From NCBI GenBank assembly GCA_030323885.1, contig CM059186.1, positions 172,375,351-172,439,350 of the forward strand: 64,000 nucleotides of DNA. The letters are read 5' to 3'. The notes below the pieces were generated by a model. That model had not been told where the DNA came from. It made no database searches and worked only from the letters and a program-made list of their open reading frames with translations. Position numbers and translations under genes: made by a program. Below, one piece after another: positions 1-64,000 of the stretch (within the stretch, counting starts at the first letter, position 1; each line of letters opens with the position of its first letter). The DNA is from Branchipolynoe longqiensis. Taxonomy: Eukaryota > Annelida > Polychaeta > Phyllodocida > Polynoidae.

Positions 1-486
1 CACTCTCACTCTCTCATTCTCCTACCACGGCATGATGCAGAGCACACTCTCACTCTCTCATTCTCCTACCACGGCATGATGTAGAGCACACTCTCACTCT
101 CTCACTCTCCTACCACGGCGTGATGTAGAGCACACTCTCACTCTCTCTCACTCTCCTACCACGGCATGATGTAGAACACACTCTCACTCTCACATTCTCC
201 TACCACGTCATGATGTAGAGCACACTCTCACTCTCTCACTCTCCTACCACGGCGTGATGTAGAGCACACTCCCACTCTCTCACTCTCCTACCACGGCGTG
301 ATGTAGAGCACAATCTCACTCTCTCACTCTCCTACCACGGCGTGATATAGAGCACACTCTCACTCTCTCACTCTCCTACCACGGCGTGATGTAGATCACA
401 ATCTCACTCTCTCACTCTGCTACCACATCGTGATATAGAGCACACTCTCACTCTCTCAGTCTCCTACCACGGCGTGATGTTGAACT
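1..486. repeat. 44-bp minisatellite, about 11 units
   Basis: Tandem units contain the core CTACCACGGCGTGATGTAGA followed by CACTCTCACTCTCTC. The core recurs at positions 22, 66, 110, 156, 200 and 244, so the period is 44 bp with one 46-bp unit. Units differ at a few bases (CATGATG versus CGTGATG, ACACGG variants). The array is cut by the window start, so its true length is unknown. It grades into a CT-rich tract at about 486. No coding potential is seen. Confidence 0.9.
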
Positions 487-620
487 CTCTCTCACTCTCC
501 CTCCCCATCTCCCCCCTTTCCCTCCCCTCCCTCTCTCTCCCCCCTCCCCCCTCACCCCCCTCTCCCTCCTCTCCCCGACCCTCTCCCTCCCATCCTCTCT
601 CTCTCTCTATATATATATAT
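487..620. repeat. Polypyrimidine tract ending in (TA)n
   Basis: CCCTCC/CTCTCC low-complexity sequence runs directly out of the 44-bp minisatellite and ends in a short (AT)n at about 608-620. The next 200 bases are AT-rich and show no recognisable feature. Confidence 0.8.
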
Positions 621-816
621 GTTTTATTAAATTATTAATGACAAGATTCTGCCAGATATATATGACATAATCTTGTAATTTATCAAACAAACCAAAACAA
701 CCGTATTACCCAGAGATTTAAATGGTGATAAGATATATTTTAAAGTGTGCATTTGCATTGTGTTACTGTTGGTATTATGGTAACGGTGGTTCTTGGGTCC
801 CGAGTTGGCACTTCGG

Positions 817-1585
817 AGGGGGGGGGGGGGGAGATGGAGGGGGGTGGAGAGTGTGCGGGTGGGGAGGAGGGAGGGACAGAAGGGGGAGATGGAGATGGAG
901 GATAGGGAGATGAAGGAGAGGGAGATGGAGGGTGGGATATGGAGGAGGAGGAGATGGAGGAGAGAGAGATGGAGGGTGGGAGATGGAGGAGGAGGGGATG
1001 GAGGAGGGGGAGATTGAGGAGAGGGAGATGGAGGAGTAGGGAGATGGAGAGGTGGTGGGCGGGGAGGAGGGAGGGGCAGATGGAGGAGAGAGGGAGATGG
1101 AGGAGGGGGAGATGGGGGAGAGGGAGGGATGGAGGAGGGGGATGGAGAGTGTGTGGGCGGGGAGGAGGGAGGGGCAGATGGGGGAGAGGGAGAGGGAGGA
1201 GGGGGAGATGGGGGGAGGGAGGGAGGTGGAGGGTGGGGAGATGGAGAGTGTGTGGGCGGGGAGGAGGGAGGGGCAGATGGGGGAGAGGGAGATGGAGGGA
1301 GGAGGGGAGATGGAGGAGGAGGGAGATGGAGGAGAGGGGAGATGGAGAGTGTGTGGGCGGGGAGGAGGGAGGGGCAGATGGGGAGAGGAGATGAGGAGGG
1401 GGAGATGGAGGAGAGGGAGATGGAGGAGGAGGAGATGAAGGAGAGGGAGATGGAGGAGGAGGGGATGGAGATGGAGGGTGGGAGATGGAGGAGGAGGAGA
1501 TGGAGGAGGGGGAGATGGAGGAGAGGGAGATTGGGGAGGGGGAGATGGAGAGTGTGCGGGCGGGGAGGAGGGCGGGGCAAGGGTC
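817..1585. repeat. GGAGGAGATGGA-type purine-rich low-complexity block
   Basis: About 770 bp of GA-rich sequence is built from GGAGATGGAGGA words. A longer phrase, GGAGAGTGTGTGGGCGGGGA, recurs at least four times (near 845, 1144, 1243 and 1344, and once more near 1548). All six frames give long, compositionally absurd ORFs here (Glu/Gly/Trp/Arg-rich, or Ser/Pro/Leu-rich on the other strand), so none is called as a gene. Confidence 0.85.
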
Positions 1586-1639
1586 AGCCTTTGCATACAA
1601 CAAAGCGGTGTGAGTGCACACTGACCGCGGGTCACGGCA

Positions 1640-1977
1640 GGCACCCCCCCCCCCCCCCCCACCCCCGGGCCGACTCAGGTGAGACACTCACCTGGGGCCA
1701 CGGGAGCGCGGGGGCCGGGGGGCCGGGGGCTGGGGGAGTGGAGCCGGGGAAGGGTCGGGGTGGAGCCGGTGGCTGGTGGAGCCGGACTGGGGACGGGCCG
1801 GGGATGAATCGGGGACGGGCAGAGGTGGAGGCTGCGCAGGGGGGGGGGGGAGGGGGGCCGGGGACGGGCCTGGGTGGAGCCGTGGCCGGGGGGAGCCGGA
1901 CCAGGGACAGGCCGGGTATGAGCCGGGGATGAACCTGGGCCGGGGGGGGGGGGGCGGCGCCGGGACGGGGCCGGGGC
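1640..1977. repeat. GC-rich degenerate GGGACGGGCCGGGG repeats
   Basis: A C17-20 homopolymer is followed by degenerate repeats of GGGGACGGGCCGGG with G-runs. The same kind of sequence resumes at 2,476 on the other side of the TIR element. That element therefore appears to sit inside a formerly continuous GC-rich tract. Confidence 0.7.
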
Positions 1978-2485
1978 CGGTGTCGCAGTTTGAGCGCCCT
2001 GCCAGTTTGAGCGCCCTGCCACTGGTTGTATACTTTTTTTGTAAAATAGATTTAAAAGCTTTCATTGGATCGTTTAAAAATATCTTAATGCGTAATTGAA
2101 GAGGAAGATCTGAGGTATTTAATGTAACCTAAGAGCAATTTACTCTGAAAGTATTAAAACAGAGATAATAGTGAAAGTTGGGATATTCTGAGTGTCAGTG
2201 CCAGTGTTAGCCTTACCAGATCATGGCCTCAAAAACTATTTTCGCAAAATAAATTCAAGAACTTCCAATTGGCTGATAAAAAAAAGAGCTGAATGTGAAA
2301 TTGTAGAGAAAGATCTGAACTATTTAATAGAAACAAGAGAAATTTGCTTTCAAAGCACCACAAATCACAAATTACTGTGATAGTTAGGGTGGTTTTAATG
2401 TTGTCTCTCCGCGCATGCGCAGAAGCAACAGAAGGGCGCTCAAACTGGCAGGGCGCTCAAACTGCGACACCGGGCCGAGGCCGGG
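1968..2485. mobile_element. TIR-bounded element, about 0.5 kb, unclassified
   Basis: The left end reads CGGTGTCGCAGTTTGAGCGC then CCTGCCAGTTTGAGCGCCCT. The right end (2,428-2,475) is its reverse complement. The subterminal word CAGTTTGAGCGCCCTGC is present twice in tandem at each end. The interior (about 2,030-2,400) is AT-rich and carries no transposase ORF, so this looks like a non-autonomous DNA transposon (MITE). An NRF1-type GCGCATGCGC lies just inside the right end. Target duplications cannot be read because both flanks are low-complexity GC. Confidence 0.65.
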
Positions 2486-3140
2486 CCGGGGACAGGGCGG
2501 GGTGGAGCCGGGGACGGGGGGAAAGCGGGGTCGGGGACCCGCCGGGGCCGGGTCGGGCTGGGAACAGGCCGCCTTGTAACAATAGCCGTCGGGAACGGGA
2601 TACGGGGGCCGCAGCTTGTGAGGCGGGGACCGGCGGACCCTCGGGGTGGTGGGGAACTTAGGTCGGGCGGCCGGGCGGCGGATCCCCGGGGAGGAGGCCG
2701 GGGGAGGGGGGGGGGGGGGGAGGGGTAGAGGCGCGGAGGGCGGGTCAGGGGGGCTACGGGAGCCGGTGGGGGTCGCTCCCCTGAGTGACCCCCGAGGTCA
2801 GGGCGGCGGCGGCGTGGCGTGCTGAGAGTGTAGCGGGACAGTGGGTCGGGGCGAGCCGGTGTCACGTGTAGGAGTGGGCGAGGGGGAAGGGGAGGGGAGG
2901 GGGAGGGGAGGGGGAGGTGGAACGGAGGGGGGAGGGAAGGGGAAAGGAGAGGGAGGGAGGTGGTGTGGTGGATGTGCGTGGGTGGTGGTGGAGGAAGGGG
3001 TGGGGTGGGAAGTGGGGGAGGGGTGGTGAGGGGTGGTGGTGAAGGGGGAGGTGTGGTGGGGGGAAGGGGAGGGGGAGTGGGGGAAGGGTGGGGTGGGGGT
3101 GGGGATGTGATGGGGGAGGGTGGGGGAGAGGGTGGAGGGC
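2486..3140. repeat. GC-rich then GGTGGGGGA-rich low complexity
   Basis: From about 2,486 to 2,830 the sequence is CpG-rich. From about 2,870 to 3,140 it becomes GGGGGAGGGGTGG repeats. ORFs here are compositional artefacts. Nothing recognisable is seen from 3,140 to 3,470. Confidence 0.65.
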
Positions 3141-3469
3141 TTTGCTCACCTGTGAGGTGTCAGGCAGCGTGTGTCCGCCCAAACACTCACGCCGCTACGT
3201 GGAGAATGCGAACAAAGGATTGACAACTGATCGCACTGGGCTGGCACTGGAAGTGAGGTGAGGAGACAAAAACTGAACACACGAGTGCTTCTACCTGCTG
3301 CTCCGTTACTTTCCATGCAATAAAGCTAAATCATATAAAATTCTCCAGTGTGACTGACAATGTGGCGAGGGCATCCGTTAGTCACATGTCACATGCATGG
3401 GTAGAGTCAAGGAGGCATAGTTCAGAATAATAACAGGTATGTAATATTAATAACAATAATTCCCTTCTA

Positions 3470-3635
3470 TAACTTTATACTCGTATACTGCATTATACAT
3501 CCTATATATATGTGTGTATATTAAAATTAGGGGGATCACATGACCAAAACTGACAAAGAATTGGCCTCTGTGCGCACATAAAGAAGACATCAGTTATATG
3601 CTGTATAAGCCGTTATGCGAGTATAATAAGGCCGG
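3470..3635. repeat. Short inverted-repeat element with TATACTCGTATA ends
   Basis: The left arm has TTATACTCGTATACTGCATT near 3,476. The right arm near 3,600-3,627 has an imperfect inverse (GTATAAGCCGTTATGCGAGT). The motif (TTATACGAGTATA and variants) recurs beside (TA)n tracts near 4,706, 7,335, 39,515 and 59,405. This suggests a family of small AT-rich elements. Boundaries are approximate. Confidence 0.4.
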
Positions 3636-3730
3636 AAGCTTCCACCCATTCCTCAAGCTCCTCAGTCATTGGTTATAGGAGCCTAAACTACGTCATCTAC
3701 TGGTGCAGCCTACCATAACCTCAGGTCAGC

Positions 3731-3746
3731 CAGGTGGCGCCACCTG
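3731..3746. promoter_or_regulatory. 16-bp palindrome with CTCF-like core
   Basis: CAGGTGGCGCCACCTG is a perfect palindrome. Its CCAGGTGGCGCC half resembles the CTCF core. Related cores (GGTGGCGCCAC or GGTGGCACCACC) occur at 4,771, 7,446 and 11,701, each near AT-rich repeats. Binding is only inferred from the motif. Confidence 0.3.
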
Positions 3747-3784
3747 TCCGCTCACATGTCAAACAACCTGTAACCATACTCACT

Positions 3785-4560
3785 CTACTTACTTACTTAT
3801 GTCTACCGCCCAACTTTGGGCATAGGCCACGAACAAGGGCTCTCCAGTTATCCCGGTACTGGGCCATCTTCTCCAGCTGTCTCCATGTATGGCCAGACCT
3901 CTTCACATCTGCCTCCAGGTCATGGCGCCATCTGTTTCTTGGCCTGCCTCTCTTCCTTTTCCCCTATGGATTCCATGAGAGGGCATGTCTTGCGGTGTTG
4001 GATGCAGGCTTGCGAAGGGTATGGCCAACCCATCTCCAGCATCTCCTAAGGATCTCCTCCTCAACAGGCTGCTGTGCTGTTCGCTGCCACAGCTCCAGGT
4101 TACTGATGGTGTTTGGCCAGCGTACTCTTAGGATTCGTCTGAGACAGGTGTTGATAAAGGACTGGATTTTCTTCATGGTGGTGACCGTTGTTCTCCAAGT
4201 CTCTGCACCATACAGAAGAACAGGCTTTACCATGGAGCAAAATATCCTGATCTTGGTGTTCCTAGGCAGCTCCGAGGATCACCAGACATTCTTCAGCTGA
4301 TGGAAAGCTGCCCTTGCCTTTCCAATCCGAACCCTCACATCAGCATCTGTCCCTCCCAGCCTGTTGACCAACACTTCCAAGATAGGTGAAGCTTTCCACT
4401 TCCTCTACTGCTTCTCCCTCTAGTCTGATGGGGGCTGTGTTGTCATTGTTAATTTTGAGGATTTTGGTCTTCCCTTTGTGTATAGTGAGGCCAAGGCGTG
4501 CTGAGTGAGTTGCGATGATAGTGGTCTTCTCCTGCATTTGTTGCTGGGTGTGGGAACTCA
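3785..4560 (-). pseudogene. LINE-B: 3' part of a non-LTR retrotransposon reverse-transcriptase ORF, degenerate
   Basis: On the minus strand, translation gives the C-terminal third of a LINE reverse transcriptase. It contains LLYGAETWRTT, INTCLRRILRVRWPNTISN, WRWVGHTLRKP and, further on, GKRKRGRPRNRW and GLCPKVGR, a series typical of widespread animal LINEs. The upstream part has THSARLGLTIHKGKTKIL and VESFTYLGS. A frameshift lies near 4,350, and an in-frame TAG at about 3,964-3,966 interrupts the ORF after SWNP. The 3' end carries a (TAAG)n tail (read as CTTACTTACTTA on +), a normal end for a non-LTR element. It is 5'-truncated and dead. No Asp-Asp catalytic segment is retained. Confidence 0.85.
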
Positions 4561-4770
4561 CTCTACTGCTGAATTTAAACAAACTTAGGCTAGGGGTGTT
4601 AGTTCCTCTAGCCAGAACATATAATTCATACCCAATATCATGTCTTGGGCTTCTTAATTTATGTAGGTCACAATTTTGGATATGTGATGTATAACGCAAT
4701 ATACAAGTATAAAGATATGTAAGGGAACTATTATCATATTGTTATACTCCGTAAGACACATCACTGTACC

Positions 4771-4790
4771 GGTGGCACCACCTGCCGCCT
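4771..4790. promoter_or_regulatory. CTCF-like core motif
   Basis: GGTGGCACCACCTGCCGCC; its reverse complement, GGCGGCAGGTGGTGCC, resembles a CTCF core. Motif-level evidence only. The surrounding 4,560-5,040 contains AT-rich sequence and a (TA)n at about 4,890, with nothing else recognised. Confidence 0.2.
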
Positions 4791-5040
4791 CCTCACCTCC
4801 ACCAGATGTTGACAAGTGTCAGTTGCATCGGAGGATTTTATATGTATTGATATGTGTATATAATTATGAATATGCATATAACATATATATATTATATATA
4901 TATAGTAAACAGATATATGGAGTGGACTCAGTTGTTATTCGTGAATCATGCAAGGAGGCTTGCATCTAGTGCGAGGCCAGGTCCAACAAGCTGTTCGCTT
5001 TGTAGTTTGTGCATGCTCAACCTCTCCCCTGACAACATAA

Positions 5041-5828
5041 TACAGTATAACCCCGTTAAACCAAACTTGAAGGGACCATAGAAATTTGTTTGGATTAACC
5101 GATCATTGGTTTAACCGAGCTTTGACTTTGACTTTGACTTTGACTTTGACTTGGCTTTGGCAAAAACATTTGTTTGTTGTTGTTTTAAGTCCTATCAACA
5201 TCTAAGGTCATATCAGGACGGGTACCGAATTGTGACAGTGCGCAGTCATGGCGACTTTATAGTGCTGCCCCACTGGAAGACCAGGCCGCCAGCACCATGA
5301 CCTGATATCCCACTCAGTCACATTATCCTGACACTGAGCCAACCAGTCCTTGGCCTATCCTAATAATGCCGAGCATCAGGCTAAGAAGCAACAAGTATCA
5401 ATTTTTAAGTCATTGGTTTGACTCGAGCAGGGTTTGAACCCACAACCTACCAACACAGGAGACGGACGCTCTAACTCATTTGGCCATCCCGTCTGGTCTG
5501 GCAAAAACATTGGTGCAATAGGAATGGAGGGGCAGACGATCGGTTAATCCAAACTTTTGTCGGCGACCCGTCAATACTACCATTTATCATATAAAAAAAG
5601 TCCTAGATGACCTTAAAAGCACATGAAAGTTTGTTTTGGCTGTACCGGACGTGGCCTGGGGCCGACAATTTTGTTTGGATTAACCGATACTTTGGATTAA
5701 CCGAATTTGGTTTAACCAACTTTTTTTATATGATAAATGGTAGTAGTTTGCTGGGCCGCCGAAAAAAGTTTGGATTAACCGATAGTTTGGTTTAACCGAG
5801 CTTGGTTTAACGGGGTTGTACTGTAGTG
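5041..5828. mobile_element. Tigger/pogo-like MITE interrupted by a SINE
   Basis: The left end, CAGTATAACCCCGTTAAACC, and right end, GGTTTAACGGGGTTGTACTG, are inverted repeats flanked by TA on both sides, as expected for the Tc1/mariner-pogo group. Further inverted copies of TTTGGATTAACCGAT occur inside, and CCATTTATCATATAAAAAAA near 5,580 is mirrored near 5,722. No transposase is present. A SINE-B at 5,171-5,499 has inserted in it, so the MITE is older than that SINE insertion. Confidence 0.8.
5171..5499 (-). mobile_element. SINE-B, full length, with target-site duplication
   Basis: tRNA-derived SINE in reverse orientation. The tRNA-like head is at the right end (degenerate B box near 5,440-5,460; A-box region near 5,475). 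The body contains GATATCCCACTCAGTCACAT and CCAACCAGTCCTT. The tail at the left end is TTTGTTTGTTGTTG. GGCAAAAACATT flanks it on both sides (5,159-5,170 and 5,500-5,511), a clear 12-bp target-site duplication. This is the commonest SINE in the window, with at least 16 copies or fragments. Confidence 0.9.
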
Positions 5829-6400
5829 GGTTTTTTCAACTCAGAGAGCGGATCGAACAGGATGTTAGACAATGACATTTGAGCTGGCCTGACATTGGTC
5901 AATAAAATATGTAAGTTTGGATTAACGCCTTGACCTCGTCTCATCAGTATCGCAATTACGAAACATTGAAACCCACAGCATATCATCATCATCACCATCA
6001 TCATCGATCAGTCAGGATGTGTCTGTCCTATGATAAATATCCGTGATTGTTCATCGCTAGAATTCGGGACACTTCAGTCAGGTTTGTTTCTCGTGGGTCG
6101 TAGGTAATGAAGAAGGACCCCGGGTCTTTCTTCACCGCAGAACCATCTGGTGAATGGTTTGTGAAACCAGCCATTTTTCAAATCCATGTTGATATTCTGT
6201 TTAATTACATTAGCAATCATAACTGTTTGAGAAGTTTGACTTCACCCTCACCTGCTGAAGATCTCTCCCTAAGCCCTCAAACCTCAAGGACCCACTCGGT
6301 TTTATGGCGCTAACCACACTCGCCAGTTGCATGTCAAGGTTAAGAAGTGTAGCATTTCATGGGAGCTGTGCAGGGACTACCTAACCCCACCACACACCAC
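5829..6400. other. Unannotated interval
   Basis: No gene or clear repeat is recognised. A short ATCATCATCATCACC tract at about 5,984-6,006 resembles the ATG-repeat tail of LINE-A but has no LINE body attached. Confidence 0.5.
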
Positions 6401-6410
6401 TGACACAGCC

Positions 6411-6411
6411 C

Positions 6412-6440
<29 letters not shown>
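6411..6440. repeat. (TA)n microsatellite
   Basis: Pure TA dinucleotide run of about 30 bp. A second run lies at 6,713-6,740. Confidence 0.9.
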
Positions 6441-6442
<2 letters not shown>

Positions 6443-6789
6443 TCAGCTCACGAAAATGGGCCAATTGGTGGTTTATTTAAGATGTCAGCGTCACAATTCT
6501 TAAAGTGTAGTGCATTTCTTTGTTTTATATTAAATTATCCGAGAAACAAATAAGGTTGTTGTATTTTCTCTACCTTTACATTCAGGATAAATTTAAGGAC
6601 TTTCCAACATCTCTGTCAATGCTAAACTATAATTATACTGTTCAACGCCGACATCCAATGCTCGACGCCGACAACTTTTCCCAATTGACCTCTTTTCGTG
6701 ATCCTGACTGATATATATATATATGTATATATATATATTTAAATGAGACGGACACATGCGGAGAGTAAATGGGCTTTAACAAAATTAAA

Positions 6790-7030
6790 GTCCAGCTATA
6801 CATAATAATATACAACAATACATAACAATATATAATATTATATAACAATATCTAACAATACATAACAATACACAACAATATATAGCAATATATAACATTA
6901 TATACAATATATAACAATAAATAACAATACATAACAATATATAACAATATATATCTATACATAACAATGCATACCAATACATACCAATATATAAAAATAC
7001 ATAACAATACATAACAATATATAATAATAG
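6790..7030. repeat. ATAACAATAC-type AT-rich minisatellite
   Basis: About 24 degenerate copies of a 10-bp unit (ATAACAATAY) run from 6,790 to 7,030. The ORFs overlapping it on the minus strand (Tyr/Ile/Val/Cys-rich) come from the repeat. A (TA)n at 7,302-7,322 follows. From 7,030 to 8,250 no gene is recognised. Confidence 0.8.
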
Positions 7031-7445
7031 GTTAAATACCAACGTCAATGGACACACCCATATATATATACTTTGAAATACATGTAGCGAGTGAATAAAA
7101 AAGGCCATCCCCCGCCAAAACATGAGCGCCAGGGCGCCACCGTCGGCGCTCAGCGACGAATAATATAACAAATACCATTGGTGGAACCCAACCACCCTGT
7201 CTTAGCATAATAACAACATAGTACTTTATTTCCGCCCCTTTATACAAATATAAAACTTCGGATAATATTCTATCTCACTATATATAACTATCTATGGTGA
7301 TATATATATATATATATATATATGCTGTAAAAGAATTATACGAGTATATTAACCCAGAATTCTATACTATCCTAACACTCACGCACCAGTAATCGGGTGG
7401 TTGAGCCTTGGACTACTCATCACCTGCTCAGGCTTCAACTCCGAC

Positions 7446-7456
7446 GGTGGCGCCAC
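7446..7456. promoter_or_regulatory. GGTGGCGCCAC palindromic core
   Basis: Same core as at 3,733 and 11,701, again about 100 bp from TATACGAGTATA and a (TA)n tract. This supports a shared dispersed sequence. Function is unknown. Confidence 0.25.
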
Positions 7457-8254
7457 AGCTCGCCTGCTCACTATCCGACTCACTTAACGCCGGGAATATA
7501 TCTGTGGTAAGTAGATACGTTGTAGACTCACTGACAGGGGAGTTTAAATATTTGGACGCTCAGACTTCATTTGTGTCCATTGCATGAGTATTCCATATAT
7601 CTTACCAAAATACTCCTCCTATTCTATTATTAGACAAAATGAAAACACACATATTTGGTTGAGATCGATACCTCTGGCTGGGCAACAATTTAGCCTACCA
7701 TTTATTAGCTTGGTCAAAATTTCCAACGGGCGTGAGGATGATAGTTGTGCTTGTTCCAGCTCGGCAACGACTCGTGGTGGATTTGGCTGTCTGCGTGCAA
7801 ACCCAAGTCACCCAGGCTGCTGTAGCTCCAGCGGGACTGGGCAAAGGGTAGCATTAGCAGGGCGACACGCTACTGACACACCGTTAAATAATATTAATAT
7901 AATATACCTTAAATAGCACATAAATATCAACTGAATGCCACTTAGAATGGCTTGCCATAGAACACGTGGTCTAATATTGCTGACTGGATCATTCCTTGCC
8001 TAATGGGTTGGAGCTCAGATAACCCATCATGTGACGTCATACAGGGAAGGGATAGGTGGAATTGCATAGGGAATAAGGCAGAGTCAAAGGGGCTTCCAAT
8101 TCCCTATCATTCAAAGTATGCTTTGTGATCCTTTCTTTTGGAGAACAAAGTTACAGTGAACTGAATGTGAATAGCTGTTCTCTGTAATTAGTGACTCGGG
8201 AGTCTGAACACATTTCAGTTTTATTTCACAGAGATAGTTGACCCAAACTGCACA

Positions 8255-8575
8255 CCGGAATTAGTGGCTGAATCGGTAGAGCGCAGGCTTCATGTGTGGG
8301 AGATCGGGAGTTTGATTCCTGGTCGAGTGAAACCAATGACTTATAAATTAAATACTTGTCGCTTCCTAGCCTGGCGTTTGGCATTAGTAGGATAGGGTAG
8401 GGACTGGTTATCGCAGTGTCAGGATAATGTGACTGTGTGGGATATCGGGTTATGGTGCTGGTGGTCTGATTTCACTATAATGTTGGCACGAGTGCGCACT
8501 GTCACAAGTCGGTACTGATCCTGATATTACCTTAGATGTTGCCAGGACGTAAAACTCCGACAACCAACCAACCCA
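8255..8575 (+). mobile_element. SINE-B copy
   Basis: The tRNA-like head (GGCTGAATCGGTAGAGCGCA, then a diverged B box) is followed by the SINE-B body (GTGTCAGGATAATGTGACTG; TGCGCACTGTCACAAGTCGG) and tail ACCTTAGATGTTGCCAGGAC. It is nearly full length and moderately diverged. Confidence 0.85.
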
Positions 8576-8606
8576 AACTGTGAGCGTTCACTGTCCTACG
8601 TCAGTC

Positions 8607-8692
8607 TATCAGCTGAGGAGAGCTGTTAGAGCAGAATGACTGTAACATTCTATCAGCTGAGGAGAGCCGTTAGAGCAGAATGACGGTAATAT
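8607..8692. repeat. Two-copy 44-bp direct repeat
   Basis: CTATCAGCTGAGGAGAGC is followed by TGTTAGAGCAGAATGAC, and the whole unit is repeated once immediately downstream with two substitutions. Function is unknown. Confidence 0.85.
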
Positions 8693-8770
8693 TCACAGCA
8701 GGACCCTACAGAACCTCAGCTTTGAGCAAACCCTAAATATCTCCCAGAGAATAATTGTTTCAAAGATATT

Positions 8771-8949
8771 GTCGTGGGTGTGATGAAAATGGGAAATATT
8801 GCGCATAGAGCGGGACTCGAACCCACATCTCTTTGCATTCCGGGCCAGTGTGCTAACCATTACACCACCTAGGCTCCCTGATATCACCACACTACCCATG
8901 CCTACCTGTCTATGTGGTTACTTGCCTGAGAGGTCAGTGCAGACTACTA
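8771..8949 (-). mobile_element. SINE-A copy (tRNA-like module)
   Basis: On the minus strand a cloverleaf-like module carries an A box around GGTGTAATGGTTAGCAC and the B box GGTTCGAGTCC. About 70 bp of conserved sequence precedes the tRNA-like part (GCACTGACCTCTCAGGCAAG). The 3' end reads CCCATTTTCATCAC. The same 179-bp unit occurs at 48.3 kb and four times at 25.4-26.6 kb. It is called a SINE rather than a tRNA gene because the anticodon arm is mismatched and the copies are dispersed. Confidence 0.75.
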
Positions 8950-9173
8950 AAATATACAAAATACCGGACCAATATCCGTCAAGTTTGAGAGCGGAGGCGG
9001 TCCGGATTTCTGGACTTTCCGTTTTTCTGGAATCAGTCCAAGTAGATACTTAAAATATAACATAAACAATGAAAAGTAAAGAAGTAAATTGCATTTAACA
9101 TACAAAGTAACACACTTCTAAAGGTGTGTTTTATCTTTGTTAATCCACTTCAAATTCTTTAAATATATAATAC

Positions 9174-9416
9174 TGCAAATAGTTTTGCGCCTGTTTGGGC
9201 ATGTTCTTTCCGGTGTGAAACCTCTATTTGCTCCCCGAGAGAGTGCCGCTGGTAACTTGCAAAAGCCGGCAGCACTTCAACACTTTTGCAGGCAGCTTTC
9301 ATGAAATGTACAACCACACAAAACACCATACCGGCTCGGAGAGCAGCAGTCAAGTAATGAAAGCAGTCTTTGTCGCATCGTGACCGACAGCATGATGATG
9401 ATGTAAATGGCATAAT
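9174..9416 (+). pseudogene. LINE-A derivative, heavily deleted
   Basis: The first part (9,174-9,310, module X) matches sequences at 53.71-53.79 kb (-) and 36.84-36.99 kb (-), including CTTGCAAAAGCCGGCAGCAC and GGCAGCTTTCATGAAATGTA. The last part (about 9,335-9,416) is the LINE-A 3' end (CAGTCAAGTAATGAAAGCAG, then GCATGATGATGATG). Only about 25 bp of unrelated or diverged sequence separates them, so nearly the whole reverse-transcriptase region is missing. Confidence 0.75.
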
Positions 9417-9631
9417 GCAAAACTAGCCAGTTAAAAAAAATAGCCGGTTTTCTGGTAATTCTGGTTTCTGGAAGCTGGATAAAAGGTTCGATACCTGTAA
9501 AATAAATATTATTATATCATGACAAGTGTTAATAAAGTAAAATTGCACTGGCCATATTACCGTATCTTTAAATCCTTATGTTTGGATACACAACTTAAAA
9601 TACGTTTTTCTTCTTCAAATGTGTGAGCAGC

Positions 9632-9963
9632 AGTTGGTTGAATTTTGGAGTTTTAAGTCCTGGCAAAATCTAAGGTCATATCAGGATGGGTACTGACTTG
9701 TGACAGTGCGCACTCATGGCAACATTATAGCACTGCCTCACTAGGAAATCAGGCTACTGGCACCATGACCCGATATCCCACTCAGTCACATTATCCTGAC
9801 ACTGAGCTAACCAGTCCTTGCCATATACTATTAATGCCAAGCGCAAGGCTCAGAAGCGGCAAGTATCAATGCTATAAGTCATTGGTTTGACTCGACCGGG
9901 AAGTGAACTCCCGATCACCCGGACACAAGGCCCGCGCTCTACCAATTCAGCCACCACGCCTGG
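9632..9963 (-). mobile_element. SINE-B copy
   Basis: Full-length reverse copy: tail GGAGTTTTAAGTCCTGGCAA at the left, body CATGACCCGATATCCCACTC, and at the right the tRNA-like head with GAACTCCCGATCACC and CCACCACGCCTGGT. Confidence 0.9.
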
Positions 9964-10129
9964 TAATGAGTAGCAGTGGAGTGGTACCCTGATGAGTGAC
10001 AGTTGGAGGTGTGAATTGCTTAGGGTGTGAACTGAACGAGTTGCTCAATCTGAGCAACTCCCAGAATCCTTAGCTGTACTTAGCAGTTGCAGGTTTTCGG
10101 TTCCCCCCCCCCCTTTTTTTTTACGCTCC

Positions 10130-10440
10130 AAGGGGATCTGTGTCGGCGCCGACTGTATTTACACCCACTGCCACCAGGAGGTGTCGTCAGGACGCGGATC
10201 CGAGTCGCGCCGGAAGTCACCAGAGACACTTCCGGTGCTTTAATCATCGTCGTCAGATCGCGTCCCGCCACCGGAAGCTGTAGCGTCAATAGCGCGAAAG
10301 GCGCGCCGCGGCTCGGGGCGGAGGCGTTGTTCCGTGGATGCTGACGCGCCTTGCCACTAGGGGGCGTGGCTTTCGGGGTCACCTGGGGTCACTGCGCCAG
10401 GTCGCCGGTGATTCGAGACGCGCGGGTGAGTGGGTAGGGG
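10130..10440. promoter_or_regulatory. CpG-rich islet with ETS and CTCF-like sites
   Basis: About 300 CpG-dense bases sit in AT-rich surroundings. Three ETS/GABP-type words are present: CCGGAAGT at 10,210, ACTTCCGG at 10,228 and CCGGAAGC at 10,271. GCCACTAGGGGGCGT at 10,353-10,367 is close to the vertebrate CTCF consensus, and a weaker CCACCAGGAGGTG is at 10,171. This looks like a housekeeping-type promoter or insulator, but no coding exon was recognised on either side. Confidence 0.5.
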
Positions 10441-10544
10441 GAGCCACTTAGATGCAGGGGTGAGAACTGACGTGTTATCGATATGTTATTGCACTCTTTG
10501 GGGCAACGTAAAGACCGACTAAGTATAAGTTGACTCGGTCTATC

Positions 10545-11060
10545 TCTCTCGCTCCCTCACTCTCTCACTCTCTCACTCACTCACTCTCTCACTCCCTCAC
10601 TCCCTCACTCCCTCACTCTCTCACTCTCTCACTCTCTCACTCTCCCACTCTCTCCCAAGACTGACTAGAAAGTGTATTTTGATCCTGTCTCTCTCCCTCT
10701 CTCCCTCTCTCAGTCACTCACTCACTCACCCACTCACTCATTCACTCTCTCTTTCAAGACTTACTAGAAAGTATAAGTTGATCCTGTCTCTCTCCCTCTA
10801 TCTTTCTCTCACTCTCTCTCTCTCTTAAGACTGACTAGAAAGTATTTCTGTCTATCTCCCTTTCTCAGTCTTTCACTCTCTCACTCTCTCACTCTCCCAT
10901 TCTCCCTCAAGACTGACTAGAAAGTATATGTTGACCCTGTCTCTCTCTCCCTCTCTCACACCCTCCCTCTCTCTCTCCCCATCTCTCTCTCCCTCAAGAC
11001 TGCCTAGAAAGTATAAGTTGACCCTGTCTCTTCCTCCCTCTCTCACCCCCCCCCCCTCCC
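10545..11060. repeat. CT-rich minisatellite with AAGACTGACTAGAAAGTAT motif
   Basis: Six irregular units each contain GACTGACTAGAAAGTAT plus CCTGTCTCTC (starting near 10,512, 10,660, 10,751, 10,838, 10,908 and 10,998), separated by variable (CTCTCACT)n. The period is not constant (about 70-150 bp). Confidence 0.8.
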
Positions 11061-11062
11061 TC

Positions 11063-11222
11063 TCTCAGAATCAGGATAATGTGACTGAGTGGGAAACAGA
11101 GTCACGGTGCAGGCACTCCCAGTTACTATTACGATATAATATATTGCCATGAGTGTGTGCTATTAAGCACCCGTCCTTATAAGACCTGAGATGTTGCCTG
11201 GGCGTAAAACCCAATTAATCAT
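11063..11222 (+). mobile_element. SINE-B 3' half
   Basis: Begins at ATCAGGATAATGTGACTGAG with no tRNA-like head, directly after the CT-rich repeat, and ends at GAGATGTTGCCTGGGCGTAA. The break point matches that of the copy at 55,608. Confidence 0.8.
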
Positions 11223-11279
11223 TGAATCAATCAATATATGAATATACAAACGGTTATGGATGTCAAGCAGGGCTTATAT

Positions 11280-11640
11280 CTGCGGCCTGTATACTATCAG
11301 TGTAATATATATATATATATATATAATATAGTAACTCTAATATATATTATCGATATGTGCTATATAATATGTATGCACAGGTTCGCTAACAATACCATGT
11401 AAATAATATATATATATATAATAATATAGTATATAGCATAGAACATCTAATATATATTTTATATAATGTGCATGTATTATAATATATATTATGTAATATA
11501 TATTACACATTTAGTATATGTAATATATAATATTTATTATTCATTATATATAATAAATATATAATATATACTATGTATATTATCTATAGCATATATTACA
11601 CATTTATATACCCATACTACATAACATATTAACAATGAAC
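11280..11640. other. AT-rich interval with (TA)n/TAATATAT words
   Basis: More than 85% A+T with several short (TA)n runs. No gene seen. Confidence 0.7.
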
Positions 11641-11694
11641 ATACATTGCCATGGCTGAGTGAAGTAACGACACTCACGTTTAGTTCCAACAACC

Positions 11695-11712
11695 ACCGCA
11701 GGTGGCGCCACT
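11695..11712. promoter_or_regulatory. CTCF-like core motif
   Basis: CCGCAGGTGGCGCCACTG, the best match among the GGTGGCGCCAC set to a CCGC-AGGTGGC CTCF core. Motif evidence only. Confidence 0.3.
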
Positions 11713-11989
11713 GACTGTATCACTTCACAGTAAATAGCGGGCCCGCAAAAGAGAATAATCCAAATAATGGAAAATAATAGCTATAATGTCACATTATTGG
11801 CAAGATCGCATAATTCGCATACTTCATTAGCCTAATTCATTTTTTCAGCAAACTACCGAGCTCTCCCCGAACCTGGCCGTGTGCGGCCGTGCGCGGCCCT
11901 CCAAAGCCGGCCTGAAGGCGATGCGGGGCCGGGGCAGTGTTTGACGTCTCCGGGCCGTCCCCGCCTCCGATTCCGACCACGTCCCCGCT

Positions 11990-12832
11990 CCGCGTGTCCC
12001 AACCCCCGTCCCCGCCCCGCCCCGCTCCGCTCCGCTCCGTCCCGCCCCGCCCCGCCCCGCCCCGCCCCGCCCCGCCCCGCCCACCCCGCCCCGCCCCGCC
12101 CCGCCCCGCCCCGCCCCGCCCGCCCCGTCCCGCCCCCGCCCGCCCCCCCGCCCCGCCCCGCCCCGCCCCGCCCCGCCCCGCCCCGCCCGTCCCCCGCCCC
12201 GACACGCCACATGCCACACAGCCCGCCCTGCCCCGCCCCGCCCCGCCCAGCCCCGCCCCGCCCCGCCCCGCCCCGCCCCGCCCGCCCCGCCCCGCCCGCC
12301 CCGCCCCCGCCCCGCCCAGCCCCGCCCCGCCCCGCCCCGCCCGCCCCGCCCCGCCCCGCCCGCCCCGCCCGCCCCGCCCCGCCCCCAGCCCGCCCCGCCC
12401 GCCCCGCCCCGCCCCCGCCCCGCCCAGCCCCGCCCCGCCCCGCCCAGCCCCGCCCCGCCCCGCCCCGCCCGCCCCGCCCCACCCCGCCCCGCCCCGCCCC
12501 GCCCAGCCCCGCCCGCCCGCCCCCCCGCCCCGCCCAGCCCGTCCCGCCCGCCCTGCCCCCCCCGCCCGCCGTCCACCGCCGGCTCCCGTCCCCGCCCCGT
12601 CCCCTCCCTGTCCCCGTCCCCATCCCCGCCCCGTCCCCTCCCGCACTGTCCTCGCCCTGTCCCCGTCCCGTCCCGTCCCCGCCCGTCCCCGTTCCCCACG
12701 TCCCCCCTGTCCCCGCCCCGTCCCGCCCCCGTCCCAATCCCGTCCCGTCCCCGTCCCAGTCCCACCCCGTCCCCGTCCCCACACCGTCCCCACCCCTTCC
12801 CCGCCCCCGCCCCGTCCCCGTCCCGTTTCTTA
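11990..12832. repeat. CCCCG pentanucleotide block and CCCGTCCC continuation
   Basis: From about 12,007 to 12,560 the sequence is (CCCCG)n with occasional CCCGC, CCCCA and CCAG variants. From 12,560 to 12,832 it shifts to CCCCGTCCCGTCC. The minus strand is a dense set of G4/G5 runs, so quadruplex formation is plausible. Long Pro/Ala/Arg or Gly/Ala/Arg ORFs across it are artefacts. Confidence 0.9.
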
Positions 12833-13054
12833 GCTCAAACTGTTTAACTATGTCTAGTTTTGTCTTAGATATATTCATCAGATCATTATATTGCATGTGT
12901 GCATACATGTTTATGCCAAATTGTTATGTATTTCTATTCATTTTGAATCAAATCAAATTTTGCCCTACGCGTATCGGCAAACTCAATGGCCAGATGCATT
13001 TGCTTTGCTGCCAACGCCGTTTTCAGCGCATGCGCAGTCGGAACAGTGATCTCG

Positions 13055-13255
13055 TCTATTTACTAGAACCTGTTCCCACGGAAAGCTATGAAGTCACAGT
13101 TTTTACAGGCATGCACGCATTAAATTTGCATGTTTACACTTAAAAAATCGTCCTCGTTAGTCATTCTAAATCAACGTTACTTCAAATTAATCTAAGGTGG
13201 ATTATATCGATCAAAATGATATATTTATCTCAGAAAATGACAGAAACTCACAACT
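13055..13255 (+). mobile_element. S-MITE, right part, abutting the satellite
   Basis: Aligns with 49,140-49,355: both contain TTAGTCATTYTAAATCAA, a GATTATANCGATCAA word, ATATATTTA and a GACAGAAACTC-like word just before the terminal repeat. It runs straight into the first satellite unit, so the satellite begins inside the element's terminal inverted repeat. NRF1-like GCGCATGCGC lies just outside at 13,026. Confidence 0.75.
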
Positions 13256-16200
13256 GTTGGATTATGCAGCTTTAAAGCACCATAGTCCAATGAGAACAGT
13301 GTTGGATTATGCAGCTTTAAGGCTCCATAGTCCAATGAGAACACTGTTGGATTATGCAGCTTTAAAGCACCATAGTCCAATGAGGACACTGTTGGATTAT
13401 GCAGCTTTAAAGCACCATAGTCCAATGAGGACACTGTTGGATTATGCAGCTTTAAAGCACCATAGTCCAATGAGAACACTGTTGGATTATGCAGCTTTAA
13501 GGCTCCATAGTCCAATGAGAACACTGTTGGATTATGCAGCTTTAAAGCACCATAGTCCAATGAGAACACTGTTGGATTATGCAGCTTTAAAGCACCATAG
13601 TCCAATGAGAACACTGTTGGATTATGCAGCTTTAAAGCACCATAGTCCAATGAGAACACTGTTGGATTATGCAGCTTTAAAGCACCATAGTCCAATGAGA
13701 ACACTGTTGGATTATGCAGCTTTAAAGCACCATAGTCCAATGAGAACACTGTTGGATTATGCAGCTTTAAAGCACCATAGTCCAATGAGAACACTGTTGG
13801 ATTATGCAGCTTTAAAGCACCATAGTCCAATGAGAACACTGTTGGATTATGCAGCTTTAAAGCACCATAGTCCAATGAGAACACTGTTGGATTATGCAGC
13901 TTTAAAGCACCATAGTCCAATGAGGAACACTGTTGGATTATGCAGCTTTAAAGCACCATAGTCCAATGAGAACACTGTTGGATTATGCAGCTTTAAGGCT
14001 CCATAGTCCAATGAGAACACTGTTGGATTATGCAGCTTTAAAGCTCCATAGTCCAATGAGAACACTGTTGGATTATGCAGCTTTAAAGCACCATAGTCCA
14101 ATGAGAACACTGTTGGATTATGCAGCTTTAAAGCACCATAGTCCAATGAGAACACTGTTGGATTATGCAGCTTTAAGGCTCCATAGTCCAATGAGAACAC
14201 TGTTGGATTATGCAGCTTTAAAGCACCATAGTCCAATGAGAACACTGTTGGATTATGCAGCTTTAAAGCACCATAGTCCAATGAGAACACTGTTGGATTA
14301 TGCAGCTTTAAGGCTCCATAGTCCAATGAGAACACTGTTGGATTATGCAGCTTTAAAGCACCATAGTCCAATGAGAACACTGTTGGATTATGCAGCTTTA
14401 AAGCACCATAGTCCAATGAGAACACTGTTGGATTATGCAGCTTTAAAGCACCATAGTCCAATGAGAACACTGTTGGATTATGCAGCTTTAAGGCTCCATA
14501 GTCCAATGAGAACACTGTTGGATTATGCAGCTTTAAAGCACCATAGTCCAATGAGAACACTGTTGGATTATGCAGCTTTAAAGCACCATAGTCCAATGAG
14601 AACACTGTTGGATTATGCAGCTTTAAAGCACCATAGTCCAATGAGAACACTGTTGGATTATGCAGCTTTAAAGCACCATAGTCCAATGAGGACACTGTTG
14701 GATTATGCAGCTTTAAAGCACCATAGTCCAATGAGAACACTGTTGGATTATGCAGCTTTAAAGCACCATAGTCCAATGAGAACACTGTTGGATTATGCAG
14801 CTTTAAAGCACCATAGTCCAATGAGAACACTGTTGGATTATGCAGCTTTAAAGCACCATAGTCCAATGAGAACACTGTTGGATTATGCAGCTTTAAAGCA
14901 CCATAGTCCAATGAGAACACTGTTGGATTATGCAGCTTTAAAGCACCATAGTCCAATGAGAACACTGTTGGATTATGCAGCTTTAAAGCACCATAGTCCA
15001 ATGAGGACACTGTTGGATTATGCAGCTTTAAAGCACCATAGTCCAATGAGGACACTGTTGGATTATGCAGCTTTAAAGCACCATAGTCCAATGAGAACAC
15101 TGTTGGATTATGCAGCTTTAAAGCACCATAGTCCAATGAGGACACTGTTGGATTATGCAGCTTTAAAGCACCATAGTCCAATGAGAACACTGTTGGATTA
15201 TGCAGCTTTAAAGCACCATAGTCCAATGAGGACACTGTTGGATTATGCAGCTTTAAAGCACCATAGTCCAATGAGGACACTGTTGGATTATGCAGCTTTA
15301 AAGCACCATAGTCCAATGAGGACACTGTTGGATTATGCAGCTTTAAAGCACCATAGTCCAATGAGAACACTGTTGGATTATGCAGCTTTAAAGCACCATA
15401 GTCCAATGAGGACACTGTTGGATTATGCAGCTTTAAAGCACCATAGTCCAATGAGGACACTGTTGGATTATGCAGCTTTAAGGCTCCATAGTCCAATGAG
15501 AACACTGTTGGATTATGCAGCTTTAAAGCACCATAGTCCAATGAGGAACACTGTTGGATTATGCAGCTTTAAAGCACCATAGTCCAATGAGAACACTGTT
15601 GGATTATGCAGCTTTAAAGCACCATAGTCCAATGAGGACACTGTTGGATTATGCAGCTTTAAAGCACCATAGTCCAATGAGAACACTGTTGGATTATGCA
15701 GCTTTAAAGCACCATAGTCCAATGAGAACACTGTTGGATTATGCAGCTTTAAAGCACCATAGTCCAATGAGGACACTGTTGGATTATGCAGCTTTAAAGC
15801 ACCATAGTCCAATGAGGAACACTGTTGGATTATGCAGCTTTAAAGCACCATAGTCCAATGAGGACACTGTTGGATTATGCAGCTTTAAAGCACCATAGTC
15901 CAATGAGAACACTGTTGGATTATGCAGCTTTAAAGCACCATAGTCCAATGAGAACACTGTTGGATTATGCAGCTTTAAAGCACCATAGTCCAATGAGGAC
16001 ACTGTTGGATTATGCAGCTTTAAAGCTCCATAGTCCAATGAGAACACTGTTGGATTATGCAGCTTTAAAGCACCATAGTCCAATGAGAACACTGTTGGAT
16101 TATGCAGCTTTAAAGCACCATAGTCCAATGAGAACACTGTTGGATTATGCAGCTTTAAGGCTCCATAGTCCAATGAGAACACTGTTGGATTATGCAGCTT

Positions 16201-19200
16201 TAAAGCACCATAGTCCAATGAGAACACTGTTGGATTATGCAGCTTTAAAGCTCCATAGTCCAATGAGGACACTGTTGGATTATGCAGCTTTAAGGCTCCA
16301 TAGTCCAATGAGAACACTGTTGGATTATGCAGCTTTAAAGCACCATAGTCCAATGAGAACACTGTTGGATTATGCAGCTTTAAGGCACCATAGTCCAATG
16401 AGAACACTGTTGGATTATGCAGCTTTAAAGCACCATAGTCCAATGAGAACACTGTTGGATTATGCAGCTTTAAAGCACCATAGTCCAATGAGAACACTGT
16501 TGGATTATGCAGCTTTAAAGCACCATAGTCCAATGAGAACACTGTTGGATTATGCAGCTTTAAAGCACCATAGTCCAATGAGAACACTGTTGGATTATGC
16601 AGCTTTAAAGCACCATAGTCCAATGAGAACACTGTTGGATTATGCAGCTTTAAAGCTCCATAGTCCAATGAGAACACTGTTGGATTATGCAGCTTTAAAG
16701 CACCATAGTCCAATGAGAACACTGTTGGATTATGCAGCTTTAAAGCACCATAGTCCAATGAGGACACTGTTGGATTATGCAGCTTTAAAGCACCATAGTC
16801 CAATGAGGACACTGTTGGATTATGCAGCTTTAAAGGCATCCATAGTCCAATGAGGACACTGTTGGATTATGCAGCTTTAAAGCACCATAGTCCGATGAGA
16901 ACACTGTTGGATTATGCAGCTTTAGAGCACCATAGTCCAATGAGAACACTGTTGGATTATGCAGCTTTAAAGCACCATAGTCCAATGAGAACACTGTTGG
17001 ATTATGCAGCTTTAAAGCACCATAGTCCAATGAGAACACTGTTGGATTATGCAGCTTTAAAGCACCATAGTCCAATGAGGACACTGTTGGATTATGCAGC
17101 TTTAAAGCACCATAGTCCAATGAGGACACTGTTGGATTATGCAGCTTTAAAGCACCATAGTCCAATGAGGACACTGTTGGATTATGCAGCTTTAAAGCAC
17201 CATAGTCCAATGAGAACACTGTTGGATTATGCAGCTTTAAAGCTCCATAGTCCAATGAGAACACTGTTGGATTATGCAGCTTTAAAGCACCATAGTCCAA
17301 TGAGGACACTGTTGGATTATGCAGCTTTAAAGCACCATAGTCCAATGAGAACACTGTTGGATTATGCAGCTTTAAAGCTCCATAGTCCAATGAGAACACT
17401 GTTGGATTATGCAGCTTTAAAGCACCATAGTCCAATGAGAACACTGTTGGATTATGCAGCTTTAAAGCACCATAGTCCAATGAGAACACTGTTGGATTAT
17501 GCAGCTTTAAAGCACCATAGTCCAATGAGGACACTGTTGGATTATGCAGCTTTAAAGCACCATAGTCCAATGAGAACACTGTTGGATTATGCAGCTTTAA
17601 AGCACCATAGTCCAATGAGGACACTGTTGGATTATGCAGCTTTAAAGCACCATAGTCCAATGAGGACACTGTTGGATTATGCAGCTTTAAAGCTCCATAG
17701 TCCAATGAGGACACTGTTGGATTATGCAGCTTTAAGGCTCCATAGTCCAATGAGGACACTGTTGGATTATGCAGCTTTAAAGCACCATAGTCCAATGAGA
17801 ACACTGTTGGATTATGCAGCTTTAAAGCACCATAGTCCAATGAGGACACTGTTGGATTATGCAGCTTTAAAGCACCATAGTCCAATGAGGACACTGTTGG
17901 ATTATGCAGCTTTAAAGCACCATAGTCCAATGAGAACACTGTTGGATTATGCAGCTTTAAAGCACCATAGTCCAATGAGAACACTGTTGGATTATGCAGC
18001 TTTAAAGCACCATAGTCCAATGAGAACACTGTTGGATTATGCAGCTTTAAAGCACCATAGTCCAATGAGGACACTGTTGGATTATGCAGCTTTAAAGCAC
18101 CATAGTCCAATGAGAACACTGTTGGATTATGCAGCTTTAAAGCTCCATAGTCCAATGAGGACACTGTTGGATTATGCAGCTTTAAAGCACCATAGTCCAA
18201 TGAGAACACTGTTGGATTATGCAGCTTTAAAGCACCATAGTCCAATGAGGACACTGTTGGATTATGCAGCTTTAAAGCACCATAGTCCAATGAGAACACT
18301 GTTGGATTATGCAGCTTTAAAGCACCATAGTCCAATGAGAACACTGTTGGATTATGCAGCTTTAAGGCTCCATAGTCCAATGAGAACACTGTTGGATTAT
18401 GCAGCTTTAAAGCACCATAGTCCAATGAGAACACTGTTGGATTATGCAGCTTTAAAGCACCATAGTCCAATGAGAACACTGTTGGATTATGCAGCTTTAA
18501 AGCACCATAGTCCAATGAGAACACTGTTGGATTATGCAGCTTTAAAGCACCATAGTCCAATGAGGACACTGTTGGATTATGCAGCTTTAAAGCACCATAG
18601 TCCAATGAGAACACTGTTGGATTATGCAGCTTTAAAGCTCCATAGTCCAATGAGAACACTGTTGGATTATGCAGCTTTAAAGCACCATAGTCCAATGAGG
18701 ACACTGTTGGATTATGCAGCTTTAAAGCACCATAGTCCAATGAGAACACTGTTGGATTATGCAGCTTTAAAGCACCATAGTCCAATGAGAACACTGTTGG
18801 ATTATGCAGCTTTAAAGCACCATAGTCCAATGAGAACACTGTTGGATTATGCAGCTTTAAAGCACCATAGTCCAATGAGAACACTGTTGGATTATGCAGC
18901 TTTAAAGCACCATAGTCCAATGAGAACACTGTTGGATTATGCAGCTTTAAAGCACCATAGTCCAATGAGAACACTGTTGGATTATGCAGCTTTAAAGCAC
19001 CATAGTCCAATGAGAACACTGTTGGATTATGCAGCTTTAAAGCTCCATAGTCCAATGAGAACACTGTTGGATTATGCAGCTTTAAAGCACCATAGTCCAA
19101 TGAGAACACTGTTGGATTATGCAGCTTTAAAGCACCATAGTCCAATGAGAACACTGTTGGATTATGCAGCTTTAAGGCTCCATAGTCCAATGAGAACACT

Positions 19201-22200
19201 GTTGGATTATGCAGCTTTAAAGCACCATAGTCCAATGAGAACACTGTTGGATTATGCAGCTTTAAGGCACCATAGTCCAATGAGAACACTGTTGGATTAT
19301 GCAGCTTTAAAGCACCATAGTCCAATGAGAACACTGTTGGATTATGCAGCTTTAAAGCACCATAGTCCAATGAGAACACTGTTGGATTATGCAGCTTTAA
19401 AGCACCATAGTCCAATGAGAACACTGTTGGATTATGCAGCTTTAAAGCACCATAGTCCAATGAGAACACTGTTGGATTATGCAGCTTTAAAGCACCATAG
19501 TCCAATGAGAACACTGTTGGATTATGCAGCTTTAAAGCACCATAGTCCAATGAGAACACTGTTGGATTATGCAGCTTTAAAGCACCATAGTCCAATGAGG
19601 ACACTGTTGGATTATGCAGCTTTAAAGCACCATAGTCCAATGAGAACACTGTTGGATTATGCAGCTTTAAAGCACCATAGTCCAATGAGGACACTGTTGG
19701 ATTATGCAGCTTTAAGGCTCCATAGTCCAATGAGAACACTGTTGGATTATGCAGCTTTAAAGCACCATAGTCCAATGAGGACACTGTTGGATTATGCAGC
19801 TTTAAGGCACCATAGTCCAATGAGAACACTGTTGGATTATGCAGCTTTAAAGCACCATAGTCCAATGAGAACACTGTTGGATTATGCAGCTTTAAAGCTC
19901 CATAGTCCAATGAGAACACTGTTGGATTATGCAGCTTTAAGGCACCATAGTCCAATGAGAACACTGTTGGATTATGCAGCTTTAAAGCACCATAGTCCAA
20001 TGAGAACACTGTTGGATTATGCAGCTTTAAAGCACCATAGTCCAATGAGAACACTGTTGGATTATGCAGCTTTAAAGCACCATAGTCCAATGAGAACACT
20101 GTTGGATTATGCAGCTTTAAAGCACCATAGTCCAATGAGAACACTGTTGGATTATGCAGCTTTAAAGCACCATAGTCCAATGAGAACACTGTTGGATTAT
20201 GCAGCTTTAAAGCTCCATAGTCCAATGAGAACACTGTTGGATTATGCAGCTTTAAAGCACCATAGTCCAATGAGAACACTGTTGGATTATGCAGCTTTAA
20301 AGCACCATAGTCCAATGAGAACACTGTTGGATTATGCAGCTTTAAAGCACCATAGTCCAATGAGAACACTGTTGGATTATGCAGCTTTAAAGCACCATAG
20401 TCCAATGAGAACACTGTTGGATTATGCAGCTTTAAAGCACCATAGTCCAATGAGAACACTGTTGGATTATGCAGCTTTAAAGCACCATAGTCCAATGAGG
20501 ACACTGTTGGATTATGCAGCTTTAAAGCTCCATAGTCCAATGAGGACACTGTTGGATTATGCAGCTTTAAAGCACCATAGTCCAATGAGAACACTGTTGG
20601 ATTATGCAGCTTTAAAGCACCATAGTCCAATGAGAACACTGTTGGATTATGCAGCTTTAAGGCTCCATAGTCCAATGAGAACACTGTTGGATTATGCAGC
20701 TTTAAAGCACCATAGTCCAATGAGAACACTGTTGGATTATGCAGCTTTAAAGCACCATAGTCCAATGAGGACACTGTTGGATTATGCAGCTTTAAGGCTC
20801 CATAGTCCAATGAGAACACTGTTGGATTATGCAGCTTTAAAGCACCATAGTCCAATGAGAACACTGTTGGATTATGCAGCTTTAAAGCACCATAGTCCAA
20901 TGAGGACACTGTTGGATTATGCAGCTTTAAAGCTCCATAGTCCAATGAGAACACTGTTGGATTATGCAGCTTTAAAGCTCCATAGTCCAATGAGGACACT
21001 GTTGGATTATGCAGCTTTAAAGCTCCATAGTCCAATGAGAACACTGTTGGATTATGCAGCTTTAAGGCTCCATAGTCCAATGAGAACACTGTTGGATTAT
21101 GCAGCTTTAAAGCACCATAGTCCAATGAGAACACTGTTGGATTATGCAGCTTTAAAGCACCATAGTCCAATGAGGACACTGTTGGATTATGCAGCTTTAA
21201 AGCACCATAGTCCAATGAGAACACTGTTGGATTATGCAGCTTTAAAGCACCATAGTCCAATGAGAACACTGTTGGATTATGCAGCTTTAAAGCACCATAG
21301 TCCAATGAGAACACTGTTGGATTATGCAGCTTTAAAGCACCATAGTCCAATGAGAACACTGTTGGATTATGCAGCTTTAAAGCACCATAGTCCAATGAGA
21401 ACACTGTTGGATTATGCAGCTTTAAAGCACCATAGTCCAATGAGAACACTGTTGGATTATGCAGCTTTAAAGCACCATAGTCCAATGAGAACACTGTTGG
21501 ATTATGCAGCTTTAAAGCACCATAGTCCAATGAGAACACTGTTGGATTATGCAGCTTTAAAGCACCATAGTCCAATGAGGACACTGTTGGATTATGCAGC
21601 TTTAAAGCACCATAGTCCAATGAGAACACTGTTGGATTATGCAGCTTTAAGGCACCATAGTCCAATGAGAACACTGTTGGATTATGCAGCTTTAAAGCAC
21701 CATAGTCCAATGAGAACACTGTTGGATTATGCAGCTTTAAAGCTCCATAGTCCAATGAGAACACTGTTGGATTATGCAGCTTTAAAGCACCATAGTCCAA
21801 TGAGAACACTGTTGGATTATGCAGCTTTAAGGCTCCATAGTCCAATGAGAACACTGTTGGATTATGCAGCTTTAAGGCACCATAGTCCAATGAGGAACAC
21901 TGTTGGATTATGCAGCTTTAAAGCACCATAGTCCAATGAGGACACTGTTGGATTATGCAGCTTTAAAGCACCATAGTCCAATGAGAACACTGTTGGATTA
22001 TGCAGCTTTAAGGCTCCATAGTCCAATGAGAACACTGTTGGATTATGCAGCTTTAAAGCACCATAGTCCAATGAGAACACTGTTGGATTATGCAGCTTTA
22101 AAGCACCATAGTCCAATGAGAACACTGTTGGATTATGCAGCTTTAAAGCACCATAGTCCAATGAGAACACTGTTGGATTATGCAGCTTTAAAGCACCATA

Positions 22201-25200
22201 GTCCAATGAGAACACTGTTGGATTATGCAGCTTTAAGGCTCCATAGTCCAATGAGGACACTGTTGGATTATGCAGCTTTAAAGCACCATAGTCCAATGAG
22301 GACACTGTTGGATTATGCAGCTTTAAAGCACCATAGTCCAATGAGAACACTGTTGGATTATGCAGCTTTAAGGCTCCATAGTCCAATGAGAACACTGTTG
22401 GATTATGCAGCTTTAAAGCACCATAGTCCAATGAGAACACTGTTGGATTATGCAGCTTTAAAGCACCATAGTCCAATGAGAACACTGTTGGATTATGCAG
22501 CTTTAAAGCACCATAGTCCAATGAGAACACTGTTGGATTATGCAGCTTTAAGGCTCCATAGTCCAATGAGAACACTGTTGGATTATGCAGCTTTAAAGCA
22601 CCATTGTCCAATGAGAACACTGTTGGATTATGCAGCTTTAAAGCACCATAGTCCAATGAGAACACTGTTGGATTATGCAGCTTTAAGGCACCATAGTCCA
22701 ATGAGGACACTGTTGGATTATGCAGCTTTAAGGCTCCATAGTCCAATGAGAACACTGTTGGATTATGCAGCTTTAAAGCTCCATAGTCCAATGAGGACAC
22801 TGTTGGATTATGCAGCTTTAAGGCTCCATAGTCCAATGAGGACACTGTTGGATTATGCAGCTTTAAAGCTCCATAGTCCAATGAGAACACTGTTGGATTA
22901 TGCAGCTTTAAGGCACCATAGTCCAATGAGAACACTGTTGGATTATGCAGCTTTAAAGCACCATAGTCCAATGAGAACACTGTTGGATTATGCAGCTTTA
23001 AAGCACCATAGTCCAATGAGAACACTGTTGGATTATGCAGCTTTAAAGCACCATAGTCCAATGAGAACACTGTTGGATTATGCAGCTTTAAAGCACCATA
23101 GTCCAATGAGAACACTGTTGGATTATGCAGCTTTAAAGCTCCATAGTCCAATGAGGACACTGTTGGATTATGCAGCTTTAAAGCTCCATAGTCCAATGAG
23201 AACACTGTTGGATTATGCAGCTTTAAAGCACCATAGTCCAATGAGAACACTGTTGGATTATGCAGCTTTAAGGCTCCATAGTCCAATGAGAACACTGTTG
23301 GATTATGCAGCTTTAAAGCACCATAGTCCAATGAGAACACTGTTGGATTATGCAGCTTTAAAGCACCATAGTCCAATGAGAACACTGTTGGATTATGCAG
23401 CTTTAAAGCACCATAGTCCAATGAGAACACTGTTGGATTATGCAGCTTTAAGGCTCCATAGTCCAATGAGAACACTGTTGGATTATGCAGCTTTAAAGCA
23501 CCATAGTCCAATGAGAACACTGTTGGATTATGCAGCTTTAAAGCACCATAGTCCAATGAGAACACTGTTGGATTATGCAGCTTTAAAGCACCATAGTCCA
23601 ATGAGAACACTGTTGGATTATGCAGCTTTAAAGCACCATAGTCCAATGAGAACACTGTTGGATTATGCAGCTTTAAAGCACCATAGTCCAATGAGAACAC
23701 TGTTGGATTATGCAGCTTTAAAGCACCATAGTCCAATGAGGACACTGTTGGATTATGCAGCTTTAAGGCTCCATAGTCCAATGAGAACACTGTTGGATTA
23801 TGCAGCTTTAAAGCTCCATAGTCCAATGAGAACACTGTTGGATTATGCAGCTTTAAAGCACCATAGTCCAATGAGAACACTGTTGGATTATGCAGCTTTA
23901 AAGCTCCATAGTCCAATGAGAACACTGTTGGATTATGCAGCTTTAAAGCACCATAGTCCAATGAGAACACTGTTGGATTATGCAGCTTTAAAGCACCATA
24001 GTCCAATGAGAACACTGTTGGATTATGCAGCTTTAAAGCACCATAGTCCAATGAGGACACTGTTGGATTATGCAGCTTTAAAGCACCATAGTCCAATGAG
24101 AACACTGTTGGATTATGCAGCTTTAAAGCACCATAGTCCAATGAGAACACTGTTGGATTATGCAGCTTTAAAGCACCATAGTCCAATGAGAACACTGTTG
24201 GATTATGCAGCTTTAAAGCACCATAGTCCAATGAGAACACTGTTGGATTATGCAGCTTTAAGGCTCCATAGTCCAATGAGAACACTGTTGGATTATGCAG
24301 CTTTAAAGCTCCATAGTCCAATGAGAACACTGTTGGATTATGCAGCTTTAAAGCACCATAGTCCAATGAGAACACTGTTGGATTATGCAGCTTTAAGGCT
24401 CCATAGTCCAATGAGAACACTGTTGGATTATGCAGCTTTAAGGCTCCATAGTCCAATGAGAACACTGTTGGATTATGCAGCTTTAAGGCTCCATAGTCCA
24501 ATGAGAACACTGTTGGATTATGCAGCTTTAAGGCTCCATAGTCCAATGAGAACACTGTTGGATTATGCAGCTTTAAAGCACCATAGTCCAATGAGAACAC
24601 TGTTGGATTATGCAGCTTTAAAGCACCATAGTCCAATGAGAACACTGTTGGATTATGCAGCTTTAAAGCTCCATAGTCCAATGAGAACACTGTTGGATTA
24701 TGCAGCTTTAAAGCACCATAGTCCAATGAGAACACTGTTGGATTATGCAGCTTTAAAGCACCATAGTCCAATGAGAACACTGTTGGATTATGCAGCTTTA
24801 AAGCACCATAGTCCAATGAGAACACTGTTGGATTATGCAGCTTTAAAGCACCATAGTCCAATGAGAACACTGTTGGATTATGCAGCTTTAAGGCACCATA
24901 GTCCAATGAGAACACTGTTGGATTATGCAGCTTTAAGGCTCCATAGTCCAATGAGAACACTGTTGGATTATGCAGCTTTAAGGCACCATAGTCCAATGAG
25001 AACACTGTTGGATTATGCAGCTTTAAAGCACCATAGTCCAATGAGAACACTGTTGGATTATGCAGCTTTAAAGCACCATAGTCCAATGAGAACACTGTTG
25101 GATTATGCAGCTTTAAAGCACCATAGTCCAATGAGAACACTGTTGGATTATGCAGCTTTAAGGCTCCATAGTCCAATGAGAACACTGTTGGATTATGCAG

Positions 25201-25316
25201 CTTTAAAGCACCATAGTCCAATGAGAACACTGTTGGATTATGCAGCTTTAAGGCTCCATAGTCCAATGAGAACACTGTTGGATTATGCAGCTTTAAGGCT
25301 CCATAGTCCAATGAGA
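13256..25316. repeat. 45-bp satellite array, 268 units, 12.06 kb
   Basis: The unit is GTTGGATTATGCAGCTTTAA + AGCACCATAGTCC + AATGAGAACACT. Spacing gives 268 units, with the last cut about 5 bp short. Five irregular units shift phase: +1 near 13,925, 15,545, 15,815 and 21,894 (each GAGGAACACT), and +2 near 16,833 (AAAGGCATCC). Variation is almost confined to position 21 (A/G), 24 (A/T) and 40 (A/G). The unit is an imperfect 34-bp palindrome centred on TTTAAA. Each half corresponds to the terminal inverted repeat of S-MITE, whose parts flank the array on both sides. Confidence 0.98.
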
Positions 25317-25422
25317 AAATCCACATTTTCTAAACCAAAAGATTTACGTAGATTTTAAGCTACATATCCAACGTGAACATCTTATTCACTTAATCGTGTG
25401 TTGCTGCATATAATTAGATGCT
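25317..25422 (+). mobile_element. S-MITE, left part, abutting the satellite
   Basis: After the last satellite unit the sequence continues as AAAATCCACATTTTCTAAAC, then GTAGATTTTAAGCTACATAT. This matches the reverse complement of 46,140-46,235 (TTTTCAAAACCAAACC, TAGATTTCATTCTACATATC). It is truncated at about 25,422 by the SINE-A array. Its orientation is the same as the left flank, so the array sits between two head-to-tail copies. Confidence 0.75.
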
Positions 25423-26566
25423 GTAGTAGTCAGCACTGACCTCTCAGGCAAGTAACCACATAGACAGGTAGGTGTGGGGAGTGTGGTGATATCAGGGAGT
25501 CTAGGTGGTCTAATGGTTAGCACACTGGCCCGGAGTGCCAAGAGATGTAGGTTCGAGTCCCGCTCTAGGTGCAATATTTCCCATTTTCATCACCCCCACA
25601 ACACTGGTTGCCGTGATCAGGATCCTGTACAAGCTTTGCGCTGTATGGTTGTTGAACCTACCCTGTGTATGCATGTGTTAGTGCATTGCCTGTATGTATG
25701 TAATTGTAAGCATTACAAGACTGACAATTCCAGGGGGACGAGTGTAGTGGTCTGCACTGACCTCTCAGGCAAGTAACCACATAGACAGGTAGGCATGGGT
25801 AGTGTGGTGATATCAGGGAGCCTAGGTGGTGTAATGGTTAGCACACTGGCCTGGAGTGCCAAGAGATGCGGGTTCGAGTCCTGCTCTAGGCACAGTATTT
25901 CCCATTTTCATCACCCCCACAACACTGGTTGCCGTGATCATGATCCTGTACAAGCTTTGCGCTGTATGGTTGTTGAACCTACCCTGTGTATGTATGTGTT
26001 AGTGCATTGCCTGTATGTATGTAATTGTCAGCATTAAAATACTTACAATTCCAGGGGGACGAGTGTAGTGGTCTGCACTGACCTCTCATGCAAGTAACCA
26101 CATAGACAGGTATGCGTGGTTAGTGTGGTGATATTAGGGAGTCTAGGTGGTGAAATGGTTAGCACACTGGCCCGGAGTGCCAAGAGATGTAGGTTTGAGT
26201 CCCGCTCTAGGTGCAATATTCCCCATTTTCATCACCCCCACGACACTGGTTGCCGTGATCAGGATCCTGTACAAGCTTTGCGCTGTATGGTTGTTGAACC
26301 TACCCTGTGTATGTATGTGTTAGTGCATTGCCTGTATTTATGTAATTGTCAGCATTAAAATACTTACAATTCCAGGGGGACGAGTGTAGTGGTCTGCACT
26401 GACCTCTCATGCAAGTAACCACATAGACAGGTATGCGTGGTTAGTGTGGTGATATTAGGGAGTCTAGGTGGTGAAATGGTTAGCACACTGGCCCGGAGTG
26501 CCAAGAGATGTAGGTTCGAGTCCCGCTCTAGGTGCAATATTTCCCATTTTCATCACCCCCACGACA
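25423..26566 (+). repeat. Tandem SINE-A array: four copies, 321-bp period
   Basis: Four SINE-A units (about 179 bp each) alternate with three copies of a ~142-bp spacer (CTGTACAAGCTTTGCGCTGT; AATTCCAGGGGGACGAGTG). Corresponding bases are 321 bp apart (tRNA-like starts near 25,500, 25,821, 26,142 and 26,463). The second copy has the best cloverleaf: acceptor GCCTAGG pairs with TCTAGGC, D loop AATGGTTA, T arm GCGGG-TTCGAGT-CCTGC, apparent anticodon GGA. Serine tRNAs need a long variable arm, which is missing here, and other copies lose U33. These are therefore scored as tRNA-like repeats. The array touches the S-MITE flank of the satellite. Confidence 0.85.
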
Positions 26567-26584
26567 ATAATAAGCAAATATAAT

Positions 26585-26782
26585 ATAACAATTCACTGCT
26601 GAAGCCAATGATGTTTGCAATTTGAAATGCTTGCCAAAAATTGATTTGACATGTTTTCAATTCAAATATTTCCAAAGTTAGCCATTTAAAATAAAAGTCA
26701 CTGCAGACTAAAGTAAAGTAGATAATACTGTTCAAGCAATTTAACTCAGGAAATGGCAGAAACTCGAAAACGATGCAACTTT
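26585..26782 (+). mobile_element. S-MITE fragment
   Basis: Contains the family words CTGCTGAAGCC, TATTTCCAAAGTTA, AGTAAAGTAGATAATACTG and the right end GGCAGAAACTCGAAAACGAT plus GCAACTTT. The left part is missing. Confidence 0.65.
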
Positions 26783-26828
26783 GACCCTTTTGGGCAGGGA
26801 ACACCTGGGGCACATACAAGTATTATGC

Positions 26829-28956
26829 GCTTATAGTAGGTATCCCAAGAGAGTGCCGCACACTGGTGGAAATGCATCATTTGGTACCAATAAAAGCTCA
26901 TGTTAAACTCACTAAAGTATATGGAATAATAGCTTATGAACTGCTCTTTATGTATGTGTTATTTATTATATCTGTCACTGTTCCAAATTTGAATAAAAAC
27001 TGTATATTGGAGAGTCAAATTTGTGCATTTCAAACCTTTTGGCCATATCTCCAGATCATCAAGAATTGTTGTGGCAACATTCAATTCAGGTTGAGCAAGG
27101 CCCCATAGGTCCCAGATGTTCAAAATCACATAGAAATGATAAAGGAGCTTCTTAGCCACATTGTAGTATCAAACATCAATGAGAAATCTGAAAAGAATTA
27201 TTGTTAAAAAACGTTTGAAAACTTCAAAATGATGCAAAAATGGCTCATAATTCTAAATATAATTTCTTTTATATCATTATAAGCCTAATTTTGTCCTCTA
27301 TTTAAATAATAACATTATTTTTGTCTATCCTGCATGGGGAAAGGTGCAAAAATGTGCTAACACAAGAGAAAATAAATACTGGCTCTACTGAATAGCTGAT
27401 GTTGACAGTGACTGGCACTCGCTTGCTTTTCAATTTTAGCACTATTTTTGATTAAGTCATGCTTCTAAATTACAGAATTTAAACTTAGCAGTCAGTGGTC
27501 ACACTCCTAATTAACAAAATCTAATCTAAAGCAGTGGAATATTCATTGGCATTGTGATTTTTGTTGGTCAAATTAGATTTTTTAGCATTCGCTCTCATAT
27601 GTTTACCACAGTGACAGTACACTTTGCCGCTCACCAGGTCATTTTCTTCAATTTTAGCACTCTCTACTTATTATAAAGTATTAGCAGTGAATAGTCACAC
27701 TTCTAATAAACAAAATTTGACCTGAAGCAGTGATGTATTCATTGACATTGTGCTTTTTGTTAGGCGTTTTTGTTCTATTAATGTTTGCTCGGGTGTGTTT
27801 ATCGCAGTGACAATGATTGTTGCTCGCCGGCTCATTTTCTTCAATTTTAGCAGTCTCTCATTAATATAATGTCACACTCCTAAATAATAGAATGTGATCT
27901 TACCAGTGATCAGTCACGCTTCTAAATAACAGACTTTGTTCTGAACCAGTGAAATGTTTTGTACTTTTTGTTTGATTAATGCTTGCTCATGTGGGTTTAC
28001 TGAGGTGACAGTGATCACTGCTCACTGGCTCATTGCTTTCAATTTCAGCAGTCCTCATTGTTATGAAGTCAGGCTCACAAATAACAAAGGTTGATCTTAT
28101 CAGTGAATAGTCATGCTCCTAAATAACCAAATTTGGTCTGAAGCAGTGAAAAATTCATTGTGCTCTTTTCTTTTATTATGCTTGCTCACCTTTGTTTACC
28201 ATTGGCCCTACTGAATAGCTGATGTTGACAGTGACTGGTGCTTGCTTGCTCTTTTCAATTTTAGCACTATTTTTATTAAGTCACGCTGACAAATTAATGA
28301 ATTTGGTCTGAGCAATGAATAGTTATGCTACTAAATAATAGTATTTGATCTGAAGCAGTGAATAGTCATGCTCCTAAATAACAGTATTTGATATAAGGCA
28401 GTGAATAGTCATTACCCACCAGCCTACCCCCTAATTTTGTTTACAAAATTGAGATTTATCTCCATTTTCCTAACAATTCCCATGATTATGCTGAAACTAT
28501 AACAGTATCGGTTTGTTTCTGGTAATTTGTTTTTACTACATGGTAATTTTGGTAGTCAGATGAAATTTCAAAGATATTGATTGTGCACTTTTGAAAATAA
28601 AAGCATTATGTAACTCATACCTCTCAATATCTCGAAAAATAATATGATGGTTACTGTGGAAAAAAATAGACTTGAAATATGTATAGTACTAATACATATT
28701 CCTGAAATACAAGTTCCTGTGTCCATTACTTTTTTAATAATCAAGTGCTGTAATGTGGGTTTCATACAAAATGCCAAAATGTGTGATTCTTGGGTCAAGT
28801 TTGGGAATATTAAAAACCCTATAACTTTTGAACTAATCATCCGATTTTAATCAACTTGGTGTGTTTTTTCTTCTCCTGGTACAAGCTGTCAAACTGCATT
28901 ACAATATAGTACTTTCCATTGAGTTGCAAAAATGAGTTGGGATACCTACTTAGTTA
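26829..28956. mobile_element. AT-rich element bounded by inverted repeats, about 2.1 kb
   Basis: TAGGTATCCCAA at 26,837-26,848 is the exact inverse of TTGGGATACCTA at 28,937-28,948, with imperfect extension outward (CTTATAG and TTAGTTATAG). The interior has no ORF above about 90 aa. It contains a degenerate tandem repeat and AT-rich single-copy flanks. A non-autonomous DNA element is the simplest reading. A 12-bp exact repeat over 2.1 kb could also be coincidental. Confidence 0.45.
27360..28425. repeat. Degenerate ~200-bp tandem repeat, about five units
   Basis: The landmark TTCAATTTTAGCA recurs near 27,434, 27,649, 27,842, 28,040 and 28,256, i.e. 193-216 bp apart. Each unit also carries GCAGTGAATAGTCA, CTCCTAAATAACA and CTTGCTC words. 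The units are strongly diverged, so this repeat is old, in contrast to the fresh 45-bp satellite. Confidence 0.75.
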
Positions 28957-29149
28957 TAGCCTGGATGTGCCTGTAGTTAAATAGACTAGTTCGTCATTCC
29001 AGCCGCATGGTGCATTGTGGGATGCCCTAAAAGCAAAACAACCCCACGAGAAGCACATGGCACTCACTAATACACTGGGTGCAGCTATGAAATGTGCTAG
29101 TTTCAGCTCATCTCAGCTCTTGTTTGAAACATAGAATACCTGCCACACT

Positions 29150-29690
29150 TCCTCCACACCCCCACACCCCCACACCACTCACTCAACCCACACCACCCAC
29201 ACCACCCACACCACCCACACCACCCACACCACCCACACCACCCACACCACCCACACCACCCACACCACCCACACCACCCACATTATCCACGCCACCCAAC
29301 CTCCGACACCACCCACACCACCAACACCACCAACACCACCAACACCACCATCACTCACACCACCCACAACCCACATCACCACCACCTCCCACACCTCCCA
29401 CACCTCCCACACCTCCCACACCACCCACACCAGCCACACCACCCACACCACCCACACCACCCAACCTCCGACACCATCCACACCACCCACATCACCCCCA
29501 CCTCCCACACCACACCCACCTCCCACCCTCCACCACCACTCCTACCCACACCACCCACACTACCCACACCATCCGCACCACCCACACCTCTCACACCACC
29601 CACACCACCCATACCACCCACACCCACCATTACTCACACCCCCCCCCCACCACCCCACCCCACCCCTCACCAACACCATCCACACCCCGC
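29150..29690. repeat. CACCCACAC nonamer repeat
   Basis: (CCACACCAC)n with CCAACCTCCGACACC and CCTCCCACA variants. The Thr/Pro and Gly/Val/Trp ORFs overlapping it are repeat artefacts. Confidence 0.9.
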
Positions 29691-29834
29691 TCCCTTATAC
29701 TCTCAGCCCAGCCTCACTTTAAAGTCATGATCTCTCCGCTGGTCGCGGCGATGCGGCACATTAGGCTCGCGTTACCAGCGTCCCTAACACCCCTCGCCCT
29801 GTAATCCCACCCCATCAACAACAGCTCGCCTCAA

Positions 29835-30200
29835 TCACTCGCCATTTCGGCGCGCCGATCCGCCGATCCGCCGATCCGCCGATCCGCCGATCCGCCGCTT
29901 CGCCGATTCACCGGCGCAATAATCGGATAAAGCCGACGCTGCTCGGAGGGTTAAGTACACGCGACGTAAGCCGGCCCAACACGCCCACTAGCGGGATTTA
30001 CGGGAACTACGCCGCGCCTTCCCGCGCTTTTCAGGCGGGCGTTGCTAGGATGCATGGCTGAACGCGCGATTGTCGTCTGACAGCCCCGTGCACGTCAGAT
30101 CGAATCACCAGGGGGCGCGCTGCTCCGGGGGTGGTTGGGGGGGGGGGGGAGGGGGAGGGTCGGCCATAAGCTGCTGTTCTGTGGCGCATGCGCGGGGAAT
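29835..30200. promoter_or_regulatory. CpG islet with CTCF-like and NRF1-like sites
   Basis: CpG-dense sequence begins with six copies of CCGATCCG (29,850-29,895). TCACCAGGGGGCGCGCTG at 30,105-30,122 matches the CTCF core well, and GCGCATGCGC at 30,184-30,193 matches NRF1. A G-run lies at 30,139. It resembles a promoter or insulator, but no coding exon was found next to it. Confidence 0.45.
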
Positions 30201-30477
30201 TAAAGGGCCTCATTAAGGGCAGCATTGTTGTCCACCAACCCTCCTTTCTTTTCAAATTGTTTCCCCATCACTGGAATAAGCTTATTTTAGTTTAAAACAA
30301 AAACCACCACACCACCCAAAACCACAGCTTATGGGTTCATGGTTTTCGCACTTATTTGCCCGATCCAGAAGAAACGATAGTAAAAAGGGAGAAAGGCCAC
30401 ACAGGAGCAATGGGTCTAATTTACAATAAACAATGCACAATTTAGAGATGAAGAACTGCTATTCTAATATAGTAATA

Positions 30478-30805
30478 ACCGGGCGCGGTAGCCTAATCGG
30501 TAGAGCACGGGCCTCACATATGGAAGGTCAGGAGTTCGGTTCCCGGTCGAGTCAAACCAGTGACTTATTAAATTGATACTTGTCACTTCATAGCCTGGTA
30601 CTCAGCATGAATATGATAGGGCAAGGACTGGTTAGCTCAGGGTCAGGATAATGTGACTGAGAGTGATATCAGGTCATGGTGCCAGTGGTTGGATTTCCCA
30701 GTGGGGCGGAACTATAAAGTCACAATGAGTGTGCACTGTCATAAGTCGGTACCTGACCTGATATGACCTTAGATGTTGCCAGGATGTAAAACTCCAACAA
30801 CAAAC
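30478..30805 (+). mobile_element. SINE-B, best preserved tRNA head
   Basis: The head reads CCGGGCGCGGTAGCCTAATC, GGTAGAGCACGGG and AGTTCGGTTCCCGG (A and B boxes intact). It is followed by the body TCAGGATAATGTGACTGAGA, and ends in TGTAAAACTCCAACAACAAA. A useful reference copy for the family. Confidence 0.92.
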
Positions 30806-30889
30806 TTGAGCAGCAGATATTTATTAGCAGTAGTTCGTAGCACTTTACTTGTAGATCTATGAAAGGTCCCTGAGCCTTACACACATTGG

Positions 30890-31240
30890 TTGGTTGTTGG
30901 AATTTTACGTCCTGGCAACATCTAAGGTCATACATAGAAGGACGGGTACCAACTTGTGAAAGCGCACACTCATTGCAACTTTTATAGTGGTGCCCCACTG
31001 AGAAACCAGATCACCAGCACCATGGCCTGATATCCCACTCAGTCACATTATCCTGACACTGAGCCAAGCCAGTCCTTGCATCCTAGTTATCCTAATAATG
31101 TCAAGCGCCTGGCTAGGATGCGACAAGTATCAATGTTTAAATCATTGGTTTGACTCCACCATAGTTCGAACCCATTCGAATCCCACAATCTACCAAAACG
31201 GGAGACGAACGCTCAATTCATTCGGCCAACCCGTCTGGTG
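30890..31240 (-). mobile_element. SINE-B copy, tail-to-tail with the previous one
   Basis: Reverse copy with tail TTGGTTGTTGGAATTTTACG at the left and a degenerate head at the right (CCAACCCGTCTGGTG). There is a small internal insertion near 30,935 and a duplicated GAACCCATTCGAATCCC region in the head. It faces the copy at 30,478-30,805, giving a 750-bp inverted SINE pair. Confidence 0.85.
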
Positions 31241-31389
31241 CACAGCACATGTAGATCTATGGACGGTTCCAAAGCCTTTCAGATATTCATACGTATTCAG
31301 ACAGTTTAGGAGGTATTGAAACTACCCCAGGTAGTTGTCATGTGGTGTCACTTGTTACCAAATTTACCCGGCTTGAAAGGTTAACTTAC

Positions 31390-31425
31390 CCCCCCCCCCC
31401 CTCCCCTCCCCCCCCGCCCCCTCTT
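31390..31425. repeat. Poly-C/CT tract
   Basis: C-rich homopolymer-like tract (C11, CTCCCC, C9). No function seen. Confidence 0.8.
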
Positions 31426-31577
31426 GGAACCTTACAATTACATAGGTATCTTTGTTCCTCTTCTAAATTCATTCTTTTACAGATATAATGCCATCTTGAA
31501 TCATTGACGTCACCCATGCTTATTAAATTATACCATGAAACTATGCTACTGTTGTCACTTACTGCCATTTACTTAAA

Positions 31578-31894
31578 CCTGTCACACTACGGCTTGCGAC
31601 CACTTTGCGACCACTTTGGACAAAAGAACCCACAGTCACCGGTGACCTACTTGCGAACAAAACAATTGGCACATACCTCCTTGCGACCAAAACAATTGGC
31701 ACAAACCTCCTTGCAACCATTTTGCACTTTGAAACAGTGTTCGGACAGCTCGCCATGTGGATCGTGTCGAAAGGAGGTCGGTGACCACTGAGGACCATTT
31801 TGCGACCACTTTGCGACCACTCGGGGCAATTTTGACAGCACTTGCGACCATTTTTTGTGATGTAAAAACTGGTCGCAAGCAATAGTGTGACTCG
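31578..31894. mobile_element. MITE with CACACTA ends and TTGCGACCAC subterminal repeats
   Basis: The ends CCTGTCACACTACGGCTTGC and (inverse) GCAAGCAATAGTGTGACTCG form inverted repeats of about 25 bp. Inside are at least seven copies of TTGCGACCA in direct orientation, and the shared core CACAGTCACCGGTGACC. No ORF matches a transposase. A second member is at 51,577-52,197. Confidence 0.8.
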
Positions 31895-32052
31895 GATATT
31901 ACATAAATGGTTGCAATTGTTCGCACCATTGTTTCGACGCTGGAAAAAAATAGAAGAATCCTCTTGTGATCAGCCAGTTTCATTTATGTTGTTTCAAATT
32001 GTATACCAATTAATGCAATATTGAGAGACAGCGATATACTAAGCTTACTTTT

Positions 32053-32975
32053 GTTTGTTGGGGTTTTACACCATAGCAACATCTAAGGTCATATGAGGAT
32101 GGGTACCGATTTGTGACAGTACACACTCATGGCAACGTTTTACAGTGCTGTCCTACTAGGAGGCCAGCACCATGACCCGATATCCAACTCAGTCATATTT
32201 TTTTATATATTTTTTTTTTATTGAGGCTGTATTTATACTGTCCATAGCATGTAAGCCCGGGTACCCAGGCTTGTTTTCAATGCTGGCCAGCTGTAGTTTT
32301 GGTGTTGTCTTACCAAGCAGTAGCTGCTGATAAGTTATTTGATTGTCTGCATTTCAGTAGCAGATAGATAGTCTGTTGGTATGTTTAGTAGTCAGTTTTT
32401 TGTGGGGCCCTCTTGGCATTGTATTTTTGTTCTATTCTTATTACTATGTTAGTTGTTTTCTTAAGGTTCTATATTAGTGTTTTGGGGATTTCTTGGGAAG
32501 ATTTTTCCGATTTTTTCTACTTAATTCTATACTAGCCTATTTTATTTACATGTCCATAGGCCTGTACGTAATAGGTGGTTGAGTTATGTTTGTTTGAATT
32601 TGATTTGACTTATATTGTTGTTAGATATGTTATCTGGCTTTTATATTTCTGGTTGTCCCGCCCTGGGCTGTCCAGTTGGGGGCCGTGACATATCACCTGC
32701 CCCCTTGTGGTGCAGTTCAGTTGGGGTTTCCAGTTTTTATTTTGCACAGATATTTTTTGTATGTTTTTAGGTCAGGGATTTGTCTTTCTTTCACCGTTTG
32801 GGCATTCCATGCCTTGGTGGCCATTTCCAGCGTGCTCCTTTCATTAATAATACTGAGAAAGGCAGTCCTTGCCTTTTCGTATTAATGCCGAGTGCCAGAC
32901 TATGTAACAAGTATCAACTTTGAAAGTCTTTGTTTTGACTCGGCCGGGATTCGAACACCCGAACTTCCGCACGGG
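32053..32975 (-). mobile_element. SINE-B split by a later retroelement insertion
   Basis: The SINE tail and body occupy 32,053-32,196 (TTACACCATAGCAACATCTA ... GATATCCAACTCAGTCATA). The body and head resume at about 32,850-32,975 (GCAGTCCTTGCC, GATTCGAACACCCGAAC). The intervening 650 bp is absent from the other SINE-B copies. Confidence 0.8.
32197..32854 (-). mobile_element. Poly(A)-ended retroelement fragment inside SINE-B
   Basis: Starts with a T-rich tract on + (a poly-A tail on -). It shares GGCTTGTTTTCAATGCTGGCC and later words with 46,977-47,300. No reverse-transcriptase segment is visible, so it may be the 3' UTR of an uncharacterised LINE or a separate SINE-like family. The nested position shows it is younger than the surrounding SINE. 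Confidence 0.6.
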
Positions 32976-32996
32976 AAATATGTTACGAAAGTTATA

Positions 32997-33058
32997 TATA
33001 TATATATAATACATATATATATATAATATATATGTGTATATATATATATATATTTATA

Positions 33059-33100
<42 letters not shown>
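32997..33100. repeat. (TA)n microsatellite
   Basis: Interrupted TA dinucleotide repeats of about 100 bp, directly adjoining the next MITE at its TA target. Confidence 0.9.
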
Positions 33101-33103
<3 letters not shown>

Positions 33104-33281
33104 CAGTAAAACCTCTCTAAATCGACCGACCTTGGGACCGACTTTAAGTGGTCGATTTAGGGAAGTGGTCGGTTCAGGGAGTTAGAATATGGTTACAATG
33201 GTATTGTTGCGACCCAAATAAAGCGATCGTTACAGGGGAGTGGTCGATCTGTGGAGGTTAGCGGTTACGGCGGTTTTACTG
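33104..33281. mobile_element. Small pogo/Tigger-like MITE, 178 bp
   Basis: CAGTAAAACCTCTCTAAATC at the left and GCGGTTTTACTG at the right (imperfect inverse), flanked by TA on both sides. Internal inverted words include GACCGACTTTAAGTGGTCG. No coding capacity. The ends resemble other pogo-type MITEs but differ from the 5,041 element, so this is a separate family. Confidence 0.75.
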
Positions 33282-33342
33282 TATATGTAATACATAGTTA
33301 GCCCCTTTGTGATCAGCGAATTCCATTCATGTTTCAAATTTC

Positions 33343-33668
33343 AGATTAGAATAGTTTTGTTTGTTTGTTTGGTGTTTTTTGGTGATTTTATTTACATCTA
33401 TCTAAGGTCATATCAGGACGGGTATCGACTTTTGACAGGGTGCCCTCATGGTGACTTCATAGTTCTGCCCCACTGGGAAATCCAACCACTGGCACCATGA
33501 CCCAATATCCCACTCAGTCATGTTATTCTGACACTGAGCTAACCAGTCCTTGCCCTATCCTATTAATGCTGAGCACCAGGCTATGAAGTGACAAGTATCA
33601 ATTTATAAGTCATTGGTTTGACTCGACGGGGACCGAACTCCCAATCTCCCGCACGCGAGGCCCGCACA
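33343..33668 (-). mobile_element. SINE-B copy
   Basis: Tail at left (GTTTGTTTGGTG), body CACCATGACCCAATATCCCA, and head starting at CCGAACTCCCAATCTCCCG. It ends at GGCCCGC, where GC-rich sequence takes over, so the extreme 5' end is missing. Confidence 0.85.
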
Positions 33669-33950
33669 CGGCCCGACACTGCGCGGCGCCCGGGGCTCGG
33701 CTCCCGGCAGCTGCAGGCGAGAGCGGGCGGCCTCAGGTGCGCCAAGCGCGCGACAAGCACAGCCTCATCTGGCGGTCTTTTGTGGTCGGCGCGCCGACGC
33801 TTTGTCTGCCGGCCTTTCTTCGCCGCGCCCCGCTAAACCTAAACCCCAGACGGCTCTCCCGGGACGGGCCCGCGGCCGGCCACGTCCCCGGGGGACGCTC
33901 GCTGATTAGCGGGCACGGCGGATCCGGGGGATGGGCTCTAGGGCTGGGTG
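33669..33950. other. GC-rich, CpG-dense islet
   Basis: About 280 bp of CpG-rich sequence (GCGGCGCCCGGGGCTCGG near 33,684; GGACGGGCCCGCGGCCGG near 33,863) begins exactly where the SINE head is lost. It has no recognised exon. It may be a promoter-like islet. Confidence 0.4.
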
Positions 33951-33964
33951 GGTGGACGGGAAGA

Positions 33965-34300
33965 GGGGGGATGTTTGTTGAGGGTGTGTGTGAGCGTGGG
34001 TGTGTGTGAGTGTGTGTGTGAGTGTGTGTGTATGTGAGTGTGTGTGAGTATGTGTGTGAGTGTGTGTGTGAGTGTGTGTGGGTGTGAGTGTGGATGAGTG
34101 CGTGTGTGAGTGAGTGTGTGTGAGTGTGTGTGAGTGTGTGTGACTGTGTGTGACTGTGTGTGAGTGTGTGTTAGTGTGGCTGTGTGTGAGTGTGTGTGAG
34201 TGTGTGTGCGCGTGAGTGCGCGTGTGTGCGCGTGAGTGCGCGTGAGTGCGTCTGAGAGTGTGTGAGTGTGTATGTGAGTGTGTGAGTGTGGCTGTTGGGG
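33965..34300. repeat. GTGTGAGTGTGT repeat
   Basis: Interrupted (TG)n with GTGTGAGT, GTGCGCGTGAGT and GTGTGACT variants. Not coding. Confidence 0.9.
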
Positions 34301-34399
34301 GGGCGGGGGGTAATGGTGCATTAGAGGAGTGAGTGAGATCTAGCGGGTACAGTTAACAATCACTAGACTGGGTTCAGCGCGCTGTGTGTAATATATATG

Positions 34400-34715
34400 G
34401 TTTGTTTGTTGGGGTTTTATGTTCAAGCAACAACTAAGGTCATATCAGGATGGATACCGACTTGTGACAGTGACAGTGCACACTCATGACGATTTCACAG
34501 TACTGCCTTGTTGGCACCATCACCCGATTTCCCACTCAGTCACAGTATCCCGATACTAACAGTGAGCTAACCCACCCCTTAGCCTATCCTAATAATGCTC
34601 AGTGGCAGGCTAAGTAGCGACAAATGTAAATTTGGTGATTCATTGGTTTGATTTGAACTCCCGACCTTCCACACGGGAAGCCTGCACTCTTACCGATTCG
34701 GCCACCACATCTGGT
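34400..34715 (-). mobile_element. SINE-B copy, diverged
   Basis: Tail GTTTGTTGGGGTTTTATG at left; the body lacks about 20 bp around the CCAGCACC region and has a GTGACAGTGACAGTG duplication; the head at the right has GAACTCCCGACCTTCC and CGGCCACCACATCTGGT. Confidence 0.85.
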
Positions 34716-34789
34716 CATGTGTATATGGTGGATGTGGTGTGGGGGGGGGGGTAGGGGAGGGGGTGAAGGGGCATTATGGGAATGATTGA

Positions 34790-34974
34790 ATTAAAACAGT
34801 GCCCGTCTTTAACAACCACTGTGATCGACACACGCTTTCCACATTCTTTCAAAGTGCAAACTGTCCTCGCTTCATGTTTCAGCTGAATGTCTCTCTGATC
34901 ACAGGACACTTGCTGTGTTTGGACAACATTGTTCTGGATGTAGAGTTGTCCGTTGATGAAAAGTGCTACTGTGG
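34790..34974 (-). CDS. Candidate exon of an unknown gene (strand uncertain)
   Basis: The minus strand is open for more than 250 bp in the non-repetitive part. It reads as a plausible beta-rich extracellular segment: TVALFINGQLYIQNN, then QQVSCDQRDIQLKHEA, RTVCTLKECGKR and SITVVVKDGHCF, with four cysteines. A possible acceptor is CACACCAG just before 34,974. No convincing donor was found, and beyond about 34,790 the frame enters low complexity. The plus strand has a good acceptor-like sequence (CTTCATGTTTCAG, ending at about 34,883) and a short frame ending CYCGWCVG. I do not recognise the protein on either strand. Confidence 0.35.
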
Positions 34975-35009
34975 CTGGTGTGTCGGGTAATAAGTAACCA
35001 GCATGATGT

Positions 35010-36060
35010 ATGGTGTGTGGTGTATGGTGTATGGTGTGTGTGGTGTGTGTCTGGTATGTGATGTTGTGTTTTGTATATATAGGATGTGTGGTGTGTGATG
35101 TGTGTGATGCGATATGTGTGGTGTATGTAGTGTGTGGTGTGTGTGTTATGTGAAGGTGTGTGTTGTATCCATAGGGTGTGCGGTATGTGTGGTGCGGTAT
35201 GTGTGGTGTGTGATGTGGATGTGCCTAGTGTGTGCACTGTGTATGAGGTGTGTGGATGTGTGTGTAGTGTGTGTGGTGTGTGTGGTCTGTGTGGTGTGCG
35301 TGGGGTGTGTGGTGTGTGTGGTGGGGATGCATGTAGTGTGTGCAGTGTTATGTGTGAGGAGGTGCGTGAGGTACACCATGAATGTGGTGTGTGCGGTGTG
35401 TGATGTGGATGTGCTTAGTGTGTGTGGAGGTGTGTGCGGTGTGTGATGTGGATGTGCTTAGTGTGTGCGGAGGTGTGTGTGGTGTGTGTGGTGTGGATGC
35501 GTGTAGTGTGTGCAGTTTTAAGTGTGCAGAGGTGTGTGTGGTGTGTGTGGTGTGGATGCGTGTAGTGTGTGCAGTTTTAGGTGTGAGGAGGTGTGTGCAG
35601 TACACCATGAATGTAGTGTGATGTGCGGTGTGTGCGGTGTGTGCGGTGTGTGTGGTGTGTGCGGTGTGTGTGGTGTGTGTGGTGTGTGGTGGTGTGTGCG
35701 GTGTGTGTGGTGTGTGTGTGTGTGTGGTGTGTGTGGTGTGTGGTGTGTGTGGTGTGTGTGGTGTGTGTGGTGTGTGTGGTGTGTGTGGTGTGTGTGGTGT
35801 GTGTGGTGTGTGTGGTGTGTGTGGTGTGTGTGGTGTGTGTGGTGTGTGTGGTGTGGATGCGTGTAGTGTGTGCAGTTTTATGTGTGAGGAGGTGTGTGCG
35901 GTACACCATGAATGTAGTGTGATGTGCGGTGTGTGTGGTGTGTGCGGTGTGTGTGGTGTGTGTGGTGTGTGTGGTGTGTGTGGTGTGTGCGGTGTGTGCG
36001 GTGTGGGTGGTGTGTGCAGTGTGTGTGGTGTGTGTGGTGTGTGATGCGTGATGTGTATTG
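35010..36060. repeat. GTGTGTGGT repeat with longer-range structure
   Basis: (GTGTGTGGT)n, about 1 kb. Embedded in it is a non-simple phrase, GATGCGTGTAGTGTGTGCAG plus TTTTAGGTGTGAGGAGGTG plus GTACACCATGAATG. It recurs at about 35,317, 35,495 (partial), 35,555 and 35,857, giving a higher-order unit of roughly 240-300 bp. All Val/Cys and Thr/His ORFs here are artefacts. Confidence 0.9.
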
Positions 36061-36221
36061 AAGGTATTGTGTGTAGGACAAGGTAGGGGATTACAAGTAG
36101 CGTACACCTCCCCACATTGATCAAATGTTACAAGGGGCCATTTATTATGTATGACCCGCCATAGTCAAAACCACAAATATGTTGCTTACACTTTAGAGTC
36201 TTAAAAAACCCACACCAGTGC

Positions 36222-36990
36222 CCCATCACCATCGTCATCATCAACATCATCATCATGCTGTTGGCCGTGATGCGACAAAGACTGCTTTCATTACTTGACT
36301 GCCGCTCTCCATTTAGCTCTCTGCTGTGAGAGTGATGTTCATGAGTCGGTCTTAATGTCTCTCAGCTTCAGGTTTACTTTGGTATCCTTGAACTGGAGGC
36401 AAGGGCTCCCTCTCTTTCTGTAACCAGAAGACAGTTGAGAATAGAGGATCTGCTTTGGTAGCCTGTCTGATGACATGCTCGTGAGGTGTCCAGTCCACCA
36501 GAGATTCTTTTTGATCAGAATATCTTCCATAGAGGGCAGCCCCGTCCGTTCGAGTATTTCCTTATTTGTCACTTTGTCCTTCCAGGTTAGCCTCATGATT
36601 GAACACAGATGTTGCATCATGAAGGCATGCAGCTTTTTCACTTGTCATCTGTACACTGTCCAGGGCTCGGCTCCGTATAGTAGGGTGGATAGCACGATTG
36701 CACGATGGATCTTGCCTTTGACCCACATGGACACATGGTGGTTGTTCCAGAGTCTCTGGCGTAGTCGGCCGAAAGATTCGCTAACCTTGGCCATCCTCCG
36801 CTGTATTTCAGTATCAATGTGTCCATCACTTGATACATTTCATGAAAGCTGCCTGCAAAAGTGTTGAAGTGCTGCTGGCTTTTGCAAGTTACCAGTGACA
36901 CTCTCTCTGGGAGCCAATAGAGGTTTCACACCGGCAAGAACATGTCCAGACAGGCACAAAACTATTTGTCCCTGCAGTGGCTGGTCGGGA
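36222..36990 (-). pseudogene. LINE-A copy 2, internally deleted
   Basis: Read on the minus strand: module X (about 36,990-36,837), then a jump into the reverse-transcriptase C-terminal region (a degenerate STLLYGAEPWTV-like motif, KKLHAFMMQHLCSIMRLTW, KDKVTNKEILERTGLPSM, LPKQILYSQLSSGYRKRG, LKLRDIKTD), then the 3' end and an (ATG)n-type tail at 36,222-36,257. Frameshifts separate the pieces. The Asp-Asp catalytic region is absent. Confidence 0.85.
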
Positions 36991-37560
36991 GATGTTGGGA
37001 GTTTTATACATCAACCATTGATGCTGCCAAAGTGATATGGTTTTCTTTTCAGGGTTTGCTCCCTTAGCCTTCAGTTCTGTCAACCATCGTACATGCTATC
37101 ATGCACGCTATCGGACTACTGCTTCAGTCATATACAAAGGTAACACTGCATGCCAACACTTTCATATAAGTCCAGCAATGTCTGACTTGTGGGGTTTGTG
37201 GGGGGGATATGTTTATTCTGCTGAATAAGTTATTTTGTCAATGCCGAAGCACTTGTCTTCAGGATTATTTACACAAAACTGGTATATAGTTTATCTATGT
37301 ATTAAAGTGAGTTAACAATAGCTGTTGAATACACAATTTGCAGCATGTAGCGTAATGAATTTCCGATAGCCAACTACATGTCGGTAGCGATATGATACAC
37401 TTATTGAGATGTAAGCAGAGATTCAGTGTGAATACACCGTGCCCTACTTTGTAATATATCACCTTCACTCCTGATCCCATTCCTAGTTAGTGCTAAGTGG
37501 TGAATGGACCTGCTTATCGTACATTAATCTTATTTGCACTAGCAGATATTGGATACACCT
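36991..37560. other. Unannotated interval
   Basis: The module X homology may extend to about 37,080 (a minus-strand frame with KKTISLWQHQWL is open there). Beyond that, nothing was recognised. A (TA)n runs from 37,568 to 37,620. Confidence 0.4.
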
Positions 37561-37572
37561 ACGCATATATAT

Positions 37573-37603
<31 letters not shown>

Positions 37604-37672
37604 CACTTATATACTTATATGTAGCAAATAATAGTGCAACTGCTTCCGGGGTCCTGGTTGGGTGTCACTCAC

Positions 37673-37776
37673 CACTAAAAGGCTCCTCAAAAAGGCGTCC
37701 ATGATGCAGACGATGTTGATCTCGTGTCTCCAGTGACACAGTGTCTCCATGGATACAGGTATTGTCATGACTCTGG
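37673..37776 (-). CDS. Candidate internal exon, 104 bp
   Basis: On the minus strand a frame free of stops reads RVMTIPVSMETLCHWRHE then INIVCIMDAFLRSLLV. It is bounded by a possible acceptor (TTTAACACAG) and a strong donor (TTTTAGTG followed by GTGAGTG). The sequence is single-copy and not low-complexity, and its codon pattern looks coding. The acceptor's pyrimidine tract is weak because a 23-bp minisatellite lies immediately upstream. I cannot name the protein. It could be one exon of a gene whose other exons lie outside the window. Confidence 0.35.
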
Positions 37777-37789
37777 CTGTGTTAAAGCG

Positions 37790-38015
37790 CATCATTTCAT
37801 AATGTAGATTTCCCACTTTTCATAATGTAGATTTCACATGTTTCATCATGCATATTTATAACATTTCATAATGTAGATTTCACACATTTCATAATGTAGA
37901 TTTCACACGTTTCATAATGTGGATTTCACACATTTCATCATGCATATTTATAACATTTCATAATCTAGATTTCACACATTTCATCATGCATATTTATAAC
38001 ATTGCATAATGTAGA
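37790..38015. repeat. 23-bp minisatellite, left block
   Basis: Two alternating 23-bp unit types: CATAATGTAGATTTCACACATTT-like and CATCATGCATATTTATAAC-like. About ten units. The array resumes after the LINE-A insertion at 39,027. Confidence 0.85.
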
Positions 38016-39026
38016 TTACCAATGGGGTCAAGCAAGGTTGTGTACTGGCCCCCATGCTCTTCTCCATCTTCCTATCAGCAATGCTCGATGAGGCTTTCCG
38101 AGGCATGGGGGATGGTGTCTATATACAGTCCAGACAGAGCGCTGACCTACTCAATGTCGCACACTTCAGAGCGAAGATCAAGACTACTCAGATACTGGTG
38201 AGAGAGCTGCTATTCACAGATGACAGTGCGCTGGTTGCCCACTCTTCTGAAGAGATCCAGAAAATAGTGGACGCTTTCTCCGATGTTCCTCCAAAGAAGT
38301 TTGGCCTGAAGATTAACATCAAGAAGATGGAGGTCCTGTACCAACCCAACTCTACAAGAACCCGAGAGGAGGATATCATGGTTGGCGGAAACAAGCTGAA
38401 CTCTGTTCCGGAATTCACCTACCTCAGAAGCACTTTATCAAGTGATGGATGCATTGATGCTGAAATACAGAGGAGGATGGCCAAGACTAGTGCATCTTTC
38501 GGCTGCCTATGCCAGAGACTCTGGAACAACCACCATGTGTCCATGCAGGTCAAAGGCAAGATCTACCATGCAATCATGCTATCCACCCTACTATATGGAG
38601 CCAAGGCCTGGACAGTGTACAGACGACAGGTGAAAAAGCTGCATGCCTTCAAGATGCGACATCTGTGTTCGATCATGAGGCTAACTTGGAAGGACAAAGT
38701 GACAAATAAGGAAATACTTGAACGGACATGGCTGCCATCTACGAAAGAACTTCTGATCAAAAAGAATCTCCGGTGGACTGGACACGTCATGAGGATGTTA
38801 TCAGACAGGCTACCAAAGCAGATCCTCTATTCACAACTGTCTTCTGGTTACACAAAGAGAGGGGGCCCTCGTCTCCGGTTCAAGGATACCATCAAGAGAA
38901 ACCTCAAGCTGAGAGACATTAAGACTGACTCATGGACATCACTCTCACAGCAGAGAGCTAAATGGAGAGCGACAGTCAAGTAATGAAAGCAGTCTTTGTC
39001 ACATCGCGACCGACAGCATGATAATG
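38016..39026 (+). pseudogene. LINE-A copy 1: reverse-transcriptase C-terminal half, long open frame
   Basis: A single frame of about 320 codons is open from TNGVKQGCVLAPMLFS (upstream of the ATG at 38,054) to WRATVK and a stop at 38,983. The catalytic box reads LLFTDDSALVAHS (FADD in the copy at 53.4 kb). Then come FGLKINIKKMEVL, a VPEFTYLRS box, LLYGAKAWTVYRRQ and LRWTGHVMRM. The endonuclease and N-terminal RT are missing, so it cannot be autonomous. The 3' end is CGACCGACAGCATGATAATG. AATGTAGA flanks both sides, a possible target duplication, although the host minisatellite repeats that word anyway. Confidence 0.88.
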
Positions 39027-39255
39027 AATGTAGATTTCACACATTTCATAATGTAGATTTCACACATCTCATCATGCATATTTATAACATGTCATAATGT
39101 AGATTTCACACATTTCATAATGTATATTTCACACATTTCAGCATGCATAATTTCTTTAAAAAATCATAATGTAAATTTCACACATTTCATTATGCATATT
39201 TAGCACATTTAATAATGTATATTTATCACATTTCACATTTGACAATGTATATGTG
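39027..39255. repeat. 23-bp minisatellite, right block
   Basis: Continuation of the array at 37,790-38,015, with the same TTTCACACATTTCATAATG and CATCATGCATATTTA words. Confidence 0.85.
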
Positions 39256-39544
39256 CTGCTCTAGACACAATGCTTCCCATCGCTTGCAACCCCTCCCCCC
39301 TCCCCGCCCTCCCCAGGACAAAACTACAGAAAGCAACAGAAGCCCCAGGAGTGTGGTGATCACCCTCGTAGAATGCACAACACCGAGCAGCGACATGCTA
39401 AACCAGGATCACGTGACTGAAACTAGTCTCGTGGCCTTGAAGTGTTTGCAGTTTGCAAAGTGCACACCCACCACACACATGCCCGATTCATGTCTGCTTA
39501 AATATATGTGATGCGTAAGCATTATGTGAGTATAAAGACATGGA

Positions 39545-39775
39545 AGGGAGTTCAAATTCAAGTCGAGTCTAAACAATGACTTACAAAATGAATACTTATT
39601 TCTACCTAGCCTGGCGCTCATCATTAATAGGATAGGACGGGGACTGGTTAGATCAGTGTGAGGATAATGTGATTGTGTGCGATATCGGGTCATGATGCTG
39701 GCAGCCTGTTCTCCCAGTGGGGCAGCACTATAAAGTCACGATGAGTGCGCACTGTCACAAGTTGATGACCAAGGC
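39545..39775 (+). mobile_element. SINE-B fragment
   Basis: Starts within the head (CAAGTCGAGTCTAAAC) and continues through the body (GGACTGGTTAGATCAGTGTG; GGGGCAGCACTATAAAGTCA) to CACTGTCACAAGTTG. The tail is lost. From 39,780 to 40,265 no gene is recognised. Confidence 0.8.
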
Positions 39776-40264
39776 GTTGTTGACTGATCTGGTTGTGCAT
39801 AGATTGGTCTTACCAATTAGTTTCTTACATATAGAAAATTAGTTCTATATTCCTTGTGCGCACAACATATTCGTGATCTAACCACCTCAAATGATTTTCT
39901 AAAGAAATTATGTGAGGCATAAAGTACTTATGCATATATTATTTATGTATGCAATTCTTCCATTTTGTTATCATCCTCTTATTGTCGCTATCTACTGCTC
40001 TTGTAACCACCTTTGATACCCTCCTTTATAGTTGGGTTACTGGAGGCTGGGTCACAGCCTGGAGAGCCGGAGATCTTCTATTTGCTGATTCCACCATCGA
40101 TTTTGTAATAAGACCTTTTATTTTTTAAATTGCATGCCTGCTTTTACATTTAATGTAAAAGCCCTGGTTAAATAACAAGACAAAATAAAGTTTAAACATT
40201 TCTCTCTGTGAGTATGGCCTATGCTGCCGACAAGGCGTAAAACAACGACCAATCTTATAAAGAG

Positions 40265-40600
40265 ACAACCAGCTGGAGTGGCCCAGTCGGTAGAGCATGG
40301 GTCTCACATGCGGGAGATCGGGAGTTTGGTTCCTGGTCGAGTCAAAACAATGACTTTAAAATTGATACTTGTCACTTCCTAGCCCGGCGCTTGGTATTAA
40401 TAGGATAGGGCAAGGACTGATTAGCTCAGTGTCAGGTCAGGATAATGTGACTGAGTGGGTTATTGCATCGGTCATGGTGACAGCGGCCTAATTTCCTAGT
40501 GGAGCAGCACTATAGAAGTCTCCATGAGTGCACACTGTCTCAAGTCGGTACCTGTCTTGATATGACCTTAGATGTTGCTTGGAAGTAAAACAACAACAAA
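40265..40600 (+). mobile_element. SINE-B copy
   Basis: Head GGCCCAGTCGGTAGAGCATG and GGAGTTTGGTTCCTGG, body with a short duplication (AGTGTCAGGTCAGGATAATG), tail GATATGACCTTAGATGTTGC, then an AACAACAAACAAATAA end. Confidence 0.9.
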
Positions 40601-40861
40601 CAAATAATAAAGAAACATTTTCAAGATTTTGCTGGAAGCAATGCAATATTCATGCCATAACTGGATTATCCATGCCCTTTCACGGCTCAGTAGTCTAATT
40701 AGAACTTAGACAGTCCGGAGAGTATCACATTAGACTCATACTTCTGTCCACGTACTGTGTCACACCCACACTCGGAAACCGGGAGCTGCATTTGAATGAT
40801 ATTACGGAAAGCTCTGAGTGCAATATGCAATCACTTCACATCTCACCGAGATTAAAAACTC

Positions 40862-41233
40862 AAAGTTGCATGATTCAATGACTTTGACTTTCTGCTCCAT
40901 TTACTCTTTTTATTTATTCTATTTTTGGGTATAGATTAATGCATTAGATACACTAGGTTGATCATTATAATCCACTTTACCTTAAGCTGAAGTACATTTT
41001 ATTTCAAACGTTAACTTTGGAGATATTTGAAGTGGAAACATTGCAAATGATTAATAATTTCACGGTTTAAATAAGTTAGATATATAGGATCAAATCTAGC
41101 TAGGTGAAATTTGGTATGCACACAGAAATGATGTACAGAACTGCATTCAGTGGTAACAGGCTCTATTAAATTGACTTAGGATTCCTTCCTTACAAATAAC
41201 ATTAAATCTAGCTAAGTGTCTTAGGGGCTACAA
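40862..41233 (-). mobile_element. S-MITE copy, diverged
   Basis: Begins AAAGTTGCATGATTCAATGA and carries the family body (GGTTGATCATTATAATCCAC; GGAGATATTTGAAGTGGAAA; AGTGGTAACAGGCTCTATTA), ending near AAATCTAGCTAAGTG. The right terminal repeat is not recognisable. Confidence 0.7.
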
Positions 41234-41236
41234 TCT

Positions 41237-41690
41237 GGGCCGTAATCGATTAACACGACCCAGGCGACTTGGGTCATCCGAGTCGTCAGAATTTCAAATC
41301 AAACACCGCGAGTGGAGTCGAGAAATACACATGCCGTGTGCAAAACGACCTGACCCCAGTTATCCACCTCTTGGCTGGGGTTTGCTAGGAGCGATGACGT
41401 CACATCTGTGCTTGTACCTGTAGGATAACAGCTACCAGTACAACTCCGACGTGTTGTTTGAATGCTCTTTTTTTTAATAACCCAGATTGTCAGCTTCTAC
41501 AATCATAACATACTTTAAATCCTATTTTGCTGTACATATATCGGTTATTGAAAAAAAATATTAAGTTTTAGATTAAGCCACCATTTTGTCCACTCCGAGC
41601 ATATTCGTTTATTCAACCTGAGTCTGTAGGATGTACGCATTCGCCAAAAACTGGCTCGGGTGACCCGAGTTGATTAATTGATTACGCCCC
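41237..41690. mobile_element. MITE with GGGCGTAATC ends, about 454 bp
   Basis: GGGCCGTAATCGATTAAC at the left is the imperfect inverse of GTTGATTAATTGATTACGCCC at the right. The repeat extends inward with GACTTGGGTCATCCGAGTC and CTCGGGTGACCCGAGTT. No ORF. The family is not identified. Confidence 0.7.
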
Positions 41691-41944
41691 TGGTGATTCC
41701 AATCGGATTAACAAGCTTTATGTACACACCAGACCATTCATGTGTCGATTGTATCAACTGGTTCAGGAGACTCTTCTTTGTAAGGGAATTGTATGGGAGA
41801 TGTACCTCTTTTTAAAAAACCTTCTGTTGTTGAGAGTTAGTCTGTTTCAACGCATGAACTTCTTAATAATTATCCACACCCTGACACTGATCTTTCCTGT
41901 CTGTAAACACCCGAGGCTCTTGGCTGTAAGCCTCCAGTGAGAGT

Positions 41945-42480
41945 TTGTGTTTGTGTGTGTGTGTGTTTGTGTGTGTTTGTGCGTGCGTGTTTGTGTTTTG
42001 TGTGTGGTTGTATGTGTATGAGTTTTGTTGGTGTTCGTCTATAGGTGTGTGTTTGTGTGCATTTCTGTGTATTTCTGTGTGTTTCTGTGTATCTGTGTGT
42101 GTCTGTGTGTGTCTGTGTGTGTCGGTGGTGTTTTGTGTGTTTGCATGTGTTCTGTGTGTTTGTGTGTGTTTGTGTGTGTTTGGCTGTGTTTGTGTGTGTA
42201 TGTGTATGTGTGCTCATGTGTGCTTGTATGTGTTCATTTGTGTATGTGTGTGTTTGTGTGAGTTTGTATTCTGTGTGTGTTTGTGTGTGTTTGTATGTGT
42301 TTGTGTGTATTTGTGTGTGTTTGCGTGTGTTTGCGTGTGTTTGCGTGTGTTTGCGTCTGCTTGCGTGTGTTTGCGTGTGGATGTGTATGTGTGCTCATGT
42401 GTGCTCATATGTGTTCATGTGTGTCTGTGTGTGTTTGTGTGAGTTTGTATTGTGTGTGTGTGTGGTTGTGTGCGTGTTCT
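41945..42480. repeat. GTGTTTGTGTGT repeat
   Basis: About 530 bp of (TG)n interrupted by GTTTGCGT, GTTCATGT and GTGTCTGT. Cys/Val or Thr/His ORFs are artefacts. Confidence 0.9.
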
Positions 42481-42484
42481 ATGT

Positions 42485-42812
42485 GCTTGGTTGGTTGTTG
42501 GAGTTTTACGTCCTGTCAACAACTGAGGTCATATCAGGACGGGTATTGACTTGTGACAGTGCGCACTCATGACAACTTTATAGTGCTGCCCCACTCCCTG
42601 CCTCTCCACACTTCTCCCTCTCTCTCCCCACAGTCACATTATCCTGACACTGTGCCAACCAGTCCTTGCCCTATCCTAATAATGCCAAGCGCCGGGCTAG
42701 TAAGCAACAAGTATTAATTTGATAAGTCATTGGTTGAGACTCGACCGGGAAGCGAACTCCCGATCTCCCGCACACGAGGCCCGTGCTGTACCAATTCGGC
42801 CACCGCGCCCGG
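42485..42812 (-). mobile_element. SINE-B copy with internal CT-rich replacement
   Basis: Tail at left TTGGTTGTTGGAGTTTTACG, head at right GAACTCCCGATCTCCCGCAC. Between GCTGCCCCACTCC and CAGTCACATTATCC the usual body is replaced by about 35 bp of CTCTCC-rich sequence. Confidence 0.85.
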
Positions 42813-42814
42813 TA

Positions 42815-43035
42815 AGTGTGTGTGGGTGTGTGCGGATGTGTGCGGATGTGTGTGTGTGTGTGTGTGTAGGTAAGTTTGTATCTGGAGCGATGCGACAGGG
42901 TGAAGGTGAAAACGAGGCTCTGTGGGTGCTACTACTGGCGGGAAACATTTTTGCTGGTCATCATCAACTATCCCGCCTACACCCACACCCACACCCACAC
43001 CCACACTCACACACACACACACACACACACATACA
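42815..43035. repeat. (TG)n and (CA)n tracts flanking short unique DNA
   Basis: GTGTGTGCGGATG repeats at 42,815-42,870 and CACACCCACA/CACA repeats at 42,980-43,035, with about 110 bp of non-repetitive sequence between. Confidence 0.85.
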
Positions 43036-43112
43036 CAAGCGCCATGCCCTGAGGCCCCACGAAACCCTACCCGAATACTGACAACAGTCTTAATGCAGCG
43101 AGAAGTAATTTG

Positions 43113-43241
43113 GACAGTCGGGCTCGGTCGGCGCCCGTCGGCGGGTCACGTGACTGTTCGCCGGTCTCAAGTCGTCTTCGGTTCATTCCGCTTCTTTCGG
43201 CGCCGGTGTAAAATGTCAAACGGACGCATTGAGTTCTCTAA
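43113..43241 (+). promoter_or_regulatory. Promoter-like CpG segment with TCACGTGA, possible first exon
   Basis: CpG-rich sequence contains a palindromic E-box (GGGTCACGTGACT, 43,144-43,155). About 60 bp downstream, an ATG at 43,213 in an AAAATGT context opens a frame MSNGRIEFSK before TAG. A GT just before the stop (TCTAA then GTAGCT) could be a donor, making this a short first coding exon. The evidence is weak; no downstream exon was found. Confidence 0.25.
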
Positions 43242-43344
43242 GTAGCTGTCATTCAATATTAATCCAGGTGCGATAGTGTTTATGTGGGCAATTTTGGATG
43301 CTGCAATCACACGGGTCGCCTTTCAAAGTTGCGCGCCGGATAGA

Positions 43345-44195
43345 CCTCCACCTTCCCTCCCAGCGACCCTCCCTCCTCTCCCCCCCCCCCCACTCTCTCC
43401 CCCCCCCCTCAGTCTCCCTCCCTCCCTCCAACCTCCCTCTCTCGCTCCGTTCCCCTTCCCTCCCCAACCTTCCCCCTCCTTCTCTCCTTTCATTCCCCCC
43501 TCTCTCTCCTTCCCCCATTACCCTCCCTGCTCCCTCCCTCTTTTCCCCCACCCCTTCTTCACTCTCTCTCCTTCCCCCTCCCTCCCTCTTCCCCCTCTCT
43601 CACTCCCTCCCAATCCCCGCTCCCTCCCTCTCCTCCTCTCTTCCCCAACATACGCACTCCCTCCCATCCCCCTCCATCCCATTTCTCCCTCTCTCCTTCC
43701 CCCTCCCTTCCGCCCCCATCCCTCCCACCCTCTCCCATTCCTTCCCCCCACACCCCTTCCTCCCCACTCCCTCCCCTCCACCTCCTCCGTCCTCCCCCCT
43801 CCCTCTCCTCCCCCATTCCCTTCCCCTCCACCTCCTCCAGCCCATCCTCCCTCCCTACCCAATCCCTCCTGCCACATCCCTCCCCTCCTACCCTCCCCCC
43901 ACACCCATCCCTCCCCACCCCTTCCCCCCTCCGCCTCCCCCTCCTCCCCTCCCTCCTCCCCTCCCCCACACCCATCTCTCCACCATCCCTTCCTCCCCTC
44001 TCTCCCCATCCCCTCACTCCTCCCCTCCCCCTTCCTCCCCCCATCACATATCCCTCCCCCATCGCTCCTCCCCTCCCCATCCCCCCTCTCCCATCACTCC
44101 CCTCCTCCCCTCCCCCACACCCATCCCTCCCCCATCCTTTCCTCCCCCTCTCCCCCTCCCATCGCCCCCTCCACCTCATCCCCTCACCCTCTGCT
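43345..44195. repeat. CCTCCC/TCCCTCC polypyrimidine tract, 0.85 kb
   Basis: Low-complexity C/T sequence with CCACACCCATCCCTCC phrases. Overlapping 160-330 aa Pro/Ser or Gly/Arg/Glu frames are not genes. Confidence 0.9.
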
Positions 44196-44449
44196 CATTT
44201 GCTGCGCGCGCAGACGACTTCCCCCCAGGCCTTACAAGGGCGCACATGACGTGCGACACATCCACAATTAGGGCGCCACTTCCGGCGAGCTCCTGACAGG
44301 CGTTATATTAATATTTGTGTTTTCTGCGCTTCATCAATTATAGGGGCGGCAGTGGGGGTTGTAACGGGCCTAATTACGGGCAGGTAGCCTATGATTAATT
44401 GCACTTTCTCGCCCGGCCGTTGTCTGAATATGACCATGACGCAGCGGTT

Positions 44450-44495
44450 TCGGGTTTCAAGATGGCGGCGCGCCTGACGGCCGTGCGGTATGACC
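44450..44495 (+). promoter_or_regulatory. YY1-type motif over a candidate start codon
   Basis: TCAAGATGGCGGCG at 44,457-44,470 is a near-perfect YY1 promoter motif overlapping a good Kozak ATG at 44,462. The frame reads MAARLTAVR, then a GT (GCGGTATGAC) that could act as a donor at 44,488. An ACTTCCGG ETS word lies upstream at 44,276. A promoter with a short first coding exon is possible, but no further exons were seen; the sequence then enters a CT repeat. Confidence 0.3.
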
Positions 44496-44519
44496 CGTGT
44501 GACTTTTCACCACCCACCA

Positions 44520-45000
44520 GCACCTCCCCTGATCGACACCCTCTCTCACTCTCCGCCTCTCCCCACCTCTCCCCACCTCTCCCCGCCTCTCCCAGCCTCT
44601 CCCCACCTCTCCCCACCTCTTCCCACCTCTCCCCACCTCTCCACCTCTCCCCACCTCTCCACCTCTTCCCACCTCTCCCCACCTCCCACCACCTCTCCCC
44701 ACTCCTCCCAACCTCTCCCCACCTCTCCCCACCTCTCCCTCTCTCCCTCTCTCTTCCCACATCTCCTCGCCTCTATCCACCTCTCCCCACTCCTCACTTT
44801 CTCTCCCTGCCTCTCCCCACCTCATCCCACCTCTCCCTACCTCTCTCCACCTCCCGACCTCCCCACACCTCTCCCCACCTCTTCCCGCCTCTTCCCACCT
44901 CTCCCCGTTCTCCCCAACCCTCCCCAACTCTCCCTAACTGTTCCCAGCTCTCCGCGCCTATCCCCACCTCTCCCCGCTCCTTCATCGTTCTCTCCCTCTC
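44520..45000. repeat. CCTCTCCCCA decamer repeat
   Basis: (CCTCTCCCCA)n for about 480 bp, with TTCCC, TCCA and CCTCG variants. Not coding. Confidence 0.9.
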
Positions 45001-45061
45001 TCTCTGCTCTTAACTCGACACTCCATGGCAGCACATCTCAACTCTTTGGGTAAGCGCATTT

Positions 45062-45262
45062 GGGTGGTGGCGGTGGAAGGTGTTAGGGAGGGGAGGTGAG
45101 AGGGGAGGTGGCGGGGGTGATGGAGAAGGTGGAGGGGGGCAGAGAGGAGGTGAGGGTGGATAGGAATGACGGGGCAGGGGAGGGGGCGGGGGAGGGGGGG
45201 GGGACAGGGAGCTGAAGGGGGAGTGGGAGATGAGGGCGGATGGGAAGAATGGGGGGGAGGGT
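45062..45262. repeat. GGTGGGAGG purine-rich tract
   Basis: G/A-rich low complexity complementary in composition to the preceding C/T block. The two together could pair as a long imperfect inverted repeat. Confidence 0.7.
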
Positions 45263-45479
45263 GAAACCATTCCTCTCTGAGAACATGGAATGGAAGTGAA
45301 GAGTTGTTGCTAATTGAAACAAGAGGACTGAACTACGCTGAAGTTATCTGCATGTCGAGACCCTGACCGAAGTGCACACAGTATGATTTGAAGGGGTGTC
45401 AATTAATACCACCTTGTTGTGTTGCACTCCCCTCCACAGGTGAAAAACCACATACAAAGTTACATGTGGGTTTAAGCCC

Positions 45480-45535
45480 ATGTCCCTGAATCGCAGCCAT
45501 TTGGGTTCGAATCCCGTTCTATGTAGAGCATCCCA
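45480..45535 (+). other. tRNA-like B box remnant
   Basis: GGGTTCGAATCCCGTTC at about 45,507 is a good T-arm/B box, but no matching A box or acceptor stem is convincing. Probably a decayed tRNA-derived SINE. Confidence 0.25.
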
Positions 45536-45895
45536 ACAGCTTGTGATACCACTTACGGCAAGACTTCTCACCTTCAGCCAAATTGAGGCGTAATGCGGGG
45601 CGTTGAATTTGATTCATTGCAGGGGGGGGGGGGGAGGAACCGCCTGGGCTGTTCTACTCTGCTCCCGCTGGACTCTCGCCTCAAACCTCGCTCACCCGAG
45701 ACCCCACCTATCGCCTCCCATCAGAACATACTGCCATTTCCCGCACTACTCCTCCAGCAGCCGAGACATCAGGGCCGACTTTTCCACCAAAGCATCTTAC
45801 TATTTCTGTTGTTGTTTGTTCCTTCCTGTTCCTTCTCCTGTACTCCTGTATTGTTCCAATCACTTGTTCCTTGTGGGCTCCTCGGGCATCTAATA

Positions 45896-46249
45896 TTAAA
45901 GTTGCATAGTGCGCTGGTTTTGAGTTTCTCTCATTTTCTGAGATAAACATATTAGGTTGATCGTTATTATCTACCGTACTTTAGTTTGAAGTGGCTTTCA
46001 GTTTAAGTCGCAAACTTTTGACATATTTGAAATGGAAACATGCTAAATTAATTTTGGCAAGCTTGCCAAAACTCTATCATCATAGGCTTCTGCAGTAACA
46101 GGTTCTATTAATTGACTCAGTCGTCCCTTCTATGTGCCGGTAAATGCTTAATAAGAGCATCAGTATCTAAGGTAGATATGTAGAATGAAATCTAGATAAT
46201 TGGTTTGGTTTTGAAAATTTGATGTTTTCATCGGACTATGCAGCTTGAA
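45896..46249 (-). mobile_element. S-MITE, complete copy, 354 bp
   Basis: The ends TTAAAGTTGCATAGTGCGCT and (inverse) CGGACTATGCAGCTTGAA form the family's terminal inverted repeats. The body has TGTAGAATGAAATCTAGATA, GCAGTAACAGGTTCTATTAA and AGGTTGATCGTTATTATC. No ORF. This copy gives the clearest internal sequence for comparison with both flanks of the satellite. Confidence 0.8.
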
Positions 46250-46364
46250 TAAACTCTCCTTACCCCCAGCTAGCATTCCTCTCCTTGTTTGCGGATGACA
46301 TTTTCATGCCCTACTTACAGTTACACTCGTGTTTGCTATCGCTTGTGTGGTGTGTGACGTAGTA

Positions 46365-46905
46365 CACAGTCCGATGGTTTTGAGTTTCTTTTAAGCTGTT
46401 GTTGTTGAAGTTTTACATCCTGGCGGCATCTAAGGTCATATCAGGATGGGTACCGACTTGTGACAGTGCACACTCATGGCGACTTTGTAGTGATGACCCA
46501 TTCTGAAATCATGCCGCCAGCACCATGACCCGATATCCCACTCAATCACATTATCCTGACACTGAGCTAACCAGTCCTTGCCCTATCCTATTAATGCCGA
46601 GTGCCTGGCTAGGAAGCAACAAGTATCAATTTTGTAAGTCATTGGTTTGACTCGACCGGGAACCAAACTCCCGATGTCCCGCACACGAGGCTCACGTTCT
46701 ACCAGTTCATCCACCACGCCCAGTGAGTTTCGTTTATGATAAACACTTTATGTTGATCACCACTCTCTAGTTTCCCTTAGTTCTAAGCACCTTTGATTTA
46801 AAAAGGCTAATTTTGGAATTATTTGGCATGAAAACATGCACAATTAATGTTGGTATGCATGTTCAAATGAGCTTCAACAATGATAGCTTCTATCAAATTG
46901 ACTTA
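46365..46905 (-). mobile_element. S-MITE copy interrupted by SINE-B
   Basis: Left end CAGTCCGATGGTTTTGAG; the body resumes after the SINE (ACTTTATGTTGATCACCACT; TATGCATGTTCAAATGAGCT) and stops at CAAATTGACTT. Instead of its own second half, the sequence then turns into the left end of another copy. Confidence 0.7.
46390..46724 (-). mobile_element. SINE-B inserted in S-MITE
   Basis: Full-length reverse copy, flanked by GAGTTTC on both sides (46,382 and 46,725), a short target duplication. Body TCATATCAGGATGGGTACCG, head GAACCAAACTCCCG-like. Confidence 0.88.
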
Positions 46906-46976
46906 AAATTGCATAGTCCGTTAAAAGCAAACCATTTTCGAAAGCAAAGCACTTATCGAGATTTGCACTGACATTT
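46905..46976 (+). mobile_element. S-MITE left-end fragment
   Basis: TAAAATTGCATAGTCCGTTA, then AGCAAAGCACTTATCGAGAT. This matches the left end of the 48,985 copy in its + orientation and is cut off by a poly-T tract. Confidence 0.65.
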
Positions 46977-47300
46977 TTTTTTTTTTTTTTGGTGAGAAGT
47001 TTTTTATTCTGCTCATAACGTATAAGCTCCCGTGAGGGTGCTTGTTTTCAATGCCGGACAGCTGTGATACTGGATTGGTCTGGTCCCACACTCACGAGTC
47101 TTTACCTGATCTTTCTCGGGCCAACCTTTGCGGTTTTGGGTGTTAGTAGTTTCTATATTAGTTTTTTTTTAATTTTCAAGTTTTTTCCTAACCTGTATAT
47201 GATAACTTAGCCTACTATGTACATCTACGCAGATGACATACAGGCCTGTGGGAGAGGATTCTGTCCCATTGTGGCTTGTTACAGCATCCTTTCACCCATG
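46977..47300 (-). mobile_element. Poly(A)-ended retroelement fragment
   Basis: T18 on + (poly-A on -), followed by sequence related to 32,220-32,600 (GCTTGTTTTCAATGCCGGACAG against GCTTGTTTTCAATGCTGGCCAG; a later TTAGCCTACTATGTACAT against a related stretch). No coding segment. Confidence 0.55.
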
Positions 47301-47379
47301 CCCTGTCCTTAGATAGTACACCAGTGTGCCAGAACACACCTGGACACTTCAGCTTAGATACTGGTGCACTCATTAAGCA

Positions 47380-47465
47380 CACTCACACTCACACCCACAC
47401 CCACCCACACTCACTCACCCACACCCACTCACACTCACTCACCCACACCCACACCCACTCACACC
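47380..47465. repeat. CACACCCACT repeat
   Basis: Short (CACTCACACC)n block, about 85 bp. Confidence 0.85.
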
Positions 47466-47469
47466 CGCG

Positions 47470-47760
47470 CTCTGAGCCGGAGCGGCTAGCGGGAAGCGAG
47501 GCGGGGTGTAACCGGCCAACAAAGGGCGATAATGCGGGCAGAGAGGAAGCAGATTGGGCGATAATTGGGAGGTTCGCCCCTGCCCGCCATTCACCACCGA
47601 CTACCCTTTTATCCGGTGCCAACATCTCGCCGAGATCTCGCGGCGCCAACATCTCGCCGAGATCTCGCGGTGAGCGGACGCCGCCAGCAGACGCACCCGG
47701 ATGTTTCACAAGCGCCACGCCCACCCGGCTCCCGCCAAAAATGTAAGGTGGGCGCAGTGC
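47470..47760. promoter_or_regulatory. CpG islet with duplicated TCTCGCCGAGATCTCGCGG
   Basis: About 290 CpG-rich bases. AACATCTCGCCGAGATCTCG is present twice in tandem (about 47,620-47,670); its TCTCGCG words resemble the TCTCGCGAGA promoter element. No exon recognised nearby. Confidence 0.35.
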
Positions 47761-47797
47761 AGGCGCGGCATGGTTCAGGTTTTTTATATACATAGCG

Positions 47798-47799
<2 letters not shown>

Positions 47800-47837
<38 letters not shown>

Positions 47838-47960
47838 CTCTGCTCTGACCAACACTTGTCAATGTTCGGTGGAGATGAGGAGGGCCATGGGCACAATGTT
47901 GCGTTTTAGTCTTACGGAGTATAAATTATATACTGTATTATATATATATATATATATAAT

Positions 47961-48010
<50 letters not shown>

Positions 48011-48020
48011 TATATATAAG
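47800..48020. repeat. (TA)n microsatellites
   Basis: TA runs at 47,800-47,835 and 47,938-48,020, with about 100 bp of unique sequence between them. Confidence 0.9.
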
Positions 48021-48189
48021 GACACGGAGTAGGATACAGGATACGGAATTGTTTAAATAATTAATGTCGTACGGATTTTGATTGGCGCCATTCATTCGGT
48101 GCAGGCTAGTTGCGCCAGTGGCGCCCCCCATCGGCGCCTATATATATTGTCGCACGTACGGCGCTTCGCCCTAACTTCGCTGTATTAAA

Positions 48190-48318
48190 CAACTAGCGCC
48201 AGGTTAGTGGCAATTATAAATGTTGTAAGTCATTGAATTGACTCGGCTGGGATTCAAACTTCCGACCTTCCGCACAGGAAGCCTGTGCTCTTAATCTTAC
48301 CTATTCGGCCATCGCGTC
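48190..48318 (-). mobile_element. SINE-B head fragment
   Basis: Only the 5' third is present: GTAAGTCATTGAATTGACTC and GATTCAAACTTCCGACC, ending CGGCCATCGCGTCCT. Confidence 0.75.
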
Positions 48319-48333
48319 CTGCTGTATATGTAT

Positions 48334-48503
48334 GTAGTAGTCTGCACTGACCTTTCAGGCAAGACAGGTAGGCGTCGGTAGTGTGGTGACATCAGGGGCC
48401 TAGGTGGTGTAATGGTTATCACACCGGCTCGGAATGCAAAGAGATGTGGGTTCGAGTCCCGCTGTAGGTGCAATATTTCCAATATTCATCACCCCCAACG
48501 ACA
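48334..48503 (+). mobile_element. SINE-A copy
   Basis: Has the conserved upstream part (GCACTGACCTTTCAGGCAAG with a short deletion), the tRNA-like part (GGTGTAATGGTTATCACA; GGGTTCGAGTCCCGC) and the TTCATCACCCCCAACGAC end. Confidence 0.8.
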
Positions 48504-48831
48504 TGTAAATATATATATATATATATTATATAAAGTAGGGCTATGTAAGTAAGGGAAGGATAGAGACGAGTGTTGGGTCAGACACTTTTATTGAGCGTCT
48601 TGGCATAGCACAATAAACAGGCATACCGGTAAAAGTTTGAAATCGCTTAGGGAAGTGACTGCCCGGCTGAGCTTGCCAAGGCAAACGCCCGGTGGTGGCA
48701 CTAGTAGTAGGCAACCAGGGCAAATCCGGGCAGGTCATCGATTGGATAATAATATATTGAAGCAAAGTACAGGCAATAATAAATAATAATGATACTCTGC
48801 CTATTTATATCTGCATAATTAATTATACATC

Positions 48832-48833
<2 letters not shown>

Positions 48834-48882
<49 letters not shown>
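48834..48882. repeat. (TA)n microsatellite
   Basis: About 48 bp of TA. The region 48,510-48,830 before it holds AT-rich sequence and a GGTGGTGGCACTAGTAG word, otherwise nothing recognised. Confidence 0.9.
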
Positions 48883-48886
<4 letters not shown>

Positions 48887-48924
48887 GGTATATGTGTAGA
48901 TACACGCATATATTATATAGCCAA

Positions 48925-48986
48925 ACATATCCCTGAAATATATCATGGCAGAAACTAAAAAAATACTCATCAGATTATGCAACTCT
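48925..48986 (+). mobile_element. S-MITE right-end fragment
   Basis: ATCATGGCAGAAACTAAAAA, then CATCAGATTATGCAACTCTA, equivalent to the right terminal repeat. It is joined directly to the left end of the next copy. Confidence 0.75.
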
Positions 48987-49355
48987 AAGGTTGCATAATC
49001 CGATAAAGGCATGCAATTGTCTCAAGCAAAACACTGATCTAGATTGGAATCTAAATACCTAACTTAGATTCTGCTGCACTTAGTAAGCATTATTAAGCAT
49101 CGGTTGTTGTTAATTAGAGGGGTGTACTAAGTGGACTTAATACAACCTGTTCGTGCTGAAGCCTATGAGGAGTCAGAGTTTTGACAAGCACACCGAAATT
49201 AACATTGGCAATAGCATATTTACGCTTAACATATTCCACGAATTAGTCATTTTAAATCAAGCTAAAATAAGATAGATTATAACGATCAACCTAATAATAT
49301 ATTTAACTTCAGGAAACGACAAAAAACCCAAAACCATCGGACTGCGCAACTTTAA
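48985..49355 (+). mobile_element. S-MITE, complete copy, 371 bp
   Basis: Starts CTAAGGTTGCATAATCCGAT and ends CGGACTGCGCAACTTTAA. The body has TTAATACAACCTGTTCGTGC and GGCAATAGCATATTTACGC. It lies head to tail with the fragment before it, and their junction aligns gap-free to one 45-bp satellite unit. Confidence 0.82.
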
Positions 49356-49359
49356 ATAT

Positions 49360-49765
49360 TTGGCGAGAATCGGGGGGCGGGCATCCGCGCTAACCGGGCG
49401 TCTCGCCCGTGGATCTGCCACTGTGGGTGGCTTTGTTGCGCGCGCAGCTCGCGGCGGAAGCTTCAAAGGTCACCTGGCGGCCATTGACGGAACTACGAGG
49501 GTCGCCGCTTTGATCAGACGACAATGGGGATGTAAACTGGCGTGAAAAGTGAGACTGATTGCAGCCGGCTCGGCCGACAGGGGCCGCTGTTAGCGCGCCC
49601 TCACCTGTTCCTGGGTAAACAAACCTCTTTGCACGGAGCGTGTATCTCCCAAGTGACGACCTGTCGTCTGCCGCCCTGCCCGCCAGGCGGCGCGCGGAGA
49701 GGTTTTGTAGGAACAGCCAATGTTGTTTTTGGCGGGAATTATCGCCGCAGGAACAACGATAATAT
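49360..49765. promoter_or_regulatory. CpG-rich islet
   Basis: About 400 bp of GC-rich, CpG-dense sequence directly after the S-MITE. It contains GGCGGCCATTGACGG (YY1-like inverse), GACAGGGGCCGCTGTTAGC and CCAGGCGGCGCGCGG. It may be a promoter. Short frames on either strand show nothing recognisable. Confidence 0.35.
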
Positions 49766-49799
49766 TACTCAGTCGCAGGTAGCAGTTTGGTGTTTGTGA

Positions 49800-50820
49800 T
49801 TGTCTTTCGCTGTTTGATTCGCGTCAGTTGGGGTTGGACTCTTTCTTGTCTTTCACAGTTTGATTCACTGAAGTTAGTAATTTGTTAAGTTACACTCTTG
49901 TATTTCCGAGTCTGATTCACATGAGTTACTAATTTGTTATGTTAGACTCTTGTCTTTCACATTTTGATTAATGTGAGTTAATAATTTGTTATGTTAGACT
50001 CTTGTCTTTCACATTTTGATTTATGTGAGTTGGTAATTATCACGTTGGACTCTTATCTTTTACATTTTGATTAATGTGAGTTAATAATTTGTTATGTTGG
50101 ACTCTTGTCTTTCACCTTTCAATTCAGGTGAGTTACTAATTTGTCATGTTAGACTCTTGTCTATAACAGTTTGATTCACTGAAATTAGTAATTTTGCATG
50201 TTAGACTCTTGTCTGTCACAGTTTGATCAAAATGAGTTAGTATTTTGTTGTCAGACTCTTGGCTGTCACACTTTCATCAATATGAGTTAGTAATTTGTTT
50301 TGTCAGACTCTTGTCTTTCACCGTTTGATCTATATGAGTTACTAATTTGTTATGTTAGACTCTTGTTTGTCACAGTTTGATTCATTGAAGTTAGAAATTT
50401 GTTATGTTAGACTCTTGTCTGTCACAGTTTGATTTATGTGAGTTGGTAATTTGGTGTGTCAGACTCTCGTCTGTCATATTTTGATTAATGTGAGTTAATA
50501 ATTTGTTATGTTAGACTCTTGTCTTTCACAGTTTGATCAATATGAGTTAGTAATTTGTTGTGTTAGACTCTTGTCTGTCACAGTTTGATTCATGTGAATT
50601 GGTAATTATCATGTTGGACTCTTGTCTTTCACAGTTTGATTCACCAAGGTTAGTAATTTGTCGTGTTAGATGCTTGTCTTTCACTGTTTGAGTTAGGTGA
50701 TTTCATAATTTATCATGTTGGACTCTTGTTTTTTACAGTTTGATTCATGTGAGTTAGGAAATTGTCACGTTGGACTTTTCTCTTTCACATTTTGATTTGT
50801 GTGAATTAGTAATTTTTTAC
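49800..50820. repeat. 52-bp minisatellite, about 19 units
   Basis: Unit words are TTAGACTCTTGTCTTTCACA, GTTTGATTCATGTGAG and TTAGTAATTTGTTATG. The GACTCTTG landmark recurs 52 bp apart (49,945 and 49,997). Units are 10-25% diverged. Confidence 0.9.
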
Positions 50821-50821
50821 C

Positions 50822-51122
50822 CGCAGGCTTCGGATGTGGACGGTCGGGATTTCGAACCCTAGCTGAGTCAAGTCAATGATTTACAAAATCGATACTTGTT
50901 GCTACCCAGCCTGGTGCTCAGCATTACTAGGATAGGATAAGGACTGGTTAGTTTAATATCAGGATAATGTGACTACATGGGATATCGGATCATGGTGCCA
51001 GCGGCCTGATCTCCCAGTGAGGCAGCACTATAAAGTCACTATGCGTGCGCACTGTCACAAGTCGGTATCCATCTTGATATGACCTTAGATGTTGCTAGGT
51101 CGTAAAATAACAATAGACAAAC
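50822..51122 (+). mobile_element. SINE-B copy
   Basis: Starts in the head (GGATGTGGACGGTCGGGATT, degenerate B box TTTCGAACCC) and is complete through GATATGACCTTAGATGTTGC and an AACAAATG tail. It directly abuts the 52-bp minisatellite. Confidence 0.88.
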
Positions 51123-51576
51123 AAATGTATGTGAATGTGTGTGTTTATTTGTGTCTGTGTGTTGGCAAAAATACACTCCTGCATTCCAATGATATCAATT
51201 TGATTGTCATAGTTATATTTCATAGCATTATTGTCATAGCATAATGGTCCAATAAATTGTTGACTCATTAACATTCCTTTTTTAAATATTCTAAACCCTT
51301 ATAAATAAAAGCGAATGTGTATGTTTGTTTGCATGTGTTCACAAAAAGAAACCCTGCTGCCTTGCAATGATTTCAAATTGATTGCGGATTAGGATAGTTA
51401 TATTTTAAGGCTTTTATTGTTTACTACAATACATTGTTTATACATTAAAATTCGTTTTATTATTATTCTAAACCCTTAGTTATATGGGCGGAAGGCGTAA
51501 TTAGGCCTCCACAGCAGCAAGCTTTATAGTGTGCATGGAACGCGGTATTACAGACTGTACAGCTTTAGCACTCGCC
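51123..51576. other. Unannotated AT-rich interval with a weak direct repeat
   Basis: Two diverged segments (about 51,120-51,300 and 51,300-51,480) share GTGTGTTTATTTGTGTCTG-like, ATTCCAATGATATCAA-like and TTCTAAACCCTTA words, suggesting an old ~180-bp duplication. No gene recognised. Confidence 0.45.
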
Positions 51577-52197
51577 CTTAAGCACCAGTCACACTATGGC
51601 TTGCAAAAAGGAAAGTTTCTTTTATTTAACAACGCCTCTAGAGCGCATTGATTTTTATCATGGGTTATTGGATGTCAAGCAGATGGTCATTCTGACATAT
51701 TTCTTTGGAGAAAACCCGCTGCCACTATACAGGCTACCCTTTCCGATAAGCAGCAAGGGGTCTTTTATATGCACTTTCCCACAGACTGGACAGCACATAC
51801 CACTGTCCTTGATGAACCAGTTGTGGACCACTGGTTGGAATGGAAAATAGCCCAAACTGCAAATGTGTCCACTGAGCAGGATTGATCGGATGACCAACAC
51901 CTTCACAGTTGGACACTCTACCGCCTGAGCTACGTCCCGCTCCCCTACGACTTGCAACCGCTTGCGACCACTTCGCGACCACTTTGCGACCACGTTGCGA
52001 CCACTTTGCGACCACTTTGCGACCAATTGAACCAAATAACTCACAGTCACCGGTGACCTCCTTGTGACCAAAGCATCTAATAAAAATAGTCGCTGACCTT
52101 TGGGTGTCCATTTTGTTCACACTAGGTTTTTGGTGCAGCAGCTGCAATCTCCTTCTGGTCGCAAGCGGTCACAAGCCATAGTGTGACTGGGGCTTTA
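51577..52197. mobile_element. MITE of the CACACTA/TTGCGACCAC family, with nested SINE
   Basis: The ends AGCACCAGTCACACTATGGC and (inverse) CATAGTGTGACTGGGGCTTT match the 31,578 element. Subterminal TTGCGACCAC repeats lie at 51,960-52,025, with the shared core CTCACAGTCACCGGTGACC. The SINE at 51,607-51,945 sits immediately inside the left end. A second right-type end (GTGGTCGCCGTAGTGTGACC) follows at 52,213-52,250, so another copy may have been adjacent. Confidence 0.8.
51607..51945 (-). mobile_element. SINE-C: mollusc-type tRNA-derived SINE
   Basis: On the minus strand the tRNA-like head reads GGGACGTAGCTCAGGCGGTA. The body includes TGGGCTATTTTCCATTCC and TGTGGGAAAGTGCATATAAA, and the 3' end is the GTTAAATAAAAG-like tail. 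CTTGCAA on both sides (51,600 and 51,951) is the target duplication. It closely resembles a SINE abundant in gastropods and bivalves, the best taxonomic clue in the window (from memory; not searched). Confidence 0.8.
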
Positions 52198-52316
52198 GCG
52201 ACCAACCCTTTTTAGTGGTCGCAAAGTGGTCGCCGTAGTGTGACCGGGGTACCAGTCGGCGGGCATCTGCCCGGGTCGAGGCGGCTCGAATAGCGCAGCG
52301 TCCGGCGGGTCTCGTG

Positions 52317-52373
52317 GTCGGTTGGTTGTTGGAGTTTTATGTCCTGGCAACATCTAAGGTCATATTAGGGCAG
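52317..52373 (-). mobile_element. SINE-B tail fragment
   Basis: GGTTGGTTGTTGGAGTTTTA and CAACATCTAAGGTCATATTA only. The rest is replaced by GC-rich sequence at 52,374. Confidence 0.8.
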
Positions 52374-52610
52374 GCGCGGGTCTCGAGAGTTGGGCACTTC
52401 CGTGCGTGGCGGTCGGGACCCGGCCTGTGTGCGCACGGATCGGTTTCACACGACTCAGGGCTGGCCTTGATCCACGTCCTGTCATTCACGAGTATCATCC
52501 ACGTCTACCACCAGGCGGAGCAACCAGCGGATATGTACCCACCCCGCCCCGCCCCGCCCCGCCCCGCCCCGCCCCGCCCCACTACACCCCACCCTACCTG
52601 CACCCCACTT
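52374..52610. other. GC-rich stretch with a short CCCCG repeat
   Basis: CpG-rich unique sequence, then (CCCCG)n at 52,540-52,570, the same pentamer as at 12 kb. No gene recognised. Confidence 0.5.
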
Positions 52611-52611
52611 C

Positions 52612-53791
52612 CCCATCATCATGCTGTCGGTTGCGATGCGACAAAGACTCCTTTCATTACTTGACTGCCGCTCTCCATTTAGCTCTCTGCTGTGAGAGTG
52701 ATGTCCCTGAGTCAGTCTTAATATCTCTCAGCTTCAGGTTTCTCTTGATGGTATCCTTGAACTGGAGACGAGGGCTCCCTCTCTTTCTGTAACCAGAAGA
52801 CAGTTGAGTATAGAGGATCTGCTTTGATAGCCTGTCTGATGACATCCTCATGAGGTGTCCAGTCCACAGGAGATTCTTTTTGATCAGAAGATCTTCCATA
52901 GAGGGCAGCCCCATCCGTTTGAGTATTTCCTTATTTGTCACTTTGTCCTTCCAGGTTAGCCTCATGATGGAATGCAGATGTCACATCATGAAGGCATGCA
53001 GCTTTTTCACCTGTCGTCTGTATACTGTCCAGGCCTCGGCTCCATATAGTAGGGTGGATAGCATGATTGCATGGTAGATCTTGCCTTTGATCCGCATGGA
53101 CACATGGTGGTTATTCCAGAGTCTCTGGCATAATCGGCCGAAAGATGCGCTAGCCTTGGCCATCCTCCTCTGTATTTCAGCATCAATGCGTCCATCACTT
53201 GATATAGTGCTTCAGAGGTAGGTGAATTCCGGAACAGAGTTCAGCTTGTTTCCATCAACCATGATATCCTCCTCTCGGGTTCTTGTAGAGTTGGGTTGGT
53301 ACAGTACCTCCATCTTCTTGATGTTACTCTTCAGGGCAAACTTCTTTAATGCATCGGAGAAAGCGTCCACTATTTTCTGGATCTCTTCAGCAGAGTGGGC
53401 AACCAGTGCACTGTCATCTGCGAATAGCAGCTCTCTCACCAGTATCAGAGTAGTCTTGGTCTTCGCTCTGAAGTGTGCGACATTGAATAGGTCAGCACTC
53501 TGTCTGGACTGTATATAGATGCCATCCTCCATGTCTCGGAAAGCCTCATCGAGCATTGCTGATAGGAAGATGGAGAAGAGCGTGGGGGCCAGTACACAAC
53601 CTTGCTTGACCCCATTGGTAACATCAATGGTCCCGAGACTTCCCCTCCAACACTAACGTTCGCCATCATTCCTGTATGTAGAGCCTTGATCATAGTTGTG
53701 AACTTACATTTCATGAAAGCTGCCTGCAAAAGTGTTGAAGTGCTGCTGGCTTTTGCAAGTTACCAGCGGCACTCTCTCGGGGAGCAAATAG
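52612..53791 (-). pseudogene. LINE-A copy 3: longest RT segment, several frameshifts
   Basis: On the minus strand: module X (53,791-53,708), FTTMIKALHTGMMANV, a frameshift, GVKQGCVLAPTLFSIFLS, the intact LLFADDSALVAHS box, KSNIKKMEVLYQPN and VPEFTYL then a stop. A second frame follows with MAKASASFGRLCQRLW and LLYGAEAWTVYRRQ. A third has MRLTWKDKVTNKEIL, LLWTGHLMRMSS and WRAAVK. The end is CGATGCGACAAAGA inverse plus an (ATG)n-type tail. At least three disruptions make it a pseudogene, but it is the most informative copy for the family. Confidence 0.88.
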
Positions 53792-53989
53792 ACCCCACTT
53801 CCCCACCCTCCATATTACCACAAACCCGACCCACTCCTACACCCAACCAGCCCTCTCTCGATACACCACCCTGCCCCACCTCGGATTACAACCTCCCCTC
53901 TGCCCAAACCGCCCTAATAACCAGGTCACACACAACCTGCTCAGCTGCAAACCGCGAGGCTCTACCGCCACCAACCCGCTGTTTGCACC

Positions 53990-55605
53990 AAGTGCTCAGT
54001 GACCCTCCCCCCCACCCACCTCTACACACCTCCACACACCCACCACACACCCTCACCTCTCTCACTACCTACCACTGTACCAGCTCATATTCTGACCCAA
54101 TGTCACCTCAGGTGCCCCACATGCCCCACCCCATCCACCACCACCTCCATCACCTCCACACGCACTACCACCACTCACCATCACTTCTTCCACCACCTCC
54201 ACCCACGACCGCCACCTCGAGCACGACCACCTCCACCTCTATCTCCACCTCCACCTCCACCTCCACCTCCACCTCCATAACCACCACCACACCCACCATC
54301 ATCACCACCACGACTACTACCACCACCTCCACTTCCATCTCCACCTGCACCTCCAGCTCCATAACCAGCACCACACCCCCCACCATCACCACCACTACTA
54401 CGACCACCACCTCCACTTCCATCTCCACCTGCACCTCCATAACCACCACCACACCCCCACCATCACCACCACTACTACCACCACTCCTACCACCACCACC
54501 TCCACTTCCATCTCCATCTCCACCTGCACCTCCATAACCACCACCACACCCCCCACCATCACCACCACTACTACCACCACACCACTCTCCACCTTCCATC
54601 ATCTCCACCATGCACCCTCCATTCATACCACGCACCACCACACCCCCACCATCACCATCCCACACTACTACCACCACCACCTCCACTTCCATCTCCACCT
54701 GCACCTCCATAACCACACCACCCCCCACCATCACCACCACACTACCCCAACCATCCACCACCACCTCCATCCATACCACCACCTGCCCTCACCACCACAC
54801 ACCCCACTCCTACCACTACTACACCACCACTCATTCCATCTCCACCTGCACCTCCATAACCACCACCACACCCCCACCACTCACCACCACTACTACCACC
54901 ACCACCTCCACTTCCATCTCCACCTGCACCTCCATAACCACCACCACACCTCCCCCACCATCACCACCACTACTACCCACCGACTCCTACCACCACCACC
55001 TCCACTTCCATCTCCATCTCCACCTGCACCTCCATAACCACCACCACACCCCCCACCATCACCACCACTACTACCACCACCACCTCCACTTCCATCTCCA
55101 CCTGCACCTCCATAACCACCACCACACCCCCCACCATCACCACCACCACTACCACCACTCCTACCACCACCACCTCCACTTCCATCTCCAACTCCACCTG
55201 CACCTCCATAACCACCACCACACCCCCTACCATCACCATCACTACTACCACCACCACCTCAACTTCCATCTCCACCTGCATCACCACGACTACTACCACC
55301 ACCTCCACTTCCATCTCCACCTGCACCTCCAGCTCCATAACCAGCACCACACCCCCCACCATCACCACCACTACTACGACCACCACCTCCACTTCCATCT
55401 CCAACTCCACCTGCACCTCCATAACCACCACCACACCCCCTACCATCACCATCACTACTACCACCACCACCTCCACTTCCATCTCCACCTGCACCTCCAC
55501 CTCCATAACCACCACCACACCCACCATCATCACCACCACTACTACCACCAGCACTACCACCACCACTACCACCAGCACCACCTCTATCACCTCCACCACC
55601 ACCTC
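53990..55605. repeat. ACC/CCT-rich minisatellite with 84-94-bp units
   Basis: The landmark CCACTTCCATCTCCACCTGC recurs at intervals of 84-94 bp (54,331; 54,415; 54,504; 54,685; 54,910; 55,004; 55,088; 55,178). Between landmarks are CATAACCACCACCACACC and ACCATCACCACCACTACTAC. About 15 units. The large Thr/Ser, His/Leu and Val/Glu frames are artefacts. Confidence 0.92.
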
Positions 55606-55772
55606 CAGTATCAGGATAATGTGACTGAGTGGGATATTAGGTCATGTGGTTGGTGGCCTGGTCTCCCAGTGGGGCAGCACTATAAAGTCGCCATGAGTGC
55701 GCATTGTCACAAGTCGGTACCCATCCTGATATGACCGTAGATGTTGCCAGGATGCAAAACTCCAAAAACTAA
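55606..55772 (+). mobile_element. SINE-B 3' half
   Basis: Starts at TATCAGGATAATGTGACTGA, exactly where the copy at 11,063 starts, and ends ACCGTAGATGTTGCCAGGAT plus CAAAACTCC. It lies between two ACC-rich repeats. Confidence 0.85.
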
Positions 55773-55779
55773 CCAACTA

Positions 55780-56125
55780 ACCACCACCACCGCCACCACC
55801 ACCACCACCGCCACCACCACCACCACCACCACCACCACCACCACCACCACCACCACCACCGCCACCACCACCACCACCACCGCCGCCACCACCACCACCA
55901 CCACCACCACCACCGCCACCACCACCACCACCACCACCACCACCGCCACCACCACCACAATCACCACCACCACCACCGCCACCACCACCACCACCACCGC
56001 CGCCACCACCACCACCACCACCACCACCACCACCCGCCACCGCCACCACCACCACCACCACCGCCACCACCACCACCACCACCACCACCGCCACCACCAC
56101 CACCACCACCACCACCACCACCGCC
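55780..56125. repeat. (CCA)n/(CCG)n trinucleotide repeat
   Basis: About 345 bp of ACC with ACCGCC interruptions. Homopolymeric Thr, Pro, His, Val, Trp and Gly frames follow from it. Confidence 0.95.
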
Positions 56126-56129
56126 TACA

Positions 56130-56492
56130 TGAAAGCTGTATACTCTGATGGTTTTCGAGTGTCATTAGTTTTGTTGTCTAGATAAATATATTATGTTGAT
56201 CTTTATAATCTACCTTCCTTTAATTTGAAGTACTTTTGATTATAAGTGGGTAACCTTAGAGATATTTGAAGTAAAAATATGCCAAATTAACATTGGCATG
56301 CACCTTGAAAATCGGACGCCATAGGCTTCAGCAGTAACAGGTTCTGTTGGAATGACTCAGAATTAATTCCCTTCTACACAGCATCAAGTGTTTAATACAT
56401 GCACAAGTATCTGAGTTGAACAAGTGGGAACACATCTAGCTAAATGCTTTGATTGGAAAACTTGTTGATTTCATCGGACTGTGCAGCTTTAA
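56130..56492 (-). mobile_element. S-MITE, complete copy, 363 bp
   Basis: Ends GAAAGCTGTATACTCTGATG and (inverse) CGGACTGTGCAGCTTTAA. The body has CAGCAGTAACAGGTTCTGTT, ATGTTGATCTTTATAATC and CTTAGAGATATTTGAAGT. It abuts the ACC repeat. Confidence 0.8.
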
Positions 56493-56579
56493 GGAAACAT
56501 AAACAATCTTCAATCTAAGTTCAACAACTAAGAACCAAACACCTGAGTCCATCTATGAATAACATCGAATTACTGACAC

Positions 56580-56690
56580 ACATTCAACATGTAACAAAAG
56601 CAACAAAAACACACAAACACACACTCCACACACACATACAGACACACATACACATACACATACAATAACACATCTACACATCTCACTCAC
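56580..56690. repeat. (CA)n-rich tract
   Basis: ACACACACTCCACACACAC and ACATACAC variants. From 56,690 to 57,020 there is unique sequence with a C13 run at 56,821; no gene recognised. Confidence 0.8.
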
Positions 56691-57019
56691 ATCTCATCAC
56701 ATCGACCCGACTCTTCCCCAAGAACACACATCCAACCAACGTGAGGCGATAAGATCGACCAGGCACTGAGTGCTGTATGTTCGCCATATGGGTGGTCAGC
56801 CGAGTATCAGTGATACCCAGCCCCCCCCCCCCCTCCCTCCAGCACGTGTGCGCACGCACCCGCCTTTTGAAAGGAGAGGCTGGGCTTGTTTGATCTGCTA
56901 CCTGGCAGCTCGCAGCCATATGGCACGGGCAACGCAGCGTGCCTGCCCGCCAACCGTAAGCCCATTCCCTCAACACAATATTTTCTCCAGCTACATACTC
57001 TTCCTATTGAACGTTCTAC

Positions 57020-58150
57020 TCTTTCCCTCCCCCAACCCCCCTCCTTTTTTCTTTCTCTGTCCTTCTCTGTTTTTCTCTGTCCTTCTCTGTCTCTCGCTGT
57101 CTCTCGCTGTCTCTCGCTGTCTCTCGCTGTCTCTCGCTGTCTCTCGCTGTCTCTCGCTGTCTCTCGCTGTCTCTTCCTGTCTCTACCTGTCCCTCCCTGT
57201 CTATCCCTGTCTCTCCCGACCTTTCTCTGCATCTCATTGTCTCTCGCTGTCTATCCCTATCTCGCCTCGTCTCTCCCTGTCTCTCCCAACCTTTCTCTGA
57301 CTCTCTCTCTGTCTCTCCCTGTCCCTCCCTGTCTCTCCCGACCTTTCTCTGACTCTCTCTGTCTCTCTCTGTCTCTCCCTGTCTCTCCCTGTCTCTCTCT
57401 GTCTCTCTCTGTCTCTCGCTGTCTCTCGCTGTCTGTCCCTCTCTCCCCCTATCTTTCCCTGTCTCTCACTACCTCTCCCTGCATCTTCCTGCATCTCCCT
57501 GTCTCTCCCTGTCTCTCCCTGTCTCTCCCTGTCTTTCTGTCTCCCACTGACTCTCGCTGTCTCCCTCTGTATATCTGTATCTCTCTGTATCCCTCTTTGT
57601 CCCCCTCTCTGTCTATATGTATGTCCCTCTCTCTGTCTCTCTCTGTTCCTCTCTGTCCCTCACTATATGTCTGTCTCTCTCTGTGTCTCTCTCTGTGTCT
57701 CTGTGTCTCCATCTGCCTATCTCTGTCTCTGTATCTCTGTCTCTCTCTGTCTCTCTCTGTCTCTCTCTGTCTCTCTCTGTCTCTCTGTGTCTGTCTCTAT
57801 CTCTCTCTGTATCTGTATCTCTGTCTCTCTCTGTCTCTGTATCTCTGACTCTCCCTGTCTCTCTCTGTCTACCTCTGTCTCTGTATCTCTGTCTCTCTCA
57901 GTCTCTCTCAGTCTCTCTCAGTCTCTCTCTCCCTGTCTCTCCCTGTCTCTCTCTCTCTCTCTGTCTCTCTCTGTCTCTCTCTGTCTCTCTCTGTCTCTCT
58001 CTGTCTCTGCATCTCTCTCTATCTTTCTCTGTCTCTGTATCTCTGCTTCTCTGTATATCTATTTCTGTATTTTTGTTTCTCTTAATCCTTTTCACGTTAT
58101 CTCTTTTTCTTTCACTCTCTTTTTCTCTCGACCCTTCTCTCACTCTCTCC
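57020..58150. repeat. CTCTCGCTGT and CTCTCTGT repeats, 1.1 kb
   Basis: A decamer array (CTCTCGCTGT) at 57,085-57,175 changes to (CTCTCCCTGT) and then to (CTCTCTGT)n with GTATCT interruptions. Ser/Leu/Val frames are artefacts. Confidence 0.92.
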
Positions 58151-58319
58151 TTAGCGCGTGGGTGTTTTGGATGAGGGTTGGGGCGGGGGTGGTGGTGGCG
58201 GCGGTGGTGACTGGGTGGAGGTGAGGGTGAGGGTACCGAAGCAGGCTTATCTAAAGTTACTTTTGAATTATTATTGCTTTAAACATACGACGGTAGTCGA
58301 CGATAAAAGGGACAGGGTG

Positions 58320-58340
58320 GGCGGGGGGGGGGGGGGGTCG
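58320..58340. repeat. Poly-G run
   Basis: G15-17 homopolymer. The 58,160-58,480 interval around it shows no gene. Confidence 0.8.
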
Positions 58341-58485
58341 GGTTACACTGGGGTTGTTTTAATAAAGAGGTTATGCCATGTAAAAGCTTGATTTCAAACA
58401 CCGGTTAAATCACTTAAAGGCGGCCAGAAGTGCATGAATTTCTGTTCCAAGACCATGTGCAACGCCGAGCAGCTCTAATGTTCAT

Positions 58486-59368
58486 GGAAAAGGCCAAGGT
58501 AAAGGCCATGGTAAAGGTCGGGTAACGGTCATGGTAAAAGCCATGGTCAATGACATGGTAAAGGCCATGGTCAATGCCATGGTAAAGGTCATGGAAAAGG
58601 CCATGGTAAATGCAATGGTAAAGGTCATGGTAAATGTCAAGGTAATGGCCATAGTAATGGCCATGGTAAAAACCAATGTAAATACCATGTCAAAGGTCAA
58701 TGTAAAGGCCGTGGTAAAGGCCATGGTAAAGGCCGTGGTAAAGGTCATGGTAAATGATATGGTAAAACCCAGTGTAAAGGCCATTTTAAAGGGCATGGCA
58801 AAGGCCATTGTAAAAGCCATGGCAAATGTCATACAAAAGGCCATGGTAAAGGCCACGGTAAAGGCTATGGTAAAGGTCATGGTAAACACCATGGTGAAGG
58901 CCATGGTAAATACCATGGTAAATGCCACGATAAAGACCATGCTAAATGCCATGGTAAAGGCCATGGTAATACCAAGGTAAAGACCAATGTAAATACCATG
59001 TCAAAGGCCAATGCAAAGGCCATGGTAAAGACCATGGTAAAGACCATGGTAAATACCACAGTAATGTCCATGGTAAAGGCTATGGTAAAGGTTATGGTAA
59101 ATGCCAGTGTAAAGGCTATTGTAAAGGCCATGGCAAATGCCATTGTAAAGGCCATAGTAATGCCATGCAAAATGCCAGGTAAAGGCCATGGTAAAGGCCG
59201 TGGTAAAGGCCATGGTAAAGACCATGGTAAAGACCATGGCACATACCATGGTAGAGACCAAGGCAAAGGCCATGGTTAAGGCCATGGTTAAGGCCAGGGT
59301 AAAGGCCATGGTAAAGGCCATGGTAAAAGCCATGGTAAAGGCCACAGTAAAGGCCATGGTAAAGGCAC
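58486..59368. repeat. 12-bp GGCCATGGTAAA minisatellite, about 73 units
   Basis: The period is 12 bp with the palindromic CCATGG in most units. Units diverge by C/T, A/G and dinucleotide changes. Because 12 is a multiple of 3, frames stay open (MVKAMVKAMVKA on +; AFTMAFTM on -). The many ATGs are part of the repeat. It ends in a short (TA)n at 59,385. Confidence 0.92.
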
Positions 59369-59477
59369 AGCTTTATATCATATATATATATGATGCGTAA
59401 CGTATTATACGAGTGTATATACTGTATAACTCATATACTTATATATATATATTCCTCCTTGGCTCATTGGTGGTGCC

Positions 59478-59532
59478 CCCCCCCCCCCCCCCACAGCTGT
59501 CGGGGTAATTGGTGCCCCCCCCCCCCCCCCCA
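59478..59532. repeat. Two poly-C runs in a 48-bp duplication
   Basis: TTGGTGGTGCCCC and TAATTGGTGCCCC each lead into a C17-18 run, then CACAGC or CATCTC. Probably a small tandem duplication. Confidence 0.75.
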
Positions 59533-60029
59533 TCTCGTACCACACACACTGGAGGAATTTTATAGACTGCTATTTACAAATATCACCAATTTGAAGGGTT
59601 GTGATGGCAGAAATAAGTCCAGTAAAACTGATCTAGTAATAAGAGGTATATGTATTATTGTTAATCTTTAGTAAATGTATTTTATTGATAAATCTTTTCT
59701 CATTGCCTTGGCACTAGTCTTCGGCAATGGGTGTTACAGGTATGCAGGCATTTTAAACACAGTTTTACATGATTTATAAAGTGTAATTAAAATAGATATG
59801 GTGCAATAAGTAAAGATAATTCTGGCCGAAGTGCGGTCAGAGCGAGTGGGATTTAGTTAGGTCGGCGGCGTTGGTGTTGCCCCAGTCGCGCAGCCTTGCG
59901 CCAAATTGCCTGACCCATTGTTAAATATTCCAATATACGGCAGGAGGGGGGTGCTATTATGTGATGTTTTATTCGTATGGCTAGCCAGTTGAGCTTGTAT
60001 GTTTGTATGTATATGTACATATGTATTGG

Positions 60030-60475
60030 TTGTATTGTATTGGTTGGGTTATAGCTGAGTTTCAGGTGGATGACATAGTGAGTGCTGGCAGGCTGAGTGA
60101 AGTGGCACTCAGGACCTGGCTCTTCTGCCTGAGTAGGGTCAACACAATCCAGTAGGGGGTCAACACAATCAGGCTGGGAGGAGCAGCCAGAGCAATGTTG
60201 GTTGTGGCCAGGCAGCCACTGGTGGTGGGCAGATTACCAGTTGCCATGGGGACTGGAAATGTTGTTGTCCTATTGGGTGACCGTGGTGACACCCTACCAG
60301 GGAACCTGGGTACTATACAAATAAAGATAGAAGGCTTGCCTTCCCTTACTCTCTTCACTCTTACTTTCTCTTTCTTCTTGTCTGTATCGTATTTCCCTAC
60401 ATCCTACTTGCACAGCCACAGATCCGGGTATCAACTCTACACCCGGTTGGAGCGCAACTCTGAATAGGTACATAA
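60030..60475. other. Possible solo LTR, or unclassified sequence
   Basis: Contains a direct repeat GGGTCAACACAATC (60,137 and 60,159), AATAAAG at 60,321 followed by a CT-rich stretch, and TTGGAGCGCAACTCTGAATA near the end. These suggest LTR R/U5 and primer-site-like sequence, but no TG...CA boundary pair or internal domain was found. Low confidence. Confidence 0.2.
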
Positions 60476-60479
60476 TAAT

Positions 60480-61690
60480 ATCCAAGGTCAGCTGGCAGGT
60501 CCAGTTAATTAATTCCTCTCCGTTGATTTATATTTCCATACTGAATTATAGTACACATCAATATTTTAAATTGACATACCATTATTTAAGTTGCTGTAAC
60601 ATCAATCCGCAATGGGTAACTTTGGTCATATTTGGATTGATAGCTTAACAAAATAATGTGTATGTACACATCAATGTTTCTGCAATTGAAGCCAGGTTTG
60701 GACCCAGGTAGAATAGTGCAGGTGTATCAATTTCACAGCTACACAGGAACGGGATGGCACTCACCGTGTTGTGGCATGTGTTACATTTTGCTTTTCTCTG
60801 GGGACAGTTTTAAGGTTATTAACAAGCTGTCTTTTGCATCGTGTAGATAACATGTTCTTCTTTATCTGGGTCTTCAAGACTATTGAATCTGTCAATTAGA
60901 AGTTTAATTAAAGTGGTTCCGAATTCTTTCTTGTTTCCGTTTATCTAAAACCTCTGCAAATCAGCAAAACTGGAGGCTATTCATTTTTTAACCTACCATT
61001 TTGTTTTCTATCTATCTACCAATTTTCATGAAGATTCGGTGATGATCAGATGCATTTTGAGGATGCACAGAACGTGATGTGAACAAAGTCCTCACCCCAT
61101 CCACTGAGTTCACTCGAAGCTCTCCCTTCCGCTTGCTCGATTTTGGGTCACAACTTTGAGTTTGATCAGTTTTACTATAGAACAAAGAGGCCAAAATGGA
61201 TTTCCCAACTCCAAATCAACTGAACTTTCTTGCTATTTACGTTAGAAACATTATTTGGCTAATATGATGAAGTTCCATTCAAGCACTTTCGATTTATATG
61301 TTACATTAAGATAAATTTCATTCTAAAAAAATCAGCACGTAGGCCTACCTAAATCATTGAGTTTGCCGATACGCTCAGTGCAAAACTTCAATTATATTCA
61401 AAATTAAAAGAAATACAGAACGATAAACAAATTGATTTAATATAATCTGTTTGATAAACATGTTATCTATTTGCGTGCCAAGCATTTTGTTTCTAGGTGG
61501 TGCAGATTTAGAAATATTTCACTTTTTCTGTATGAAGATTGCTCATGGCCAGGTATTGTTCTGCAGCCAAGTTGCACGTGCACATACCTAATTATCTATG
61601 CTGACGTCATGTGAAATAGGTTTATTATGTAGAGACATGAGAAACGTCAACAATCCCTTGTCCCTCTAGAGGACACTGGTACCTTCTGAT
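60480..61690. other. Unannotated AT-rich interval
   Basis: No gene, SINE or MITE recognised. Short frames (about 60 aa) exist on both strands but show no domain. A TCATGAAGATTCGGTGATGA word near 61,027 looks like a decayed dispersed repeat. Confidence 0.4.
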
Positions 61691-61709
61691 GAGGTTTTAG
61701 GGAGAACTC

Positions 61710-61785
61710 CCACCCCCCCATCCACACACATCCACCCCCACCCTCACCCCCACACCCTCACCCACCCCCACATCCACCGCTTTAT
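61710..61785. repeat. CCACCCCCACA-rich tract
   Basis: Short C/A low-complexity block upstream of the SAM-like ORF. Confidence 0.8.
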
Positions 61786-61888
61786 CGACACCTGCATTGT
61801 TCACGTTAAGCCATATGTTATCAGCAATTTTAGAAAAGAGGGACAAGGGACAAAAAGAAAAGAAAACCATCTCAATGCAACTGTGGAG

Positions 61889-62246
61889 CTTTATATATAT
61901 CCAGCGGCTCGCCACTGGGATTTAAATGCACAACATGGAGGGCAGCGCACCGGGCGGCAAGACGGGCTTGTCCACCTGTCATCCTGATAAGGCGGGGGGA
62001 GGCGGTGACCCCTGAGGTCGGCCGGGGCGGCGCGGGGGCCCTCCGCGGTGGCGAAGCGCAACTGCGCGCTAATGACTGTGACGCCCATTAAGATAGGCGG
62101 GGGGAGGCCTTTGCCACGCCCCGTCTGCGCCGCCCAGCTGCCGCCACTCGGCAGCCCGTGCGCACCCGATTCAGACGCTTTGAGCTGCTCAGCCTTAGCG
62201 CCGTGACAGCCTCTCCGCCCCTCCTCCAGCACTGCACGCATCCATC
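61889..62246 (+). promoter_or_regulatory. TATA-like site and CpG-rich 5' region with two uORFs
   Basis: GCTTTATATATATCCAG at 61,889-61,905 is a plausible TATA box at an abrupt AT-to-GC transition. A 26-codon upstream ORF runs from ATG 61,935 to TGA 62,015, and a second starts near 62,069. The main ATG at 62,247 lies in CATCATGGCGG, which also resembles a YY1 site. The promoter and start site are inferred from sequence only. Confidence 0.4.
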
Positions 62247-62927
62247 ATGGCGGAGGATGGAGCTTCCTTCACGATGAGCTTCCTTCACGGAGCTTCCTTC
62301 ACGAGTTTCGATTTCTTAGACTGGGCAACCGTATCTGGCCTAAGCAGGAAGACTACTGGCGTCATGGCGCAGGAGGATCTGACAGACAGAGCGGCACTGC
62401 TCGCAGTCGACAGGTCTGACTTTGCGGCACTGGATATCTCCCGTGGGCAGCGGGCCCTCCTCCGGGCTGCCCTCTGCGAGCTGGGAAACGCCGAGTTCGG
62501 CACCGGTGCCAGCACAAGCCCCAGCCAGGGGGAGAACAGCCAACCGCCCCCCACCCAGGCCGACCGCACGGCAGCCGACCGGCGGCACAACACTGACAAG
62601 GTGCGGCAGGAGCGCCATGCTATACTGGAAGCGGGTGCCGCGTTCGACCAGCTCTGGACTTCCGCGACGGCCGACAAGCTCCTCGGCAGGGTGGGAGATG
62701 ACGGGACCGAGACACCGGAGCTTGCCTGCCCCACAGGCGCATCGGGGTACATTGACCCAGCGGCTGCCTCCGCGACTCACCCCAGTCGGCACGGCGTCGG
62801 CCCGGACCCGCGCCACAACCGTCCGCATGAAGTCCAGCAAGGCCTTAAAGATAATAGACTCCCGCGCACTGTGCGCGAGCGCATCGCCAAGAAAACTCAT
62901 GTGCTTGTCTTTGTTTCACCTGTATAG
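62247..62927 (+). CDS. 226-aa protein with SAM-like N-terminal segment (possible DIRS/gag-like or host gene)
   Basis: GC-rich single-exon ORF. Residues about 20-78 (FDFLDWATVSGLSRKT ... DRAALLAVDRSDFAALDI-SRGQRALLRAALCELG) have the pattern of SAM-like helical bundles: hydrophobic heptads, an LT.EDL-type turn and a G-QR-LL helix. Similar segments start uncharacterised invertebrate proteins and, as I recall, gag-like ORFs of some DIRS or gypsy elements. Residues 80-125 are low-complexity (Ser/Pro/Thr/Gln). A Lys/Arg-rich tail ends KKTHVLVFVSPV. AATAAA at 62,937 with GT-rich sequence 20 nt later gives a very short 3' UTR. Residues 7-19 hold a triplicated SFT/SFL motif. No partner ORF was found, so it may be a retroelement remnant or a small host gene. 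Confidence 0.45.
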   Translation: MAEDGASFTMSFLHGASFTSFDFLDWATVSGLSRKTTGVMAQEDLTDRAALLAVDRSDFAALDISRGQRALLRAALCELGNAEFGTGASTSPSQGENSQPPPTQADRTAADRRHNTDKVRQERHAILEAGAAFDQLWTSATADKLLGRVGDDGTETPELACPTGASGYIDPAAASATHPSRHGVGPDPRHNRPHEVQQGLKDNRLPRTVRERIAKKTHVLVFVSPV

Positions 62928-62928
62928 T

Positions 62929-62975
62929 TGGACTTTAATAAAAAGTCCTTTTTACTCCCCCCGTGTGTTGGCGTT
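62929..62975 (+). terminator. Polyadenylation signal and stem-loop
   Basis: GGACTTT and AAAGTCC form a 7-bp stem enclosing the AATAAA (62,937-62,942). CCGTGTGTTGGCGTT follows as a GT-rich downstream element. It fits a cleavage site just after the SAM-like ORF. Confidence 0.5.
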
Positions 62976-62979
62976 CATT

Positions 62980-64000
62980 TAAATATATATATATATATAT
63001 TATTAAGCGCGCGCGTCTTTTTGAGTAGGCACTTCACAGCTGAAATAGACTTACCTGAACGGTACTAATAATGACACACACGGGAAATATAATTTCAAAG
63101 GTAATCTAATACTTTAGCTATTGACTGACGTGAGAACAGGCTTTGGGAATTTTCACTTTGAAGTTACTCATCCAGAGTCTTTCTTCTGAGAGGAAGGAAA
63201 ACGTCTAAGCAAAGGGTAGCTTTTGAGTGTTGTGCATGGGGCATGTAGCATCGTCTGCTACAGCTATGGTTGTAATATGTTGTTGATTTAATGGTAACAG
63301 ACGACATTTGGGTGATTCCTCTGAAACACAATATATATATAATGGAATGGGTATTTTTATCATTTGATTCATTTGATTAGATTAATGAAAATTTGATCAA
63401 ATATTACAAATGTAAATCACATATTTAGAGAGGCAAATGACAATTTAATAGTCAGTTCTTCTTATACCCGCATACTATATGTAGTATTTGTGTTGAGTGT
63501 ACACACACACACGCAATGTGTGTATCTTGTAATCTAAGTTGCATATCATTGAGACTCGAACCGCAGACAATCTTCACAGCCCTCGTCTCGAGTTACGCTT
63601 TTAGTTTGAGTCTCGACAAGATTTCTCAAGCAATCCGTCGATTTCCCCCACGAAATATAAGTGACTAGAAAATCACTTAATACATTATTATATACAAAAT
63701 ATATACGATGTATATGTAAACTTAGATGTCAAGATCCACAAATTCTGTATGGGGTGGGGGGCTTTCAACTCAAGTAGTATATATAGTCTGCGAGTGCAAG
63801 AAGAACTGATGATTAAATTGACGTCTGCCTCACTAAATATGTGATTTGCTTTGTAATATTTGATCAATTGTCCATATTTAATCAATTTAATTAGATGGTC
63901 AATATACCTCTCTCTATACATTTATATATGTGTGTATATATCGTATACACAGCCATTTGTTTCTCTCTGTATATATTATCTATATATAGAGAGAGAGAAA
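62980..64000. other. Unannotated AT-rich interval to the window end
   Basis: (TA)n at 62,985-63,001, a (CA)n at 63,502-63,514 and a B-box-like GAGACTCGAACC at 63,551 (minus strand), but no gene recognised. The window ends in a (GA)n start. Confidence 0.45.

Follow-up and report, generated by a model that had tools for sequence, protein, structure and literature searches.

The window, a 64,000-nucleotide stretch of contig CM059186.1 of the annelid Branchipolynoe longqiensis, is full of simple repeats (137 rows from Tandem Repeats Finder, TRF) and contains a tandem array of 45-bp units that match each other at 97% according to TRF (Table 1). Each unit consists of a right-end (R) part, ACTGTTGGATTATGCAGCT, the tetramer TTAA and a left-end (L) part, AGCACCATAGTCCAATGAGAAC. 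A transposable element homologous to this unit is present at the locus, which makes the array a transposon-derived satellite or minisatellite. A recount by cutting at the junction tetramer, with an anchor pattern that admitted only TTAA and TTAG, gave 268 junction anchors (267 TTAA and one TTAG) and 267 complete units between them, which were 45 bp long in 262 cases, 46 bp in four and 47 bp in one. The exact unit and junction patterns had no matches in a set of bacterial, archaeal and viral contigs, outside which the window's own genome may lie.

The junction itself is an imperfect palindrome of 34 bp (82% complementary in an inverted-repeat search) made of the right TIR, TTAA and the left TIR. 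Hairpin folding of unit variants beat that of shuffled sequences in both phases, with z-scores of -4.0 and -3.0 from TTAA to TTAA and of -2.7, -2.7 and -3.3 in the R-L phase, and the palindrome may promote stalling or breakage. Both strands of the array have open frames exceeding 1,100 codons, with up to 1710 codons across 13191-25358, which follows from 45 being a multiple of 3. The array was rejected as a gene; a protein search with one 256-aa stretch of an array open frame returned no candidate. A gene finder could nevertheless predict a false repeat protein at this position.

The family to which the unit is related is ~350-375 bp long, non-coding, present in several copies and bounded by inverted ends, as is typical of MITEs. 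Grouping of HMM matches resulted in ~8 copies or fragments in the window, including the dispersed copies A, B and C, while a weak match at 60577-60640 (E 0.011) was not counted as a copy. In A, B and C, either end matched the TIR at 17-21 of 22 positions, and a TIR scan outside the array returned eight matches of at least 17/22, all of them at the ends of these copies, of the element at 46902 or at the 48972 junction. The 46902 element lies in the opposite orientation to its host, fragment D, is followed by an insert starting with poly-T, and possibly continues at 47348-47380 (nhmmer E 1.7e-4).

Table 1. Repeats and MITE family members in the window, with strand and supporting evidence.
Feature	Position	Strand	Evidence
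MITE1 right half (model 142-370)	13054..13277	+	nhmmer E 3.8e-35
45-bp tandem array, R-end/TTAA/L-end repeated, 268.0 copies	13253..25317	+	TRF, unit parsing
MITE2 left part (model 1-127, matched to 25410)	25285..25421	+	nhmmer E 2.4e-11
tRNA-Ser-derived SINE, 3.6 tandem copies, 321-bp period	25422..26566	+	TRF, 4 ARAGORN tRNA-Ser, 4 Rfam tRNA matches
MITE2 right half (model 142-369)	26574..26785	+	nhmmer E 1.1e-29
Rearranged MITE copy E, three pieces	40857..41215	-	nhmmer E 2.5e-15, 1.1e-7, 7.5e-4
Dispersed MITE copy A	45891..46252	-	model source
MITE fragment D, apparently broken at TTAA by another family member	46726..46908	-	nhmmer E 2e-19
MITE L end, at TTAA within fragment D	46902..46974	+	nhmmer E 2.6e-11; sequence
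Second R-TTAA-L-type junction, tetramer CTAA, one copy, unamplified, at left end of copy B	48972..49001	+	23/30 ungapped
Dispersed MITE copy B	48977..49359	+	model source
Dispersed MITE copy C	56125..56500	-	model source

Copies A, B and C each have an intact TTAA at one flank, while the tetramer at the opposite flank differs from it by one base (TTCA, CTAA and TTCA, respectively), and no empty site was seen. All seven termini that were read start with two purines, either AG or GG (left ends read inward: A AGCTG, B GGTTG, C AGCTG and MITE2 GGCTC; right ends read inward: A AGTTG, B AGTTG and C AGCTG). A TTAA target together with a purine-purine (RR) terminus is described for the Kolobok superfamily in the cited part of PMC6004289; both features were found here, which is a weak criterion with TTAA intact on only one side of each copy, and judging from these ends the family appears Kolobok-like only. 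The terminal AGGRR motif given for the Xenopus T2-MITEs (cited part of PMC6004289) was present at none of the seven termini, and the left ends start with AG or GG and not with CCC, the start reported for the piggyBac-like coral CMITE families I-VI in the cited part of PMC2872659.

A profile HMM was then built from copies A, B and C alone, with the array flanks kept out of the model. It matched the right half of one element (MITE1) on one side of the array and the left part of another (MITE2) on the other, both in the same orientation, and the best E value in the controls (the reversed window and five block shuffles) was 4.1. The original prediction, which regarded both flanks as parts of an S-MITE in one orientation and proposed aligning them to a model of the copies at 45.9, 48.99 and 56.13 kb, was thus confirmed on the plus strand on either side. 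The right end of MITE1 passes unbroken into the first array unit. Its left half was absent upstream of 13054 in an nhmmer scan listed to E 10. Just upstream of MITE1 lies a 70-bp repeat (12920-12988) that recurs on the opposite strand at 61355-61424 with 83% identity, and it may be part of whatever replaced the MITE1 left half.

MITE2 is split at ~model 127-142 by the tandem tRNA-Ser SINE, relatives of which are present at 8770-8949 (-) and 48333-48503 (+). Its right half, which had been missed by the original prediction and was newly found by the HMM, lies beyond the SINE, and the right flank is therefore a nearly whole, interrupted element, the right TIR of which shows an 8-bp gap relative to the model. 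A recent common duplication as the source of MITE1 and MITE2 was rejected, because the right halves of the two share 135 of 211 positions and are hence no closer than MITE1 and copy A (157/223).

The two parts of the unit were compared with the available ends of the family, taking the best ungapped match in each case. The R part was identical to the right end of MITE1 (23/23) and matched the right ends of A, B and C at 16, of E at 15 and of MITE2 at 14 of 23 positions. For the L part, the GTA variant was identical to the left end of MITE2 (25/25), while the left ends of A, B, C and the 46902 element reached 20, 16, 19 and 16 of 25; AAA, the commonest unit variant, matched the MITE2 left end at 23/25. 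The composition proposed originally, a left plus a right terminal repeat of the S-MITE, thereby holds, and the unit looks like a chimera of the MITE1 right end and the MITE2 left end. Since the left half of MITE1 is missing, its own left end could also have donated the L part. Given the two perfect matches, an R-TTAA-L junction that was duplicated is favoured as the source, ahead of inserted micro-MITEs and of a captured satellite. Later homogenisation of the edge copies with the array could create the same identity and is the main risk to the junction reading. Read by eye, the new joint within the unit carries ~1 base of either filler or overlap, and long homology was therefore probably not used in the founding duplication.

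Junctions of this type were also searched for elsewhere in the window, using an ungapped scan with a perfect 30-bp palindromic junction, which covers both strands at once, and a threshold of 20/30. Outside the array it returned just the junction at 48972-49001 and copy C's own end (22/30); among 20 block shuffles, one scored 21, one scored 20 and 18 gave nothing. At 48972, right-end-like sequence lies immediately upstream of the left end of copy B with CTAA between them. Alignment of this sequence to the R end was significant when the TIR was included (p<=0.001) and non-significant for the subterminal part alone (p 0.16), and the site is therefore a junction of at least a TIR. No abutting partner was found at the left flanks of A and C or at the right flanks of A, B, C and MITE2. 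Adjoining ends of family members thus occur three times in the window, and one instance is amplified. The array and the 48972 junction each have a single shared tetramer at the joint (one TTAA and CTAA, respectively), as a double insertion with a common target duplication predicts.

MITE pairs that overlap over at least 129 columns were ~60-75% identical (A and B, for example, at 253/353, and MITE1 and MITE2 as above). Given the ~97% identity of the units, the array is probably much younger than the MITE copies. Polishing of near-identical units during assembly may have shifted or erased some of the variants described here. Within the 262 units of 45 bp, substitutions relative to the majority unit were found at seven positions, of which three are common and lie in the L half (43, 59 and 53 units), while the other four are single. 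The variation is nearly all in the L half, and the final 19 bases, which belong to the R half, equal the majority in 266 of the 267 complete units.

At the three main variable sites, each of the eight possible combinations was present, which suggests exchange between units. Linkage was apparent between sites 5 and 8 (r2 0.36) and weak or absent for the other pairs (r2 0.016 and 0.002). The order of the variants showed no higher-order period up to lag 79 (maximum z 3.07 versus 3.28 for the 95% permutation null), and the longest repeated string of units was nine, which is also the commonest value in 60 shuffles. Neighbouring units were barely more alike than shuffled ones, with an excess of 0.014, 0.035 and 0.044 at lags 1-3 (p 0.27, 0.08 and 0.03, uncorrected). 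Site-5 G (rho 0.19, p 0.002) and site-8 T (rho 0.17, p 0.005) became more frequent towards MITE2, as did the combination of site-5 G, site-8 T and site-24 A (p 0.035), and the site-24 variant became less frequent (p 0.02); these trends assume exchangeable units, the three sites are interdependent, and MITE2's own end is counted as the last anchor. The rise of MITE2-like states towards MITE2 suits, and does not prove, donation of the L part by MITE2.

How the array may have grown was explored in a coarse simulation with eight founders, blocks of 1, 3, 10 or 30 units and 0, 1 or 3 conversions per added unit, using 40 runs per setting for means only and then 60 runs for 5-95% ranges. Duplication of one unit at a time without conversion gave mean excesses of 0.47, 0.45 and 0.44 at lags 1-3 (40 runs) and 5% bounds of 0.029, 0.021 and 0.014; the observed value at lag 1 falls just below its bound and those at lags 2 and 3 inside, which weakly disfavours this mode. 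With blocks of 30 and conversion, the observed values at lags 2 and 3 were slightly above the 95% bounds (0.026-0.032 and 0.029-0.031), as was the value at lag 3 with blocks of 10 and three conversions (0.041), while all other settings included all three observed values. The simulated ranges are wide and overlapping and therefore allow no firm choice between unequal exchange, slippage and conversion. The original prediction that the array grew from an R-end/L-end junction is supported, in a more specific form, by the unit's matches to MITE1 and MITE2 and by the unamplified junction at 48972-49001; the odds of a junction origin do not depend on the growth mode.

I consider it likely that the array descends from a duplicated R-TTAA-L junction of two diverged, head-to-tail MITEs and grew, most likely, by unequal exchange and conversion. 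Two diverged members of this TTAA-flanked, Kolobok-like family would first have been brought head to tail with one TTAA in common, most simply by one MITE inserting at the target duplication of the other. The 34-bp junction palindrome would then have been duplicated with little or no homology, presumably by joining a point ~23 bp within the MITE1 right end to a point ~22 bp within the MITE2 left end, and the resulting 45-bp repeat would have expanded in a minisatellite-like manner to ~268 units. The SINE tandem that interrupts MITE2 would be a later event.

The junction might also have been more than a passive starting point. It is conceivable, though improbable, that R-TTAA-L junctions are amplification hotspots, at which cutting or stalling is repaired by duplication of the junction; the palindrome should also be a transposase substrate. 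If so, head-to-tail insertion at TTAA duplications would be a general and repeatable route to new satellites with hairpin units, and the unit numbers at junctions would form a series across the genome.

A similarly small chance is given to a micro-MITE that arose by internal deletion, measures 41 bp from TTAA to TTAA and formed a tandem through repeated TTAA insertion or duplication, with MITE1 and MITE2 as mere flanks. Cut at TTAA, the unit is indeed a TIR-loop-TIR hairpin (-10 kcal/mol, z -4.0), TTAA is present at all anchors except one, and at 46902 one family member is located at a TTAA within another. However, with a foreign micro-MITE the flanking ends should match the unit at only ~14-16/23 and 16-20/25, whereas they are identical to it, unless converted later, and a deletion within MITE2 is disfavoured by the 14/23 match of its own right end. 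When the rest of the window was scanned for a solitary 49-mer, without a background control, the best score was 28/49, at three places including the 48972 junction.

Rolling-circle amplification of a circular, end-joined product followed by reinsertion appears very unlikely, even though a circle of a TTAA element could bear an R-TTAA-L joint. A rolling circle of a whole MITE predicts a repeat of ~350-375 bp and not 45 bp, and the element matched by the R part is not the one matched by the L part. The missing period up to lag 79 gives no support for a circle of several variant units, while a one-unit circle whose copies diverged afterwards could still be accommodated. Capture or invasion of a pre-existing satellite by MITEs, as proposed for Xenopus miDNA4 in the cited part of PMC12628747, is hardly credible here, as the unit halves are the MITE's own ends, arranged R to L around TTAA, and no internal array was found in copies A, B or C.

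Going back to the duplicated junction, several of its ingredients have precedents. TE-derived satellites, tandem TE dimers formed by insertion at target duplications and MITE-derived arrays are known, as the cited parts of PMC12628747, PMC9659126, PMC2872659, PMC4079207 and PMC6004289 describe. The double-insertion model of satellite birth (McGurk and Barbash, 2018, as described in parts of PMC12628747 and PMC9659126) likewise starts from same-family elements in tandem with a common target duplication, which then expand. In the accounts cited, however, the repeat is the element itself (hobo, in up to 16 tandem copies), while here the 45-bp junction alone is repeated ~268 times.

The Xenopus Xmix MITE and Xstir offer a further parallel, namely a TTAA-target MITE (T2, presumed Kolobok) that gives rise to tandem arrays, with two nearby elements and hybrid elements being invoked (parts of PMC6004289, PMC9659126 and PMC12628747). 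The source of Xstir is an amplified internal segment according to the cited part of PMC6004289 and the TIR according to a table in PMC9659126, and a joint of two elements as the unit was not found in the descriptions cited from these three sources. Coral CMITE arrays resemble the present case in consisting of tandem TTAA-flanked MITEs, for which replication slippage was invoked, but they contain full-size elements of ~100 bp with piggyBac-like CCC left ends, and the cited part of PMC2872659 contains no junction-only unit. Similarly, the Tetris TIR-220 satellite of Drosophila virilis derives from sequence inside transposon TIRs, but its ~220-bp repeats are already tandem in the TIR, and a joint between elements is unmentioned in the cited part of PMC4079207. 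Nor do the cited parts of PMC8210747 and PMC7004042 contain anything on junction-only MITE satellites. Searches of an open-access library turned up no satellite that repeats only the terminal junction between two different MITEs and still has both parental elements beside it.

While transposon-derived satellites are well known, their founding step often escapes observation. The present window contains both candidate parents, the joint and an unamplified sister junction, which allows a letter-by-letter assignment of the unit to two parents. With this assignment, the founding step can be tested in comparisons of alleles and relatives.

Elsewhere in the window, a reverse-transcriptase fragment (38015-38983) is flanked on both sides by arrays of a 23-bp repeat (37793-38017 and 39027-39235).
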